Part shown: positions 1-64,000 of the stretch, piece by piece | How the letters are laid out: every line of letters starts with the position of its first letter | Numbering within the stretch: position 1 is the stretch's first letter | NCBI GenBank assembly: GCA_019116585.1 | Contig: DXBJ01000029.1 | Span: 1-64,000 of the forward strand | DNA from: Candidatus Faecalibacterium gallistercoris | GTDB taxonomy: Bacteria > Bacillota > Clostridia > Oscillospirales > Ruminococcaceae | DNA: 64,000 nucleotides | Direction: 5' to 3' | Program-made: the position numbers and the translations under genes | Notes under the pieces: generated by a model | Told to the model about the DNA's origin: nothing | Databases searched by the model: none | What the model saw: only the letters and a program-made list of their open reading frames with translations

Positions 1-17
1 GTATCCCCCTGGGGACA

Positions 18-78
18 AAATTGAGCGCTGAACCGCGCACTCGGCCTTGCGGCCTCGCACACTCTCAGCGCTCAATTT
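18..78. repeat. 14-bp perfect inverted repeat (AAATTGAGCGCTGA / TCAGCGCTCAATTT) enclosing an inner GGCC hairpin
   Basis: Arms at 18-31 and 65-78 read directly from the sequence. Confidence 0.7.
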
Positions 79-88
79 CCCTGTATGT

Positions 89-129
89 GTCCCGTCCATC
101 CGCACATGTCGGCTGGACGGGACTTTTTT
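89..129 (+). terminator. Rho-independent terminator
   Basis: GTCCCGTCCA...TGGACGGGAC stem followed by a T run. Confidence 0.8.
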
Positions 130-138
130 GACGGTCTG

Positions 139-167
139 CGAGACTTCCCCGGAAGTCTCGATTTTTT
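139..167 (+). terminator. Second tandem Rho-independent terminator
   Basis: CGAGACTTCC-CC-GGAAGTCTCG followed by ATTTTTTG. Confidence 0.8.
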
Positions 168-362
168 GTGCGTTTTTGTGCGGTCCGCCGGGGCAGCGGG
201 GCCGCCCTGCGGCCATGGCACAGAGCGCTGGCGCCGTCCGCGCCAGCCTTGCTTTTTCCTGGATTTTTGCAAAAAGGACTATAGTCCCGGCCCGCCCTGT
301 GGTAGAATAGGGGCGAAAGACGGCGCAGGGGCGGCCGTCCACGGCCCCACAGGAGGAAGATC

Positions 363-1496
363 ATGAACCAATATTTTGAAGTGATCCAGCAGGCGATGAT
401 CCTTTACCCGGTCATCGTGGTGCTGGTCACCATCCCGTACATCGCCTGGAACTACCACAAATACGGCTCGGTGCTCAGCCTGCGGGTGCTGATCGTCTAT
501 TCCTTTATCCTGTACCTGCTCTGCGTGTACTGCCTGGTGATCCTGCCCCTGCCCTCGCCGGAGGAGGCCTCCCTCCTCCACGGGCGCCGGATGCAGCTGA
601 CCCCCTTTGCCTTTGTGGGGGCGGTGATCCGGCAGGCCGGGATCGTGCCGGGGGACCCGGCCACCTGGCGCAGGATCCCCAGCAGCAGCTCTTTTTGGAC
701 CACCCTGTTCAACCTGTTCATGACCCTGCCCTTCGGGGTGTATCTGCGGTACTATTTTTGCTGCGGGTGGAAAAAGACCCTGGGCCTGGCCTTTGGGCTT
801 TCGCTGTTCTGCGAGCTGACCCAGCTCAGCGGGCTGTACTTCCTGTACCCCGGCAGCTACCGCCTGTTCGATGTGGACGATCTGATCGCCAACACCGCGG
901 GCAGCATGGTGGGCTATGCCCTGGCGGGGCCGCTGGAGATGCTCCTGCCCAGCCGGCAGGAGCTGGACGCGGCCAGCTTCCAGCGGGGGACCGAAGTCTC
1001 CTTCCCCCGGCGGGTGTTCTCCTTCGGGGTCGATCTGGTGTGCGTGGAGCTGCTGTCCCTGGCGCTGGGCGGGGCGTCGGCCCTGCTGGGGGCCGCGCTG
1101 CCATCGCTGGCCGGCCCGGTGCTCTTTTGGGCCTATTTCGCCCTGGTGCCCCTGGCCTGGCAGGGCCGGACCCCCGGCAAGCGCCTGACCCGCCAGCGCA
1201 TCGTCCATACGGGGGGCGGCCCCGCCCGGCCCTACCAATACGCCCTGCGGTACGGCCTGCTGCTGCTGGGGCTGTGGGGCGCGCCCCGGGCCCTGAATGC
1301 CCTGGTGGACTTGGGCGCCGAAGTGGGGGTGCTCAACGGGCTGGCCGGCTTTGTGCTGTGGCTGATCCTGTCCGGGGGGTATTTGTTCTATCTGTTCTAC
1401 GCTGCGCTGATGATGGCCTTCCACCGCCCCCTCTACTACGAAAAATGGTCCCGCACCGAGACCGTCAGCACGGTGGAAGGGCAGGGCGAGTCTTAG
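363..1496 (+). CDS. VanZ family / RDD domain membrane protein
   Basis: 377-aa ORF with RBS (aggaggaagatc); multiple TM segments, VanZ-like N-terminal half and RDD-like C-terminal half. Confidence 0.75.
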   Translation: MNQYFEVIQQAMILYPVIVVLVTIPYIAWNYHKYGSVLSLRVLIVYSFILYLLCVYCLVILPLPSPEEASLLHGRRMQLTPFAFVGAVIRQAGIVPGDPATWRRIPSSSSFWTTLFNLFMTLPFGVYLRYYFCCGWKKTLGLAFGLSLFCELTQLSGLYFLYPGSYRLFDVDDLIANTAGSMVGYALAGPLEMLLPSRQELDAASFQRGTEVSFPRRVFSFGVDLVCVELLSLALGGASALLGAALPSLAGPVLFWAYFALVPLAWQGRTPGKRLTRQRIVHTGGGPARPYQYALRYGLLLLGLWGAPRALNALVDLGAEVGVLNGLAGFVLWLILSGGYLFYLFYAALMMAFHRPLYYEKWSRTETVSTVEGQGES

Positions 1497-1567
1497 GGGG
1501 TATCTGAAAACGCTTCACACGGCCCCATTCTACCAGAAAGGCGCGTCTGCCGCGTTGCATTCCACCA
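1495..1567 (+). mobile_element. Truncated copy of the 164-bp MITE-like element (left end only)
   Basis: AGGGGGTATCTGAAAACGC...CATTCTACCAGAAAGGCGCGTCTGCCGCGTTGCATTC matches the left end of the copy at 59771; the right terminal repeat is absent. Confidence 0.65.
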
Positions 1568-1706
1568 AAGCAGCCGCCCCGGCACGCCCTGAGCCCCCGC
1601 AGCCTTCGCGGCGGATTTAACATTTCTGCAACAAAACGCAAACAGACCGCCAATCATCCGGCGGTATGCTGAAAAGACAAAGCGCGGTGCAGGGTTTCAG
1701 TCTGCC

Positions 1707-1820
1707 ATGACCGCCGGCACCGCGGCGGCAGCCTGCGGGCTGGTGCTGGGGCTGGCTCTTTTCATGATAGGTTCCGCCGGCCGGCGGCTGCGGCGCTTTG
1801 ACAGGGAGGATCGGATATGA
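1707..1820 (+). CDS. 37-aa single-TM small protein, or C-terminal remnant of a membrane protein
   Basis: [37 protein letters not shown]; its stop overlaps the response regulator ATG. Confidence 0.35.
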   Translation: MTAGTAAAACGLVLGLALFMIGSAGRRLRRFDREDRI

Positions 1821-2488
1821 TACACATTCTGGTTTTGGAGGACGACGTCAAGCTCAATCAGGTGGTCTGCACCTACCTCAATGACAGCGGCTTTGCGGCC
1901 AAAGGCTGCCTGGATGCCAACAGCGCCTACGACGAGCTGTACAGCCGCCTGTACGACCTCATCATCTCGGACATCATGATGCCGGGGGTGGACGGGTTCG
2001 AGTTTGCCCGGACGGTGCGGAAGATCAACCGGCACATCCCCATTCTGTTCATGTCGGCGCGGGACGATCTGTCCGCCAAGCAGAAGGGGTTCCAGCTTGG
2101 CATCGACGACTACATGGTCAAGCCCATCGACCTGAGCGAGCTGGTGCTGCGGGTGCGGGCGCTTTTGCGCCGGGCCAACATCGAGGCCGAGCGGAAAATC
2201 ACGGTGGGCAACCTGGTGCTGGACGCCGACGGCCTGACGGCCGAGGTGGACGGGGAGGAGATCCCCGTCACCACGCGGGAGTTCCATATCCTGTTCAAGC
2301 TGTTGTCCTACCCCAAAAAGACCTTTTCACGCGCCCAGCTGATGGATGAGTTCTGGGAGATGGGCAGCGACACCGGCCTGCGGGCGGTGGACGTCTACAT
2401 CACCAAACTCCGGGATAAATTCTCGGCCTGCGACGGCTTTGAGATCAAGACCGTCCGGGGCCTGGGCTACAAGGCGGTGCTGAAATGA
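1817..2488 (+). CDS. OmpR/PhoB-family response regulator
   Basis: Receiver domain (LEDDVKL...DIMMPGVDG...[17 protein letters not shown]) plus winged-helix DNA-binding domain. Confidence 0.92.
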
Positions 2489-3576
2489 AGCAGGTGGAAA
2501 ACAGCGTCTATGGTCCGGTGCGGGTCAGCCGGTTCCCCGTCTCCCAGTTTTTTCTGTTCTTTGGAGGGGGGCTGCTGGCGTCGGGCATCCACATGGGGCT
2601 GCTCACGCTGATGGACGAGGTGGACGCTGCCGACCTGATCCAGGTCACAGTGCCCATCCTCTACTGGGCCGCCGTCTCCCTGGGGCTGACCCTGCTGACC
2701 CGCCGCTGTATGCGGGAGACCTTTGAAAAGCCGGTGCAGGAGCTGGCCGCGGCCACCCGGAAGGTGGCGGAGGGGGATTTCTCGATCTATGTGCCGCCCC
2801 TCCACACCGCGGACCGGTACGACTACCTGGATGTGATGATCCTGGATTTCAACAAGATGGTGGCCGAGCTGGGGAGCGTCGAGACCCTCAAGACGGATTT
2901 TTTTGCGAACGTCTCCCACGAGATCAAGACGCCCCTTGCCGTGATCCAGAACACCGCCCAGCTGCTGAAGAGCAGGTCCCTCCCTCCGGAGCAGCGGGAG
3001 GAATATGTGGACACTATCGAGAAATACGCCCATCGCCTGGCCGACCTCATCACCAACATCCTCAAGCTGAACAAGCTGGAAAAACAGACGATCCAGCCCA
3101 GGGCGGAGCCCTACGACCTGACCGCCCAGCTGGCCGACTGCGCCCTGCTCTTTGAGAGCCGCTGGGAGGAAAAGGGCATCGACTTCGAGGCCGACTTCGA
3201 GGACCAGGCCGTGATCCAGGCCGACCCCAGCCTGCTGGAGCTGGTGTGGAACAACCTGCTCTCCAACGCCATCAAGTTCACCCCGCCGGGCGGGACGGTG
3301 GCGCTGCGCCAGACCTCCACGCCGGACGCCATCCAGGTGACGGTGGCGGACACCGGCCGCGGCATGAGCGAGGAGACCATGCAGCACATCTTCGACAAAT
3401 TCTACCAGGGAGACACCTCCCACGCCGCCGAGGGCAACGGCCTTGGCCTGGCGCTGGTGCTGCGCATCCTGCAGATGACAGGAGGCTCCATCTCGGTGGA
3501 GAGCGCCCTGGGCAAGGGCAGCGCCTTCACGGTGCGTCTGCCCAGAAAACAGGAAGGAGGACCAGACCATGCGTGA
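2485..3576 (+). CDS. Sensor histidine kinase
   Basis: Two TM segments, H-box [14 protein letters not shown]-box [13 protein letters not shown]-boxes DTGRGM and GNGLGLALV; overlaps the upstream RR. Confidence 0.92.
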
Positions 3577-4102
3577 GCTCCGGGAGGACAGTGCGCCCTA
3601 TGTGGGCTACGACTACAAGGAGATCCCGGCAAACGCCGACAAGACCCCCCTCTATCTGGACGGCTACGAGAGCTTTGGCTGGGTATTGGAGGAGCGCCCC
3701 GGCACCCAGCCCCTGAAAAACAAGGGGAAACTGGTGCTCCGCCGGGACCGGAAGATCGTCAACAAGATGGAGCTGACCCGGCTGCAGCGCCACTTCGAGG
3801 CCTGCCTGCGGGAGCTGGACCAGCTGGAAGAGTCCCGCACCGCCCGGGCGCGGATCTGCGCGGTGATGACAGGCATTCTGGGCACCGCCTTCCTGGCCGG
3901 GTCCACCTTTGCAGTGACCCACCAGCCGCCCATGGTAGCCCTGATGGTGGTGCTGGCCGTGCCGGGGTTTGCAGGGTGGATCGCGCCCTGGTTTTTGTAC
4001 CGGGCCATGGTCCGCCGCCGCGCCCAGGTGGTGGACAAACTGGTGGAACAGAAATACGACGAGATCTACGATCTCTGTGCAAAAGGGCACAGCCTGCTTT
4101 AA
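3569..4102 (+). CDS. Conserved hypothetical protein with two TM segments, in operon with the TCS
   Basis: 177-aa ORF overlapping the HK stop. Confidence 0.7.
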
Positions 4103-4422
4103 AGCGGCCTGCGCCTTTTGCGGCCTGCGGCCCGCGGACACTTCGTGCCCGGCGGGCTTTTTATTTTACTCTAACGCAAGGCAAATAAAACGGTAACACG
4201 GAGCTGGTATCCTGTCGCCGGTGAAACGCGAAACGGGCGGAGCTGTACCTGCCCAACCAGCTCTGGGCCGAGCTGACCGCCAGCCGGCAGGCCGTGCGGC
4301 TGCAATGGGACCCGGTTTGAAATTTTAACAATTCTCAAACCCGGGCACAACAAAACCCCAACAGCAGCGGTGTAGAATCCATCTTGCAAACGGGGAAAAC
4401 AAACGCAAAGGAGGAAAACGCG

Positions 4423-4530
4423 ATGGACAAAAAGAAGCTCTTGTGGGCCGCGCTTGCGGCAACGGCAGGCTGCGGCGCGGCGGCGGGCCTGTGGTGGTTT
4501 GCCAGGAACCGCCGCTGGGAAAGGAGATGA
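4423..4530 (+). CDS. 35-aa small single-TM protein (MDKKKLLWAALAATAGCGAAAGLWWFARNRRWERR)
   Basis: Strong RBS (aaaggagga) and ATGA overlap with the next gene; below the ORF-track length cutoff. Confidence 0.65.
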   Translation: MDKKKLLWAALAATAGCGAAAGLWWFARNRRWERR

Positions 4531-4841
4531 CCCGCATGGCTTACCGTTTGAAGCCGGGCAAGCTGGGGCGGAAGGCGATGGCCGCCTACGACAAGGTGCA
4601 GAGGGCTTTCGTCGACCGCTTTCTGGAAAAAGACCCCGACAGCCCCTCGGGCTACGCCCTCAGGACCGGCGAGACCGGCCGCAAAGCGGCCGCCGCCTAC
4701 CAGGCGATCGAGGACCATGTCGTGGGCGCATACAAGAAGGTCGAGACGGCCTTTGTAGACGCTTTTTTGGAAGAAACAGACCCTTCGCCCAAGACGGCGG
4801 AGGGGCAACAGCAAACAGGAGGAAATCATGAAAAAGAGTAA
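4527..4841 (+). CDS. 104-aa small protein with two copies of an AYxKVxxAFVDxFLE motif
   Basis: In-frame start MTRMAYRL after GGAGATG; AYDKVQRAFVDRFLEKD and AYKKVETAFVDAFLEET. Confidence 0.65.
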   Translation: MTRMAYRLKPGKLGRKAMAAYDKVQRAFVDRFLEKDPDSPSGYALRTGETGRKAAAAYQAIEDHVVGAYKKVETAFVDAFLEETDPSPKTAEGQQQTGGNHEKE

Positions 4842-5199
4842 TTTTGTCGCCCTGATCCTGGGCACCGTCGGCTGTGTGTTCTTTGCATTGGGGATGTGTA
4901 TGTGCCTGATCCAGGAGTGGGGGGTATCCCGCCAGGGTATCGTCTGCGGCGCGGCAGGGCTTGTGGTCCTGCTGGCCGACCTGCTGATCTGGCGCAAAAT
5001 GGAGGGCAAGGCCCCCATCGTCGTCAGCCCCAGGACGCTGGGCCTGGTGGCGCTGGGCGTGGCCGGCGCTCTGCTCCTGGGGGTCGGCATGTGCCTGTCG
5101 ATGGTCTTTGGCAAGCTGGTGGCCGGCATTGTGGTGGGCCTGATCGGGATCGTGGCCCTGCTGCTGCTGATCCCCCTGGCCAAAGGCCTGAAGGATTGA
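4828..5199 (+). CDS. Small polytopic membrane protein (about 4 TM)
   Basis: 123-aa hydrophobic ORF, RBS aggagg, overlaps the preceding gene. Confidence 0.75.
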   Translation: MKKSNFVALILGTVGCVFFALGMCMCLIQEWGVSRQGIVCGAAGLVVLLADLLIWRKMEGKAPIVVSPRTLGLVALGVAGALLLGVGMCLSMVFGKLVAGIVVGLIGIVALLLLIPLAKGLKD

Positions 5200-5292
5200 G
5201 CCCCCGTTCTGCAAAGGGGCGGCCCGAAGGCCCGCTCCGCTTCCCCTGCCCAAACAACGATCCAACCAAATGCGTAAAAAGGAGAAAAAACC

Positions 5293-5586
5293 ATGTCTGC
5301 ACAGATGAAACTTCCCGCCAGCCACACCGCCCTGCATGAGGACGAAATGATGTACACGACCGGCGGCGCAGCCGTCGATACCGTCGCCAGGGCCGTGGTG
5401 GCCGTAGGCGGGGCCGCAGCCCTCCTGGTGGTGGGCGGCGTGGCGGCCCGGGCCATCCTGAGCGTTTTCGGGGGGCAGGGCGGCCTGGCCGGCGCCATCG
5501 AGGACAGCGTTGCCGCCGGCCAGAACTTCATCGACGGCGCGCTGGCCGCCGGCCGGAACTTCCTGAACAGCCTGATGGGCCTGTAA
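5293..5586 (+). CDS. Candidate double-glycine leader peptide (bacteriocin-like precursor)
   Basis: RBS aaggag; leader ...ALHEDEMMYTTGG followed by a Gly/Ala-rich hydrophobic segment. Confidence 0.6.
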   Translation: MSAQMKLPASHTALHEDEMMYTTGGAAVDTVARAVVAVGGAAALLVVGGVAARAILSVFGGQGGLAGAIEDSVAAGQNFIDGALAAGRNFLNSLMGL

Positions 5587-5644
5587 AGCGGCCTTTCCGG
5601 ACAAATTGCCGCCCTCTTCCTACCTTGCTGCATAGCGTCAAAAA

Positions 5645-5683
5645 GGTCCCGGCCGGACACGTTGTCCAGCCGGGACCTTTTTT
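5645..5683 (+). terminator. Rho-independent terminator (shared by convergent genes)
   Basis: GGTCCCGGC...GCCGGGACC followed by TTTTTT; A run on the opposite side. Confidence 0.85.
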
Positions 5684-5737
5684 GGTTTGCCTGGCCCGGG
5701 GCCGGTTGGCCTCAGGATTTCGGAGCGGGGGCGCGGA

Positions 5738-8098
5738 TCAGTGGGTCCCGTTTGCGGGGGCGTCGATCTTTTCCAGCTGGATGTCGTCGATGCAGATGCG
5801 GTGCAGCTGGGTGATCGGCTCGTTTGCCACGGCACCCATCGAGATGCTCAGAACGGCCTGCTCGTCGGTGGGCCAGTTCATCTGGAAGGTGACGGCGTAG
5901 GTCTGGTAGTCTGCGCCGAGGGTGACGATCTCCTCGCCGGAGTAGGGCGTCCAGTCGTCGTCGGCCGAACCGTCCCGCTGAATGGCGAACATCAGTTTGC
6001 GGTCAAGGTTCGACTTGGCTTTGAAGGAGAGGCGGTACCACTGGCCCTCCTCCAGCTCGACGCCGTTTTGTTTGAGCTGGATCTTCCAGGCGGCGTCGCC
6101 GGTGTTGCGGATGGTGATGTCAGCGGCGTTGGGCTCGTTCAGGCTGTCCACCACATAGTCCACGTCCGAAGGGGTGTAGGCGTAGAGTTCGTAGCCTGCA
6201 AAGCCGGCGTTGAAGCTGCCGTTTTTGATAAGGCTGTCCTCTTCCAGACGAACGTTGTCGATGTAGTAGGTGCCGGGCGCCTGGATGACGAAGGCGATGT
6301 CGTTGCCGCTCTGTTCGCCGAGGGTCAGCTTGTAGTCATAAGCCGTCTCGCAGCCGTCCAGCGTCGCCTGCAGGGTCTGGCCGGCGGCGCGCACCAGGAT
6401 CTCGCGGCCGGCGGGGCCTTCGGCGTCAAAGCTGAGGGCGTAGCTGCCCGCCGTCAGGGCCAGATCTTTCTGGTAGACGATCACCGGGTTGAGGGGCGAA
6501 GTCAGCGCACCGGCCTTGATTTCCAGGCGGCGGACGTTGTCCTCATTGGTGACGCTGACCTTCGAGCCGGGCAGGGCCCAGCGGCTCCAGAAGCCCAGGC
6601 GGCCTTCGCCCTCCTGGAAGCTGCCGTTGTAGACGTAGTTGCCGTCGGCCAGGACAGTTTTTGCGGGGTTGTCGAGGTCGGTCTGGCCGGTCTTGACCAC
6701 CCGCACATTGCGGAGGGTGACCCCTGCCGTCGACCCGGCTGCGCCCAGATTGAACTCCAGCCGGCCATTGGGGTCGTCGTCATCGGTCATGGTGAAGGCA
6801 TAGGTATAGGCTGCAGGCTCGGTACCCAGCTGGACGGCCGTGTCCTCCAGGTAACGCTTGTAGCCGCGGTCGGGAGCCGAGACTCCCACCTTTAGGGTGC
6901 GGGGCGCGTCGGCCCAGGCTTCGAAGGAGACTTGGTATTCTCCGCCCTTCTGCATGGGCAGATCCGGCTGGACCAGCTGGACGCTGTAATCCACCGTGCC
7001 GGCGTTCGCCGTGTCGATGCGGAGCGTACCGCCGCCCACAGACGCTGCGGCCTCGCCGCCCAGGGTGGTGAGGAAGGTCCAGCCTTCGCTGTCCGTCAGG
7101 CTCTCCGCGGCGGCAAAGTCGCCGTTGACGATGTAGTTGCCGCTGGCGTCCGGCTCCCGCAGGATCACCGTCTTTTCCGGCTTATGGACGTCCTCGTCGT
7201 AATGGTCCTTCTGGTAGACGCGGACGTAATCGATATAAAAGGCGGCATTTGCGATGTCGGTGGTCTCGTCGGGGTTGCCCGGCCAGTTGCCGCCCACCGC
7301 CAGGTTGAGGATGATGTAGAAGGGCTGGTCAAAGGGGGCGGGATAGGTGATCTCTCCCTGGCCCTCGGTGGCAGAATACCAGTCGTTCTCGGTGTGGATC
7401 ATCCGGCCGTCCACATACCAGCTGATCCGGCCGGGTTCCCACTCGACCGCAAAGGTGTGGTATTCGTCCGAGAAGCTGCCCTCGGTCAGGGTGCATCCGG
7501 CCTGGCTTTGGCTGTGGGGGTTGCCATAGTGCAGCGTACCATACGAGCGGGTGGTATCGTTGCCCAGCACTTCCATGATGTCGATCTCGCCGCAGCGGGG
7601 CCACTGTCCATAGAGGTTCTCGTTGGTGGGCATCATCCAGAAGGCGGGCAGGAAACCCTGTCCTGCGGGCACCTTGGCGCGGGCTTCAAAAATACCGTAT
7701 TTGAAGTCGTGCTTGTTCTGGGTGTTCACCCGGCCGGAGGTGTAGCTGACGGTCCCGTCGGCGCTGCGGGTCTCCACCGGTTTGAGGACCAGCTTGCCGT
7801 CCTCCAGATAGATGTTTTCAGGGCTGTCCACATAGGATTGCAGCTCGTTGTTGACCCAGCCCGGCTCGTGCAGCTCGACATTCCAGTCCTCCCGGTTGAG
7901 GGTCGTTCCGTCGAACGTATCCTCCCAGCGAAGGGTATATCCCTCGTAGGACAGGGTCTGCGCTGCCTGATTCGTTTCCATTGCCGGTACCTCCTTTGGG
8001 GCGGGGGCGGCTGAAGCCGCTGGCGCCGCGGTGGGCAGCAGGCCCCCCGCGAGCACAGCGGCGGCCGCAGCTGCCAACAGTTGTCGTTTGCGGATCAA
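5738..8098 (-). CDS. Secreted glycoside hydrolase family 16 (laminarinase/beta-glucanase-like) with C-terminal carbohydrate-binding-like modules
   Basis: Signal peptide; GH16 catalytic motif GEIDIMEVLGND; WEDTFDGTTLNREDWN; repeated CBM4/9-like modules; likely TTG start at 8098 after AAGGAGGA. Confidence 0.88.
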   Translation of the reverse strand: MIRKRQLLAAAAAAVLAGGLLPTAAPAASAAPAPKEVPAMETNQAAQTLSYEGYTLRWEDTFDGTTLNREDWNVELHEPGWVNNELQSYVDSPENIYLEDGKLVLKPVETRSADGTVSYTSGRVNTQNKHDFKYGIFEARAKVPAGQGFLPAFWMMPTNENLYGQWPRCGEIDIMEVLGNDTTRSYGTLHYGNPHSQSQAGCTLTEGSFSDEYHTFAVEWEPGRISWYVDGRMIHTENDWYSATEGQGEITYPAPFDQPFYIILNLAVGGNWPGNPDETTDIANAAFYIDYVRVYQKDHYDEDVHKPEKTVILREPDASGNYIVNGDFAAAESLTDSEGWTFLTTLGGEAAASVGGGTLRIDTANAGTVDYSVQLVQPDLPMQKGGEYQVSFEAWADAPRTLKVGVSAPDRGYKRYLEDTAVQLGTEPAAYTYAFTMTDDDDPNGRLEFNLGAAGSTAGVTLRNVRVVKTGQTDLDNPAKTVLADGNYVYNGSFQEGEGRLGFWSRWALPGSKVSVTNEDNVRRLEIKAGALTSPLNPVIVYQKDLALTAGSYALSFDAEGPAGREILVRAAGQTLQATLDGCETAYDYKLTLGEQSGNDIAFVIQAPGTYYIDNVRLEEDSLIKNGSFNAGFAGYELYAYTPSDVDYVVDSLNEPNAADITIRNTGDAAWKIQLKQNGVELEEGQWYRLSFKAKSNLDRKLMFAIQRDGSADDDWTPYSGEEIVTLGADYQTYAVTFQMNWPTDEQAVLSISMGAVANEPITQLHRICIDDIQLEKIDAPANGTH

Positions 8099-8227
8099 GA
8101 TGGACTCCTCCTTTTGTTCGTGCATATTGTATATAAATTCTACACAATTTGCAGACTGTTTTTATACTATAATCCTGTTTTTTCTATCGAATTCTTGTCC
8201 TGATTCCTGCGCTGCGAGGCAAAAACC

Positions 8228-8256
8228 TTGAGGAAAGCGCCGCCTCATGCTATAAT
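8228..8256 (+). promoter_or_regulatory. Sigma-A-type promoter for the AraC regulator
   Basis: TTGAGG - 17 bp - TATAAT. Confidence 0.75.
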
Positions 8257-8297
8257 GAATGTTGTCAGAGGGAAAAAAGCGGAAGGAGGAAACTGGG

Positions 8298-9095
8298 ATG
8301 AGCTACAAGGACGAATGGCTCGTGATCGAAGCCAACGACGACATTGACGAAACGGAACACCGCGAGCCGAGCGAAGAGCTCTTGTTTTACCGCGCCGTGG
8401 CCAACGGTGAAGTGGACACAGTGCGCAAGAACTGCGAGCAGGGCCGCTTTATGGACACCGACGGGGTGGGGGTCCTGTCCAAGGACCCGGTCACCAATTT
8501 GAAATACCATTTTGTGGTCACCACGGCTATGGTGACCCGGATGTGCAGGCAGTACGGCATGGAGCTGGAACAGGCCTTCCGGATGAGTGATTTTTACATC
8601 CAGAAGCTGGACGATATCCACTCGGTGGAGGAGATCAAGCACCTGCACGACGAGATGGTGATGGACTACGCCGAAAAGATGCGCCGCTACCACCACAACA
8701 ACACCAACTCCAAACACATCAACGCCTGCAAGGAATACATCTATTCCCACATCAAGGAGCGGATCACCATCGAGGACCTGGCAGACGTGCTGGGGGTGTC
8801 GGCCAGCTACCTGTCCCGGCTGTTCAAAAAAGAGACGGGCATCTCGGTCAGCGCCTACATCCGCAACCGGAAGATCGACATGGCCAAAAACCTGCTGCGC
8901 TTCGGCAATGATTCGATGATCGAGATCGCCAACCGGCTGGCCTTTTCATCCCAGAGCCATTTCATCCAGCAGTTCCGGGAGGTGGTGGGGATGACCCCCA
9001 AAAAATACCGGGACACCTACTATATGGTGGAGTGGAACGCCGAGCCTGCCCGCAGCCGCCGGGCCGCGAAACCAGCCCCGGAACAGACCGATTGA
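8298..9095 (+). CDS. AraC-family transcriptional regulator
   Basis: C-terminal double HTH (ITIEDLADVLGVSASYLSRLFKKETGISVSAYIRNRKIDMAKNLL); start after GGAGGAAACTGGG. Confidence 0.9.
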   Translation: MSYKDEWLVIEANDDIDETEHREPSEELLFYRAVANGEVDTVRKNCEQGRFMDTDGVGVLSKDPVTNLKYHFVVTTAMVTRMCRQYGMELEQAFRMSDFYIQKLDDIHSVEEIKHLHDEMVMDYAEKMRRYHHNNTNSKHINACKEYIYSHIKERITIEDLADVLGVSASYLSRLFKKETGISVSAYIRNRKIDMAKNLLRFGNDSMIEIANRLAFSSQSHFIQQFREVVGMTPKKYRDTYYMVEWNAEPARSRRAAKPAPEQTD

Positions 9096-9120
9096 ATCCA
9101 CGCCGAAGCATCGGACGCCA

Positions 9121-9173
9121 AAAACACCGCGAAGGCACAACCCTCATGGGGGCTGCGCCTTCGCGGTGTTTCT
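9121..9173. terminator. Bidirectional terminator between convergent genes
   Basis: AACACCGCGAAGGC...GCCTTCGCGGTGTT, 14-bp arms. Confidence 0.8.
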
Positions 9174-9196
9174 ATTGTGCAGACAGATCACATGGA

Positions 9197-11608
9197 TCAG
9201 AGGACAAGCACGATTTGGTTTTCTGCCTGCAGGGCGTCTGCAGGGATGTAGTTGTCGGGGCAGGGCACGCCGTTGACCGTCAGGCTGCCAAAGCCGGACT
9301 CACGATGGCGCGGGTTCTCCACCCGGATGTGCAGCTTTTTGCCGCGGAAATCTTTCTCCAGGGCAAAGCCGTCCCACTCCGGGGGGATGGCCGGGGCCAG
9401 GCGGAGGCCGTACAGGTCGGGCCGCAGGCCCAGGATGCCCTCCACGCAGCCCACCATTACGGTGGAGGCGGTGCCGGTCAGCCAGTGGACCTGGGAGCGC
9501 CCAAAGTGCTTGCTGGCCGGCCCCTCGGTGAACTGGCCGTAGCAGTAGGGCTCCAGACGGCGGATCTCGGCCCGATCGTTCTGGGCCGCGGGGGCGTTCT
9601 CGGCAAAATAGCCGAAGGCGCGCCGGCCGTGGCCGCAGAGGGCCTCGGCCAGGATCAGCCAGCCCTGGGACTGGGAGAAGATGCCGGCGTTCTCTTTGGT
9701 GCCGGGGTTGTAGATGACGGCCAGCGCGCCGTCAAAGGCGTGGGCGTGGTAGGGCGGGTCCATCAGGACGGCGCCGTAGGCCGTGTTCAGCCGCTGGCTG
9801 ACCCCGTCCATGATGGTCTGCCGCTGGCTGTAGGTGGCCAGGCCGCTGATGACGGCCCAGCTCTGGGGGTTGAGCCAGAAGTTGGCCTCAGGGTCGCCGG
9901 CGGCGCCGATCCGCTCACCGGTCTCGGTGTAGCCGCGGATGAAGCGGTCGCCGTCCCAGCAGAGGGTCTGGATCCGGCTCTCGTATTCGGCCAGCCTGCC
10001 GTCCAGCCACTGGACGTCCGCTTCGGCCCCGCGGTGGCAGGCAAACTGCCGGAGGATCTGCATGGCGTAGTAGAACTGCAGGGCCACAAAGGTGGACTCG
10101 CCGTTGGCGCCCAGCCGCAGGCAGTCGTTCCAGTCGGCGTAGAGGCCGGCGGGCAGGCCGTGGGGGCCCAGGTGGTCCAGCGAGAACTGCACGGCCCGTT
10201 TCAGGTGCTTGTAGACCGTGCCCTCGTCCCGGTTGGCAAAGGGGATCACCTCGTCCAGGAAGGCGGTGTTGCCCGTCTCGGCCACATATTTGTACACGGT
10301 GGGGAACAGCCACAACGCGTCGTCCGCCCGGTAGGCCGGGTGGCCGGTCTCCTGGACATAGGAGAGGTCGTCGGGGGTGTCCTCATGGCCGGGGTCGTGG
10401 GTGAACTTGACCAGGGGCAGCCCGCCGCCGTTGTCCACCTGGGCGGACAGCATGAAGCGGATCTTTTCGCAGGCCATTTCGGGCTCCAGATGGATGATGC
10501 CCTGAATATCCTGCACGGTATCCCGGTAGCCGTAGCCGTTGCGCAGGCCGCAGTAGATGAGGGACGCGGCCCGGGACCACACAAAGGTGATGAAGCAGTT
10601 GTAGGCGTTCCAGGTGTTGAGCATGGTGTTGAAGGCCGGGTCGGGGGTCTGGACCTGCAGATGGCTGAACCGGCCGTACCACTCTGCCTTCAGTTCGTCC
10701 ACTTCCCGGGCGGTCCGGGAGGCGGGGTCGGCGTAGCGCTCCAGGATGGCCGCCGCCTCCGCGGAGGGCTTCATCCCCAGCACGAACGCCACCGTCCTGC
10801 GTTCGCCGGGGGCCAGCTCCACCACACAGGACAAAGCGCCGCAGCTGTTCTCGTTGTAGCTGTCGGTGTTGCCCAAGTCCCCGGCGGCGACGCCGCAGGG
10901 GTCGCCGTAGCTGTGGTAGGGGCCCAGGAACGCCGCCTTGTCCCCGCAGTAGGAGGACACCGGCGCGCCGGCCAGACCGAAGAACCGCTCGGTCACCGTC
11001 TTGTCGTCTACGTCCTCGCCCTGGGGCAGGGCGTCCAGGTTGCCGTGGATCTGCTGGGTGATGCGGTTGCCCTCGAACAGGGTGCGGCTGATGAAGAGGG
11101 AGTATTGCAGGTTGACCTGGTCCTGCTCGTAGTTGCTGTGATTGGTGAACTCGGCGTAACCGGTCAGGGTCAGGCTGCGGGGGCGGTCCGACTCGTTGGC
11201 CACCGTCAGGGCCCAGACCTCATAGGCCTGGCCCCGGGGCACATAGTAGGCGGCCTCCGAGGCGATGCCGGCATAGCTCGCCTTCATTTTGGTGTAGCCC
11301 ATGCCGTGGCGGCACTCGCTCCGGTAGGCGTCCAGAGGCTTTGCCACCGGCTGCCAGGAGGCGGACCAGTAGTCGCCGCTGGCATTGTCCCGCAGATAGA
11401 GGTAGCGGCCGGGCTGGTCGAACTGGTTGAACACATACCGCAGGATCCGGCCGTTGGCGCCGGACCGGGCAAAGCTGTAGCCTCCCGCATGGTTGGAGAT
11501 GATGGCGCCGTACTCCGGCGAGCCCAGATAGTTGACCCAGGGGGCCGGGGTATCGGGGCGATCGATCACGTATTCACGGGCGGCATCGTCAAAGTATCCG
11601 TATCTCAT
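9197..11608 (-). CDS. GH94 family glycoside phosphorylase (cellobiose phosphorylase-like)
   Basis: N-terminus MRYGYFDDAAREYVIDRPDTPAPWVNYLGSPEYGAIISNHAGGYSF and C-terminal HWLTGTASTVMVGCVEGILGLRP typical of cellobiose phosphorylases. Confidence 0.88.
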   Translation of the reverse strand: MRYGYFDDAAREYVIDRPDTPAPWVNYLGSPEYGAIISNHAGGYSFARSGANGRILRYVFNQFDQPGRYLYLRDNASGDYWSASWQPVAKPLDAYRSECRHGMGYTKMKASYAGIASEAAYYVPRGQAYEVWALTVANESDRPRSLTLTGYAEFTNHSNYEQDQVNLQYSLFISRTLFEGNRITQQIHGNLDALPQGEDVDDKTVTERFFGLAGAPVSSYCGDKAAFLGPYHSYGDPCGVAAGDLGNTDSYNENSCGALSCVVELAPGERRTVAFVLGMKPSAEAAAILERYADPASRTAREVDELKAEWYGRFSHLQVQTPDPAFNTMLNTWNAYNCFITFVWSRAASLIYCGLRNGYGYRDTVQDIQGIIHLEPEMACEKIRFMLSAQVDNGGGLPLVKFTHDPGHEDTPDDLSYVQETGHPAYRADDALWLFPTVYKYVAETGNTAFLDEVIPFANRDEGTVYKHLKRAVQFSLDHLGPHGLPAGLYADWNDCLRLGANGESTFVALQFYYAMQILRQFACHRGAEADVQWLDGRLAEYESRIQTLCWDGDRFIRGYTETGERIGAAGDPEANFWLNPQSWAVISGLATYSQRQTIMDGVSQRLNTAYGAVLMDPPYHAHAFDGALAVIYNPGTKENAGIFSQSQGWLILAEALCGHGRRAFGYFAENAPAAQNDRAEIRRLEPYCYGQFTEGPASKHFGRSQVHWLTGTASTVMVGCVEGILGLRPDLYGLRLAPAIPPEWDGFALEKDFRGKKLHIRVENPRHRESGFGSLTVNGVPCPDNYIPADALQAENQIVLVL

Positions 11609-11654
11609 AAATTGCTTCCTTTGTTTGATGTATCTGTTCCCTGCCTGCCTGTTT

Positions 11655-14357
11655 TCAGCAAAGGGTCACGGTGATGCGGTGTTCGGCTGCGGCCGGCAGC
11701 GCTTCCACCATGGCGCGGGGGATCAAGAGGCTGCCCGAGCTGCCTGCACACAGCTCTGCGCCGTCGCACACCGCGGCCCCGATCCGGTAGCTGCCATAGT
11801 CCAGCCTGCCCGGGTTCTGGTAGCAGACCGTCAGCCTGCGCCCGGCAAAGGTGACCTGCACCGCGGCGTGGCCGCCGGCGTCGAACTGCCCGGCGGTCAG
11901 CTTGGGTTCCAGCAGCAGGTCGCCTGCTTCGCCCCGCACCCCAAAGACCTGGGTGATCATGGTCATCATGTACCAGCTGGCCGCGCCGGTAAGGTAGTGG
12001 TACATCCCCCGGCCGTCGGCGCGGAAGTATTCGGGGATGCCGGGATAAATGCGGCTGGTATCGAAATCCAGGGCGGTGTCCGCCAGGGTCTTGAGGGCCT
12101 TCCAGCCCTCCTGCACAAAGCCCCGGCGGTAAAGCGCGTTGGCGTACATCACCGCCATGTGGGAAAAGACCGCCCCGTTTTCCTTTTCGCCGTAGGCAAA
12201 GCCGAACATCCGCCCCAGGTCAAACTTCAGCTCGTGGAAGTCGGTGTTCAGCCGGTAGCCGCCGATCTCCCGGCGGTACAGGTAGCGGTCGGCGCTGGCC
12301 GTGATCTGACGGACCTGGGCGTCGGTGGCCACGCCGCCCATGATGGCAAACACCTGCCCGGTCAGCATCATGCGCACCCCGGTGGGGAAAACGCCTTCCA
12401 CCGCCCGGCCGTGGTCGTCGTAATAGCTGTTGTACCAGCCCAGGCCCTCCCCGGCGTCGATCCACTCGTGGCCCTGCAGCCAGGCAGTCAGCCAGCGGGC
12501 CTTCTGCTCCAGGCTGTCGGCCAGGTCCTCCAGGCGGACCTCCACCCGGCGGCCGCTGATGGTGTGGCGGCAGGCTCCGGCATACTGCTCCAGCAGGCTG
12601 CGCTTGGCCTCCACCTGGTCCAGCACCTCGGGCTGATCGTTCAGCAGGGTCAGGGCTTCTTCCAGGATGGGGGTGCTGCAGGCGCCGGTGGTGCGCTGCA
12701 GCAGCCGGATCATACCCGCCAGCTCCCGCAGGTTGCCGGCGTATGCGCAGGTAAAGGCGACGCTTTCACCGTGGGCAGCGGCCATGTCCAATGCGTCGTT
12801 CCAGTCCGCGCCCCGCAGGCGGTAAACGTTGTGCCGGCCCACCTCATAGAAGGCGGCCAGCTGCTCCACAAGCAGGTGTTCCAGGATGGTGCCCGTATAG
12901 ACCTGCCCGTCGGCTGTGCGCTGCCAGCAGCCCTGGCCGGGCTGGTAGTCGGGGTCGATGCGGGTGCCCCGCATCGCCTGTGCGTCCTTGAAATAGGGGG
13001 CCTGCCGGTCCAGGACAGCCACGTCGCCGGTCTGGTCGATGTACAGCTTGACGGTCATCTGGGGCCACAGGGCGTGGTCCATCCAGACGCGGGCGATGCC
13101 GTTGCGGTCTGCAATGAAATTGCCATCCCCCTCGCCGATGATGGTGGCGTTGGTGCCGTCGATCCGCACGCCGCCAAAGTTCTTTTCGATCATCTGCCCC
13201 ACGCCGGCAGGGTCCATCAAAAGCAGGGACAAGCAGTCCTGCCACAGATCGCGCCAGCCCCGGCCGCCCCGGCCGTAGTCGTGATGGGGCAGGAAGGAGC
13301 AGCCGAACAGCCGCCGCAGAAACGGCTGGAAGCAGACCCATCGCATCAGGCAGTCAAAGTCCCCGTCGCCGGTGGCAAAGCGGACGTTCACCTTTTCCAG
13401 CCAGGCGGCGCGGGTGCGCTCCAGAGCAGCGGCGGCCTTTTCCGGGCTGCCGTACCGCTCCCAGACGGCGCGGATGTCCGTCTCGCTGTCCTCCGCGCCC
13501 AGCACCAGGACGTACTGGACCTGCTGGCCGGGCGCCAAAGTCACCGCCGGGAAGCGGAAGGCTCCCATAGCTTCCCGTCCCTCTGCGGTGCAGCCGGCCG
13601 GCGCGCCGGGCAGCGGCTCAAATACGGCCCGCGGATGCAGGTAGGTGCCGCCCTCCCCCAAAAAGGCTTCCACCGTGGGGAAAAACGCCTCCGGCTGCTG
13701 GCCGCCGGGGCCGCAGCCCCACACGTAATAGATCCGGTGGTTGGGGCGGTGGCCCCGCTCGTCGAAGGACATGGTGGGGCGGACCAGCACGCCGTCCCCG
13801 GTGGTCCAGATGCGGTGCAGCATGGAGGTGACGTTGCGGTGGTCCCGGATGTTGTCCGCGCTGCGTCCGTAGAGGGGAATGGCCGCGGTGGGCGTCACCC
13901 GGCGGGGCTGGTCCGACCGGTTGCGCACCGAGACCAGCAGGATCTCCGCACGGTCGTGCGGGGGGCAGAAGGAGGTGACCGCGGTGTGCAGCCCCATGGC
14001 CTTCCAGCCGCGCTCCAGGGTGTGCCACATCAGGCCGGCGGTCACCGAGCTGTCATCCTGGTCAGGGGTGAAACGGGCGGCTTCCTGCCCGGCCGAAGCG
14101 CCCGCCGCCGAAAAGACCTGGCCTTCCGGCCCGGTCAGCCAGAAGTTGCGCCCCGACCGGTTGTTGTGCAGGTTTTCGGCGCTGACCGGCTCCAGCAGAA
14201 AGCTGTCCTGGTCCAGCTTGGCGTCGCCTCCCAGCGTAGGGGTGACGGAGCTTTTCATCCCGGTTTCCGAGGCCAGCGGAAAGTACAGATAGCTGACATT
14301 TTCGGGCCTGCGGATGGCAAAGCTGCCGTCCCCGTCCACAAAGTGCAGATGGTTCAA
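11655..14357 (-). CDS. GH94-family phosphorylase, divergent paralog (possible laminaribiose/beta-1,3-type)
   Basis: GADWNDALDMAAAHGESV and YHYLTGAASWYMMTMITQVFGVR motifs; likely TTG start at 14357 after AAAGGAGAGGTATCA. Confidence 0.8.
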   Translation of the reverse strand: MNHLHFVDGDGSFAIRRPENVSYLYFPLASETGMKSSVTPTLGGDAKLDQDSFLLEPVSAENLHNNRSGRNFWLTGPEGQVFSAAGASAGQEAARFTPDQDDSSVTAGLMWHTLERGWKAMGLHTAVTSFCPPHDRAEILLVSVRNRSDQPRRVTPTAAIPLYGRSADNIRDHRNVTSMLHRIWTTGDGVLVRPTMSFDERGHRPNHRIYYVWGCGPGGQQPEAFFPTVEAFLGEGGTYLHPRAVFEPLPGAPAGCTAEGREAMGAFRFPAVTLAPGQQVQYVLVLGAEDSETDIRAVWERYGSPEKAAAALERTRAAWLEKVNVRFATGDGDFDCLMRWVCFQPFLRRLFGCSFLPHHDYGRGGRGWRDLWQDCLSLLLMDPAGVGQMIEKNFGGVRIDGTNATIIGEGDGNFIADRNGIARVWMDHALWPQMTVKLYIDQTGDVAVLDRQAPYFKDAQAMRGTRIDPDYQPGQGCWQRTADGQVYTGTILEHLLVEQLAAFYEVGRHNVYRLRGADWNDALDMAAAHGESVAFTCAYAGNLRELAGMIRLLQRTTGACSTPILEEALTLLNDQPEVLDQVEAKRSLLEQYAGACRHTISGRRVEVRLEDLADSLEQKARWLTAWLQGHEWIDAGEGLGWYNSYYDDHGRAVEGVFPTGVRMMLTGQVFAIMGGVATDAQVRQITASADRYLYRREIGGYRLNTDFHELKFDLGRMFGFAYGEKENGAVFSHMAVMYANALYRRGFVQEGWKALKTLADTALDFDTSRIYPGIPEYFRADGRGMYHYLTGAASWYMMTMITQVFGVRGEAGDLLLEPKLTAGQFDAGGHAAVQVTFAGRRLTVCYQNPGRLDYGSYRIGAAVCDGAELCAGSSGSLLIPRAMVEALPAAAEHRITVTLC

Positions 14358-14393
14358 TGATACCTCTCCTTTCCTGTACAATATGCTATCCCT

Positions 14394-14399
14394 ATTATA
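14394..14399 (-). promoter_or_regulatory. Probable -10 element for the GH94 gene(s)
   Basis: TATAAT on the minus strand in the divergent intergenic region. Confidence 0.4.
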
Positions 14400-14540
14400 T
14401 AGAAACGGGGCGCGGCCAAAAATCAAAACCGTGTGCAAAAGTGTCAGAATCATGACGTAATTTATGCTTCTGGCCAAAAGCTTGTCAAGGATTTGATATT
14501 TTTTATGGAATTGTTATATATTCGGCTGGAAAAATTCCGT

Positions 14541-14546
14541 TATAAT
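14541..14546 (+). promoter_or_regulatory. Probable -10 element for the ABC importer operon
   Basis: TATAAT with no good -35, consistent with activator dependence. Confidence 0.45.
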
Positions 14547-14616
14547 ACAAGTACGAGAAGGGCCCCCGGGACGGGAAAAGCCCCCCTACTGCAAGAACAA
14601 AGAGGAGGTACACACT

Positions 14617-16026
14617 ATGAACACAAGCAAAATCAGCCGCCGCTCTTTCCTGAAGGGCGTGGGCGCCGCAGGCGCCACCGGCCTGCTGGCCGCGTGCGGC
14701 GGCGGTGATTCCACGGCCGCGTCCGGTTCTGCGTCGGGCGGCAGCGCCGCGGCAGAGGGCAAGGTCATCAACATCTACAGCTGGAACGACGAGTTCCGCA
14801 CCCGGCTGGAAGCCGTCTACCCCGAAGTGGAGAGCACCTCGGCCGACGGCACCGTCACCACCCTGAAGGACGGCACCGAGATCCACTGGGTCATCAACCC
14901 CAACCAGGACGGCGTCTACCAGCAGAAGCTGGACGAGGCCCTGCTGAACCAGGCCTCCGGCGCCGCCGACGACAAGGTGGACATCTTCCTGTCCGAGACG
15001 GACTACGTTTACAAATACACCGACGCCGCTGCGGACGTGGCCATGCCCCTGACCGACCTGGGCATCGACCCCGACACCGACCTGGCCGACCAGTACTCCT
15101 TTACCAGGGCCACCGCTTCGGACGCCAACGGCGTGCAGCGCGGCTCCACCTGGCAGTGCTGCCCCGGCCTGCTGGTCTACCGCCGGGACATCGCCCTGGA
15201 CACTTTCGGCACCGACGACCCCGCCGCTGTGGGCGAAAAGACCAAGGATTGGGATACCCTGAAGGCCACCGCCGAAGAGCTGAAAGCCAAGGGCTATTTC
15301 ACCTTTGCCTCCTATGCAGACACCTTCCGCCTGTACGGCAACAGCATCAGTGAGCCCTGGGGCGTGGAAGGCGAGGGCACCATCAAGGTCGACCCCCAGA
15401 TCATGAAGTGGATCAGCGACTCGAAAGAGTGGCTGGACGCCGGCTATCTGGACAAGACCGTCAAGGGCCAGTTCAACGACGACTGGAACAAGTCCATGGG
15501 CTCGGCCTCCAAGGTGTTCGCCTTCCTGCTGCCGGCCTGGGGCATCGACTTTACCCTGGCGCCCAACTGGGACGGGGCCGAGGGCTCCTGGGCCGTCACT
15601 ACTCCGCCGCAGGAGTACAACTGGGGCGGCTCCTACATCCACGCCTGCACCGGCACCGATAACATCGAGCACGTGCGGGACATCATCCTGGCCCTGACCG
15701 CCAACAAGGACAACCTGATCAAGATCTCGAAGGACTACCTGGACTTCACCAACACCGTGAGCGGCATGCAGGAAGCTGCCACCGATGACAGCTTTGCCTC
15801 CGCGTTCCTGGGCGGGCAGAACGCCTATGAGTACTTTGCCCCCGTGGCCGAGAACATCAAGATCGCGCCCCTGTCCTCCTACGACCAGGGCTGCGTCGAG
15901 CTGATCCAGAACGCTTTCAGCGACTACTACCAGGGCAACGTGGACTTTGACCGCGCCAAGGAGAACTTCGAGACCTCCATCATGGAGCGCTATCCCGACA
16001 TCACCGCCGTCCAGTGGCCGGACTGA
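14617..16026 (+). CDS. Carbohydrate ABC transporter substrate-binding lipoprotein
   Basis: SRRSFLKG...LLAAC lipobox; extracellular solute-binding fold; followed by two permeases. Confidence 0.9.
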   Translation: MNTSKISRRSFLKGVGAAGATGLLAACGGGDSTAASGSASGGSAAAEGKVINIYSWNDEFRTRLEAVYPEVESTSADGTVTTLKDGTEIHWVINPNQDGVYQQKLDEALLNQASGAADDKVDIFLSETDYVYKYTDAAADVAMPLTDLGIDPDTDLADQYSFTRATASDANGVQRGSTWQCCPGLLVYRRDIALDTFGTDDPAAVGEKTKDWDTLKATAEELKAKGYFTFASYADTFRLYGNSISEPWGVEGEGTIKVDPQIMKWISDSKEWLDAGYLDKTVKGQFNDDWNKSMGSASKVFAFLLPAWGIDFTLAPNWDGAEGSWAVTTPPQEYNWGGSYIHACTGTDNIEHVRDIILALTANKDNLIKISKDYLDFTNTVSGMQEAATDDSFASAFLGGQNAYEYFAPVAENIKIAPLSSYDQGCVELIQNAFSDYYQGNVDFDRAKENFETSIMERYPDITAVQWPD

Positions 16027-16100
16027 GCGCCCTGGCTTGAATGACACAGGCCGGCATTTCTTTCCGGCGCCGGCTTTTCCAGAGAAAGGAACGGTGAGTT

Positions 16101-17057
16101 ATGAAGCAGCCAAAACGCAAGCACCTGAGTTATGCAAAGTGGGGATACATTTTTATCCTCCCGTTCTTTCTGTGCTTTTTCATCTTTTCCATGATCCCGC
16201 TGGTGGACACCATCCGTTACAGCTTTTATGAGTACTACCGCTCGGGCATCAAGGAGATCGGGCCCAACTTCATCGGGCTGGAAAACTACAAGAGCCTTTT
16301 TGAGTCGGACCTGTTCAAGTATGCGGGCAACACCCTGCTGCTGTGGCTGATTGGCTTCATCCCGCAGATCGTCATTGCCCTGCTGCTGGCCAACTGGTTC
16401 ACCGATATGCGCCTGAAGATCCGGGGCAAGCAGTTTTTCAAGGTGGTCATCTACCTGCCCAACCTGATCATGGCGTCGGCGTTCGCCATGCTGTTTTTCG
16501 CCCTGTTCTCCAACAGCGGCCCCATCAACTCGATCCTGATGTCCATGGGGATCACCCAGGAGCCCATCGACTTTATGGGCACGGCCTTCGGCACCCGCAG
16601 CCTGGTGGGCCTGATGAACTTCCTGATGTGGTTCGGCAACACCACCATCATGCTGATGGCGGCGATCATGGGCATCAGCCCTGAGATCTTCGAGGCCGCC
16701 GAGCTGGACGGCTGCACCAGTGTCAACCGCTTTTTCCGCATCACCCTGCCTTTGATCCGGCCGATCCTGGCCTATACCCTGATCACCTCGATCATCGGCG
16801 GCCTGCAGATGTTCGACGTGCCCCAGATCCTGACCAACGGCCAGGGCAGCCCGGACCGCACCTCGATGACCCTGATCATGTTCCTGAACAATCACCTCAA
16901 GAGCCGCAACTACGGCATGGCCGGCGCGCTCTCGGTGTTCCTGTTCGTGGTCAGCGGCATCCTGTGCTTCGTCGTCTACCGGATGACCAACGGCAAGGAT
17001 GACACCGCGGTCAAGCCCGCCCACGGGGCGAAAAAGAAAGGAGGCGCGGAGGTATGA
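16101..17057 (+). CDS. Sugar ABC transporter permease (MalF/UgpA type)
   Basis: 6 TM; EAA-like loop EAAELDGCTSVNRFFRITLPLIRP. Confidence 0.92.
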   Translation: MKQPKRKHLSYAKWGYIFILPFFLCFFIFSMIPLVDTIRYSFYEYYRSGIKEIGPNFIGLENYKSLFESDLFKYAGNTLLLWLIGFIPQIVIALLLANWFTDMRLKIRGKQFFKVVIYLPNLIMASAFAMLFFALFSNSGPINSILMSMGITQEPIDFMGTAFGTRSLVGLMNFLMWFGNTTIMLMAAIMGISPEIFEAAELDGCTSVNRFFRITLPLIRPILAYTLITSIIGGLQMFDVPQILTNGQGSPDRTSMTLIMFLNNHLKSRNYGMAGALSVFLFVVSGILCFVVYRMTNGKDDTAVKPAHGAKKKGGAEV

Positions 17058-17899
17058 AAAACAGACGCGTCAAAATGGGCGAGACGGTCCTTGCCTATGT
17101 CGTGCTGGCGATCCTGTCGTTTTTGTGCCTGTTCTTCTTTTACATCCTGATCATCAACTCCACCCGGTCCCACGCCGACCTGCAGAAGGGTTTTTCCTGG
17201 CTGCCGGGCAACTACTTCTTTGAAAACCTGAAAAACGTGGCCAACGACGGCAGCTTCCCCATGTTCAAGGGCATTGTCAACAGCCTGATCGTGTCCGCGT
17301 CCTCGGCGGCGCTGTGCACTTACTTTTCGGCGCTGACGGCCTATGGGCTGTATGCCTACAATTTCCGGCTGAAAAAGTTCGCCTTCACCTTCATCATGGC
17401 CATCCTGGTCATGCCCACCCAGGTCACCGCCATGGGCTTTCTGCGGCTGATCACCAACATGGGCCTGTACGACACCCTGTGGCCCCTCATCATCCCGTCC
17501 ATCGCGTCCCCCGCGGTCTTTTACTTCATGTACAGCTACCTGAAGTCCTCGCTGCCGCTGTCCCTGGTGGAGGCCGCGCGCATCGACGGCTCGGGCGAGT
17601 TCCACACCTTCAACCGGATCGTGCTGCCCATCATGAAGCCCGCCATCGCGGTGCAGGCCATCTTCAGCTTTGTGGGGTCGTGGAACAACTACTTCGTCCC
17701 CGCCCTGATCATCCAGTCCAAGGACAAGATGACGGTGCCTATCCTGATCGCTACCCTGCGCGGCGCGGATTACATGAACTTTGACATGGGCAAGATCTAC
17801 ATGATGATCATGGTGGCCATCGTGCCGATCATCGTGGTCTATCTCTTCCTTTCCAAGTACATCATTGCCGGCATCACGCTGGGCGGTGTAAAGGAATAA
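17054..17899 (+). CDS. Sugar ABC transporter permease (MalG/UgpE type)
   Basis: 6 TM; EAA loop EAARIDGSGEFHTFNRIVLPIMKPA. Confidence 0.92.
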   Translation: MKNRRVKMGETVLAYVVLAILSFLCLFFFYILIINSTRSHADLQKGFSWLPGNYFFENLKNVANDGSFPMFKGIVNSLIVSASSAALCTYFSALTAYGLYAYNFRLKKFAFTFIMAILVMPTQVTAMGFLRLITNMGLYDTLWPLIIPSIASPAVFYFMYSYLKSSLPLSLVEAARIDGSGEFHTFNRIVLPIMKPAIAVQAIFSFVGSWNNYFVPALIIQSKDKMTVPILIATLRGADYMNFDMGKIYMMIMVAIVPIIVVYLFLSKYIIAGITLGGVKE

Positions 17900-17942
17900 G
17901 CTTTCTCCAATTTCTCCTTCTTCTTCAACACACACGTCTGGG

Positions 17943-17978
17943 AAAAGCCGCCATGGTCCACAGCTATGGCGGCTTTTC
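17943..17978 (+). terminator. Rho-independent terminator
   Basis: AAAAGCCGCCAT...ATGGCGGCTTTT. Confidence 0.75.
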
Positions 17979-18010
17979 TCCACGGCTGCCATTTTATACG
18001 GAGGTCACTT

Positions 18011-20461
18011 ATGACATACGCGCATACCTACAGCGGCACACGCACCCGGGAGCCCTCCCCGCGGGAGCTGGAACATGGCCGCCTGGCCCGCCGGGCCGCT
18101 GCCGGGGGCATCGTCCTGCTGAAGAACACAGGCACCCTGCCGCTGGACCTTTCGGCCCCGGTGGCGCTGTTCGGCAGCGGCGCCAGCCGGACCGTCAAAG
18201 GCGGGATCGGCTCGGGCGACGTCAACAACCGGGCCAACGTCTCCATCTGCCAGGGCATGAAGGATGCGGGGCTCCGCCTGACCAGTGAGAACTGGCTGGA
18301 GGATTACGAAGCCCGCTACCATGCGGCCCGCGCCGCCTGGAAGCAGAAGGTGCTGGAGGCGGCCCGCTGGGTGGAAAACCCCTTTGACGCCTATGCGGCC
18401 AACCCCTTCGTCCTGCCCCAGGGCCGGCCCATCGTGCCCCAGGACGTGCAGGGAGCCGCAGCGGCGATCTATGTCCTGAGCCGCATCGCAGGGGAGGGCA
18501 AGGACCGCCGGCTGGAAAAAGGGGATTACTACCTCAGCGACGGAGAGTGGAACGACCTGCGCACCCTGGACCGTCTGGGTCTGCCCATCGTTCTGCTGAT
18601 TAACGCCGGCGGCCCGGTGGAGCTGACCGATTTGCTGGACGGGGCGGTCCACATCGAGGCGGTGCTGCAGCTGTCCCAGCTGGGGCAGGAGGGCGGCCAC
18701 GCGGTGGCGGACGTACTGCTGGGCAAGGCCACGCCGGAGGGCAAGCTGACCGCCACCTGGGCCCGGCGCTATACCGATTATCCCTGCGCCGAGAGTTTCA
18801 GCTACCTGGACGGCGACCTGGAAAAGGCCGTCTACCGGGAAGGAATCTATGTGGGGTACCGCTACTTTGACAGCTTCGGGGTCCAGCCGCTGTTTCCCTT
18901 TGGCTATGGGCTGTCCTACACCGACTTTGTCCTCCGCTTTGCGGGGCTGCGGACCCGGCCGGACGCCATCGAAGTGGATGTGGAAGTGGAAAATGCGGGC
19001 ATCTGCTTTTCCGGGCGGGAAGTGGCGCAGGTCTACATTTCCTGCCCCCAGAACGGCGGCGCCAAGGAGCTGCGCCGTCTGGCAGGGTTTGCCAAGACGC
19101 GGCTCCTCGCCCCCGAACAGCGCCAGACCCTGACCATCTGCATCCCCCAAAAGCAGCTGGCCACCTTTGCCGCGCAAAAGCAGGGCTGGGTGGTGGAGCA
19201 GGGGCTCTATGGCGTTTGGGTGGGGAACAGCAGCGCGGCGGTGACCCTCTGCGCCCAGATCCGGGTGGAGGCGGATACCCTCATCGAGCAGACCCACCCC
19301 ATCTGCCCCCTGAGCCAGCCGCTGGACGAGCTGGGCGCCGCAGACGCCGCCCAAAAAGAGTCGGCCCACCCTGCGGGGCTGCCGGTCTACGGGTTCTGCC
19401 CCCGGCCCGAGCCCCGGCCCGTCTGCCCCCCTGCGCCCCAGGCGGAAGGCCCGGTGGAACAGCTGATCCCCCTGCTGTACGGCAACATCACCAAGGGCAC
19501 CAGCACCCTGGGCTCGGCGGGGGTCCGTGTGCCCGGGTCGGCGGGCGAGAGCACCGAGGAGCTGGAAGCCAGCCGCGGGGTACCCTCCCTCATCATGGCG
19601 GACGGGCCTGCCGGGCTGCGCCTGCGCCAGAGCTACCAGGTGGACCGGGCCTCCGGCCGGGTCTACGGCGTGGGGGTGCTGGGCTCGCTGGAAAACGGCT
19701 ATCTGGAAGCGCCCCGTGACCACGAAAACGCCGACACCTATTATCAGTTCTGCACGGCTTTCCCGGTGGGGACGGCCCTGGCCCAGACCTGGGACACCGC
19801 TCTGCTGGAAGAGTTTGGCCGGGCCGTCGCCCGTGAGATGGAGGAGTTCGGGGTGGACCTGTGGCTGGCCCCGGGCATGAACATCCAGCGCAACCCGTTG
19901 TGCGGCCGCAACTTTGAATACTATGCAGAGGACCCCCTCCTGTCCGGTGTGTTGGCGGCCGCCGTGACCCGGGGCGTCCAGCACAGCGGCCGGTGCGGGG
20001 TGACTGTGAAGCACTTCGCCTGCAACAACCAGGAGGACAACCGGATGGGGGTGGACGTCCGGATCAGCCAGCGGGCCCTCCGGGAGATCTACCTGCGGGG
20101 TTTTGAGATCGCAGTGAAAACAGCCGCTCCCGCCGCCATCATGTCCTCCTACAACCGGATCAACGGAGTCTACGCCTCCAACAGCCGCGACCTGTGCACC
20201 GTGCTGGCCCGCGAGGAATGGGGCTTTGACGGGGTCATCATGTCGGACTGGAACACCACCGTCCCCGCCGATGGGAGCATCCCCTGGCAATGCGCCGCCG
20301 CCGGCAACGACATCATCATGCCCGGCAACCCGGATGACGACGCCAGCATCCGCAGCGCCTATGCCGCCGGCCGTCTGACCGAACAGGACATCCGCGCCTG
20401 CGCCGGCCGGGTGATCGCCCTGACTGCCCGCCTGCGCGGGCAGGAGAAGCCGGGTCAATAA
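18011..20461 (+). CDS. GH3 beta-glucosidase with inverted domain order (C-domain, Fn3-like, catalytic domain)
   Basis: GIVLLKNTGTLPL near the N-terminus; catalytic TIM-barrel motifs (KHFACNNQE, FDGVIMSDWN) at the C-terminal end; RBS ggaggtcactt. Confidence 0.88.
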   Translation: MTYAHTYSGTRTREPSPRELEHGRLARRAAAGGIVLLKNTGTLPLDLSAPVALFGSGASRTVKGGIGSGDVNNRANVSICQGMKDAGLRLTSENWLEDYEARYHAARAAWKQKVLEAARWVENPFDAYAANPFVLPQGRPIVPQDVQGAAAAIYVLSRIAGEGKDRRLEKGDYYLSDGEWNDLRTLDRLGLPIVLLINAGGPVELTDLLDGAVHIEAVLQLSQLGQEGGHAVADVLLGKATPEGKLTATWARRYTDYPCAESFSYLDGDLEKAVYREGIYVGYRYFDSFGVQPLFPFGYGLSYTDFVLRFAGLRTRPDAIEVDVEVENAGICFSGREVAQVYISCPQNGGAKELRRLAGFAKTRLLAPEQRQTLTICIPQKQLATFAAQKQGWVVEQGLYGVWVGNSSAAVTLCAQIRVEADTLIEQTHPICPLSQPLDELGAADAAQKESAHPAGLPVYGFCPRPEPRPVCPPAPQAEGPVEQLIPLLYGNITKGTSTLGSAGVRVPGSAGESTEELEASRGVPSLIMADGPAGLRLRQSYQVDRASGRVYGVGVLGSLENGYLEAPRDHENADTYYQFCTAFPVGTALAQTWDTALLEEFGRAVAREMEEFGVDLWLAPGMNIQRNPLCGRNFEYYAEDPLLSGVLAAAVTRGVQHSGRCGVTVKHFACNNQEDNRMGVDVRISQRALREIYLRGFEIAVKTAAPAAIMSSYNRINGVYASNSRDLCTVLAREEWGFDGVIMSDWNTTVPADGSIPWQCAAAGNDIIMPGNPDDDASIRSAYAAGRLTEQDIRACAGRVIALTARLRGQEKPGQ

Positions 20462-20565
20462 AGAGCGGCGCAGCCGGAAAACGCCAGTCAAACCGCGCCG
20501 GGGCTGAAAGCGAAAAAATCCGGAATTTTTCAAGGCCTGCTTGCACAGCGCCGGCAGCAGAAAAC

Positions 20566-20605
20566 AAAAAGGCAGAGCCCCTTCACCGGTGGCTCTGCCT
20601 TTTTG
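20566..20605 (+). terminator. Rho-independent terminator (element copy A)
   Basis: AAAAAGGCAGAGCC...GGCTCTGCCTTTTTG. Confidence 0.8.
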
Positions 20606-20636
20606 TTGCCCTATGCAGTTGTGGTTGTCCTGCGGC

Positions 20637-20743
20637 CGCGGCTCGGCTGCGCAGCAGTACAGGACTCGAACCGGGGCCGCCTCTGCGATGCCCGTGCAAA
20701 ACAAAAACCCGGGGCCTGCGGCCTCGGGTTTTTGTTTTGGTGG
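20637..20743. repeat. 107-bp direct repeat, copy A (putative att site)
   Basis: Matches 30777-30882 except one substitution and one T indel; contains a terminator hairpin and a tRNA T-arm-like string. Confidence 0.85.
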
Positions 20744-22204
20744 GCCATTCCCATCAGCGCTCGAACCCAAAACCTCACGAAGGGGGACGGTCTTGGCATT
20801 CTCTTTGAGGTTGAAATTCAGCACCACACGGTCCTCAAAGACATAGACCGAGTTGACAAAGTTGTCGATGATCTGCCGCTGGTACACAGGGCTGTTTGCA
20901 TCTCCCTGCCGGAACCGCTCAAACCAGAACAAAATCTGGTCCCGGCTCAGAGCTGGCCGCTGCAGTTCTTCTTCCAGGATGCTGGCCTTGAGAGCGTCCC
21001 TGCGGGTTTCCAGCTCGTCCAGACGCTGCTTGGTGGTGGAGGTCAAGATGCCCTGCTCGATGGCCTCCAGCAGGTTGGACAGCCGCTTTTCTGTGTCCCG
21101 AAGCTGCTCCTTCAGCACTGGTAGGCGGGTGCTCTCCCGGCCCTGGGCTTCCAAAATCAAATCGGTCAGGTGTTCGATGACCGGATCGTTCAAAACCAGC
21201 TTGACCGCAGTATCCACCACAAAGCGCTCCAAAGGTTCCTTGCGGATCGCTTTAAGGCTGCAATGTGCCTGCCCCTTGCGCTTGGCCTTGCCGCATTTGT
21301 AGTAATGATAGGTGGTGCCCATGTGGCTGGTGCCGCTCTCGCCGCCCATCAGGGTGCCGCATTTGCCGCAGAATATCTTGGTGGTCAGGAGGTAGTTGAC
21401 CTCCTCTTTGGCCGGGCGGCCATGGGTGATCTTGTTCTTTGTGAAACGTTCCTGCACCCGGTCGAACAGAGCCTGGTCCACAATGGCGGGCACACCACCG
21501 GGGATCACAATGTCCTTGTAGCCGTACTCCCCAATGTAGCGCCGGTTCTTGAAGATTTGGAAGAAACTGTTCTTGACAAATGGTTTCCCGGTGCGGGTGC
21601 GCAGGCCCCGTTCGTTCAGGGAGGCCGCGATCTTTTCGGCAGGTTCGCCGTCGGCATAGCGGGTGAAAATTTCCTGCACAATGGGAGCTGTCTCAGGGTC
21701 GATGTGGTAGAGCCGGTCCTCTTTTCCAATGACGTAGCCCAGCGGCACCACGCCGCCGTTGTACTTGCATTTGAGAGCGTTTTCCCGTTCGCCGCGGGCC
21801 ACCTTGATGGCCAGCTCAGCCGAATAATATTCGGCCATGCCAATGAGCAAGCTCTCGATCATGATGCCCTCAGGGCCGTCCGAGATCGGCTCCATGACCG
21901 AGACAAGGTGGACGCCGCTCTTTTCAAGCTGGCGTTTGTAGTAGACTGCATCGTAACGATTGCGGGCAAAGCGGTCCAGCTTCCAGACCAGGACCGCATC
22001 GAAAATCTTTTTGGCGCTGTCCTGAACCATCCGCTGAAATTCGGGGCGGTCGTCGGTCTTGGCGGAGTAGGCCCGGTCGATGTAAGTGCCCACGACGGTG
22101 ATACCGTTGCGCTCGGCGTAATCTTTGCAGTCCCGCAGCTGGCCTTCAATGGAGGCTTCGCGCTGGCTGTCCGAGGAGTAGCGGGCGTAGATGACGGCGG
22201 TCAT
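20744..22204 (-). CDS. Large serine recombinase / site-specific integrase (coding part before the repeat; frame stays open beyond)
   Basis: AVIYARYSSDSQREASIEGQLRDC resolvase domain, recombinase domain, zinc-ribbon CGKCGTLMGG...YKCGKAKRKGQAHC, coiled coil. Confidence 0.93.
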
Positions 22205-22513
22205 GGCGGGGCTTCCTTTCTGTAAAACAAGCGGATATAGCAAACTTTCGTATAACGTGTATACCATATTTTGCGAGACAAGGCAAGCGTTTCGCTGCAA
22301 ATAGTTGATATATCAATAAATACGCAATGCTTTTTGAAAACCAGAAAGGAAAAGTTTTGAAAAAAGCGATAAGCAAGTATTGACCTGTGGCCACAATTTC
22401 AAAAATTGAAATTGCGTCTCACATTCCAGTCGTACTTGTTGGGGAGTGCCTTCCCCAAACCCTGCGGCGGTGCAGCCGGAAGAATCCAAAGAAACCACGC
22501 AGGGATTTCGTGG

Positions 22514-22556
22514 CACACGACTTTGCTGGCAAAGTCTAGTGTGTTATACCTTTGCG
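22514..22556 (+). other. MOBV/pMV158-type origin of transfer (oriT) with nic site
   Basis: CACAC-GACTTTGC-TG-GCAAAGTC-TAGTGTG^TTATACCTTTGCG; hairpin followed by TAGTGTG/TTATAC as in the pMV158 family. Confidence 0.7.
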
Positions 22557-23104
22557 AAGTCGAAGGCAACGAGAGCCGGTTCTACGCTTCCTGTTCCAGC
22601 GATTGCAAACCAGCCTTTTTGCCCTCTGCTAAGCAAAGGTATATCACCCTCGTCTTTCGCTCCGATATTTCGTCATATTTGGCGTTTTGCTGAGATTTCC
22701 AATCCGTTCTATTGCACCCTGCCGAAATTGCTTTGCTACCGTAAAAAGTTGTTGACATTCTGCGCGAACTCATGATATATTTATTAGACCATTGAATATG
22801 GAAAATAAAATTATATAGATATTTTGGCTCGATTCTCAAAGCATTCAGAGCAATCGGAGCAGTTTTAGAACAAATTGAATCGCTACATAAAACGGAACTG
22901 GAGGTCTCCCGAGAAGGGAGAGTTTTTTCGGTCTGTTTGTGTAGCGATTTTTTGCTTCCGTCGCCCTGTTTGCACTTTGAGAACCGAACGATCGTCTGCA
23001 TGGAATATCCGGCCAGGACCTCCCTCAGAACGACCAGGGGGAGCGAGCCGGACAACGCCGCCGGAAGGGGGCAGGAAGCTCATGCGGGGAGAGCGGCAAG
23101 CCTT

Positions 23105-23566
23105 TTATAGGCCCGTATTACCTGTGTCTCCCATCGAACGCAGCTCATCCAGCGCATTGACCGCCGCATGGTTGAGTGCCTCGTTTTCAGGATCGGCAGA
23201 GGCTTTCTTGTTCGTGAGCCGGACTTTACGAATCGCCTTTTCGATCTCTCTGGAAGTATGTCCCGCTTTCAATGCCTGAATCGCAAAACTAGCGATGGTA
23301 ATACAGTCATCCTGGCTGAACTTGTCTTGTATCAGCATTCGCCCAAGCTGCTCCAAGATGCCTTGTTTCCCGCCTGCCGTTTGAGTGGAGGCATCGGAGC
23401 ACCATAGAAGGTCACTGTCTGGAATTTCGGTAGCCGCTACCGAAATTAGATCGACACCTTCATACATGTACACAGCATTGACAGCTTGCCGTCTGCTAGA
23501 AGCGTAAGCCTCGGTAATGTGCGTATCGATTTTCGGCCGGCCCCGGCCTCGCTTGTCCTGTTCCAT
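23105..23566 (-). CDS. Conserved mobile-element protein, possible DNA-binding regulator
   Basis: RBS GGAGGG; basic N-terminus KRGRGRPKID; 153 aa; palindromic site in its upstream region. Confidence 0.6.
   Translation of the reverse strand: MEQDKRGRGRPKIDTHITEAYASSRRQAVNAVYMYEGVDLISVAATEIPDSDLLWCSDASTQTAGGKQGILEQLGRMLIQDKFSQDDCITIASFAIQALKAGHTSREIEKAIRKVRLTNKKASADPENEALNHAAVNALDELRSMGDTGNTGL
23423..23447. repeat. 25-bp perfect palindrome AATTTCGGTAGC-C-GCTACCGAAATT inside the CDS
   Basis: Read directly; near-identical copy at 23652-23676. Confidence 0.9.
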
Positions 23567-23651
23567 GATTCCGCCCTCCTTCTACGCTGGGACTTTACTC
23601 TATTGTATCATAAACCTTCATCAAAGCATAGCACTGGAGGGAACTGAAAAG

Positions 23652-23676
23652 AATTTCGGTAGCCGCTACCGAAAAT
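23652..23676. promoter_or_regulatory. Second copy of the 25-bp palindrome, about 86 bp upstream of the 23566 start (candidate operator)
   Basis: AATTTCGGTAGC-C-GCTACCGAAAAT. Confidence 0.6.
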
Positions 23677-24025
23677 GCCGCTCAACAGAATATTGTCTAA
23701 TAGGTCCTCTCGTTACGCTACGGGAGGGCCTTGTTTTGTCCAAGAGCGTGGAAATGTGGGCATTTTGGGGCAAATTTCCAACCTCTTGGACATACGGGAG
23801 AGCTCTGGATTTTCTGTTATACTGTCTCCAATGTAAAACTGAATGACCGTCCTCACCGCCCAAACCGCCACGACCTCCACCTGGAGCGAGCGCCCGAAAG
23901 GGATGGCACAGCACCCTCAGAGATGAGTGGTTGCCTGCCAGAAGCGATGAGGGAAACCGGCAAATGATTTGTCCCGGTATACGGCAAAACGCCGGATACC
24001 ATCAACTGCAAAGAAAGAGGTGTCA

Positions 24026-25342
24026 ATGAAATACGAAAAGCCCTACAACTCCGCATGGCCTGATTGGTACGATGGCAAGAAGATCAATGAGGTCCAGTTC
24101 TGCTACGACTTTTTGAAATTCCATCCACTCAAGTGCATCGCTGGTCGGTTTTACACGCCGGACGGCCCTGTAGAGAACGAAGCCGAAATCAAACAAAAGG
24201 TCCTGTTGGAGATCGAAAGCTATGTGACCAGCGGGCTTTCCAAGAAGGTGAGCAACATCTTGGAAAGCCTGCGGCTGCTGGCCTATGCCGCTCCTATGGA
24301 AATCGAGGCCGACCGTATTCACTTGCAAAACGGAGTCTATCATCTGGCCGATGGAACCTTTCAGGAGAACAAGATGTTTTGCCGCAACCGTTTGCCTGTC
24401 GCCTATAACGCCCAGGCCGCTGCTCCCGAACGCTGGCTGACCTTTCTCGGCGACCTGCTTGATGCTGAGGACATCCCCACCCTGCAGGAGTACTTGGGCT
24501 ACTGTCTCATCCCCAGCACCAAAGGTCAGCGGATGATGCTCATCATCGGCAAGGGCGGGGAGGGCAAGTCTCGCATTGGCCTGGTGCTCAAAAAGTTGAT
24601 GGGCGACGCTGTCAGCAACGGCAGTATCCAGAAAATTGAGACCAGCCGTTTCGCCCGCGCCGACCTGGAACATCGCCTGCTGATGGTAGACGACGACACG
24701 GACATGAACGCACTTCCCAAGACCAATTACCTCAAGTCCATCGTGACCGCTGAGGCCAAGATGGACGTAGAGCGCAAGGGCATCCAAAGCTATCAGAGCG
24801 ACATCTATGCACGTTTCCTCGGCTTCGGCAACGGCGCGTTGACTTCCCTGTACGACCACTCGGACGGCTTCTGGCGGCGGCAGCTTATCCTAACCACAAA
24901 AGAACGTCCAGCCGACCGGGAGGACGACCCCTTCCTGATCGAAAAGCTCTGTGAGGAACTGGAAGGCATCCTTCTCTGGTGCCTGAAGGGATTGACCCGG
25001 CTGCTGCGGAACAACTACAAGTTTACGGTCAGCGCCCGCGCTGCCGGCAATCTGGACACCGTCAAACGCAGCAGCAACAATGTCCTGGATTTTCTGGAAT
25101 CGGAGGGCTACTTCCGCTTCAAAGCCGACGCTGAGGTCAGCTCCAAGTGCCTCTATGAAGTCTACAAGGTCTGGTGTGACGACAACGCCTGCCGTCCGGT
25201 GTCACCCAACCGGCTCAGCACCGAACTGAACCAGCAAAGCCTCCGTTATAACCTGGAGGCCACCAACAACATCTACTTGCCAGGCGGCCGCCGGGTGCGC
25301 GGGTTTGTCGGCATCGAGGCGCTCATTCACCCCTGCCAATAA
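24026..25342 (+). CDS. P4/D5-family phage/plasmid DNA primase-helicase (SF3)
   Basis: Walker A IIGKGGEGKSRIG, Walker B LLMVDDD, FWRRQLILTT; RBS AAGAGGTG. Confidence 0.82.
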   Translation: MKYEKPYNSAWPDWYDGKKINEVQFCYDFLKFHPLKCIAGRFYTPDGPVENEAEIKQKVLLEIESYVTSGLSKKVSNILESLRLLAYAAPMEIEADRIHLQNGVYHLADGTFQENKMFCRNRLPVAYNAQAAAPERWLTFLGDLLDAEDIPTLQEYLGYCLIPSTKGQRMMLIIGKGGEGKSRIGLVLKKLMGDAVSNGSIQKIETSRFARADLEHRLLMVDDDTDMNALPKTNYLKSIVTAEAKMDVERKGIQSYQSDIYARFLGFGNGALTSLYDHSDGFWRRQLILTTKERPADREDDPFLIEKLCEELEGILLWCLKGLTRLLRNNYKFTVSARAAGNLDTVKRSSNNVLDFLESEGYFRFKADAEVSSKCLYEVYKVWCDDNACRPVSPNRLSTELNQQSLRYNLEATNNIYLPGGRRVRGFVGIEALIHPCQ

Positions 25343-25365
25343 TATAAACTTTTATAAGCTGAGTG

Positions 25366-25477
25366 CCGTACAGCCTGTACGTACTGTACACTGTACGGCG
25401 GCCAAGAAAACCGTTTTTTGAAAACAACGTATCATCACTGAACAATAAAATATCGTACACCGTACAACTCGTACAGC
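25366..25477. repeat. GTAC-rich iteron-like cluster downstream of the primase
   Basis: CCGTACAGCCTGTACGTACTGTACACTGTACGG and TCGTACACCGTACAACTCGTACAG within about 110 bp. Confidence 0.6.
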
Positions 25478-25584
25478 CCCTATCTTCATTGAACGCAATT
25501 TTTGAATTAGTATACAACGCTTAAAAGAATTGAGGTGAAATTTTATGAATCACATCTTCCCCAACATGACATGGAGGACAGTAC

Positions 25585-25764
25585 TTGACCAGAAAGAAGG
25601 ATGTAGAGAAAGAATACGGCCTGCCTGCAGGCTCTCTCGAATGTCTGGCCCGGACATTTCTGCCCGGGATCCAGGCATTTTTTGAAATTGAGGAAAATCA
25701 AAGGGCTTTTGAGGCTTGGCTTGCACGACGCCCGCAGGATCCAAAAGAAGAAAAGGCTGCCTAG
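25585..25764 (+). CDS. 59-aa small protein of the mobile element (TTG start)
   Basis: GGAGGACAGTAC-TTG; LTRKKDVEKEYGLPAGSLECLARTFLPGIQAFFEIEENQRAFEAWLARRPQDPKEEKAA; stop overlaps the MITE edge. Confidence 0.5.
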   Translation: MTRKKDVEKEYGLPAGSLECLARTFLPGIQAFFEIEENQRAFEAWLARRPQDPKEEKAA

Positions 25765-25926
25765 GGTGTATCTGAGAAGTCAAAAATGCTGGAATATTCG
25801 CCAAAAAGCGCCAGATGCAAGGCGCATGAGCGCCGCACTCCTCTGTGGAATGCAAGCGAATGCAACGCAGCAGATGGGGCTTTTTGGTAGAATAGAACAG
25901 CGTTGGGGAATTTTCAGATACACCCT
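25763..25926 (-). mobile_element. 164-bp MITE-like inverted-repeat element, full copy
   Basis: Ends AGGGTGTATCTGA.../...TCAGATACACCCT; reverse complement matches the copy at 59771 along its length. Confidence 0.8.
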
Positions 25927-25936
25927 AAGAAAGTAC

Positions 25937-25971
25937 AAAGGCAGAGCATCCTACCAGGCGCTCCGCCTTTT
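25937..25971. terminator. Bidirectional terminator-like hairpin (element copy C)
   Basis: AAAGGCAGAGC...GCTCCGCCTTTT. Confidence 0.6.
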
Positions 25972-26013
25972 GACTGTTGTATGCCATCGTTGAACTCATC
26001 GGCCAAGCCGCCC

Positions 26014-26742
26014 TCACTCCGCCGCCGCATCCCGCTTTTGCGCCAGCCAGACCGAAAGAGCCGTAAAAGCCGCGGTGTAGAATAGGGCCGACAGCAAAAA
26101 GGGCACCAGATCCAGCTCCATGGTGGGGTTGTTGGCCCGCATCCCCAGACAGAGCAGCGCGTAAGGAAACAGATACCCCCACCCTTTGGCGGTGCACAAA
26201 AGGCCCAGGATGCCCCCTGCCAGGCCGAAGGCCACCGGCGGGGCGAACGTCCGCACCGCCAGACTGACGAACAGCTGCACCGCGCAGACCGATATGCTCC
26301 CCACCGCCCCGCAGAACAGCCACCCAGGCAGCTCGGGGGGCAGTGGGCCGGGCAGGCCCACCAGCTTGCCGCTGAGGACGAATAGCCCGCCGATGCACCC
26401 CTGGGCCAGCACCGACGTCCCGGCGGCCAGGATCAGCTTGGCCAGGCACAGGTCGGCCAGCGGCACCGGCGCGGTGAAAAAGCTGTTCCAGTTGTGGCCG
26501 GCCTGCTCCAGCCGCCACTGCCAGGCGCAGAACACCCCCAGTAAAGCCGGCAGAAAAAACAGGGAGGAAAACAGGGTGTGCTGGCTCCACAGACTGTACC
26601 AGGCATTGTCCAGCACCTCGATATTACCCAGATAGTTGGCCGTGCCCAGGATGGCAGGCACCACCGGGAGCACCACAAAGGCCAGCCATACCGGAGCACG
26701 GCGGCATTTGCCCAGTTCCGCCCGCAAACAACGCAGCAGCAT
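26014..26742 (-). CDS. Lantibiotic-immunity-type ABC transporter permease (MutG/MutE-like)
   Basis: 6 TM; MLLRCLRAELGKCRRAPVWL...HNWNSFFTAPVPLADLCLAKL. Confidence 0.8.
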   Translation of the reverse strand: MLLRCLRAELGKCRRAPVWLAFVVLPVVPAILGTANYLGNIEVLDNAWYSLWSQHTLFSSLFFLPALLGVFCAWQWRLEQAGHNWNSFFTAPVPLADLCLAKLILAAGTSVLAQGCIGGLFVLSGKLVGLPGPLPPELPGWLFCGAVGSISVCAVQLFVSLAVRTFAPPVAFGLAGGILGLLCTAKGWGYLFPYALLCLGMRANNPTMELDLVPFLLSALFYTAAFTALSVWLAQKRDAAAE

Positions 26743-26744
26743 GG

Positions 26745-27494
26745 TCACACCTCCTTTTTCACAAACAGGGCCCGGCCCGCCAGCAGAAAGGCTGCGGCCC
26801 ACACACAGAGAAGAATGAGGTCGGCGGGCGCGGGCCACTTCCAGAAAAAGCGGGTCACACGAGTGGCCTCGTTCCAGTCCATCCGCACCAGGGCCATCAG
26901 CCCGTAATAGCCCCAGGGCACAAAGCGGACCAGGGCCGGCGGAAAGAGCATGGACAAGATCCCAAGAAAGCTGCCCGCGACCCCGCATACCAAGGCCGCC
27001 GCCTGGTTGGCGTAGTACAAAGACAGCCCCTGCTGCAAAGCGTAGACCATCATGGACACCGCCCAGGAGATGAGGGTGAACACCCCAAACCGCACCCAGG
27101 GGACCGTCCCGGGAAAATGGAGGGCCATCCCCATGGCTGCAAAAATGCCGGTGCGGACCACCAACAGAGCGGCCAGCACCAGAGCGCCCCAGGCCAGCTT
27201 GGCGGCATACAGCTTCCCTGGGTTTGCCATAGTTTCCAGCAGCTTCCAGGTGCCGCCCTTGTGCTCCAGTTCGCAGCTGCGGCTGGCCAGCACCGCCACG
27301 CTGAGGGGCAGGATGATGGCGTCGATGAGGGCCAGATTGTAGAGCAGCAGCATCCACCCCCAGGCCAGGTCCTCCGCATCCTGTCGGGTGAGGAAGGCCC
27401 CGAACCAGAACAGTTCCACCCCCAGCACCGCAGCGCAGACCAGGACGATGTGCCGCCGGCGGCACTTGAAAAATTCCAGCCTGAGCAGGTTCAT
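26745..27494 (-). CDS. Lantibiotic-immunity-type ABC transporter permease (MutE-like)
   Basis: 6 TM; MNLLRLEFFKCRRRHI...ELEHKGGTWKLLETMANPGKLYAAKL. Confidence 0.82.
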   Translation of the reverse strand: MNLLRLEFFKCRRRHIVLVCAAVLGVELFWFGAFLTRQDAEDLAWGWMLLLYNLALIDAIILPLSVAVLASRSCELEHKGGTWKLLETMANPGKLYAAKLAWGALVLAALLVVRTGIFAAMGMALHFPGTVPWVRFGVFTLISWAVSMMVYALQQGLSLYYANQAAALVCGVAGSFLGILSMLFPPALVRFVPWGYYGLMALVRMDWNEATRVTRFFWKWPAPADLILLCVWAAAFLLAGRALFVKKEV

Positions 27495-28402
27495 AGGCTC
27501 GCCGCCTTTCCGGTCAGTTCCAAAAAGATGTCCTCCAGGCTCTTCTGCCGCTCCTCCAGCCGGAGGATGCCCAGCCGGTTTTCAGCCAAAAAGCCGGTCA
27601 GCCGGGCCGTCTCCCCGTCGGGCAGGATGGGCAGGATCAGATAGCCGTCCTCCTCCTGACAGGGCAGGCCCCGGTCCCGCAGCAAAGCCTGCGCCACCGG
27701 GTCATTGGTGGTGCGCAGGGCCAGATGGTGGGTGCTGCGGCTGTGCAGGGTCTCCAGGGTGTCCTGAAACACCAGCTCCCCCTCCCGGATGATGCCCACA
27801 TGGTCGGCCATCTGGTCGATCTCGCTCAGCAGGTGGCTGGACACCACCACCGTCATCCCGAACCGCCGGGGCAGGTCGCAGATCAGCTCCCGCATCTCCT
27901 GGATACCTGCCGGGTCCAGGCCATTGGTGGGCTCATCCAGGATCAATACTTTGGGGTAGCCCAGCAGGGCGGCGGCGATGCCCAGCCGCTGCTTCATGCC
28001 CAGAGAATAATGGCCGGCCAACTTATCCCGCTGGCCGTCCAAGCGGACGATCTGCAGCACCTCCCGAATGTTCTTCTCCGGCACGCCCCGCAGGGACTGC
28101 ACCACCCGCAGGTTTTCCTCCCCGGTCAGGTGGCCATAATAGCTGGGGCTTTCGATCAGGCTGCCCACCTGCCGGATGATGTCCAGGCGGTTGGCGCTGT
28201 TCATCGTTTTACCCAGTACCTGGATGCTGCCCGCGGTGGGGTGCACCAGACCCAGGATCATTTTCAGGGTGGTGGATTTGCCCGCCCCGTTGGGCCCCAA
28301 AAAGCCATAGACACAGCCCTCCGGCACCCGCAGATCCAGGTGGGACACCCGCATGGCGTCCCCGTACCGCTTGCACAGGCCGTGTGTCTCAATGATCTCC
28401 AT
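27491..28402 (-). CDS. ABC transporter ATP-binding protein (lantibiotic/bacitracin immunity type)
   Basis: GPNGAGKST, YSLGMKQRLGIAAALLG, LILDEPTNGLDP. Confidence 0.93.
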   Translation of the reverse strand: MEIIETHGLCKRYGDAMRVSHLDLRVPEGCVYGFLGPNGAGKSTTLKMILGLVHPTAGSIQVLGKTMNSANRLDIIRQVGSLIESPSYYGHLTGEENLRVVQSLRGVPEKNIREVLQIVRLDGQRDKLAGHYSLGMKQRLGIAAALLGYPKVLILDEPTNGLDPAGIQEMRELICDLPRRFGMTVVVSSHLLSEIDQMADHVGIIREGELVFQDTLETLHSRSTHHLALRTTNDPVAQALLRDRGLPCQEEDGYLILPILPDGETARLTGFLAENRLGILRLEERQKSLEDIFLELTGKAASL

Positions 28403-28552
28403 AGCAAGACCTCCTTCATGGCACCATCTTACCACTGCCGCCTTACCTGCCCATGAAGGCTACCTTACGTTTACCTTGATTTTGAGCCCGGCCGCTGGAC
28501 GAAGGGCCGGCTCCTTTTTATAATGGAAGCAGTCGGGAAAGGAGGCTGTGCC

Positions 28553-29239
28553 ATGGCCTACCGTATTTTGATCGTGGATGACGAGCCTGCATTGCAGCAG
28601 CTGGTGGGGGAGATTTTGTCCGGCGCAGGCTATGAGACGGACAGCGCCCTGTCCTGCGCCCAGGCCCTCGAACGGCTGCGGGCCGCCCCGCCGGACGCCG
28701 TGCTGCTGGACGTGATGCTGCCGGACGGGGACGGCTTTTCCCTGCTGGGAAAAATGCAGGCGGTCCGGGATCTGCCGGTGCTGTTTCTTTCCGCCCGGGA
28801 TGAGGATGAGGACCGGCTGAAGGGGCTGGGCCTGGGAGCGGACGACTACATCACCAAGCCTTTTCTGCCCCAGGAACTGCTGCTGCGGCTGCGCTCGGTG
28901 CTGCGGCGGGTCTACCGGGAACAGCTCCAGGTCTCCCGTCTAGGCGATACGGAGATCGACTGGGGCAAGGGAACCGTCCGCCGGGGCGGCGCTCAGACCG
29001 CCCTGACAGCCAAGGAGTTCACCCTTCTGAAAACGCTGTGGGATGCCCGGGGCAACATCGTCACCACAGACGCCTTGTGCGAGGCCCTTTGGGACGGGCC
29101 GCTGGTGGGCTATGAGAACACGCTGATGGTGCACATCCGCCGCCTGCGGGAAAAGGTGGAGGCAGACCCCTCCCACCCACGCTATCTGCTGACGGTGCGG
29201 GGATTGGGCTACCGCCTGAAACGGGAGGGAGAGAGATGA
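28553..29239 (+). CDS. OmpR-family response regulator
   Basis: MAYRILIVDDEPALQQLVGEIL...LLDVMLPDGDG; winged helix. Confidence 0.93.
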   Translation: MAYRILIVDDEPALQQLVGEILSGAGYETDSALSCAQALERLRAAPPDAVLLDVMLPDGDGFSLLGKMQAVRDLPVLFLSARDEDEDRLKGLGLGADDYITKPFLPQELLLRLRSVLRRVYREQLQVSRLGDTEIDWGKGTVRRGGAQTALTAKEFTLLKTLWDARGNIVTTDALCEALWDGPLVGYENTLMVHIRRLREKVEADPSHPRYLLTVRGLGYRLKREGER

Positions 29240-30441
29240 ATCTGCGCAGCTTTTTGAAAGGGACCCTGCTGATGACCGTCTCGGCGGCTCTCATCACCCT
29301 GGTGACGGTAGTGGGATTTCTGGCCTTTATTTACTACAATAGCAGCGGGGGCCGGGATTGGGGCGTTCCCATTCAGCAGGTGTCGGATGCACTGGACCGG
29401 GACGGGACAGAGTACCGGTTCAAGGGCGAGGAACTGTTGGAAACAGGCTGCTGGGCCATGCTGCTGGACCAGCAGGGGCAGGTGGTCTGGTCTTTCCGCA
29501 AACCGCAGGAGGTGCCGGAACAATACACAGTTGCCGATGTAGCCGCCTTTACCCGCTGGTATCTTCAGGATTACCCGGTGCAGTGCTGGGTGCGGGAGGA
29601 CGGGCTGCTGGTGGTGGGCTCCCCCAAGGGCAGCCTCTGGAAGCACGATATCGCTATGGACATCCGGACCCTGCTGCAAACGCCTTTTTGGTTTGGAGGC
29701 ATCTTTCTGCTGGCGCTGGGGTGTGTGCTGGGGCTGTCCTATCGGGCAGCACGGCACTGGTTCCGGCAGGCCCAGCAGGCGCGGGACGCCGCCCGTTCCG
29801 AGTGGATCAACGGCGTCTCCCACGACATCCGCACCCCTCTATCGGTGGTGATGGGGTACGCTGCGCAGCTGGAGGAAGCGCCGGATCTCTCCCCCACCCG
29901 CCAAAAACAGGCGGCCATCATCCGCACCCAGAGCCAGGCCATCCGGGACCTGGTCAACGACCTGAACCTGACCATGCGGCTGGACTGCGCCATGCAGCCC
30001 CTGCGCAAAGAGACGGTCCACCCCGACAGCTTTCTCCGGCAGACTGCCGCCGATTTTCTCAACGGCGGCATGGCCGAGGGCTTCCCCTTCGAGATCGACC
30101 TTCCCGCCAAGCCCCTGCCCGCCGTCGAAGCCGACCCCTTCCTGCTGCGGCGGGCGGTGAACAACCTGCTCACCAACTGTGTGCGCCATAACGCCCCCGG
30201 CTGTTCCATCCGGCTGGGGGCCCGGGCCCGGCAGGGCGGGTTGGTCCTCTGGGTGGAGGGTGGAGCCACGGCGGACGCTCCCGCCCCGGCAGGGCCCGAC
30301 CACCCTCTGGAGCCGGACGGCGGGGCCTCCCACGGCACCGGGCTGCGGCTGGTGGCCCAGATCGCCGCGGCCCATGGCGGGCAGGCCAGCTTCTACGTTG
30401 GGCCGCCCTTCCGCTGCGAGCTGTGGCTGCCCCTGGGGTAG
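29236..30441 (+). CDS. Sensor histidine kinase
   Basis: GVSHDIRTPLSVVMGYA; RAVNNLLTNCVRHN; ATGA overlap with the RR. Confidence 0.9.
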   Translation: MNLRSFLKGTLLMTVSAALITLVTVVGFLAFIYYNSSGGRDWGVPIQQVSDALDRDGTEYRFKGEELLETGCWAMLLDQQGQVVWSFRKPQEVPEQYTVADVAAFTRWYLQDYPVQCWVREDGLLVVGSPKGSLWKHDIAMDIRTLLQTPFWFGGIFLLALGCVLGLSYRAARHWFRQAQQARDAARSEWINGVSHDIRTPLSVVMGYAAQLEEAPDLSPTRQKQAAIIRTQSQAIRDLVNDLNLTMRLDCAMQPLRKETVHPDSFLRQTAADFLNGGMAEGFPFEIDLPAKPLPAVEADPFLLRRAVNNLLTNCVRHNAPGCSIRLGARARQGGLVLWVEGGATADAPAPAGPDHPLEPDGGASHGTGLRLVAQIAAAHGGQASFYVGPPFRCELWLPLG

Positions 30442-30522
30442 GTAAAAAATAGGCCATAAACGCAGAAGCGGGGCGCACTGAATCCTGCGCACAACGGCGT
30501 TTTCTGAAAAAAGATGAACAGC

Positions 30523-30563
30523 AAAAAGGGCAGAGCCCCACTTATGGGAGGCTCTGCCTTTTA
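30523..30563 (+). terminator. Rho-independent terminator (element copy B)
   Basis: GGGCAGAGCCCC...GGCTCTGCCTTTT. Confidence 0.75.
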
Positions 30564-30613
30564 TGGTTTTATGCAGTTGTGACTGTCCTTTGCCCGCGGT
30601 GCAGCACTTCAGA

Positions 30614-30666
30614 CAAAGAAAAAACGTATCCGAATCCTTCCTCGTAGAGAACTGGGTTCGGATACG
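30614..30666 (-). terminator. Minus-strand terminator hairpin
   Basis: CGTATCCGAA...TTCGGATACG followed by TTTTTTCTTTG on the minus strand. Confidence 0.6.
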
Positions 30667-30776
30667 CACTGTTTGGTGGGTCGGGTTGCGGTGCCCTGAA
30701 TTTCCGGCGCGCATGCAATGCGCTTGAAAATTCAGACCGCGGCCCCTGCTCCGCCTCGCCTGTTTCGTCCGCGGGA

Positions 30777-30882
30777 CGCGGCTCGGCTGCGCAGCAGTAC
30801 AGGACTCGAACCGGGGCCGTCTCTGCGATGCCCGTGCAAAACAAAAACCCGGGGCCTGCGGCCTCGGGTTTTGTTTTGGTGG
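30777..30882. repeat. 106-bp direct repeat, copy B (overlaps the tRNA-Val 3' end and its terminator)
   Basis: Near-identical to 20637-20743. Confidence 0.85.
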
Positions 30883-30952
30883 ACGGTACAGGACTCGAAC
30901 CTGTGACCTCCTGCACGTCAAGCAGATGCTCTACCAGCTGAGCTAACCGTCC
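30877..30952 (-). tRNA. tRNA-Val(GAC), CCA encoded
   Basis: GGACGGTTAGCTCAGCTGGTAGAGCATCTGCTTGACGTGCAGGAGGTCACAGGTTCGAGTCCTGTACCGTCCACCA folds as a cloverleaf with anticodon GAC. Confidence 0.93.
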
Positions 30953-31151
30953 GGATCTTGTGTTGTTTTGCGTTGGGCGCCGCGGTAGCGGCTTGATTAT
31001 AGTACCATATTCGGAGACAAAATGCAAGGGGGTAGGGGGAGAAAATAAAAAATTTCTCCGCAGCGGCGGGTGAATTGCCATTCCCGCCCCGCTGTGCTAT
31101 ACTATAACAGTATATCTTTCGGCAGATGGAAAGGCAGGGCGGAGGCAGAAG

Positions 31152-31664
31152 GTGAGAGTTCTGGGCATTGACCCCGGCTATGCGATCGTGGGCTGGGGCG
31201 TTGTGGATTATGTGGGCAACCGGTTTGCGCCGGTGGATTTCGGCGCGGTGACCACCGGCGCCGGCCTGCCCTTTGAGCAGCGGCTCAGCGAGGTTTACGA
31301 CGGGGTGTGCGAGGTGATCCACCGCACACGGCCCGAGGTGCTGGCCATCGAAAAGCTGTTTTACCAGCACAACCAGACCACCGTCATCGGGGTGGCCGAG
31401 GCCCGCGGGGTCATCCTGCTGGCGGCGGCCCAGGCCGGCCTGCCGGTGTACGAGTACACCCCCATGCAGGTCAAGCAGGCGGTGACCGGGTACGGCAAGG
31501 CCGTCAAAAAGCAGGTGCAGGAGATGACCCGCATCCTGCTGCACCTGCCCGCCGTGCCACGGCCCGACGACACCGCCGACGCGCTGGCCATGGCCATCAC
31601 GTTCTGCCACACCAGCGCCAACCAGCTCACCCGGCTGACGGCGCGGGGCGTCGGGCCCATTTGA
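31152..31664 (+). CDS. ruvC: Crossover junction endodeoxyribonuclease RuvC
   Basis: MRVLGIDPGYAIVGWG; AIEKLFYQHNQTTVIGVAEARGV; GTG start. Confidence 0.96.
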   Translation: MRVLGIDPGYAIVGWGVVDYVGNRFAPVDFGAVTTGAGLPFEQRLSEVYDGVCEVIHRTRPEVLAIEKLFYQHNQTTVIGVAEARGVILLAAAQAGLPVYEYTPMQVKQAVTGYGKAVKKQVQEMTRILLHLPAVPRPDDTADALAMAITFCHTSANQLTRLTARGVGPI

Positions 31665-31713
31665 CCCGTTTCATAAGGCCGGGAGGGATCGCAATGCAGA
31701 TCGGGGGTAGCGT

Positions 31714-32322
31714 ATGATCTATTGCCTGAGCGGTAAAATCATCAAAAAGACGCTGGACAGCGTGGTCATTTCCTGCGGGGGGGTGGGCTACTGCGCCCAG
31801 TGCCCCGCCAGCGTGGCCGCCGCCATGCCCGGCGCGGGGGCCGAGGGCACCCTGTACACCGTCCTCAATGTGTCGGAAAACGACGTCAGCCTTTACGGCT
31901 TTGCCACCGAGGAACAGCAGAACTGTTTCCGGCTGCTGACCGGCGTGTCCGGCGTGGGACCCAAGGTGGGGCTGGCCATCCTCAGCGTGATGGAGCCGGA
32001 CCGGGTCTATCTGGCGGTGTCGGCGGGGGACCACAAAGCCTTTAAGGCCGCCAGCGGCGTGGGCCCCAAACTGGCCCAGCGGATCGTGCTGGAGCTCAAG
32101 GACAAGGTGGCCAAAGGGGCCGCCGGCGCGGCCGCCCTGGAGGACCTGTCCGGGGTGTCGGCGGCGGCCGGCGGCGCCGGCAGCAGCCAGGCCATCGCGG
32201 CGCTGGTGTCCCTGGGATACAGCCAGAGCGAGGCCGCCGTGGCCATCGCCAAGATCGACCCCGCGCTGCCGGTGGAGGAGATCATCCGGCTGGCGCTGCG
32301 CGGAATGGCAGGGGGGAGATAA
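31714..32322 (+). CDS. ruvA: Holliday junction branch migration protein RuvA
   Basis: GVSGVGPKVGLAILS; between ruvC and ruvB. Confidence 0.95.
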   Translation: MIYCLSGKIIKKTLDSVVISCGGVGYCAQCPASVAAAMPGAGAEGTLYTVLNVSENDVSLYGFATEEQQNCFRLLTGVSGVGPKVGLAILSVMEPDRVYLAVSAGDHKAFKAASGVGPKLAQRIVLELKDKVAKGAAGAAALEDLSGVSAAAGGAGSSQAIAALVSLGYSQSEAAVAIAKIDPALPVEEIIRLALRGMAGGR

Positions 32323-32325
32323 ACC

Positions 32326-33378
32326 ATGCAGGAACAGGCGCTTTACGGTGCAAGAATGATGCAGCCCGGGCTGACGGCGGCGGACAGCGAGGAAAACAGC
32401 CTCCGCCCCCAGCACCTGGAAGATTACATCGGGCAGGAAAAGGTCAAGCAGAACCTCAAGATCTATCTGGAGGCGGCCCGCCGCCGGGGCGAGGCCATGG
32501 ACCACGTCCTGCTGTACGGCCCGCCCGGCCTGGGCAAGACCACCCTGGCCGGCATCATCGCCAACGAGATGGGGGTCCAGATCCGGATCACCAGCGGCCC
32601 CGCCATCGAAAAGCCGGGGGACCTGGCCGCCCTGCTGACCAACCTGCAGGAAGGGGACGTGCTGTTCATCGACGAGATCCACCGGCTGTCCCGGCAGGTG
32701 GAGGAGGTGCTCTATCCGGCGCTGGAGGACTACGCCCTGGACATCATCATCGGCAAGGGGCCCAGCGCCCAGAGCATCCGGATCAACCTGCCCCGCTTCA
32801 CCTTGGTGGGGGCCACCACCCGTGCCGGGCAGCTGACGGGGCCGCTGCGGGACCGCTTCGGCGTCCTGCTCAAGCTGGAGCTGTACAGCCCCGACGAGCT
32901 GGCCCAGATCATCCGGCGGTCGGCGGGCATCCTGGACCAGCCCATCACCCCCGAGGGGGCCTATGAGCTGGCCAAACGCAGCCGGGGCACTCCCCGCGTG
33001 GCCAACCGCTTCCTCAAGCGGGTGCGGGACTTTGCCACCGTGCTGGGGGACGGGGTCATCGACGAGGAGGTCTGCCTCATGGCCCTGCGCCGGATGGATG
33101 TGGACGAGCTGGGCCTGGACGAGCTGGACCGCAGCCTGCTGCGGGCCATCATCGAGATGTACGGCGGCGGGCCGGTGGGCCTGGAGACCCTGGCCGCCGC
33201 CCTGGGCGAGGAGGCCGTCACCCTGGAGGATCTGTGCGAGCCATACCTGATGCAGATGGGCTTTTTGACCCGCACCCCCCGGGGCCGCTGCGTCACCCAC
33301 CTGGCTTACGAGCATCTGGGGATGCGCCCGCCCGAGCAGCCCGGCCCCGAGGACTGCGGCCAGCAGACCATGTTTTGA
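32326..33378 (+). CDS. ruvB: Holliday junction helicase RuvB
   Basis: [44 protein letters not shown]. Confidence 0.97.
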
Positions 33379-33474
33379 GTTTGGAGGGCGCGCCCGGCCC
33401 GGAAATGCGATTGCGGGCCCCCGGCGCGGCATAAAAATAGAGAGGAATACCATTTGCAGAGAGGGGATAACGTT

Positions 33475-34830
33475 ATGGGAAAGTATTTTGGCACCGACGG
33501 CGTCCGCGGCATTGCGGGCGCGGACCTGACCTGTGAGCTGGCCATGAAGCTGGGCCGCGGGGTGGCGGCCGTCCTGACCGACGGCAGCGGCCGCAAGCCC
33601 CGCATCCTGATCGGCAAGGACACCCGCCAGTCGGGGGATATGCTGGAGGCCGCCCTCACCGCCGGCCTGTGCAGCGTGGGCGCCGACGTGGAGGCCCTGG
33701 GCGTTCTGCCCACCCCCGCGGTGGCCTACCTGGTCACCAAGTACAAGGCCGACGCCGGGGTGGTGATCTCGGCGTCCCACAACCCGATGGAGTTCAACGG
33801 CATCAAGGTGTTCGCCTCCACCGGCTACAAGCTGCCCGATGAGGTGGAGGCCCGCATCGAGGCCCACATCGACAACGACTGCCGGGACATCCCGCTGGCC
33901 ACCGGCGCCGGGGTGGGGCAGGTGTCCTTCCGGGCGGACGGCCTGCGGGACTATGTGGACCACCTGTACGAGGCCATCGGCGGGGATCTGACCGGCCTGA
34001 ACGTCTGCATCGACTGTGCCAACGGCGCCGCCGCCGCCGTGGCCCAGAAGCTGTTCCCCCGGCTGGGGGCCAGGTGCTCCTTTTTGGGGGTGACGCCGGA
34101 CGGCAAAAACATCAACGACGGGGTGGGCAGCACCCATCTGGAAAAGCTGGAAAAAGAGGTGGTGGCCGGCGGCTACGACTGCGGCATCGCCTTTGACGGG
34201 GACGCCGACCGGTGCCTGGCCTGCGATGAGCTGGGCCGGGAGATCGACGGCGACAAGATCATCGCCCTGCTGGCCATGATGATGAAGGAAGAGGGCTCCC
34301 TGGACGCCGGCACCGCGGTGGTGACGGTGATGTCCAACCTGGGCTTTATCAAGTTTATGGACCGGCAGGGCATCCGCACCGAAAAGACCGCCGTGGGCGA
34401 CCGCTATGTCCTGGAGAACATGCGGGAGAACGGCTACGCCATCGGCGGCGAGCAGAGCGGCCATGTCATCCTGCTGCACCACGCCACCACCGGCGACGGC
34501 GAGCTGACCGCCGGCAAGCTGCTGCGGCTGCTGGCCTCCAGCGGCAAAAAGATGAGCGAGCTGAACGGCATCTACGCCCAGTTCCCCCAGGTGCTGGTCA
34601 ACGTGGAGGCCAACGCCGCCCAGAAGGCCGCCTACAAGGAGGACGAGGTGCTGGCCGGCTTCATCGAGAACGAGCAGCAGAAACTGATGGGCATGGGCCG
34701 GGTGCTGGTCCGTGTGTCGGGCACCGAGCCCAAGATCCGCGTCATGGTCGAGGGCGAGGACCTGGACGCCATCCACGCCTGCGCCAGGCGGATCGTGGAG
34801 CGGATCAACCAGCGTATTTTGAAAAAGTGA
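33475..34830 (+). CDS. glmM: Phosphoglucosamine mutase
   Basis: MGKYFGTDGVRGIAG; ISASHNPMEFNGIKVF; FDGDADRCLA. Confidence 0.96.
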   Translation: MGKYFGTDGVRGIAGADLTCELAMKLGRGVAAVLTDGSGRKPRILIGKDTRQSGDMLEAALTAGLCSVGADVEALGVLPTPAVAYLVTKYKADAGVVISASHNPMEFNGIKVFASTGYKLPDEVEARIEAHIDNDCRDIPLATGAGVGQVSFRADGLRDYVDHLYEAIGGDLTGLNVCIDCANGAAAAVAQKLFPRLGARCSFLGVTPDGKNINDGVGSTHLEKLEKEVVAGGYDCGIAFDGDADRCLACDELGREIDGDKIIALLAMMMKEEGSLDAGTAVVTVMSNLGFIKFMDRQGIRTEKTAVGDRYVLENMRENGYAIGGEQSGHVILLHHATTGDGELTAGKLLRLLASSGKKMSELNGIYAQFPQVLVNVEANAAQKAAYKEDEVLAGFIENEQQKLMGMGRVLVRVSGTEPKIRVMVEGEDLDAIHACARRIVERINQRILKK

Positions 34831-34857
34831 CGGGAAAAGGAACGGGAAGGGCAGACC

Positions 34858-35739
34858 ATGAGAGCAGCTGACAGCTGGAAGGATTACGAATTACTGGACG
34901 CCACCGGCGGCAACCGGCTGGAGCGGTGGGGGAGCACCCTTCTGGTCCGGCCCGACCCCCAGGTGGTCTGGAAGAGCGAGCCCCAAAGCCCCCTGTGGGC
35001 CCGGGCCGACGCGGTCTATCACCGCTCCCACCAGGGCGGGGGCAGCTGGGAGTACCGCCGCCCCCTGCCCGAGCGCTGGCAGATCCACTGCGGCGAGGGG
35101 GACGGCCGGCTGACATTGATCGTCAGCCCCACCGGCTTCAAGCACACCGGCGTGTTCCCCGAGCAGGCGGTCAACTGGGCCTGGTACGGGCGCAAGATCC
35201 GGGCGGCGGGCCGGCCCATCCGGGTGCTGAACCTGTTCGGCTACACCGGCGGGGCCACCCTGGCCTGCGCCGCCGCCGGCGCCTCGGTCTGCCATGTGGA
35301 CGCCTCCAAGGGGATGGTCCAGTGGGGCAAGGAGAACGCCGCCGCCAGCGGCCTGGCCGGCCGGCCCATCCGCTGGCTGGTGGACGACTGCGCCAAGTTC
35401 GTGGCGAGGGAAAAACGCCGGGGCAACACCTACGACGCCATCATCATGGACCCGCCCAGCTACGGCCGGGGCCCCGGCGGCGAAGTGTGGAAGCTGGAGG
35501 ACTGCATCTACGACCTGATCTGCCAGTGCGCGGAGGTGCTGAGCCCGGAGCCGCTCTTTTTTGCCGTCAACAGCTACACGGCGGGGCTGTCCCCGACGGT
35601 GATGGAGTACATCCTCCGCACCACCCTGACGCCCCGCTGGGGCGGCCGGACCAGCTGCGACGAGATCGGCCTGCCGGTGACCGCCACCGGCGGGGTGGTG
35701 CCCTGCGGCTCCACCGCCATCTGGGAAAGCGCGGAGTGA
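34858..35739 (+). CDS. Class I SAM-dependent methyltransferase (RlmI-like)
   Basis: VLNLFGYTGGATLACAAAGASVCHVDASKGM; IIMDPPSYGRGP. Confidence 0.85.
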   Translation: MRAADSWKDYELLDATGGNRLERWGSTLLVRPDPQVVWKSEPQSPLWARADAVYHRSHQGGGSWEYRRPLPERWQIHCGEGDGRLTLIVSPTGFKHTGVFPEQAVNWAWYGRKIRAAGRPIRVLNLFGYTGGATLACAAAGASVCHVDASKGMVQWGKENAAASGLAGRPIRWLVDDCAKFVAREKRRGNTYDAIIMDPPSYGRGPGGEVWKLEDCIYDLICQCAEVLSPEPLFFAVNSYTAGLSPTVMEYILRTTLTPRWGGRTSCDEIGLPVTATGGVVPCGSTAIWESAE

Positions 35740-35809
35740 AACAACAAGCATTGGGAATGGGGCGCAGCCCGGCTTTGGGACGGGCGCGCCACCGGAAAAG
35801 AGACAGAAC

Positions 35810-36649
35810 ATGAAGGAAACGATTTTGCAGGCAAAGGACCTGCGCTTCCGGTACGACCCGGACGCCCCCGGCTACGCATTGGACGGGGTGAGCGTGGGGG
35901 TGCGGCGGGGCGAGTTTGTGGCGGTGCTGGGGGCCAACGGGTGCGGCAAGTCCACCCTGGCCAAGCACTTCAACGCCATCCTGCTGCCCGAGACCGGCAC
36001 CGTCACGGTGGAGGGGATGGACACCGTCGACGACGCAAAGCTCTACGACATCCGCCAGAAGGTGGGCATGGTCTTTCAGAACCCCGACAACCAGATCGTG
36101 GCCACCGTGGTGGAAGAGGACGTGGCCTTTGCCCTGGAGAACCTGGGCGTGCCCACCGGCGAGATGCGCCGCCGCATCGACGACGCCATGAAGATGACCG
36201 GCATCTACGAGCTGCGCCAGCGCCCCCCGCACAACCTGTCGGGCGGGCAGAAGCAGCGGGTGGCCATCGCCGGGGTGGTGGCCATGAGCCCCGACTGCAT
36301 CGTCCTGGACGAGGCCACCGCCATGCTGGACCCCCGGGGCCGGGAGCAGGTGATGCAGACCATCCACCGGCTGAACCGGGACATGGGCATCACGGTGGTG
36401 GCCATCACCCACTATATGGAAGAAGCCGCCCAGGCCGACCGGGTGGTCGTGATGAGCCGGGGCCGCATCGTCATGGAGGGGACCCCCACCGAGGTGTTCA
36501 GCCGGACCGAGGAGGTCCGCGCCCTCCATCTGGACGTGCCCCAGGCCGCCGAGCTGCGGGACGAGCTGGTCAAGGCCGGCATCCCCATGCCCGAAGGCAT
36601 CATCGACCCGGGCGCCTGCGCGCAGGCTCTCTACGAGCTGTTGAAGTGA
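35810..36649 (+). CDS. ecfA1: Energy-coupling factor transporter ATPase 1
   Basis: GANGCGKSTLAKHFN; LSGGQKQRVAIAG; followed by a second ATPase and EcfT. Confidence 0.92.
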   Translation: MKETILQAKDLRFRYDPDAPGYALDGVSVGVRRGEFVAVLGANGCGKSTLAKHFNAILLPETGTVTVEGMDTVDDAKLYDIRQKVGMVFQNPDNQIVATVVEEDVAFALENLGVPTGEMRRRIDDAMKMTGIYELRQRPPHNLSGGQKQRVAIAGVVAMSPDCIVLDEATAMLDPRGREQVMQTIHRLNRDMGITVVAITHYMEEAAQADRVVVMSRGRIVMEGTPTEVFSRTEEVRALHLDVPQAAELRDELVKAGIPMPEGIIDPGACAQALYELLK

Positions 36650-36660
36650 GGGAGGGCAGT

Positions 36661-37581
36661 ATGGCAAGCATCATCAAGGCAGAGCACCTTTCCTATGTAT
36701 ACAATCCCGGGATGCCCGGCGCGGTGACGGCGCTGGACGACGTCAGCTTCGAGGTGGAAGAAGGGGATTTCGTGGGCATCATCGGGGCCACCGGCTCGGG
36801 CAAAAGCACCCTGATCGGCCACATGAACGGCCTGAACAAGCCCACCAGCGGCAAGATCTTCATCGACGGCCGGGACGTCTGGGCGGACCCGTCCAAGATC
36901 CGGGACTTCCGGTTTTTGACGGGGCTGGTGTTCCAGTATCCCGAGTACCAGCTGTTCGAGGAGACCTGCTATAAAGACATCGCCTTCGGCCCCAGAAACA
37001 TGGGCCTGGAGGAAAAGGAGATCGACCGCCGCGTCCGGGAAGCGGCCCGCTTTGTGGGCCTGGACGAGGCGCTGCTCTCCCGCAGCCCCTTCGAGCTGTC
37101 GGGCGGGCAGAAGCGCCGGGTGGCGGTGGCGGGCGTCATGGCCATGGAGCCCCGCATCCTGGTGCTGGACGAGCCCGCCGCCGGCCTGGACCCCGAAGGC
37201 CGGGACAGCATCCTCTCGGCCATCAAGCGGTACCACAAGGACACCGGCACCACCGTGCTGCTGGTGAGCCACAGCATGGAGGACATCGCCCGCTACGCCG
37301 ACAAGGTGCTGGTGATGGCCCAGAAGCACGTGGCCATGTACGACACGGTGGAGCGGGTGTTCGCCCGCGCCGAAGAGCTGCTGGCCCTGGGGCTGTCGGT
37401 GCCCCAGGTGACCAAGATCTTCCTCAAACTGCGGGAGATGGGCATCGACGTCCCGGCGGACGTCTACACCATCCCCTATGCGGTGAAAAAGATCGTGGAA
37501 GCCAAGGCCCGCCGGGACGCAGGGGAGAGCCTGACCCTGCCCCGTCCGGCCGGGGAGAAGGAAGGAGGCGCAGGCGTATGA
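36661..37581 (+). CDS. ecfA2: Energy-coupling factor transporter ATPase 2
   Basis: GATGSGKSTLIGHMNGL; LSGGQKRRVAVAG; start MASIIKAEHLSYVYNPG. Confidence 0.92.
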   Translation: MASIIKAEHLSYVYNPGMPGAVTALDDVSFEVEEGDFVGIIGATGSGKSTLIGHMNGLNKPTSGKIFIDGRDVWADPSKIRDFRFLTGLVFQYPEYQLFEETCYKDIAFGPRNMGLEEKEIDRRVREAARFVGLDEALLSRSPFELSGGQKRRVAVAGVMAMEPRILVLDEPAAGLDPEGRDSILSAIKRYHKDTGTTVLLVSHSMEDIARYADKVLVMAQKHVAMYDTVERVFARAEELLALGLSVPQVTKIFLKLREMGIDVPADVYTIPYAVKKIVEAKARRDAGESLTLPRPAGEKEGGAGV

Positions 37582-38393
37582 TCCGTGACATCACCATCGG
37601 CCAGCACTTCCCGGGGGACAGCCTGGTCCACCGCTTTGACCCGCGGCTCAAGCTGGTCCTGACCATCGCCTATATCGCGGTGCTGTTCGCTGCGTCCAAC
37701 CCGCTGGGGCTGGCCCTGTCGGTCCTGTTCCTGGGGGCGATGTACGGCGTGGCCAGGATCCCCCTCAAGATGATCGGGCGCAGCCTCAAGCCGATCCTGC
37801 CCATCATCCTGTTCACCGCCGTGCTGAACGTGTTTTTTGTCAGCGGCGAGGGCGAGCCCCTGTTCCGCTGGAGCTTTCTCACCATCTACGCCGAGGGCGT
37901 CCGGTATGCCGTCATCATGGGCGTCCGGGTGGCGGCCCTGATCGCGGGGACAAGCCTTTTGACCTACACCACCAGCCCCATCGTCCTGACCGACGCCATC
38001 GAGGCGCTGCTGCGCCCCCTGAACAAGCTGCACTTCCCGGTGCACGAGCTGGCCATGATGATGAGCATCGCCCTGCGGTTCATCCCCACCCTGATCGAGG
38101 AGACCGACAAGATCATGAACGCCCAGAAGGCCCGCGGCGCCATGCTGGACACCGGCAAGCTGACCGAGCGGGTCAAGGCGCTGGTGCCGGTGCTGATCCC
38201 GCTGTTCATCTCGGCGTTCCGCCGGGCGGACGAGCTGGCCATGGCCATGGAGTGCCGCTGCTACCGCGGGGGCGAGGGCCGCACCCGCCTCAAGGTGCTG
38301 CGCTGCTGCGGGCAGGACTACATCGACCTTGCCTTCTGCATCGTGTGCTTTGGGGTGATCCTGGCCTCGCGGCTGGTGTTCCCCAACTATTAA
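37578..38393 (+). CDS. ecfT: Energy-coupling factor transporter transmembrane protein EcfT
   Basis: HRFDPRLKLVLTIAYI; downstream of ecfA1A2. Confidence 0.92.
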   Translation: MIRDITIGQHFPGDSLVHRFDPRLKLVLTIAYIAVLFAASNPLGLALSVLFLGAMYGVARIPLKMIGRSLKPILPIILFTAVLNVFFVSGEGEPLFRWSFLTIYAEGVRYAVIMGVRVAALIAGTSLLTYTTSPIVLTDAIEALLRPLNKLHFPVHELAMMMSIALRFIPTLIEETDKIMNAQKARGAMLDTGKLTERVKALVPVLIPLFISAFRRADELAMAMECRCYRGGEGRTRLKVLRCCGQDYIDLAFCIVCFGVILASRLVFPNY

Positions 38394-38454
38394 AAAGAAG
38401 GCTGGACTGTCAGCCATGCTGAGACATTTGCACCCGGGCGCCTGGCCCCGGGGC

Positions 38455-38495
38455 GTCCCGGCCGTCCGCACCCACCGGCCGGCCGGGACTTTTTC
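38455..38495 (+). terminator. Rho-independent terminator
   Basis: GTCCCGGCCG...CGGCCGGGAC followed by TTTTT. Confidence 0.75.
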
Positions 38496-38558
38496 TGACT
38501 ATGGCATTTTTCACATTTTCGCCCTATTTGTATGCTATTTTGAATGGAGGTGCAGCCT

Positions 38559-39317
38559 GTGACCTGGCTGTTGACCCTGGCCTTTGACGGCACCGAATAC
38601 TGCGGCTTCCAGGTGCAGCCCAACGGGCGCAGCGTGGCCGCCGCGTTCCAGGATGGGCTGGAGGCGGTGATCGGCCGCCGGCCCGACATCAAGGGGTGTA
38701 GCCGCACCGACGCGGGGGTCCATGCGCTGGGCTTCGCCCTCAGCTTTGAGGCGGACCTGCGCATCCCGCCGGAAAAGCTGCCCTTGGCCCTGAACACCAA
38801 ACTGCCCCGGGACATCCGGGTGCTGAGCGCCCGGGTGGTCCCCGACGGGTTCCACGCCCGGTACGCCGCCCACACCAAGACCTACCTCTACCGCATCCGC
38901 AACAGCCCCATCGACTCCCCCTTTGAAGAGCGGTACTACTGCCGCATCCCGGGGCAGCTGGACGTGGAACGGATGCAGCGGGCGGCGGCCCATTTTGTGG
39001 GCACCCACGATTTTCTGGCCCTGTGCGCGGCCCACAGCTCGGCGGCGGCCCACGGGGACACCGTCCGCACCATCACGGCCTGCGGGGCGGAGCGCCATGG
39101 GGACACGGTGGAGATCACCGTGACGGCGGACGGCTACCTGTACAACATGGTGCGCATCCTGGCGGGCACCCTGTGCGAAGCCGGGGCGGGCCGGCTGGAC
39201 CCTGAGGCCGTGCCGGCCATCCTGGCCAGCCGGGACCGGCGCCTGGCCGGCCCCACCCTGCCGGCCAAGGGCCTGTTTTTGCACCATGTGGATTACGGAA
39301 AGGAAGCAGAGGGATGA
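38559..39317 (+). CDS. truA: tRNA pseudouridine(38-40) synthase TruA
   Basis: GCSRTDAGVHALGFALSF; GTG start after GGAGG. Confidence 0.94.
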   Translation: MTWLLTLAFDGTEYCGFQVQPNGRSVAAAFQDGLEAVIGRRPDIKGCSRTDAGVHALGFALSFEADLRIPPEKLPLALNTKLPRDIRVLSARVVPDGFHARYAAHTKTYLYRIRNSPIDSPFEERYYCRIPGQLDVERMQRAAAHFVGTHDFLALCAAHSSAAAHGDTVRTITACGAERHGDTVEITVTADGYLYNMVRILAGTLCEAGAGRLDPEAVPAILASRDRRLAGPTLPAKGLFLHHVDYGKEAEG

Positions 39318-40543
39318 GAAAGACCGGCCACAGGGCCCGCAGGGAGGAACTGTCTGCGGGCCGGATCGAATACATCGAGGCGGCGCGGCAGCGGCTGCGC
39401 AGCCGCCGGATCCGGCGCACCATGCTGCTGGTGGCGCTGGTGGCGGCGGCGGTGATCTACCTGACCGGGCTGGTCAACACCTCGGTCATGCTGCTGGAAG
39501 ATATGGCCGACACCGTCCGCATCGCCCTGATGCCGGAGCAGGGGTTCCCCCAGCAGACCGGCGCGGGGGTGGTGTACCAGGCCGAGACCCTGGGGGGCAG
39601 CTTTGTGGTGCTGGGGGAGGAAGGCTGCACCGTCTTTTCCAACGGGGGCGGCCGTCTGAACACCGTGGGCACCGGCTATGCCCGCCCCGCCCTGGCGGCG
39701 GGCGGGAACAGCTTTGTGCTGTACAACCGCTCGGGCAGCGAGCTGCGGGTGGAAAGCCGCACCCGCGAGCTGTATACCCGCCAGACCGAGGGGCATATTT
39801 ACCTGTGCGCCCTCAGCGACCGGGGCGAGCTGGCGGTGGTCACCGACGACGTGCGCAAGCTGGCCCTGCTGACCGTCTACGACGCCAACCGCAACGAGCT
39901 GCTGACCTGGAGCACCACCACCGCCGAGGGCGTGCCCCTGCGGATGGATTTTTCCCCCGACGGCACCCAGCTGGCCATCGCGGCGGTCACCGCCCAGGAC
40001 GGCCAGATGGTGACCAACCTCTACCTGCTCAACCTGCGCGCCGGCGAGCCCCAGCTGCTGGCCAGCGAGCCGGGCAGCACCCCCCTGGCTTTGACCTGGT
40101 GCTCCAACGACCGGCTGCTGGCCGTCTGCGACACCCACGCCGCCCTCTACGGGTCGGACGGCAGCGCCCAGGGCCGCTACGATTTCGGCGGCCAGGACGT
40201 GGCCGCCCTCTCGGCAGAAGGGGGCGGGCTGGCGGTGCTGTTCGGCAGCGGGCCGTCCAGCACCGCCCTGCTGCTGGACGGCGGGCTGGGGGTGCAGTAC
40301 ACGGGGCCGGTGCCCAACGCCCACGGCATCGTGCGGGGGAACGGCGCCTTTTACCTGCTGTGCGAGAGCTCGGTGGAGTGCTACGGCCTGGACGGCGCTT
40401 ACCAGTGGAGCTATCCCCTGGACGCCCGGCCCCAGGCCCTGCTGGCCGGGGAGGATCTGTTCGTGTTTGCGGGCAATCTGGTCCAGCGGATCGTCCCGCC
40501 CCAGCCCGAAGAGGCAGGCAGCGGCGGAACGCTGGCACTCTGA
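39314..40543 (+). CDS. Membrane-anchored beta-propeller-like hypothetical protein (DUF5711-like)
   Basis: One N-terminal TM then WD/PQQ-like repeats. Confidence 0.65.
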   Translation: MRKTGHRARREELSAGRIEYIEAARQRLRSRRIRRTMLLVALVAAAVIYLTGLVNTSVMLLEDMADTVRIALMPEQGFPQQTGAGVVYQAETLGGSFVVLGEEGCTVFSNGGGRLNTVGTGYARPALAAGGNSFVLYNRSGSELRVESRTRELYTRQTEGHIYLCALSDRGELAVVTDDVRKLALLTVYDANRNELLTWSTTTAEGVPLRMDFSPDGTQLAIAAVTAQDGQMVTNLYLLNLRAGEPQLLASEPGSTPLALTWCSNDRLLAVCDTHAALYGSDGSAQGRYDFGGQDVAALSAEGGGLAVLFGSGPSSTALLLDGGLGVQYTGPVPNAHGIVRGNGAFYLLCESSVECYGLDGAYQWSYPLDARPQALLAGEDLFVFAGNLVQRIVPPQPEEAGSGGTLAL

Positions 40544-40564
40544 CGCAGTGTCTGATAAAAAATT

Positions 40565-41284
40565 TTGGGTATGTTCATGAATCCGTCATTTGTTTTTGAT
40601 ATGATTTGTACGGCGGTTTGGCTGGGCCTGACCGTGCATTATGCCCGCAAGGGGCTTTTGGCTGCCCTGTGCCAGATCGTGGGCAGCCTGTTCAGCCTGA
40701 TCGGGGCCCAGCAGCTGGCAGCCTGGGGCTCCGGGGCGCTGTTCGACCGCTTTTTCGCGGGCAGCTTCCGGGAGCGGATCGCCGCCGGACTGTCGGCGGG
40801 GGGCGCGGCGGACCTGGGCCTGATCGCCCAGCGGTACGCCGGGTTCCTGCCCGAGAGCGTCCGCCGCCCGGTGGTGGAAGCCTGCGAGCGGGCCCTCGAC
40901 GGCCTGCTGACCGACAACGTGGTCGTCATGGCCGACACCATCGTCCAGGACGTCATCCGGCCGCTGCTGACACCGGTGTTTTCACTGGTGCTGTTTTTTC
41001 TCTGTTTTGCCGGGCTGCGGATGCTCATCAGCCTGCTGGTCACCGTGCTGGGGCTGGTCAACCACCTGCCCCTGGTGGGCACGGTCAACCATCTGCTGGG
41101 GGTCCCGGTGGGGGCGCTGGCGGGGCTGGCCGATGTGTTCCTGCTGCTGTGCGTGGTCTGGGCCCTGATGGTCATCACCGGGGGCAACCTGCCCGGCCTG
41201 AACGAAGCCGCCCTGGGCGGCAGCATATATTATACGATATTCAGCCAGCTGAACCCGTTTATGGGCGCGGGGGCTGTGGGATAG
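40565..41284 (+). CDS. CvpA-family membrane protein
   Basis: 4 TM; colicin V production protein-like layout. Confidence 0.65.
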   Translation: MGMFMNPSFVFDMICTAVWLGLTVHYARKGLLAALCQIVGSLFSLIGAQQLAAWGSGALFDRFFAGSFRERIAAGLSAGGAADLGLIAQRYAGFLPESVRRPVVEACERALDGLLTDNVVVMADTIVQDVIRPLLTPVFSLVLFFLCFAGLRMLISLLVTVLGLVNHLPLVGTVNHLLGVPVGALAGLADVFLLLCVVWALMVITGGNLPGLNEAALGGSIYYTIFSQLNPFMGAGAVG

Positions 41285-41294
41285 GAGGAACGAT

Positions 41295-43604
41295 ATGGTC
41301 TGCATTCGCTGCAAAAAACGGCCTGCCATCATCTTCATCCAGCGGATGGAGAACGGCCAGATGAAGCAGGAGGGCTACTGCCTGCACTGCGCCCGTGAGC
41401 TGCACATCAAGCCGGTGGACGACCTGATGAAGCAGTTCGGGATGTCCGAGCAGGACATGGACAACATGGAAGACCGGATGGAAAGCATGATGGAGGAGAT
41501 GGGCGAGGGGGGCAACCCCTTTGCCGCCCTGATGAAGATGCAGGATGAGGAGAACGGCGGCGCCGGGGAGGAGGACGGCTTCACCCCCGGGGGCAACGCC
41601 ACCTTCCCCCTGAGCATCGCCGGCCAGGAGGGGCAGGGCGGCCCGAACGGGGCCAAAAACGGCAAGGCGGGCAAAAAGCCGCCCCGCCGCAAGTACCTGG
41701 ACACCTACTGCGAGAACCTGACCGCCAAGGCCCGGGACGGCCGCCTGGACGACATCATCGGGCGGGACCGGGAGATCTACCGGACCATCCAGATCCTGTC
41801 CCGGCGGCAGAAGAACAACCCCTGCCTGATCGGCGAGGCCGGCGTGGGCAAGACCGCCATCGCCGAGGGCATCGCCGAGCGCATCGCCCGGGGGCAGGTG
41901 CCGGCCCAGCTGAAGGACAAGGAGATCTATCTGCTGGACCTGACCGCCCTGGTGGCGGGCACCCAGTTCCGCGGGCAGTTCGAGCAGCGGGTCAAGGGCC
42001 TGCTGAACGAGGTGAAGCAGGCGGGCAACGTGATCCTGTTCATCGACGAGATCCACACCATCACCGCCGCCGGCGAGAGCGAGGGCGCCATGAACGCCGG
42101 CAACATCCTCAAGCCCGCCCTCTCCCGCGGGGAGATCCAGGTGATCGGCGCCACCACTTTCTCGGAGTACCGCAAGTATATCGAGAAGGACCAGGCCCTG
42201 GAGCGCCGGTTCCAGCCGGTGCGGGTGGAAGAGCCCAGCATCGCCGACACCATCGCCGTGATGAACGGCATCAAACGCTATTACGAGGCCTACCACCACG
42301 TCCAGGTGCCGGCCGGCGTGGTCCAGGCGGCGGTGACCCTGTCCGAGCGGTACATCACCGACCGCTACCTGCCCGACAAGGCCATCGACCTGCTGGACGA
42401 GGCCTGCGCCAGCTGCAACCTGGCCCACCCCGAGATCTCGGCCTACCTGGAGGCCCGGAAAGAGCTGGACGCCCTCAAGCAGGAGGAGACCGAGATGGAA
42501 TCCGCCAGCACCAACGAGGCCATCGACTACGAGGCGGTGGCCGAGCGCAAGACCCGCATCGCCCAGCTGGAGGCCGAGCTGCCCGCCAAACAGGCCGCCG
42601 CCAGCGAGATCCAGGTGACCATGGACGACCTGGCCCGGGTAATCGAGCTGTGGACCGGCATCCCCGCCGTCAAGATCCGGGAGACCGAGTATGTCCGTCT
42701 GGCCACCCTGGAGGAAGAGCTGAAAAAGAAGGTGATCGGCCAGGACGAGGCCGTCCACCTGGTGGCGCAGGCGGTCAAGCGCAGCCGCGCCGACCTGGCC
42801 GGCCGCCGCCGCCCCGCCAGCTTCATCTTTGTGGGGCCCACCGGCGTGGGCAAGACCGAGCTGGTCAAGCAGCTGGCCGGGCAGCTGTTCAGCGGCCCGG
42901 ACCCCCTGATCCGGCTGGACATGAGCGAATATATGGAGAAATACGCCGTCAGCCGGATGATCGGCTCGCCCCCGGGCTACGTGGGCTATGAGGAGGCCGG
43001 CCAGCTGACCGAGAAGGTCCGCCGCCGCCCCTACAGCGTGGTGCTGTTCGACGAGATCGAAAAGGCCCACCCCGACGTGCTGAACATCCTGCTGCAGATC
43101 CTGGACGAGGGCAAAATCAACGACGCCCAGGGCCGTACGGTGGATTTCTCCAACACGGTCATCTGCATGACCTCCAACGCCGGCTCTTCGGAGCAGGGGA
43201 CCGGGGGCCTGGGCTTCAACAAGAGCGCCGGGGAGATGACCGCCGACAAGACCATGAAGGCCCTGCGCCAGTTCCTGCGGCCCGAGTTTTTGGGCCGTGT
43301 GGATGAGGTCATCGTCTTCCAGCCCCTGGGCAGCGAGACGCTGGAGAAGATCGCCGCCCTCATGCTGGAAGAATACCGCCCCGGCATGGAGGCCAAGGGC
43401 ATCGCCTACCGCTACACCCCCGCGGCCCTCAAGGCCCTGGTGGCCCAGTGCGAGGGGGGCAAGTTCGGCGCGCGGGACCTGCGCCGGATCATCCGCAAGA
43501 CGGTGGAGGACGAGGCTGCCAACCGCATCGTGGACGGCCAGCTGGCCGCCGGCGGCAGCCTGACGGTGGACGCCGGCCCCGACGGCAAGGTGGTCATCCT
43601 GTAA
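41295..43604 (+). CDS. ATP-dependent Clp protease ATP-binding subunit with McsA-like zinc-finger N-terminus
   Basis: CxxC...CxxC N-terminus; two AAA modules ([28 protein letters not shown]). Confidence 0.93.
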
Positions 43605-43885
43605 AATTGGCAAACTGTTCTACAAACAGTCGAAACCCCGCCCGGCCTGCCGGCGCGGGGTCCTAAAGATCGAGCGCTGGGAGCGCGCAGGGCCGTGGGG
43701 CCGGGCGCGCGGCCCGGCGCTCACTTTTGCCCCGGTGCGGCGCGCCGGGAGCGGAAATTTTCCAAAAGCACTTTCCAACAGTAAAGCAAAATGCTATACT
43801 AAAAGAGCGCAGCCGCGGCAAAGGGCCAAAGCTGCCGACAAAAAGTATAGAAACGCGAAATATGTACAGGAGGGAGATTGTTTCT

Positions 43886-45094
43886 TTGACCCAGCTTCTG
43901 ATACGCGCTTTTGTCAAGGACCACCAGAACCGGCAGGACCCTGCCGTCCGGGAGCGCTACGGCCGGCTGGCCGGCATCGTGGGGGTGGTCTGCAACCTGC
44001 TGCTTTTTGCGGGCAAGGTGACGGTGGGCACCTTGTTCGGCTCCATCGCCATCACGGCCGATGCGGTCAACAACCTGTCCGACGCTTCGTCCAGTGTGGT
44101 CAGCCTGGTGGGCTTCAAGCTGGCGGCCAAGGCCCCCGACGCCGAGCATCCCTACGGCCACGCCCGCTACGAATACGTGGCCGGGCTGGCGGTCAGCACC
44201 ATGATCATGGCCATCGGCCTCAGCCTGCTCAAAGAGTCGGTGGTCAAGGTCATCCACCCCGAGCCGGTGGGCTTCAGCCTGCTGACGGTGGGGGTGCTGC
44301 TGGCCTCCATCGCGGTCAAGCTGTGGCTCAGCCGGTTCAACCGCACCGTCGGCCAGGCCATCCACTCCGACACCCTGCTGGCCACCGCCGCCGACAGCCG
44401 CAACGACGTGATCTCCACCGGCGTCGTCCTGCTCTCGGCGGTGCTGTGCAATGCCACCGGTCTGGACGTCATCGACGGCGTCATGGGCGTGGGGGTGGCG
44501 GCCTTCATCCTGTGGTCGGGCTGGGGCCTGGTGCAGGATACCCTCAGCCCCCTGCTGGGGGAGAGCCCTTCCCCCGAGCTGGTGACCGAGCTGGAGAAAA
44601 AAGTCCTGTCCTACCCGCGGGTGCTGGGGGTCCACGACCTGATGGTCCACGACTACGGCCCGGGGCGGCAGTTCGCCTCCCTGCACGTGGAGTTCCCCAC
44701 CGAGGTGGACCCGCTGGACGCCCACGACCTGATCGACAACATCGAGCGGGACGTCCGGGAGGAGATGCACATCCAGCTGACCATCCACTATGACCCCATC
44801 GTCACATCCGACGCCCGGGTGGGGGTGCTGCGGGCCCGCCTGAGCCAGGAGCTGGCCCGGATCGACCCCGCCCTTTCCATCCACGACCTGCGGCTGGTGC
44901 CGGGGCCCACCCACACCAACGTCCTGTTCGACCTGGTGTTCCCGGCGGGGTACCCCGGCGACCAGCAGGCCGTCCGGGCCCGCCTGGAAGAGTTCGTCAC
45001 CGCCCAGGATATGTCCTACATCTGCAAGATCAAGGTGGAACAGAGCTATGTCGCGGCCCAGCCCGCGCCAAGCGCCAAAAAGGGGGAGAACTGA
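43886..45094 (+). CDS. Cation diffusion facilitator family transporter
   Basis: SIAITADAVNNLSDASSSVVSLVGFKLAAKAPDAEHPYGHARYEY; likely TTG start after AGGAGGG. Confidence 0.92.
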   Translation: MTQLLIRAFVKDHQNRQDPAVRERYGRLAGIVGVVCNLLLFAGKVTVGTLFGSIAITADAVNNLSDASSSVVSLVGFKLAAKAPDAEHPYGHARYEYVAGLAVSTMIMAIGLSLLKESVVKVIHPEPVGFSLLTVGVLLASIAVKLWLSRFNRTVGQAIHSDTLLATAADSRNDVISTGVVLLSAVLCNATGLDVIDGVMGVGVAAFILWSGWGLVQDTLSPLLGESPSPELVTELEKKVLSYPRVLGVHDLMVHDYGPGRQFASLHVEFPTEVDPLDAHDLIDNIERDVREEMHIQLTIHYDPIVTSDARVGVLRARLSQELARIDPALSIHDLRLVPGPTHTNVLFDLVFPAGYPGDQQAVRARLEEFVTAQDMSYICKIKVEQSYVAAQPAPSAKKGEN

Positions 45095-46278
45095 TGCTGA
45101 ACGAAACTTACCGCCGGATGCTGGCCAACAAGAGCGTCATCCGGGAGACCGCCGCCTACGGCCAGCGCCGCGCCGCCGAGATCGGCCGGGAGAACGTGTT
45201 CGATTACTCGCTGGGCAACCCCAGCGTGCCCTGCCCGCCGGCCTTCACGGAGGCCATGCAGGACCTGCTGGCCCATGAGGACCCGGTGGCCCTGCACGGC
45301 TACTGCCCCAACCAGGGGGACCCGGGGTTCCGCACGGCGGTGGCCGCCCATCTGCGGGCCCGGTTCGGCCTGCCCTATGAGCAGAAGCATATCTTCCCCA
45401 CCACCGGCGCGGCGGGGGCCATCGCCCACGCCCTGCGGGCCGTCACGGCCCCCGGCGACCAGGTGCTGACCTTTGCCCCCTACTTCCCGGAGTACGGCCC
45501 CTACGTGGCGGGCGCCGGCGCAGAGCTGCGGGTGGTACCCGCCCAGGCCCCGGCCTTCCAGCCCAACCTGGACGCCCTGGAGGCCATGCTGACCCCCGGC
45601 GTCGCCGCCGTCCTCATCAACACCCCCAACAACCCCACCGGCGTGGTCTATTCGGCCGGGACGCTGGCCCGGCTGGCCGACATCCTGGCCCGGAAAAGCG
45701 CCGCCTACGGCCACACCATCTTCCTGGTCAGCGACGAGCCCTACCGGGACATCGTCTTTGACGGGGGGACGGTGCCCTACCCGGCGGCCTTCTACCCCCA
45801 CACCCTGACCTGCTTCTCCTTCTCCAAGAGCCTGAGCCTGCCCGGCGAGCGCCTGGGCTATGTGGCAGTGGCCCCCGGCTGCGAAGGGGAGGAGGTGCTG
45901 GTGGACATGATGGCCCAGATCTCCCGCTTCACCGGCCACAACTGCCCCCCCAGCATCATCCAGAAGGCGGCGGCCCGCTGCCTGGACGTCACCAGCGACC
46001 TGGCGGTCTACGAGGAGAACATGAACCTGCTCTACGACGCTTTGCGGGGGCTGGGCTTTGAGGTGGAGCGCCCGGGCGGGACCTTCTATATCTTCCCCAA
46101 GGCGCTGGAGCCCGACGCCAACGCGTTCTGCCGCAAGGCCCGGGAATTTGACCTGCTGCTGGTGCCCAGCGATACCTTTGGGGTGGAGGGCTATGTCCGG
46201 CTGGCCTACTGCATCGAGACCGAGAAGGTCCGCCGCAGCCTGCCCGCCCTGGAACGGCTGGCGGCTGCCTACAAGTAA
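45094..46278 (+). CDS. PLP-dependent aminotransferase (class I/II)
   Basis: NTPNNPTGVVYS; SFSKSLSLPGERLGYV. Confidence 0.9.
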   Translation: MLNETYRRMLANKSVIRETAAYGQRRAAEIGRENVFDYSLGNPSVPCPPAFTEAMQDLLAHEDPVALHGYCPNQGDPGFRTAVAAHLRARFGLPYEQKHIFPTTGAAGAIAHALRAVTAPGDQVLTFAPYFPEYGPYVAGAGAELRVVPAQAPAFQPNLDALEAMLTPGVAAVLINTPNNPTGVVYSAGTLARLADILARKSAAYGHTIFLVSDEPYRDIVFDGGTVPYPAAFYPHTLTCFSFSKSLSLPGERLGYVAVAPGCEGEEVLVDMMAQISRFTGHNCPPSIIQKAAARCLDVTSDLAVYEENMNLLYDALRGLGFEVERPGGTFYIFPKALEPDANAFCRKAREFDLLLVPSDTFGVEGYVRLAYCIETEKVRRSLPALERLAAAYK

Positions 46279-46330
46279 ACGAACCGTATCATACGGCTTG
46301 TAATATGACAGAGAGGAAAGGGAACTGACC

Positions 46331-47545
46331 ATGGAAAAGATCAAGATGACCACCCCCCTTGTGGAAATGGACGGCGACGAGATGACCCGCATCCTGTGGC
46401 GGAGCATCAAGGAGGAACTGATCCTGCCCTTTGTGGACCTCAAGACCGAGTATTATGACCTGGGCCTGCCCAACCGGGACGCCACCGGCGACCAGGTGAC
46501 GATGGACGCCGCCCTGGCCAACAAGAAGTACGGCGTGTCGGTCAAGTGCGCCACCATCACCCCCAACGCCCAGCGGATGGACGAGTACAAGCTGCACGAG
46601 ATGTGGAAGAGCCCCAACGGCACCATCCGCGCCGTGCTGGACGGCACCGTGTTCCGCGCCCCCATCATGATCGACTGCATCAAGCCGGCGGTCCGCAGCT
46701 GGAAAAAGCCCATCACCATCGCCCGCCACGCCTACGGCGACGTGTACAAGTGCACCGAGTTCCGGGTGCCGGGCCCCGGCCGGGCCGAGCTGCGCTTTAC
46801 CGGCGAGGACGGCTCGAAGCAGGAGGCCGTCATCTACGATTTCGAGTGCCCCGGCGTGCTGCAGGGCTCCTACAACAAGGACAGCTCCATCGCCAGCTTT
46901 GCCCGCAGCTGCTTTGCCTACGCCCTGGACGCCAGGCAGGACCTGTGGTTCGGCGCCAAGGACACCATCTCGAAAAAGTACGACCACACCTTCAAGGACA
47001 TCTTCCAGGAGATCTACGACGCCGAATACAAGGAGCAGTTCGAGGCCGCCGGCATCACCTACTTCTACAGCCTGATCGACGACATCGTGGCCCGGGTCAT
47101 CCGCAGCGAAGGCGGCTTCATCTGGGCCTGCAAGAACTACGACGGCGACGTGATGAGCGATATGGTCTCCACCGCCTTCGGCTCGCTGGCCATGATGACC
47201 AGCGTCCTGGTCAGCCCCGACGGCAAGTATGAGTACGAGGCCGCCCACGGCACCGTCACCCGCCACTATTACCGCTGGCTGAAGGGCGAAAAGACCTCCA
47301 CCAACCCCATGGCCACCATTTTTGCCTGGTCCGGCGCCCTGAAAAAGCGGGGCGAGCTGGACGGCCTGCCCGGCCTGGTGGCCTTTGGCGAGGCGCTGGA
47401 GGCCGCCAGCCTCCAGACCCTGAACGACGGCGTCATGACCAAGGACCTGTGCGCCCTGGCCGAGGGGGTCACCCCCACCGCCGTGGACAGCGAAGCCTTC
47501 ATCCAGGCCATCCGCCAGCGGCTGGAGGCCCGGCTGGGCGCGTAA
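46331..47545 (+). CDS. icd: NADP-dependent isocitrate dehydrogenase (eukaryote-like type)
   Basis: MDGDEMTRILWRSIKEELILPFVDL; GTVFRAPIMIDCIKPAVRSWKKPI. Confidence 0.94.
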   Translation: MEKIKMTTPLVEMDGDEMTRILWRSIKEELILPFVDLKTEYYDLGLPNRDATGDQVTMDAALANKKYGVSVKCATITPNAQRMDEYKLHEMWKSPNGTIRAVLDGTVFRAPIMIDCIKPAVRSWKKPITIARHAYGDVYKCTEFRVPGPGRAELRFTGEDGSKQEAVIYDFECPGVLQGSYNKDSSIASFARSCFAYALDARQDLWFGAKDTISKKYDHTFKDIFQEIYDAEYKEQFEAAGITYFYSLIDDIVARVIRSEGGFIWACKNYDGDVMSDMVSTAFGSLAMMTSVLVSPDGKYEYEAAHGTVTRHYYRWLKGEKTSTNPMATIFAWSGALKKRGELDGLPGLVAFGEALEAASLQTLNDGVMTKDLCALAEGVTPTAVDSEAFIQAIRQRLEARLGA

Positions 47546-47584
47546 GGCCCGGCCTGCGAAACCACTCGATCCTGCCTTTGTTTT

Positions 47585-47621
47585 GTCCCGCCCGGCGCAG
47601 AACGCCCGGCGGGACTTTTTT
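47585..47621 (+). terminator. Rho-independent terminator after icd
   Basis: GTCCCGCC...GGCGGGAC followed by TTTTTT. Confidence 0.8.
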
Positions 47622-47630
47622 GCAAAATTC

Positions 47631-47659
47631 TTGCCTTTGGCAAACTTTTCAGGTACAAT
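47631..47659 (+). promoter_or_regulatory. Promoter for the gltD-like/hydA operon
   Basis: TTGCCT - 17 bp - TACAAT. Confidence 0.55.
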
Positions 47660-47764
47660 AAATGTGGCTGTCAAAATACACGATAAGATTTCGTCCGATC
47701 GGCATGATTTTGACCGAAAGAGAGAAAAGACTGCAAATTCCTTTAGGATAGGAGGACAAGACCT

Positions 47765-49603
47765 TTGAAACGACTGGTGATCGAAACGCCCCGCCAGTCC
47801 CAGCGCGTGCTGGAGGGGCTGTACCGGGACATGGAGCGCCGGATCGCTTCCAGCCCGCTGGGCCTGTGCCCGGTGGATATGGCGCTGAATTTCCTGCGGC
47901 TGTGCCATGCGCAGACCTGCGGCAAGTGCGTGCCCTGCCGGGTGGGCCTGGGCCAGCTGACCATGATGCTGGAGGATGTGCTGGACGGCGAGGGGGGCCT
48001 TGATCTGATCGACCGGATCGAGAGCACGGCCCAGGTCATCTCGGACACCGCCGACTGCGCCATCGGCTACGAGGCGGCCCGGATGGTGCTGCAGGGGGTG
48101 CGCGGCTTCCGGGACGACTACGAGGAGCACCTGCTGCGGGGCCGCTGCATCTGCGGGCTGCAGCACTCCATCCCCTGCACGGTGGTCTGCCCGGCCCATG
48201 TGGACGTCCCCGGCTACATCGCCCTGGTCAAGGCGGGCCGCTGCGAGGACGCCGTCCGCCTGATCCGCAAGGACAACCCCTTCCCGGCGGTGTGCGGCTA
48301 TGTCTGCGAGCACCCCTGCGAGGCCCGCTGCCGCCGCCACATGGTGGACGACGCGGTGAACATCTGCGGCATCAAGCGCTATGCGGTGGACCACGCCGGT
48401 CCCATCGAGCCGCCCCCCTGCGCCGAGCCCACCGGCAAAAAGGTGGCCATCGTGGGCGGCGGCCCCGGCGGCCTGACGGCGGCCTACTTCCTCACCCTGA
48501 TGGGCCACAGGGCCGTGGTCTACGAACAGCGCCACAAACTGGGCGGGATGCTGCGCTACGGCATCCCCGACTACCGCCTGCCCCCCGACGTGCTGGACAA
48601 GGACATCCAGTACATCCTGGACACCGGGGTCGAGACGGTCATGGACACCGAGGTGGGCGGCCCCGACCTGAGCCTGGACCAGCTGAAGGCCCAGTACGAC
48701 GCGGTGTACATCTCCATCGGCGCCCACGACGACAAAAAGCTGCGCATCCCCGGCGAGGACAGCCAGGGCGTGGTCAGCGCCGTGCGGATGCTGCGGGACA
48801 TCGGCGAGGGCCGGGTCCCCGACCTGGCGGGCAAACGGGTGGTGGTGATCGGCGGCGGCAACGTGGCCATGGACGCCACCCGCACCAGCCTGCGGCTGGG
48901 GGCCGCCCATGTGACCTGCGTCTACCGCCGCCGGGTGGAGGACATGACCGCTCTGCCCGAAGAGGTGGACGAGGCCAAGGCGGAGGGCGGCGAGATCCTG
49001 CCCCTGCACGCCCCCGACCACATCGAAGTGGACGAAAACGGCCGCGCCGCGGCCCTGTGGGCCCAGCCCCAGCTGATCGGCAGGGTGGGCCGGGACGGCC
49101 GCCCTGCGCCCCAGAAGGCTGCCACCCCGCCGGTCCGCATCCCCTGCGACTACGTCATTGTGGCCATCGGCCAGGCCATCCACTCCAAGCCCTTTGAGGA
49201 GGGCGGCATCGGCACCCGCTGGGGGGCCATCCAGGCCGAGAGCTCTTCCTTCGTGCCGGGCAGCGGCAACGTGTTCGCCGGCGGCGACGCGGTGTCCGGG
49301 CCGGCCACCGTCATCCGCGCGGTGGCGGCGGGCAAGGTCGCAGCCGACAACATCGACAGCTTCCTGGGCTACCACCACACCATCACGGTGGACGTGGAGG
49401 TGCCCGCGCCCCAGCTGACCAACACCCCGGCCTGCGGCCGGGTCAACCTGCGGGGCCGCCCCGTCGAGGCCATCGCCGGCGACTTTGGCCTGGTGACCGA
49501 CGGCATGACCGAGGAAGAGTGCCAGCAGGAGTGCAGCCGCTGCCTGCGCTGCGACCACTTCGGCTACGGCGTGTTTAAGGGAGGAAGAAATATCAAATGG
49601 TAA
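47765..49603 (+). CDS. GltD-like NAD(P)H/FAD oxidoreductase with N-terminal NuoF-C-type Fe-S domain
   Basis: CGKCVPCRVGLGQL; CxxxCPAHVDVPGYI; GGGPGGLTAAYFL; GGGNVAMDATRTSLRLG. Confidence 0.9.
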   Translation: MKRLVIETPRQSQRVLEGLYRDMERRIASSPLGLCPVDMALNFLRLCHAQTCGKCVPCRVGLGQLTMMLEDVLDGEGGLDLIDRIESTAQVISDTADCAIGYEAARMVLQGVRGFRDDYEEHLLRGRCICGLQHSIPCTVVCPAHVDVPGYIALVKAGRCEDAVRLIRKDNPFPAVCGYVCEHPCEARCRRHMVDDAVNICGIKRYAVDHAGPIEPPPCAEPTGKKVAIVGGGPGGLTAAYFLTLMGHRAVVYEQRHKLGGMLRYGIPDYRLPPDVLDKDIQYILDTGVETVMDTEVGGPDLSLDQLKAQYDAVYISIGAHDDKKLRIPGEDSQGVVSAVRMLRDIGEGRVPDLAGKRVVVIGGGNVAMDATRTSLRLGAAHVTCVYRRRVEDMTALPEEVDEAKAEGGEILPLHAPDHIEVDENGRAAALWAQPQLIGRVGRDGRPAPQKAATPPVRIPCDYVIVAIGQAIHSKPFEEGGIGTRWGAIQAESSSFVPGSGNVFAGGDAVSGPATVIRAVAAGKVAADNIDSFLGYHHTITVDVEVPAPQLTNTPACGRVNLRGRPVEAIAGDFGLVTDGMTEEECQQECSRCLRCDHFGYGVFKGGRNIKW

Positions 49604-51375
49604 CACTGAACATCGACGGCCGGACCATCTGCGTGCCGGAAGGGACCACCATCCTGGACGCCGCCCTCTCGGCCGGGATCCATATCCCCCACCTGTGCTA
49701 CCTGAAAGGGATCAACGAGATCGGCGCCTGCCGGCTGTGCTGCGTCGAGGTGGAAGGGGAGGACAAGCTCATCCCCGCCTGCAACAACGTGGTGGCCGAG
49801 GGCATGGCCATCCACACCAACAACGCCCGGGTCCGGCTGGCCCGGCGCACCAACCTGCAGCTGATCCTCAGCCGGCACGACTCCAAGTGCGCCCTCTGCG
49901 TGCGCAGCGGCAACTGCGAGCTGCAGACCCTGTCCAACGACCTGGGCCTGGTGTCCAACCCCTTCCGGGAAAACCTGCCGGCTGAAAAACTGCGCCGCTG
50001 GGACCGCACCTTCCCCCTGATCCGGGACACCACCAAGTGCATCGAGTGCATGCGCTGCATCCAGATCTGCGACAAGGTCCAGAGCCTGAACGTCTGGGAC
50101 CTGGTGGCCACCGGCAGCCACACCCGGGTCAACGTGTCGGAAAACCGCACCATCCGGGAGGCCGACTGCTCGCTGTGCGGCCAGTGCATCACCCACTGCC
50201 CGGTGGGCGCTTTGCGGGAGCGGGACGACGTCCAGGCGGTGCTGCGGGCCATCGAGGACCCCGAGACGGTCACGGTGGTCCAGATCGCGCCGGCGGTCCG
50301 CACCGCCTGGGGCGAGGCCTTTGGGCTGGAGCCCGAGCAGGCCACCGTCAACCGGCTGGCCGGCGCGCTGCGGCAGGTGGGCTTTGACTATGTGTTCGAC
50401 ACCAGCTACTCCGCCGACCTGACCATCATGGAAGAGAGCGCCGAGTTCCTGGACCGGCTGGGCAAAGGGGAGCTGGAGCAGTACCCCATGTTCACCAGCT
50501 GCTGCCCCGGGTGGGTGCGGTTCGTCAAGAGCCAGTTCCCCCAGCTGGTGGGCCAGCTGTCCACCGCCAAGAGCCCCCAGCAGATGTTCGGCGCGGTGGT
50601 CAAGAACTGGTTCGCCCGGCGGATCGGGGTGGCCCCCGAGAAGATCTGCTGCGTGTCCGTCATGCCCTGCGTGGCCAAAAAAGCAGAGTGCGACCTGCCC
50701 ACCATGCGCAATGCCGAAGGCGTCCCCGATGTGGACTACGTCCTGACCACCCGGGAGGTGGTCCGGCTGCTGCGGTCGGAGCACGTGCCGGTGGCCTCGG
50801 TGCTGGAGGCCCCCTTCGACCGGCTGCTGGGGGATTACACCGGCGCGGGCGTCATCTTCGGCGCCACCGGCGGCGTCATGGAGGCCGCCCTGCGCACCGC
50901 CTATTACCGTGTGACCGGGACCAACCCCCGGCCCGACGCCTTCCGCAGCGTGCGGGAGGCCCGCCGCGGGGATGCCCGCGCCTGGCGGGAGGCGGAGTTC
51001 GACATCGCCGGCAGCACCGTCCGGGTGGCGGTGGCCAGCGGCCTGGGCAACGCCCGGGCCCTGTGCGAGGCCATCGTCAAGGGCGAGGTGCAGGTCCAGT
51101 TTGTGGAGATCATGGCCTGCCCCGGCGGCTGCGCGGGCGGCGGCGGCCAGCCCATCCACTGCGACGACGTCGAGCGGGCCCACGAGCGGGGCCAGGTGCT
51201 GTATGGCCTGGACCGGGCCAGCGCCGTCCGCTTCAGCCACGAGAACGCCGACGTCCTGGCCCTCTACCGGGAGGAGCTGGGCGAGCCTTTGAGCGAGGAA
51301 GCCGAGACCTGGCTCCACACCGACCACTTCGCCTGGCAGATGCCGGGCGGGCCCGGATCGGAACAGGCACTGTAA
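49597..51375 (+). CDS. hydA: [FeFe]-hydrogenase catalytic subunit
   Basis: H-cluster motifs TSCCPGW, MPCVAKKAE, EIMACPGGCAGGGGQP; N-terminal 2Fe-2S and 4Fe-4S domains. Confidence 0.95.
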   Translation: MVTLNIDGRTICVPEGTTILDAALSAGIHIPHLCYLKGINEIGACRLCCVEVEGEDKLIPACNNVVAEGMAIHTNNARVRLARRTNLQLILSRHDSKCALCVRSGNCELQTLSNDLGLVSNPFRENLPAEKLRRWDRTFPLIRDTTKCIECMRCIQICDKVQSLNVWDLVATGSHTRVNVSENRTIREADCSLCGQCITHCPVGALRERDDVQAVLRAIEDPETVTVVQIAPAVRTAWGEAFGLEPEQATVNRLAGALRQVGFDYVFDTSYSADLTIMEESAEFLDRLGKGELEQYPMFTSCCPGWVRFVKSQFPQLVGQLSTAKSPQQMFGAVVKNWFARRIGVAPEKICCVSVMPCVAKKAECDLPTMRNAEGVPDVDYVLTTREVVRLLRSEHVPVASVLEAPFDRLLGDYTGAGVIFGATGGVMEAALRTAYYRVTGTNPRPDAFRSVREARRGDARAWREAEFDIAGSTVRVAVASGLGNARALCEAIVKGEVQVQFVEIMACPGGCAGGGGQPIHCDDVERAHERGQVLYGLDRASAVRFSHENADVLALYREELGEPLSEEAETWLHTDHFAWQMPGGPGSEQAL

Positions 51376-51379
51376 ACAA

Positions 51380-51418
51380 AAAAGAGGGCCGGCCCCATTG
51401 TGCGGGGCCGGCCCTTTT
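51380..51418. terminator. Bidirectional terminator
   Basis: AAAAGAGGGCCGGCCCC...GGGGCCGGCCCTTTT. Confidence 0.85.
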
Positions 51419-51431
51419 GGTTGCTACGACT

Positions 51432-52058
51432 TTAAGAGTTCTTCATGACCACGTTCTCGACGCTGTCCGCGATCTCCTCGCAGGCGTCGGCGCATTTTTC
51501 CAGGTAGGTGTAGATCTCCTCCCAGGCCATGATCTCGCGGATGTCCAGCCCCGGTTCCACGTGCAGCTGGCGCATATTGGCGATGAACAGGCGGTCGCTC
51601 TCTTCCTCCAGGGAGTTGATGTGGATGATGTACTCCTTCAGCTTTTTGGAGTGGCGGAAGTCGGCAAACTCCTCAAGCATCTTGCAGACTTCCTCGCAGC
51701 CGCGGATCACCACGTCCAGCATATTGATGGCGTCGGGGCGGATGCTCTGGATGTTGTGGATGTACACCCGCATGCAGACTTCCTCGATCTTGTCGGTCAG
51801 GGTGTCGATGTTGGTGCTCAGGGCCGAGATGTCCTCCCGCTCGATGGGGGTGATAAAGGCCTTGGCCAGCTTGTCGGTCATGCCGTGGCGGCATTTGTCG
51901 GCGGCGTGCTCGATGTCGTGGATCTGGTCCATCCACTGGGGCATCCGGGCCGGGTCAAAGCTGCGGAAAATGTCCTTCAGCATCAGGGCAGCCTTGCTGG
52001 CAAAACCGGCGCACTCGATAAAATTGTCAAAATAAATGGCGTCCTGCTTTTTCGACAT
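51432..52058 (-). CDS. DUF47/PhoU-like phosphate transport accessory protein
   Basis: FIECAGFASKAALMLKDIFRSFD; adjacent to PiT. Confidence 0.9.
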   Translation of the reverse strand: MSKKQDAIYFDNFIECAGFASKAALMLKDIFRSFDPARMPQWMDQIHDIEHAADKCRHGMTDKLAKAFITPIEREDISALSTNIDTLTDKIEEVCMRVYIHNIQSIRPDAINMLDVVIRGCEEVCKMLEEFADFRHSKKLKEYIIHINSLEEESDRLFIANMRQLHVEPGLDIREIMAWEEIYTYLEKCADACEEIADSVENVVMKNS

Positions 52059-52078
52059 AATTGCTTACTCCTTTTATG

Positions 52079-53131
52079 TTACCAGATCTGCATGAATACC
52101 TTGGCCATGACAAAGCTGATGAGGCCGCACCCGGGGAAGGTGAAGATCCAGGTCAGCATCATATCCTTGACGACGCCGTAGTTGATGGCGGACAGACGCT
52201 TGACCGCGCCCACGCCCATGATGGCGCTGGTTTTGGTGTGGGTGGTGGACACCGGGATGCCCAGCAGGCTGGAATACAGCAGGCAGAGCGCGCCCGCCAG
52301 GTCGGCGCAGAAGCCCTGGTACCGCTCCAGCTTGACCATGTCCATGCCCACCGACTTGATGATCTTTTCGCCGCCCACGCTGGTGCCCAGGGCCATGACC
52401 ACGCTGCACAGCAGCATCAGCCAGACGGGGATCTCCATGCCGGCCACCGAGCCCTGGCCATGGGCAAAGGCCAGCCCCAGGAACAGCACGCCGATGAACT
52501 TCTGGCCGTCCTGGGCGCCGTGCATGAAGCTCATGCCCGCGGCGCCGGCGATCTGGGCCACGCGGAAAAAGCGGTTGGCGGCCCGCAGCTCGATGTTGCG
52601 GCACAGGATGGTGACCAGCTTGCAGATGATCCAGCCGGTGGCAAAGCCCAGCAGCAGGCTGAGGGCCAGGCCGTACAGCACCTTGACCCACTCGTTGAAG
52701 TTGATGCCGCCCACGCCCCCCTGGATGGCGATGGCCGCGCCGGACAGGCCGGCGATCAGGCTGTGGCTCTCGCTGGTGGGGATGCCAAAGATGGACGCGC
52801 CCACGCTGTAGACCACGATGGACAGCAGCGCCGCGCACAGGGCGATCAGGGCGCTGCCGGTGTCGGAGCCAAAGTCCACCATGTTGCTGATGGTGGAGGC
52901 CACCGAGCTGTTGATCTGGGTCATGACGAACACGCCGAGAAAGTTGAAAAAGGCGCTCATCCAGATGGCCTGGCGCACACCGAGGCACCGGGTGGTGACG
53001 CAGGTGGCGATGGCGTTGGGCGCATCGGTCCAGCCGTTGACGAAGATGACCCCCAGTGTGAACAGCACTGTGATGATCAGGATCGGGTTGCCGGCCAGCT
53101 GCCCCCAAAACGAGGTAAATGACAGATCCAT
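52079..53131 (-). CDS. PiT-family inorganic phosphate transporter
   Basis: FVNGWTDAPNAIATCVTTRCL; SVGGEKIIKSVGMDMVKL. Confidence 0.93.
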   Translation of the reverse strand: MDLSFTSFWGQLAGNPILIITVLFTLGVIFVNGWTDAPNAIATCVTTRCLGVRQAIWMSAFFNFLGVFVMTQINSSVASTISNMVDFGSDTGSALIALCAALLSIVVYSVGASIFGIPTSESHSLIAGLSGAAIAIQGGVGGINFNEWVKVLYGLALSLLLGFATGWIICKLVTILCRNIELRAANRFFRVAQIAGAAGMSFMHGAQDGQKFIGVLFLGLAFAHGQGSVAGMEIPVWLMLLCSVVMALGTSVGGEKIIKSVGMDMVKLERYQGFCADLAGALCLLYSSLLGIPVSTTHTKTSAIMGVGAVKRLSAINYGVVKDMMLTWIFTFPGCGLISFVMAKVFMQIW

Positions 53132-53370
53132 AAAATTGATACAGACTCCTTTCGGCAGGTCCAGCGGGGCGGCGCAGGCCGCAGTCCGGCCTTGAGCGGC
53201 CCCGGGACGGGAAACGAAACGCCCCTGTCGGGCCGAAGCCGCAAAACATCCAAGAGCTGAGACTTTCTGCACGCACCGATGCACGAAAATCTTACATCTA
53301 TTTTACTTGATTTATATCTGTTTTGCAAGAATAATGTCGCGCCAAAAGGCGCTGCCCGCGGCAGGCATAC

Positions 53371-53404
53371 AAAAAAGCAGCGGTCCCACGCTGGAAACCG
53401 CTGC
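53371..53404 (-). terminator. Minus-strand terminator downstream of the cupin gene
   Basis: GCAGCGGT...ACCGCTGC followed by TTTTTT on the minus strand. Confidence 0.7.
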
Positions 53405-53472
53405 CTATCGCCGTACTTTTACCTATATTTTACGATTCTTTTACATTAAGCCGCGCCGCAGAGCGCCGTCCT

Positions 53473-53820
53473 TCAGCCCAGGCGGGCGTATTCCTCGTCG
53501 GAGACGGGCTCGCACCACTCGTTGCGGGTGTCCTCGCCGGGCACCTCGAGGGCCACGTGGGAGAACCAGCTGTCTTTGGCTGCGCCGTGCCAGTGCTTGA
53601 CCTCGGGGGGGATGACCACCGTGTCGCCGGGGGCCAGCGGCTGGGCCGGCTTGCCCCATTCCTGGTACCAGCCGCGGCCGGCGGTGCACAGCAGGATCTG
53701 CCCGCCGCCTTTGGCCGCGTGATGGATGTGCCAGTTGTTGCGGCAGCCCGGCTCAAAGGTGACGTTGGCGGCAAAGACGCCGTTCTCGCCGCCGAGGGGC
53801 TTCAGGTAGCTCTGGCCCAC
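53473..53820 (-). pseudogene. Cupin domain, C-terminal half of a split CMD-cupin gene
   Basis: ANVTFEPGCRNNWHIHHAAKGGGQILLCTAGRGWYQEWG; same frame as the upstream CMD half. Confidence 0.7.
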
Positions 53821-53889
53821 GAAGTAGGCGGCATAAGCGTCGTTGGGGGCGCCCAGACCGAACAGGCCGCCCTCCGGCTCCTGGGCCTC

Positions 53890-54213
53890 CTAGTCGGCCC
53901 AGACCTCCTTGGCCATCCGGAAGGCGGCCCAGGCCTTGGGCCACCCGGCGTAAAAGGCCGCGTGGGTGATGATCTCCGCGATCTCGGAGCGGGTGATGCC
54001 GTTCTTTTTGGCGCTCATCAGGTGGAACTGGAAGGAAGAATCCACCAGCCCCTGCGAAAGCAGGGAGACCACCGTGACCAGGGAGCGGTCCCGGAGGGAG
54101 AGCTTATCTTCCCGGCTCCATACCTCGCCGAAAAGGACGTCGTCGTTGAGCTGGGCAAACTTGGGAGCGAATGCGCCGAGCTGGTCCCGCCCGGCTGTCT
54201 GTTTGACTGCCAT
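53890..54213 (-). CDS. Carboxymuconolactone decarboxylase-family protein (N-terminal half of the split gene)
   Basis: SREDKLSLRDRSLVTVVSLLSQG...GITRSEIAEIITHAAFYAGWPKAWAAF; ends at in-frame TAG 53890-53892. Confidence 0.8.
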   Translation of the reverse strand: MAVKQTAGRDQLGAFAPKFAQLNDDVLFGEVWSREDKLSLRDRSLVTVVSLLSQGLVDSSFQFHLMSAKKNGITRSEIAEIITHAAFYAGWPKAWAAFRMAKEVWAD

Positions 54214-54396
54214 TGTTTCTGCCTCCATTCGTTGATGCAGTGGTTTGATGGCTCTATTGTAGCGCATCCGGGCGGGAATGTCGAATACTTCGTTTTTATG
54301 TTCGAACATTCCCAAAACGTATCCGTTCCGTCCGGCCCGGCGGGGAGGCGAGAAAAAGTCCTGCCCGGCCGACGGCTCGGACGGGCAGGACGGAGA

Positions 54397-55473
54397 TCAG
54401 ACGCTCATTTTGATGCGGGAGGCGGGCAGCTTGTTCATGGCGCCCTGGTCCAGGTTGGCGGTCAGGGCTTCGCCGGCGGCGGCCATGTCCGCGTCCACCA
54501 GGGCGGCGCCCATATCCGACAGGATGGTGGCCCGCAGGGTGTCCAGGGTCATGGTCTCGAGGGGGTCCAGACGCATGGCGATCAGCAGGGAGGTGGCGCC
54601 GTAGTCCACCGCCGCGGCCTCGCCGATGCCAAGGCCGCCCAGGGTGGCGGCGGCTTCCTCGGAGAAGGTGCCGTCCATCTGGCTGCGGCTCAGGAAGCTG
54701 GAGCTGAGCTGGGCGGCGGCGTCCTCGGCGGTGAGCTCGGCGTCCAGCACGGCGTAGATGCCGGGCAGGGCGTCCGCCACCACCTGGTCAAAGGTGTCGG
54801 GGGTGCTGGCCGCCGCGGCCTCCTGGGCCAGGCGGCGCATCTCGGCGGTCTGGTCCTCGTCCGCAAAGGCGAAGGTGGAGGTGTTGTAGAGGGGGACGGT
54901 GGCGTAGCGGAGGTAGAGCATCTCGTTTTGGAGATGGTCGGTCAGCTCCTCGTCGGTGAGGGGGGTCTCGCCCTCCTGGCCGTAGATCAGGTCGATGAGG
55001 GCGGTCTGCTTGGCCAGGTTGTATTCGTAGTTGCGGATGGTGTCCTCCCCGATGCCGTTGGCGGCGTAGAGGCTGCCGTAGTTTTGCAGCAGCTGGTCGG
55101 TGTAGCTGTCAGCCTGGGCGGTGTAGGCGGGGTCCAGCTCGCCGCCCAGCTCGGCAAACCGGGCTTCCACCGCCACATAGCGGCGCAGCTCCTCCAGGGT
55201 GGTCTGGGCCACAAAGTCGCTGACGGTGACGGCCTCGCCCCCGTCGGGGGTGATGGTCTCGTTCAAAAAGGATTTGACGCTGGCGGGGTCCTGGTCCTCT
55301 CCGGCGTACTGGGCGGCCTGCTGGTAGGCGTCGAACTGGGCCAGCAGGTACAGGCCCGAGCCGATCTCCTGCCCGCCGATGGCGCCCACCGCAGCGGGGG
55401 TGGAGATATGGCAGCCGGCCAGGGATAAGCAGAGCGCCAGCGCACTGGCCAGCGCGAGCAGTTTTTGTTTCAT
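54397..55473 (-). CDS. SurA/PrsA-like foldase lipoprotein
   Basis: Lipobox LSLAGC; SurA N-like region; downstream of mfd. Confidence 0.65.
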   Translation of the reverse strand: MKQKLLALASALALCLSLAGCHISTPAAVGAIGGQEIGSGLYLLAQFDAYQQAAQYAGEDQDPASVKSFLNETITPDGGEAVTVSDFVAQTTLEELRRYVAVEARFAELGGELDPAYTAQADSYTDQLLQNYGSLYAANGIGEDTIRNYEYNLAKQTALIDLIYGQEGETPLTDEELTDHLQNEMLYLRYATVPLYNTSTFAFADEDQTAEMRRLAQEAAAASTPDTFDQVVADALPGIYAVLDAELTAEDAAAQLSSSFLSRSQMDGTFSEEAAATLGGLGIGEAAAVDYGATSLLIAMRLDPLETMTLDTLRATILSDMGAALVDADMAAAGEALTANLDQGAMNKLPASRIKMSV

Positions 55474-55543
55474 GTGCGGTATGCTCCTTTGCTGTTTTTT
55501 GAGCGGATAGCTCCCTCAGTATAAACCCGGCGGGCGGGGCGCG

Positions 55544-58500
55544 TCAAGGGTTTGGGGCCGAAGGGGCGGCGGTTTTGTCCTGGATGGCGGCCATGGCCTG
55601 CAAAAGCTGCTGCAGCAGCTCGAGGGGCTTTTCCTCCTCCCGCAGGCGGACCGACAGGTAGGGCCTGGCCCCGGCCCCCGCGGTCACCCGGCCGTCGAAG
55701 GCGGCCAGCAGGCCGCGGATCATGGGCAGGTCCAGCTTTTCCAGCGAGAGGGTCAGCAGGTCCTTTTTCTGGGTGACCTCGTACACCCCCACCGATGCCG
55801 CCAGCACCCGGACGAGGGAGACGTTCACCAGGTCGCTGACCGAGGCCGGCGGGTCGCCGTAGCGGTCGATCAGTTCGTCCAGCACGTCGGCGGCGTCGGC
55901 GGGGTTCTGGACGGCGGCGATGCGGCGGTAGGCCTCGATCCGGCCCGGGCCGTCGGGGATATACCGCTCGGGGATATAGGCGTCCACCCGCAGGTCCACC
56001 AGGCACTCGCTCTTGTCCCGCTGGACCGGCTCGCCCCGGGCGGCGGCGATGGCCTGGTTGAGCATCTTCATATAGAGGTCGTAGCCCACGGCCTCCATGT
56101 GGCCGTGCTGGCTGTGGCCCAGCAGGTTGCCCGCGCCCCGGATCTGCAGGTCCCGCATGGCGATGCGGAAGCCCGAGCCGAAGGCGGTGAACTCCCGGAT
56201 GGCGGACAGCCGCTTCTGGGCGATGTCGGACAGGGTCTTGTCCCGGCGGAAGGTGAAGTAGGCGTAGGCCTTGCGGCCGCTGCGGCCCACCCGGCCCCGC
56301 AGCTGGTACAGCTGGGCCAGGCCCATCCGGTCGGCATCCTCGATGATCAGGGTGTTGCAGTTGCGCACGTCGATGCCCGTTTCGATCAGGGTGGTGCAGA
56401 CCAGCACGTCCAGCTCGCCGTTCAGCAGCTTTTCCCAGACGGGGTTCAGCTCTTCCTCGGTCATTTTGCCGTGGGCGATGCCCACCCGGGCCCCGGGGGC
56501 CATCCGCTGGACCCGGGCGGCGGTGGTCTCGATGTTGTCCACCCGGTTGTGCAGGTAGTAGACCTGCCCGCCCCGGGCCAGCTCCTTTTTGATGGCCTCG
56601 GCCAGGATGACCTCGTTGTATTCCAGCACAAAGGTCTCCACCGGCTGGCGCTCGAAGGGGGGCTCCTCGATGGTGGACATATCCCGGATGCCGCTCATGG
56701 CCATGCTGAGGGTGCGGGGGATGGGGGTGGCGGACAGGGTGAGCATATCCACCCCGATGAAGCTCTGCTTCAGCTTTTCCTTGTGGCGGACGCCGAAGCG
56801 CTGCTCCTCGTCGATGATGACCAGCCCCAGGTCGTGGAAGCGGACGTCCTTGGACAGCAGCCGGTGGGTGCCCACCACGATGTCGGCGCTGCCGGCCTGG
56901 AGGCTGCGCAGGGCCTCCTTCTGCTGTTTGGCGGTGCGGAAGCGGGACAGCAGCTCCACCCGGACCGGGAAAGCCTCCATCCGGGAGAGGATGGTGTTGT
57001 AGTGCTGCCAGGCCAGCAGGGTGGTGGGGGCCAGGATGGCGCACTGTTTGCCCCCCATCACGCACTTGAAGGCGGCCCGCAGGGCCACCTCGGTCTTGCC
57101 GACCCCCACGTCCCCGCAGAGCAGCCGGTCCATGGGCCAGGCGTGCTCCATGTCGTTTTTGATCTCGGCGGTGGCGGCCAGCTGGTCCTCGGTCTCGTCG
57201 TACTCAAAACGGGCCTCGAAGTCCTGCTGCCACTCGCCGTCCGGGGGGAAAGCGAAGCCCCTGGCCTGCTTGCGGCGGGCGTAGAGCTCGATCAGCTCCT
57301 GGGCCATCTCCTCGGTGGCTTTTTTGACCCGGGCGCGGGTGCGCTGCCACTCGGCGCCGCCCAGCTTGGCCAGGCGGACCTTGTCCTCGTCGCCGGGGGG
57401 CGTGTAGCGGCTGAGCAGGTCCAGCTGGGTGACCGGCACATACAGCACGTCCGAGCCGGAATACTGGATCTTGAGGTAATCCTTGGTGGCGCCCTGGACC
57501 TCCAGCCGCTGGATGCCGGCGTACATGCCGATGCCGTGGCTCTGGTGGACCACATAGTCCCCCGGCTTGACGTCGGCCAGGCTGGACAGGGCGTCCTTGT
57601 TCTTTTTGCGCTTTTTGGCGGCGGCCCCGGCGGCTTCGTCCACGCCGTGGCGGCGGCTGGTCAGGACGGCGCAGCGGGCAAAGGGCAGGGTGCAGCCGGC
57701 GTTCAGGTGGCCCGGCAGCACCTGCACCAGCCCCGGCGAGGGCCGGATGTCCCGGCTCATGCTGACGGTGTAGCCCTTGTCGGTCAGGTCCCGGGTGAGG
57801 GCGGCCGCGCCCTTGGGGGTGCCGGAATAGAGGGTGACGGCGTACCCCTGCTGGACCAGGGGGTCCAGGTCCTCCAGCAGGCTGCGCAGCTCCCCGTTCC
57901 AGCTGGGGGAGACGTGGGCCTCGGCGTTGATGAGGTCCTTGAGCTTGAACTCGTTCATCCCCCGCAGAAAGTTTTCGCACAGGAGGGCGGGGTATTTCCC
58001 GGCGGCCGCGGCCAGGTCGGCCATGGTCAGGTACAGCACATCCAGGCCGGGGCAGAGGATGCCCTCCTCCAGCAGGCCGGTCAGTTCCTCGCCGCGGCGG
58101 TACTCGGCGGCCTTCTGGGCGTCCCGGATGCCGCCCACCTCATCCAGGATGAGCAGGGGCGCGTCCAGGTGGTCCAGCAGGGTGGCGGGCTGGGGGTAGC
58201 GGATGCCGTAGTATTTGTCCATGGCCTCGGGCATCTGGCCGGCGTCCAGCTGGGCCAGATCGGGAGCCATGGCCTGCTCCAGGGCGGCGCGGCGCTTGCC
58301 CCGGGCCTTTTGGGCGGCGGCGCGCAGCGCTGCGGCGGTCTCCTCGCAGCTGCCGAACAGCACCTCCCGGGCGGGGGAAAGGTAGATCTTGCTCAGGGAG
58401 GCGTCCCGCCGCTGGCTCATCAGGTCGAAGGAGGAGATGGAGTCGATCTCCTCGTCCCAGAACTCGAGGCGGGCCGGGGCGTGCATATCCGGGGGATAAA

Positions 58501-59032
58501 TGTCCACGATGTCGCCCCGGACGCTGAACTGGCCGGGCCCCTCCACCTGGCTGCGGCGGATGTAGCCCGCCGCAAACAGCTGCCGGACCAGCGCGTCCCG
58601 GGAGAAGGACATCCCCGGCTTGAGGGTCAGGGTGTTGACCATGAACTCGGCCCGGGGCACGGTGTACTGCAGCAGGGCCTCGACGGGGACGCAGACGGCC
58701 TTCAGCCGCCCTCCCGCCAGGGCGCCCAGCACCGACAGGCGGCGGTACTCGTATTCGCGGCCCGCCCCCTCCACCGGGCGGAGCATGAAGTCCCGCGGGG
58801 GAAAGACATCCGCCGCCACCCCCAGGGTGTTGAGGTCGGCGGCAAAGTGGGTGGCCTCGGCCTCGCCGGGGGTCACGATGCACAGAGGGTGCTCCAGGTC
58901 GCGGGCCAGCAGGGCATAGACCAGCGCCCGCCCGGCGGGGGGCAGGCCAAACAGCGCCGCCGGGCCCGGCGAGGCCAGGCTGGCGGCGATCTTCTGGTAT
59001 TCAGCGGTTTGCTTCAACAGGGCCTCATACAT
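55544..59032 (-). CDS. mfd: Transcription-repair coupling factor
   Basis: [65 protein letters not shown]. Confidence 0.96.
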   Translation of the reverse strand: [1162 protein letters not shown]

Positions 59033-59104
59033 GGGGCGTTCACCTCGCAACATTCGTCCGGGCCGGCAGCCCGGACCTCTCCAGGGATCGCTGGCGTCCC
59101 TGCG

Positions 59105-59683
59105 TCAGCGGTTGTATTTGTTCTGGGCCTCGGCCAGCTTGCCGGCCATCAGCAGGCGGGCGGCCGCCTCCACGTCGGGCCAGCGGCCGGCCACGGCCTT
59201 GGCGTCCTCTTCCGGGAAGCGCCCCAGCACCCAGTCGGCCAGGTCGTAGTCGGGGCGGGGCTTTTCCCCCACGCCGATGCGGATGCGGGGGAATGCGTCG
59301 GTCCCCAGCCGGGCGATGATGCTCTTCAGGCCGTTGTGGCCCCCCGCCGACCCCGAGGGCCGGATGCGCAGCTTGCCGGGGGCCTGGGTCACGTCGTCGC
59401 AGAGGACGATGACGTGGCTGGGCGGGATCTTGAAAAAGGCGGCCAGGGGGGCGATGGAGTCGCCCGACAGATTCATATAGGTGAGGGGCTTGAGCAGGCA
59501 GACCTTGCGGCCGTCCACCTCGCCCTGGCCCCACAGGCCCTGGAACTTGGCCTTGGAGACGGGGATGCCCCACTTGCCGGCCAGGTAGTCCAGGGCGGCG
59601 AAGCCGGTGTTGTGGCGGGTGCCCTCGTATTTGGCCTCGGGGTTGCCCAGGCCGGCGATCAACCAGATGTCGTTTGCAGTCAT
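59105..59683 (-). CDS. pth: Peptidyl-tRNA hydrolase
   Basis: LIAGLGNPEAKYEGTRHNTGFAALD; GSAGGHNGLKSI. Confidence 0.95.
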   Translation of the reverse strand: MTANDIWLIAGLGNPEAKYEGTRHNTGFAALDYLAGKWGIPVSKAKFQGLWGQGEVDGRKVCLLKPLTYMNLSGDSIAPLAAFFKIPPSHVIVLCDDVTQAPGKLRIRPSGSAGGHNGLKSIIARLGTDAFPRIRIGVGEKPRPDYDLADWVLGRFPEEDAKAVAGRWPDVEAAARLLMAGKLAEAQNKYNR

Positions 59684-59770
59684 AGTGTGTCCTGTTCGTA
59701 TCGTATGCAGAAGGGTTTCAGACGGACAAAAAGGAACGGGCCGTACACCTTTCAAGCCGGTGCACAGCCT

Positions 59771-59934
59771 AGGGTGTATCTGAAAACTCCTCAACACTGT
59801 CCCATTCTACCAGAAAGGCGCATCTGCTGCGTTGCATTCGCTTGCATTCCATGGAGGAGTGCGGCGCTCATGCGCCTTGCATCTGCACCTTTCTGGCGAA
59901 TGGTTCAGCATTTTTGACTTCTCAGATACACCCT
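59771..59934 (+). mobile_element. 164-bp MITE-like inverted-repeat element, full copy
   Basis: AGGGTGTATCTGAAAAC...TCTCAGATACACCCT; inverted homolog of 25763-25926. Confidence 0.8.
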
Positions 59935-59967
59935 GGTCCTGCGGGATGCTGGGAGCGCGGCGGCGGG

Positions 59968-60741
59968 TCAGTCCTGACTGGCCTGCTCGGCTTCCAGACG
60001 CTGTTTTTTGGCGATGTAGGCCTCCATCTTGGGGACGGCCCAGCCCTCCACGTTGGCCTGGCGGCCCCGTTCGATGGCCAGAGCCCCGGCGGGCACGTCC
60101 TGGGTGACGGTGCTGCCGGCGGCGGTGTAGGCGCCGTCCCCCACCGACACCGGCGCCACCAGGTTGGTGTTGCAGCCGATGAAGCAGTAATCCCCGATGG
60201 TGGTGCGGTACTTGTTCTGGCCGTCGTAGTTGCAGGTGACGGTGCCGCAGCCGAAGTTGCAGTATTTGCCCACGTCGCTGTCCCCGATGTAGGTCAGGTG
60301 GCTGACGGTGTTGCCCCGGGCAAAGCGGGAGTTCTTGGTCTCCACGTAGGCCCCCAGATGGACGCCGTAGTCGGTGGCGGTGCCCGCCCGCACATGGGTG
60401 AAGGGCCCGATGTTGTTGTGGGGGCCGATCTGGGATGCGTAGACCTGGCTGGCGTTGACGGTGGTGCCGGCGCCCACGGTGCTGTCCTCGATGAGGGCGT
60501 TGGGGCCGATGACACAGCCCGGCCCGATGACGGTGCTGCCCCGCAGGATGGTGCCGGGCAGGATGACCGCCCCCGGCGCGATCTGCACCGTCTCGTCGAT
60601 CGAGACGGTGCGGCTGTCGATCTGCACGCCGTTTGCGATGTGCCGCAGCAGCACCGCCTCGCGGGCGGCCTCGGCCCGGTCCAGCGCCTCGCGGGCGGCG
60701 GCCAGGGCCTGGGCGGTGTCGTTCCTGCTTTCCATAGCCAT
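59968..60741 (-). CDS. Left-handed beta-helix acyltransferase, GlmU C-terminal domain-like, without the uridyltransferase domain
   Basis: Hexapeptide repeats; GPFTHVRAGTATDYGVHLGAYVETKNSRFARGNTVSHLTYIGDSDVGKYCNFGCGTVTCNYDGQNKYRTTIGD. Confidence 0.85.
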   Translation of the reverse strand: MAMESRNDTAQALAAAREALDRAEAAREAVLLRHIANGVQIDSRTVSIDETVQIAPGAVILPGTILRGSTVIGPGCVIGPNALIEDSTVGAGTTVNASQVYASQIGPHNNIGPFTHVRAGTATDYGVHLGAYVETKNSRFARGNTVSHLTYIGDSDVGKYCNFGCGTVTCNYDGQNKYRTTIGDYCFIGCNTNLVAPVSVGDGAYTAAGSTVTQDVPAGALAIERGRQANVEGWAVPKMEAYIAKKQRLEAEQASQD

Positions 60742-61062
60742 ATAGATACCTCCAAATGCAGGCCGGGGGATGCCCCGGCAAAAGCCCCGGCGGCGCCGGG
60801 GCGGAAGGGTATTGGATACAAGGCGGGATGGGTCCCGAACCTATCCCACTATATATTAACGTAAAAGCCTTGTTTTTTCAAGGGAAATGCACAAATTTGT
60901 GTAAACAAAATCAGCAGATTTCAGCTTTGAATAACTGGATTTTGCGGCGTTTGTCTGGTATAATATTTTCGCACGCAGTACGTTACGCAAAAAACGAACG
61001 ATGGCTGTACCGCCGGGCAGCAAAGCGCCCGGCACCAATCAAAACGGGAGGTAAATGAATCC

Positions 61063-63729
<2,667 letters not shown>

Positions 63730-63866
63730 GAGCTATCTTTCCTTCGACCATGATGTGACGTTTTGTGAGGCTTCTGCCTGGTGCAAACGGGCTGATTACC
63801 CATTTCGTCACAGTTCCTGGAAGGATATGACCCTCTCGGTCAATTTAGATTTAAATTAAAATCTCA

Positions 63867-63898
63867 GACGGAGGCAGTGAAAGCTGCCTCCGTTTTGA
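63867..63898 (+). terminator. Rho-independent terminator
   Basis: CGGAGGCAG...CTGCCTCCG followed by TTTTGATTT. Confidence 0.75.
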
Positions 63899-64000
63899 TT
63901 TGTCCCGTAAAGCGTTTGCGTGTTTCAAAAACCGCAGACGCTTTTTTATTTTGTCCACAACAGAAAGACGGCGAAAGCCAGGAGGTGCGCGTATGGGTGA

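Follow-up and report, generated by a model that had tools for sequence, protein, structure and literature searches.

A predicted MOBV-type origin of transfer on a small integrative element without a detected relaxase gene in Candidatus Faecalibacterium gallistercoris

How might an element be mobilized if it carries an origin of transfer (oriT) and no gene for the relaxase that would nick it? The question is raised by a short segment, 22514-22556, in a 64,000-nt stretch of Candidatus Faecalibacterium gallistercoris DNA (contig DXBJ01000029.1; hereafter the window). A prior sequence-only reading had described an 8-bp stem, an outer CACAC/GTGTG pairing and a nick string. Direct reading finds exactly this layout: CACAC at 22514-22518, GACTTTGC at 22519-22526, a TG loop at 22527-22528, GCAAAGTC at 22529-22536, TA at 22537-22538, GTGTG at 22539-22543, and TTATACC from 22544. 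The features of the site are as follows.

22514-22543, + strand: 5′ oriT hairpin (IR1/IR3-like), CACAC-GACTTTGC-TG-GCAAAGTC-TA-GTGTG, assigned from the sequence and the pMV158 plan (PMC5863519)
22543-22544, + strand: predicted nic, G/T, in TGTG/TTATAC, identical to the MobM nick (PMC5863519)
22545-22643, + strand: second oriT stem-loop, arms 22545-22555 and 22633-22643, extended inward, with compensatory changes in 9 of 15 pairs

In the pMV158 oriT, which is nicked at TGTG/TTATAC, the IR1 stem is accompanied by an outer stem, IR3, that has a small bulge (PMC5863519). In the window, the nic string TAGTGTG/TTATAC likewise follows a hairpin. TAGTGTGTTATA occurs once in the 64 kb, where 0.04 occurrences are expected even with one mismatch allowed. 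Folding 22508-22650 as ssDNA gives two hairpins side by side, and nic is where they meet (-26.7 kcal/mol, z = -3.7). The earlier reading let its call depend on a match to MOBV oriTs beyond the short motif, and there is one: over 79 bp, the site has 94.9% identity with an oriT that is linked to a MOBV gene. In helix 1, the 5′ hairpin, 98.1% of cells are paired and both-side changes occur at 2 pairs, from which the structural support mainly comes, since most of the other pairs are invariant. Judged by its letters, the 22514-22556 segment is a MOBV-type origin of transfer.

The exact 16-mer core GTGTGTTATACCTTTG was sought in 398 genomes of the family, and its positions were compared with PF01076 matches and gene maps. 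Twenty-three exact cores were found; a reversed control pattern gave zero matches in any genome listed. Linkage to MOBV relaxase genes is seen at 17 of the 23, with a MOBV gene (16 cores) or a Mob fragment (one core, L105) 0.5-10 kb downstream on the same strand. Three cores lie where the contig breaks off (G359 C10, G359 C11 and G238 C21), and three are orphans without a MOBV gene: the window, G362 C22 and G038 C1. The genome of the last has no PF01076 match. Related 40-bp matches on Pusillibacter, Subdoligranulum and Enterococcus plasmids are also near mobV genes, and the stretches examined around some related matches contain no Mob, including those on pRGI00613, a Lactobacillus amylovorus plasmid and a Subdoligranulum record. 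Both oriT matches from IMG/VR (L159 and L160) have Mob.

The hairpins sit in the control region upstream of rep, as they do in sibling elements, and could on that account be a replication or regulatory site common to these elements instead of an oriT. We consider this most improbable: the mapped oriT of pMV158 has the same nick string and hairpin plan (PMC5863519), and the site also accompanies a MOBV gene at three loci (L110, L111 and L112) that showed no Rep of this family in the 16 kb covered.

The sequence-only reading also noticed an inverted recurrence near 22636. The pair, TATACCTTTGC (22545-22555) and GCAAAGGTATA (22633-22643), is indeed exact, and was matched in 0 of 300 shuffles of the downstream sequence. 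In 26 of 27 oriTs, the 10 nt beginning at the second base 3′ of nic have a 9-10/10 complementary copy located 90-207 nt downstream. Across 20 distinct sequences, both-side changes occur in 9 of the 15 pairs of the second stem, and both stems jointly pair in 93.9% of cells vs 83.7% in shuffles and 23-53% with slid partners, it being understood that the second-stem arms were located by complementarity, which biases the outer ten pairs upward. The inner five pairs were not used to locate the arms; there, compensated variation persists, with 26 of 100 cells unpaired. Both arms are intact in the window and in the orphan from Gemmiger described below.

A long stem that covaries and begins 1-2 nt 3′ of nic is absent from the published description of the pMV158 oriT; that is, no comparable second stem is among the repeats described for it, and none is evident upstream of mobV in Staphylococcus aureus pSWS2889. 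Tentatively, we suggest that the MOBV oriTs of this gut Clostridia family may consist of two hairpins flanking nic, a short 5′ hairpin and a 90-210-nt 3′ stem-loop with covarying arms. The 3′ stem might act on the transferred strand, in strand re-closure, in second-strand priming or as a single-strand promoter, and relaxase-less elements would then have to keep both hairpins to be mobilized. The covarying second stem offers a new handle on MOBV oriT function outside pMV158.

What carries this oriT? The sequence-only reading proposed an element spanning 20.6-30.9 kb. That span does not hold. When Rep was used as the query, a copy turned up in Gemmiger formicilis An812 (NZ_JACJJP010000002.1, L102; contig G362 C22) that aligns to window positions 20730-25726 with 90.9% identity over 5018 bp and has different flanks. 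The alignment gives an element of ~5.2 kb, from 20739 (~20.74 kb) to ~25.93-26.01 kb, with the parts listed here.

20739-20743, no strand: left junction, attL core TGGTGG/GGTGG, where host intergenic/tRNA-Val-3′-end-like sequence meets the element
20752-22204, - strand: large serine recombinase with Resolvase, Recombinase and Zn-ribbon domains (PF00239, 6.1e-30; PF07508, 2.9e-19; PF13408, 5.9e-13)
22960-23100, + strand: conserved non-coding block N22950, a block that sits just upstream of rep in other elements
23105-23566, - strand: 153-aa protein with a GRGRPK motif, in place of the siblings' XRE regulator
23840-23965, + strand: conserved non-coding block NCR, upstream of rep; its identity is 93-97% between elements where that of Rep is only ~53%
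24026-25342, + strand: Rep, a P4-type primase/helicase with DUF5906 and D5_N domains (PF19263, 4.4e-19; PF08706, 9.1e-07; TIGR01613, 9.7e-35)
25343-25584, + strand: gap at the position of the siblings' MOBV relaxase, by the Rep-Mob order in L118, L073 and others
25585-25764, + strand: small ORF of 59 aa, which follows mob in siblings
25762-25927, no strand: 166-bp MITE-like insertion with 46-nt terminal inverted repeats, where the small ORF ends

Homology to the Gemmiger copy begins at window position 20730 (5695 in L102). GGTGG also terminates a host repeat beside tRNA-Val, at 30878-30882. The right end is placed between 25928 and ~26010, as the MITE-like insertion, whose first bases are the stop codon of the small ORF, hides it; a second MITE-like copy, 90% identical, lies at 59770-59934.

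A 10.1-kb element bounded by 111-bp direct repeats (20627-20743 and 30767-30882) was considered and rejected: the repeat is also found beside tRNA-Val on another contig, C62, and the Gemmiger copy ends near 25.73 kb. The repeat is thus reckoned to be a tRNA-Val-flanking repeat and no proof of att ends. Its three copies (the two above and G000 C62:871-974) end in the tRNA-Val 3′ end, TGGTGG; two adjoin tRNA-Val genes, and the third is the element's left junction. A larger co-mobile island may extend beyond the 5.2-kb unit; the ABC-transporter and two-component genes at 26.0-30.4 kb are absent from the Gemmiger copy. No clean empty site was recovered at relatives' tRNA-Val loci or at the Gemmiger flanks. 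In a relative (G016 C45; L143 1-1665), a recombinase fragment 92.7% identical to the element's lies ~10 kb from the same tRNA-Val locus and breaks off at the equivalent of window position 22465, just short of oriT.

The integrase and replication gene that the earlier reading had assigned are borne out by Pfam, PHROG and TIGR01613 as the serine recombinase and the P4-type Rep; that is, the element encodes its own recombinase. The recombinase has a PHROG integrase match at 4e-120 and is 94.8% identical in the Gemmiger copy. Its frame (18005-22300, - strand) has no stop inside the element and stays open through attL into host DNA, where it is antisense to a glycosidase gene; the flank of the Gemmiger copy gives TAA at once. 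Pfam, NCBIfam and PHROG give no match for the 153-aa protein, which is 96% identical in the Gemmiger copy and 58-59% identical in the mob-bearing element L118; its one structure model (mean pLDDT 51) is too poor for interpretation. A palindrome, AATTTCGGTAGCCGCTACCGAAATT, occurs inside the 153-aa gene (23425-23447) and again upstream of it (23652-23674); these are possible operators. N22950 is 96.4% identical in the Gemmiger copy and ~90% identical over its 3′ third in L039, L059 and L060. NCR (125 nt; also at 10541-10665 of L002, the locus on contig C68 of the same genome) has an RNA fold with z = -2.5, and a search of the element, NCR included, against Rfam gave no family, only weak noise matches. 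NCR is a candidate regulatory RNA or replication origin. The small ORF is 83% identical in the Gemmiger copy and matches the ORF after mob on C68 (47% over 34 aa).

No MOBV relaxase was found by a six-frame search of 20.6-31.0 kb and of the Gemmiger locus with a profile of the relatives' Mob proteins, in line with the earlier statement that 20.6-30.9 kb holds no relaxase-like ORF. The same profile finds genes in L002, L118, L159, L160 and L163. No relaxase of another class was seen either, as covered via Pfam on the main ORFs, and the element lacks the MOBV relaxase that a canonical MOBV IME (Tn4451-like) encodes. The position of the missing gene is precise. In siblings, the order is oriT-XRE-NCR-Rep-Mob (L073 and L113) or oriT-153-aa gene-Rep-Mob (L118), and the small ORF follows Mob in L002, L110 and L116. 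In the window and the Gemmiger copy, the small ORF comes directly after Rep; mob is missing exactly between the two. Elsewhere in the genome, the relaxase search that the sequence-only reading proposed, carried out in six frames, confined PF01076 to C68 and PF03432 to C4, in an assembly that is 93% complete in 81 contigs, so that further relaxases could be missed.

Might the element nevertheless encode an unrecognized relaxase, the 153-aa protein, the small ORF product or Rep, that nicks its own site? In favor is that the 153-aa protein is without a family match and is encoded next to oriT. The possibility is nonetheless very slight, as the site has the MOBV form and elsewhere goes with MOBV genes, L118 has the 153-aa protein along with a MOBV gene of its own, and Rep is a P4-type primase/helicase.

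The Gemmiger copy also bears on whether the oriT is a non-functional relic, left in a decayed IME that lost mob by deletion. Mob is not where it normally stands, after rep and before the small ORF, a MITE has inserted into the 3′ end of the small ORF, and another orphan (L103), with an IS110-like ORF beside it, has a decayed look. The searches yielded two full copies without a relaxase, however; the second comes from another genus, is ~9% diverged, and has an intact oriT and the gene set of the first. Between the two copies, dN/dS is 0.07 for the recombinase, 0.04 for the 153-aa protein, 0.10 for Rep and 0.17 for the small ORF, at dS of 0.26-0.57. These values indicate that the relaxase-less form is old and maintained, and they count against a recent dead deletion; we regard the relic as unlikely. 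The relaxase-less lineage has been maintained, after or without mob, under purifying selection. Selection on the genes is evidence of maintenance of the element and not of its transfer. Independent loss of mob in each copy is an alternative, against which stands their sharing of both gene set and missing gene. The 5.0-kb copy in another genus and at a different site indicates that the element, whose right end in the window is masked by the MITE, moves between genomes as a unit. A MOBV element without a relaxase can persist, and can pass from one genus to another.

The preferred reading is that the site is the oriT of a ~5.2-kb integrative element that either never encoded a relaxase or has lost it, a hitcher of the "iOriT" type, and we consider this probable. 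Which relaxase might serve it? The only other exact TAGTGTGTTATA in the genome, at C68:9327, lies on an element with a MOBV relaxase gene at 13728-14741. The relaxase is intact and is the genome's only PF01076 match; its AHNERRKEKYASNPDID and HMDEKTAHMHLSFVP fit what we take to be MOBV motifs. Through CACACGACTTTG and CAAAGTCTAGTGTGTTATACCTTTG, the oriT on C68 has the same letters as that in the window; the hairpin tip differs by a compensated change. On contig C68 (L002 12600-13700), more than 10 different perfect or near-perfect palindromes lie between an IS-type transposase gene and mob. A TraG/VirD4-type coupling protein is encoded on C45 of the same genome. The Gemmiger genome has a MOBV gene with a matching oriT on its contig C13. 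With cognate relaxase, matching oriTs and coupling protein co-resident, and a second such pair in Gemmiger, mobilization in trans by another element's MOBV relaxase is likely.

The cycle may be pictured as follows. The serine recombinase, judging from its domains, would excise the element as a circle. The MOBV relaxase of another element, such as that on C68, would bind the hairpin, nick between G22543 and T22544 and remain on the 5′ TTATACC end, as the oriT match and co-residence suggest. A helper secretion system would carry the strand across, perhaps through the coupling protein on C45; the 153-aa gene and rep would lead, and the recombinase gene would be the last to enter. Replication of the circle may fall to the P4-type Rep, and its re-integration, at TGGTGG-type sites, would be the work of the recombinase. 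One commensal genome provides a helper and a hitcher that can be tested together, and Gemmiger provides another such pair. Elements of this sort would be overlooked if mobility were typed from relaxases alone; oriT searches, with the core and the second stem, would detect them.

Hitch-hikers of this kind are already known, and the evidence supports well that the element is a new family of them. The site resembles the pMV158 oriT of MobM (MOBV1) in TAGTGTG/TTATAC at nic, the IR1 stem, and the outer CACAC/GTGTG with a small bulge (PMC5863519). The MobM contact site is AAGtaTAGTGTG in pMV158 vs AAGTCTAGTGTG in the window (PMC5863519). The hairpin sequence differs, and mob, adjacent in pMV158, is 0.5-10 kb off or absent in this family; the long second stem 3′ of nic is not among the repeats described for pMV158 and is not seen in pSWS2889. 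The mob-bearing sibling IMEs (L118, L073, L113 and L002) share the order of oriT, regulator or 153-aa gene, and NCR or Rep, and have the small ORF after mob; unlike the element, they encode a MOBV relaxase, and several have an unrelated serine recombinase at the other end. Relaxase-less plasmids mobilized by mimicking a helper's oriT are described for the S. aureus pWBG749 family (pOriT plasmids; PMC8136818); they are not integrative and have a different oriT. Our literature search found no report of a MOBV-type relaxase-less integrative element in this group, which is not proof of absence. Closest are the iOriT/MGI hitchers, a recognized kind that includes MGIVflInd1, SGI1-type islands and, in Firmicutes, MTnSag1 and tISCpe8 (PMC5704250, PMC11389934). 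Like them, the element is integrative, has no relaxase gene, and carries an oriT of a kind recognized by another element (PMC5704250, PMC11389934). It differs in that its oriT comes from a MOBV mobilizable-element family, a serine recombinase and a P4-type Rep are present, and its relaxase would probably come from a sibling IME, not from an ICE or conjugative plasmid.
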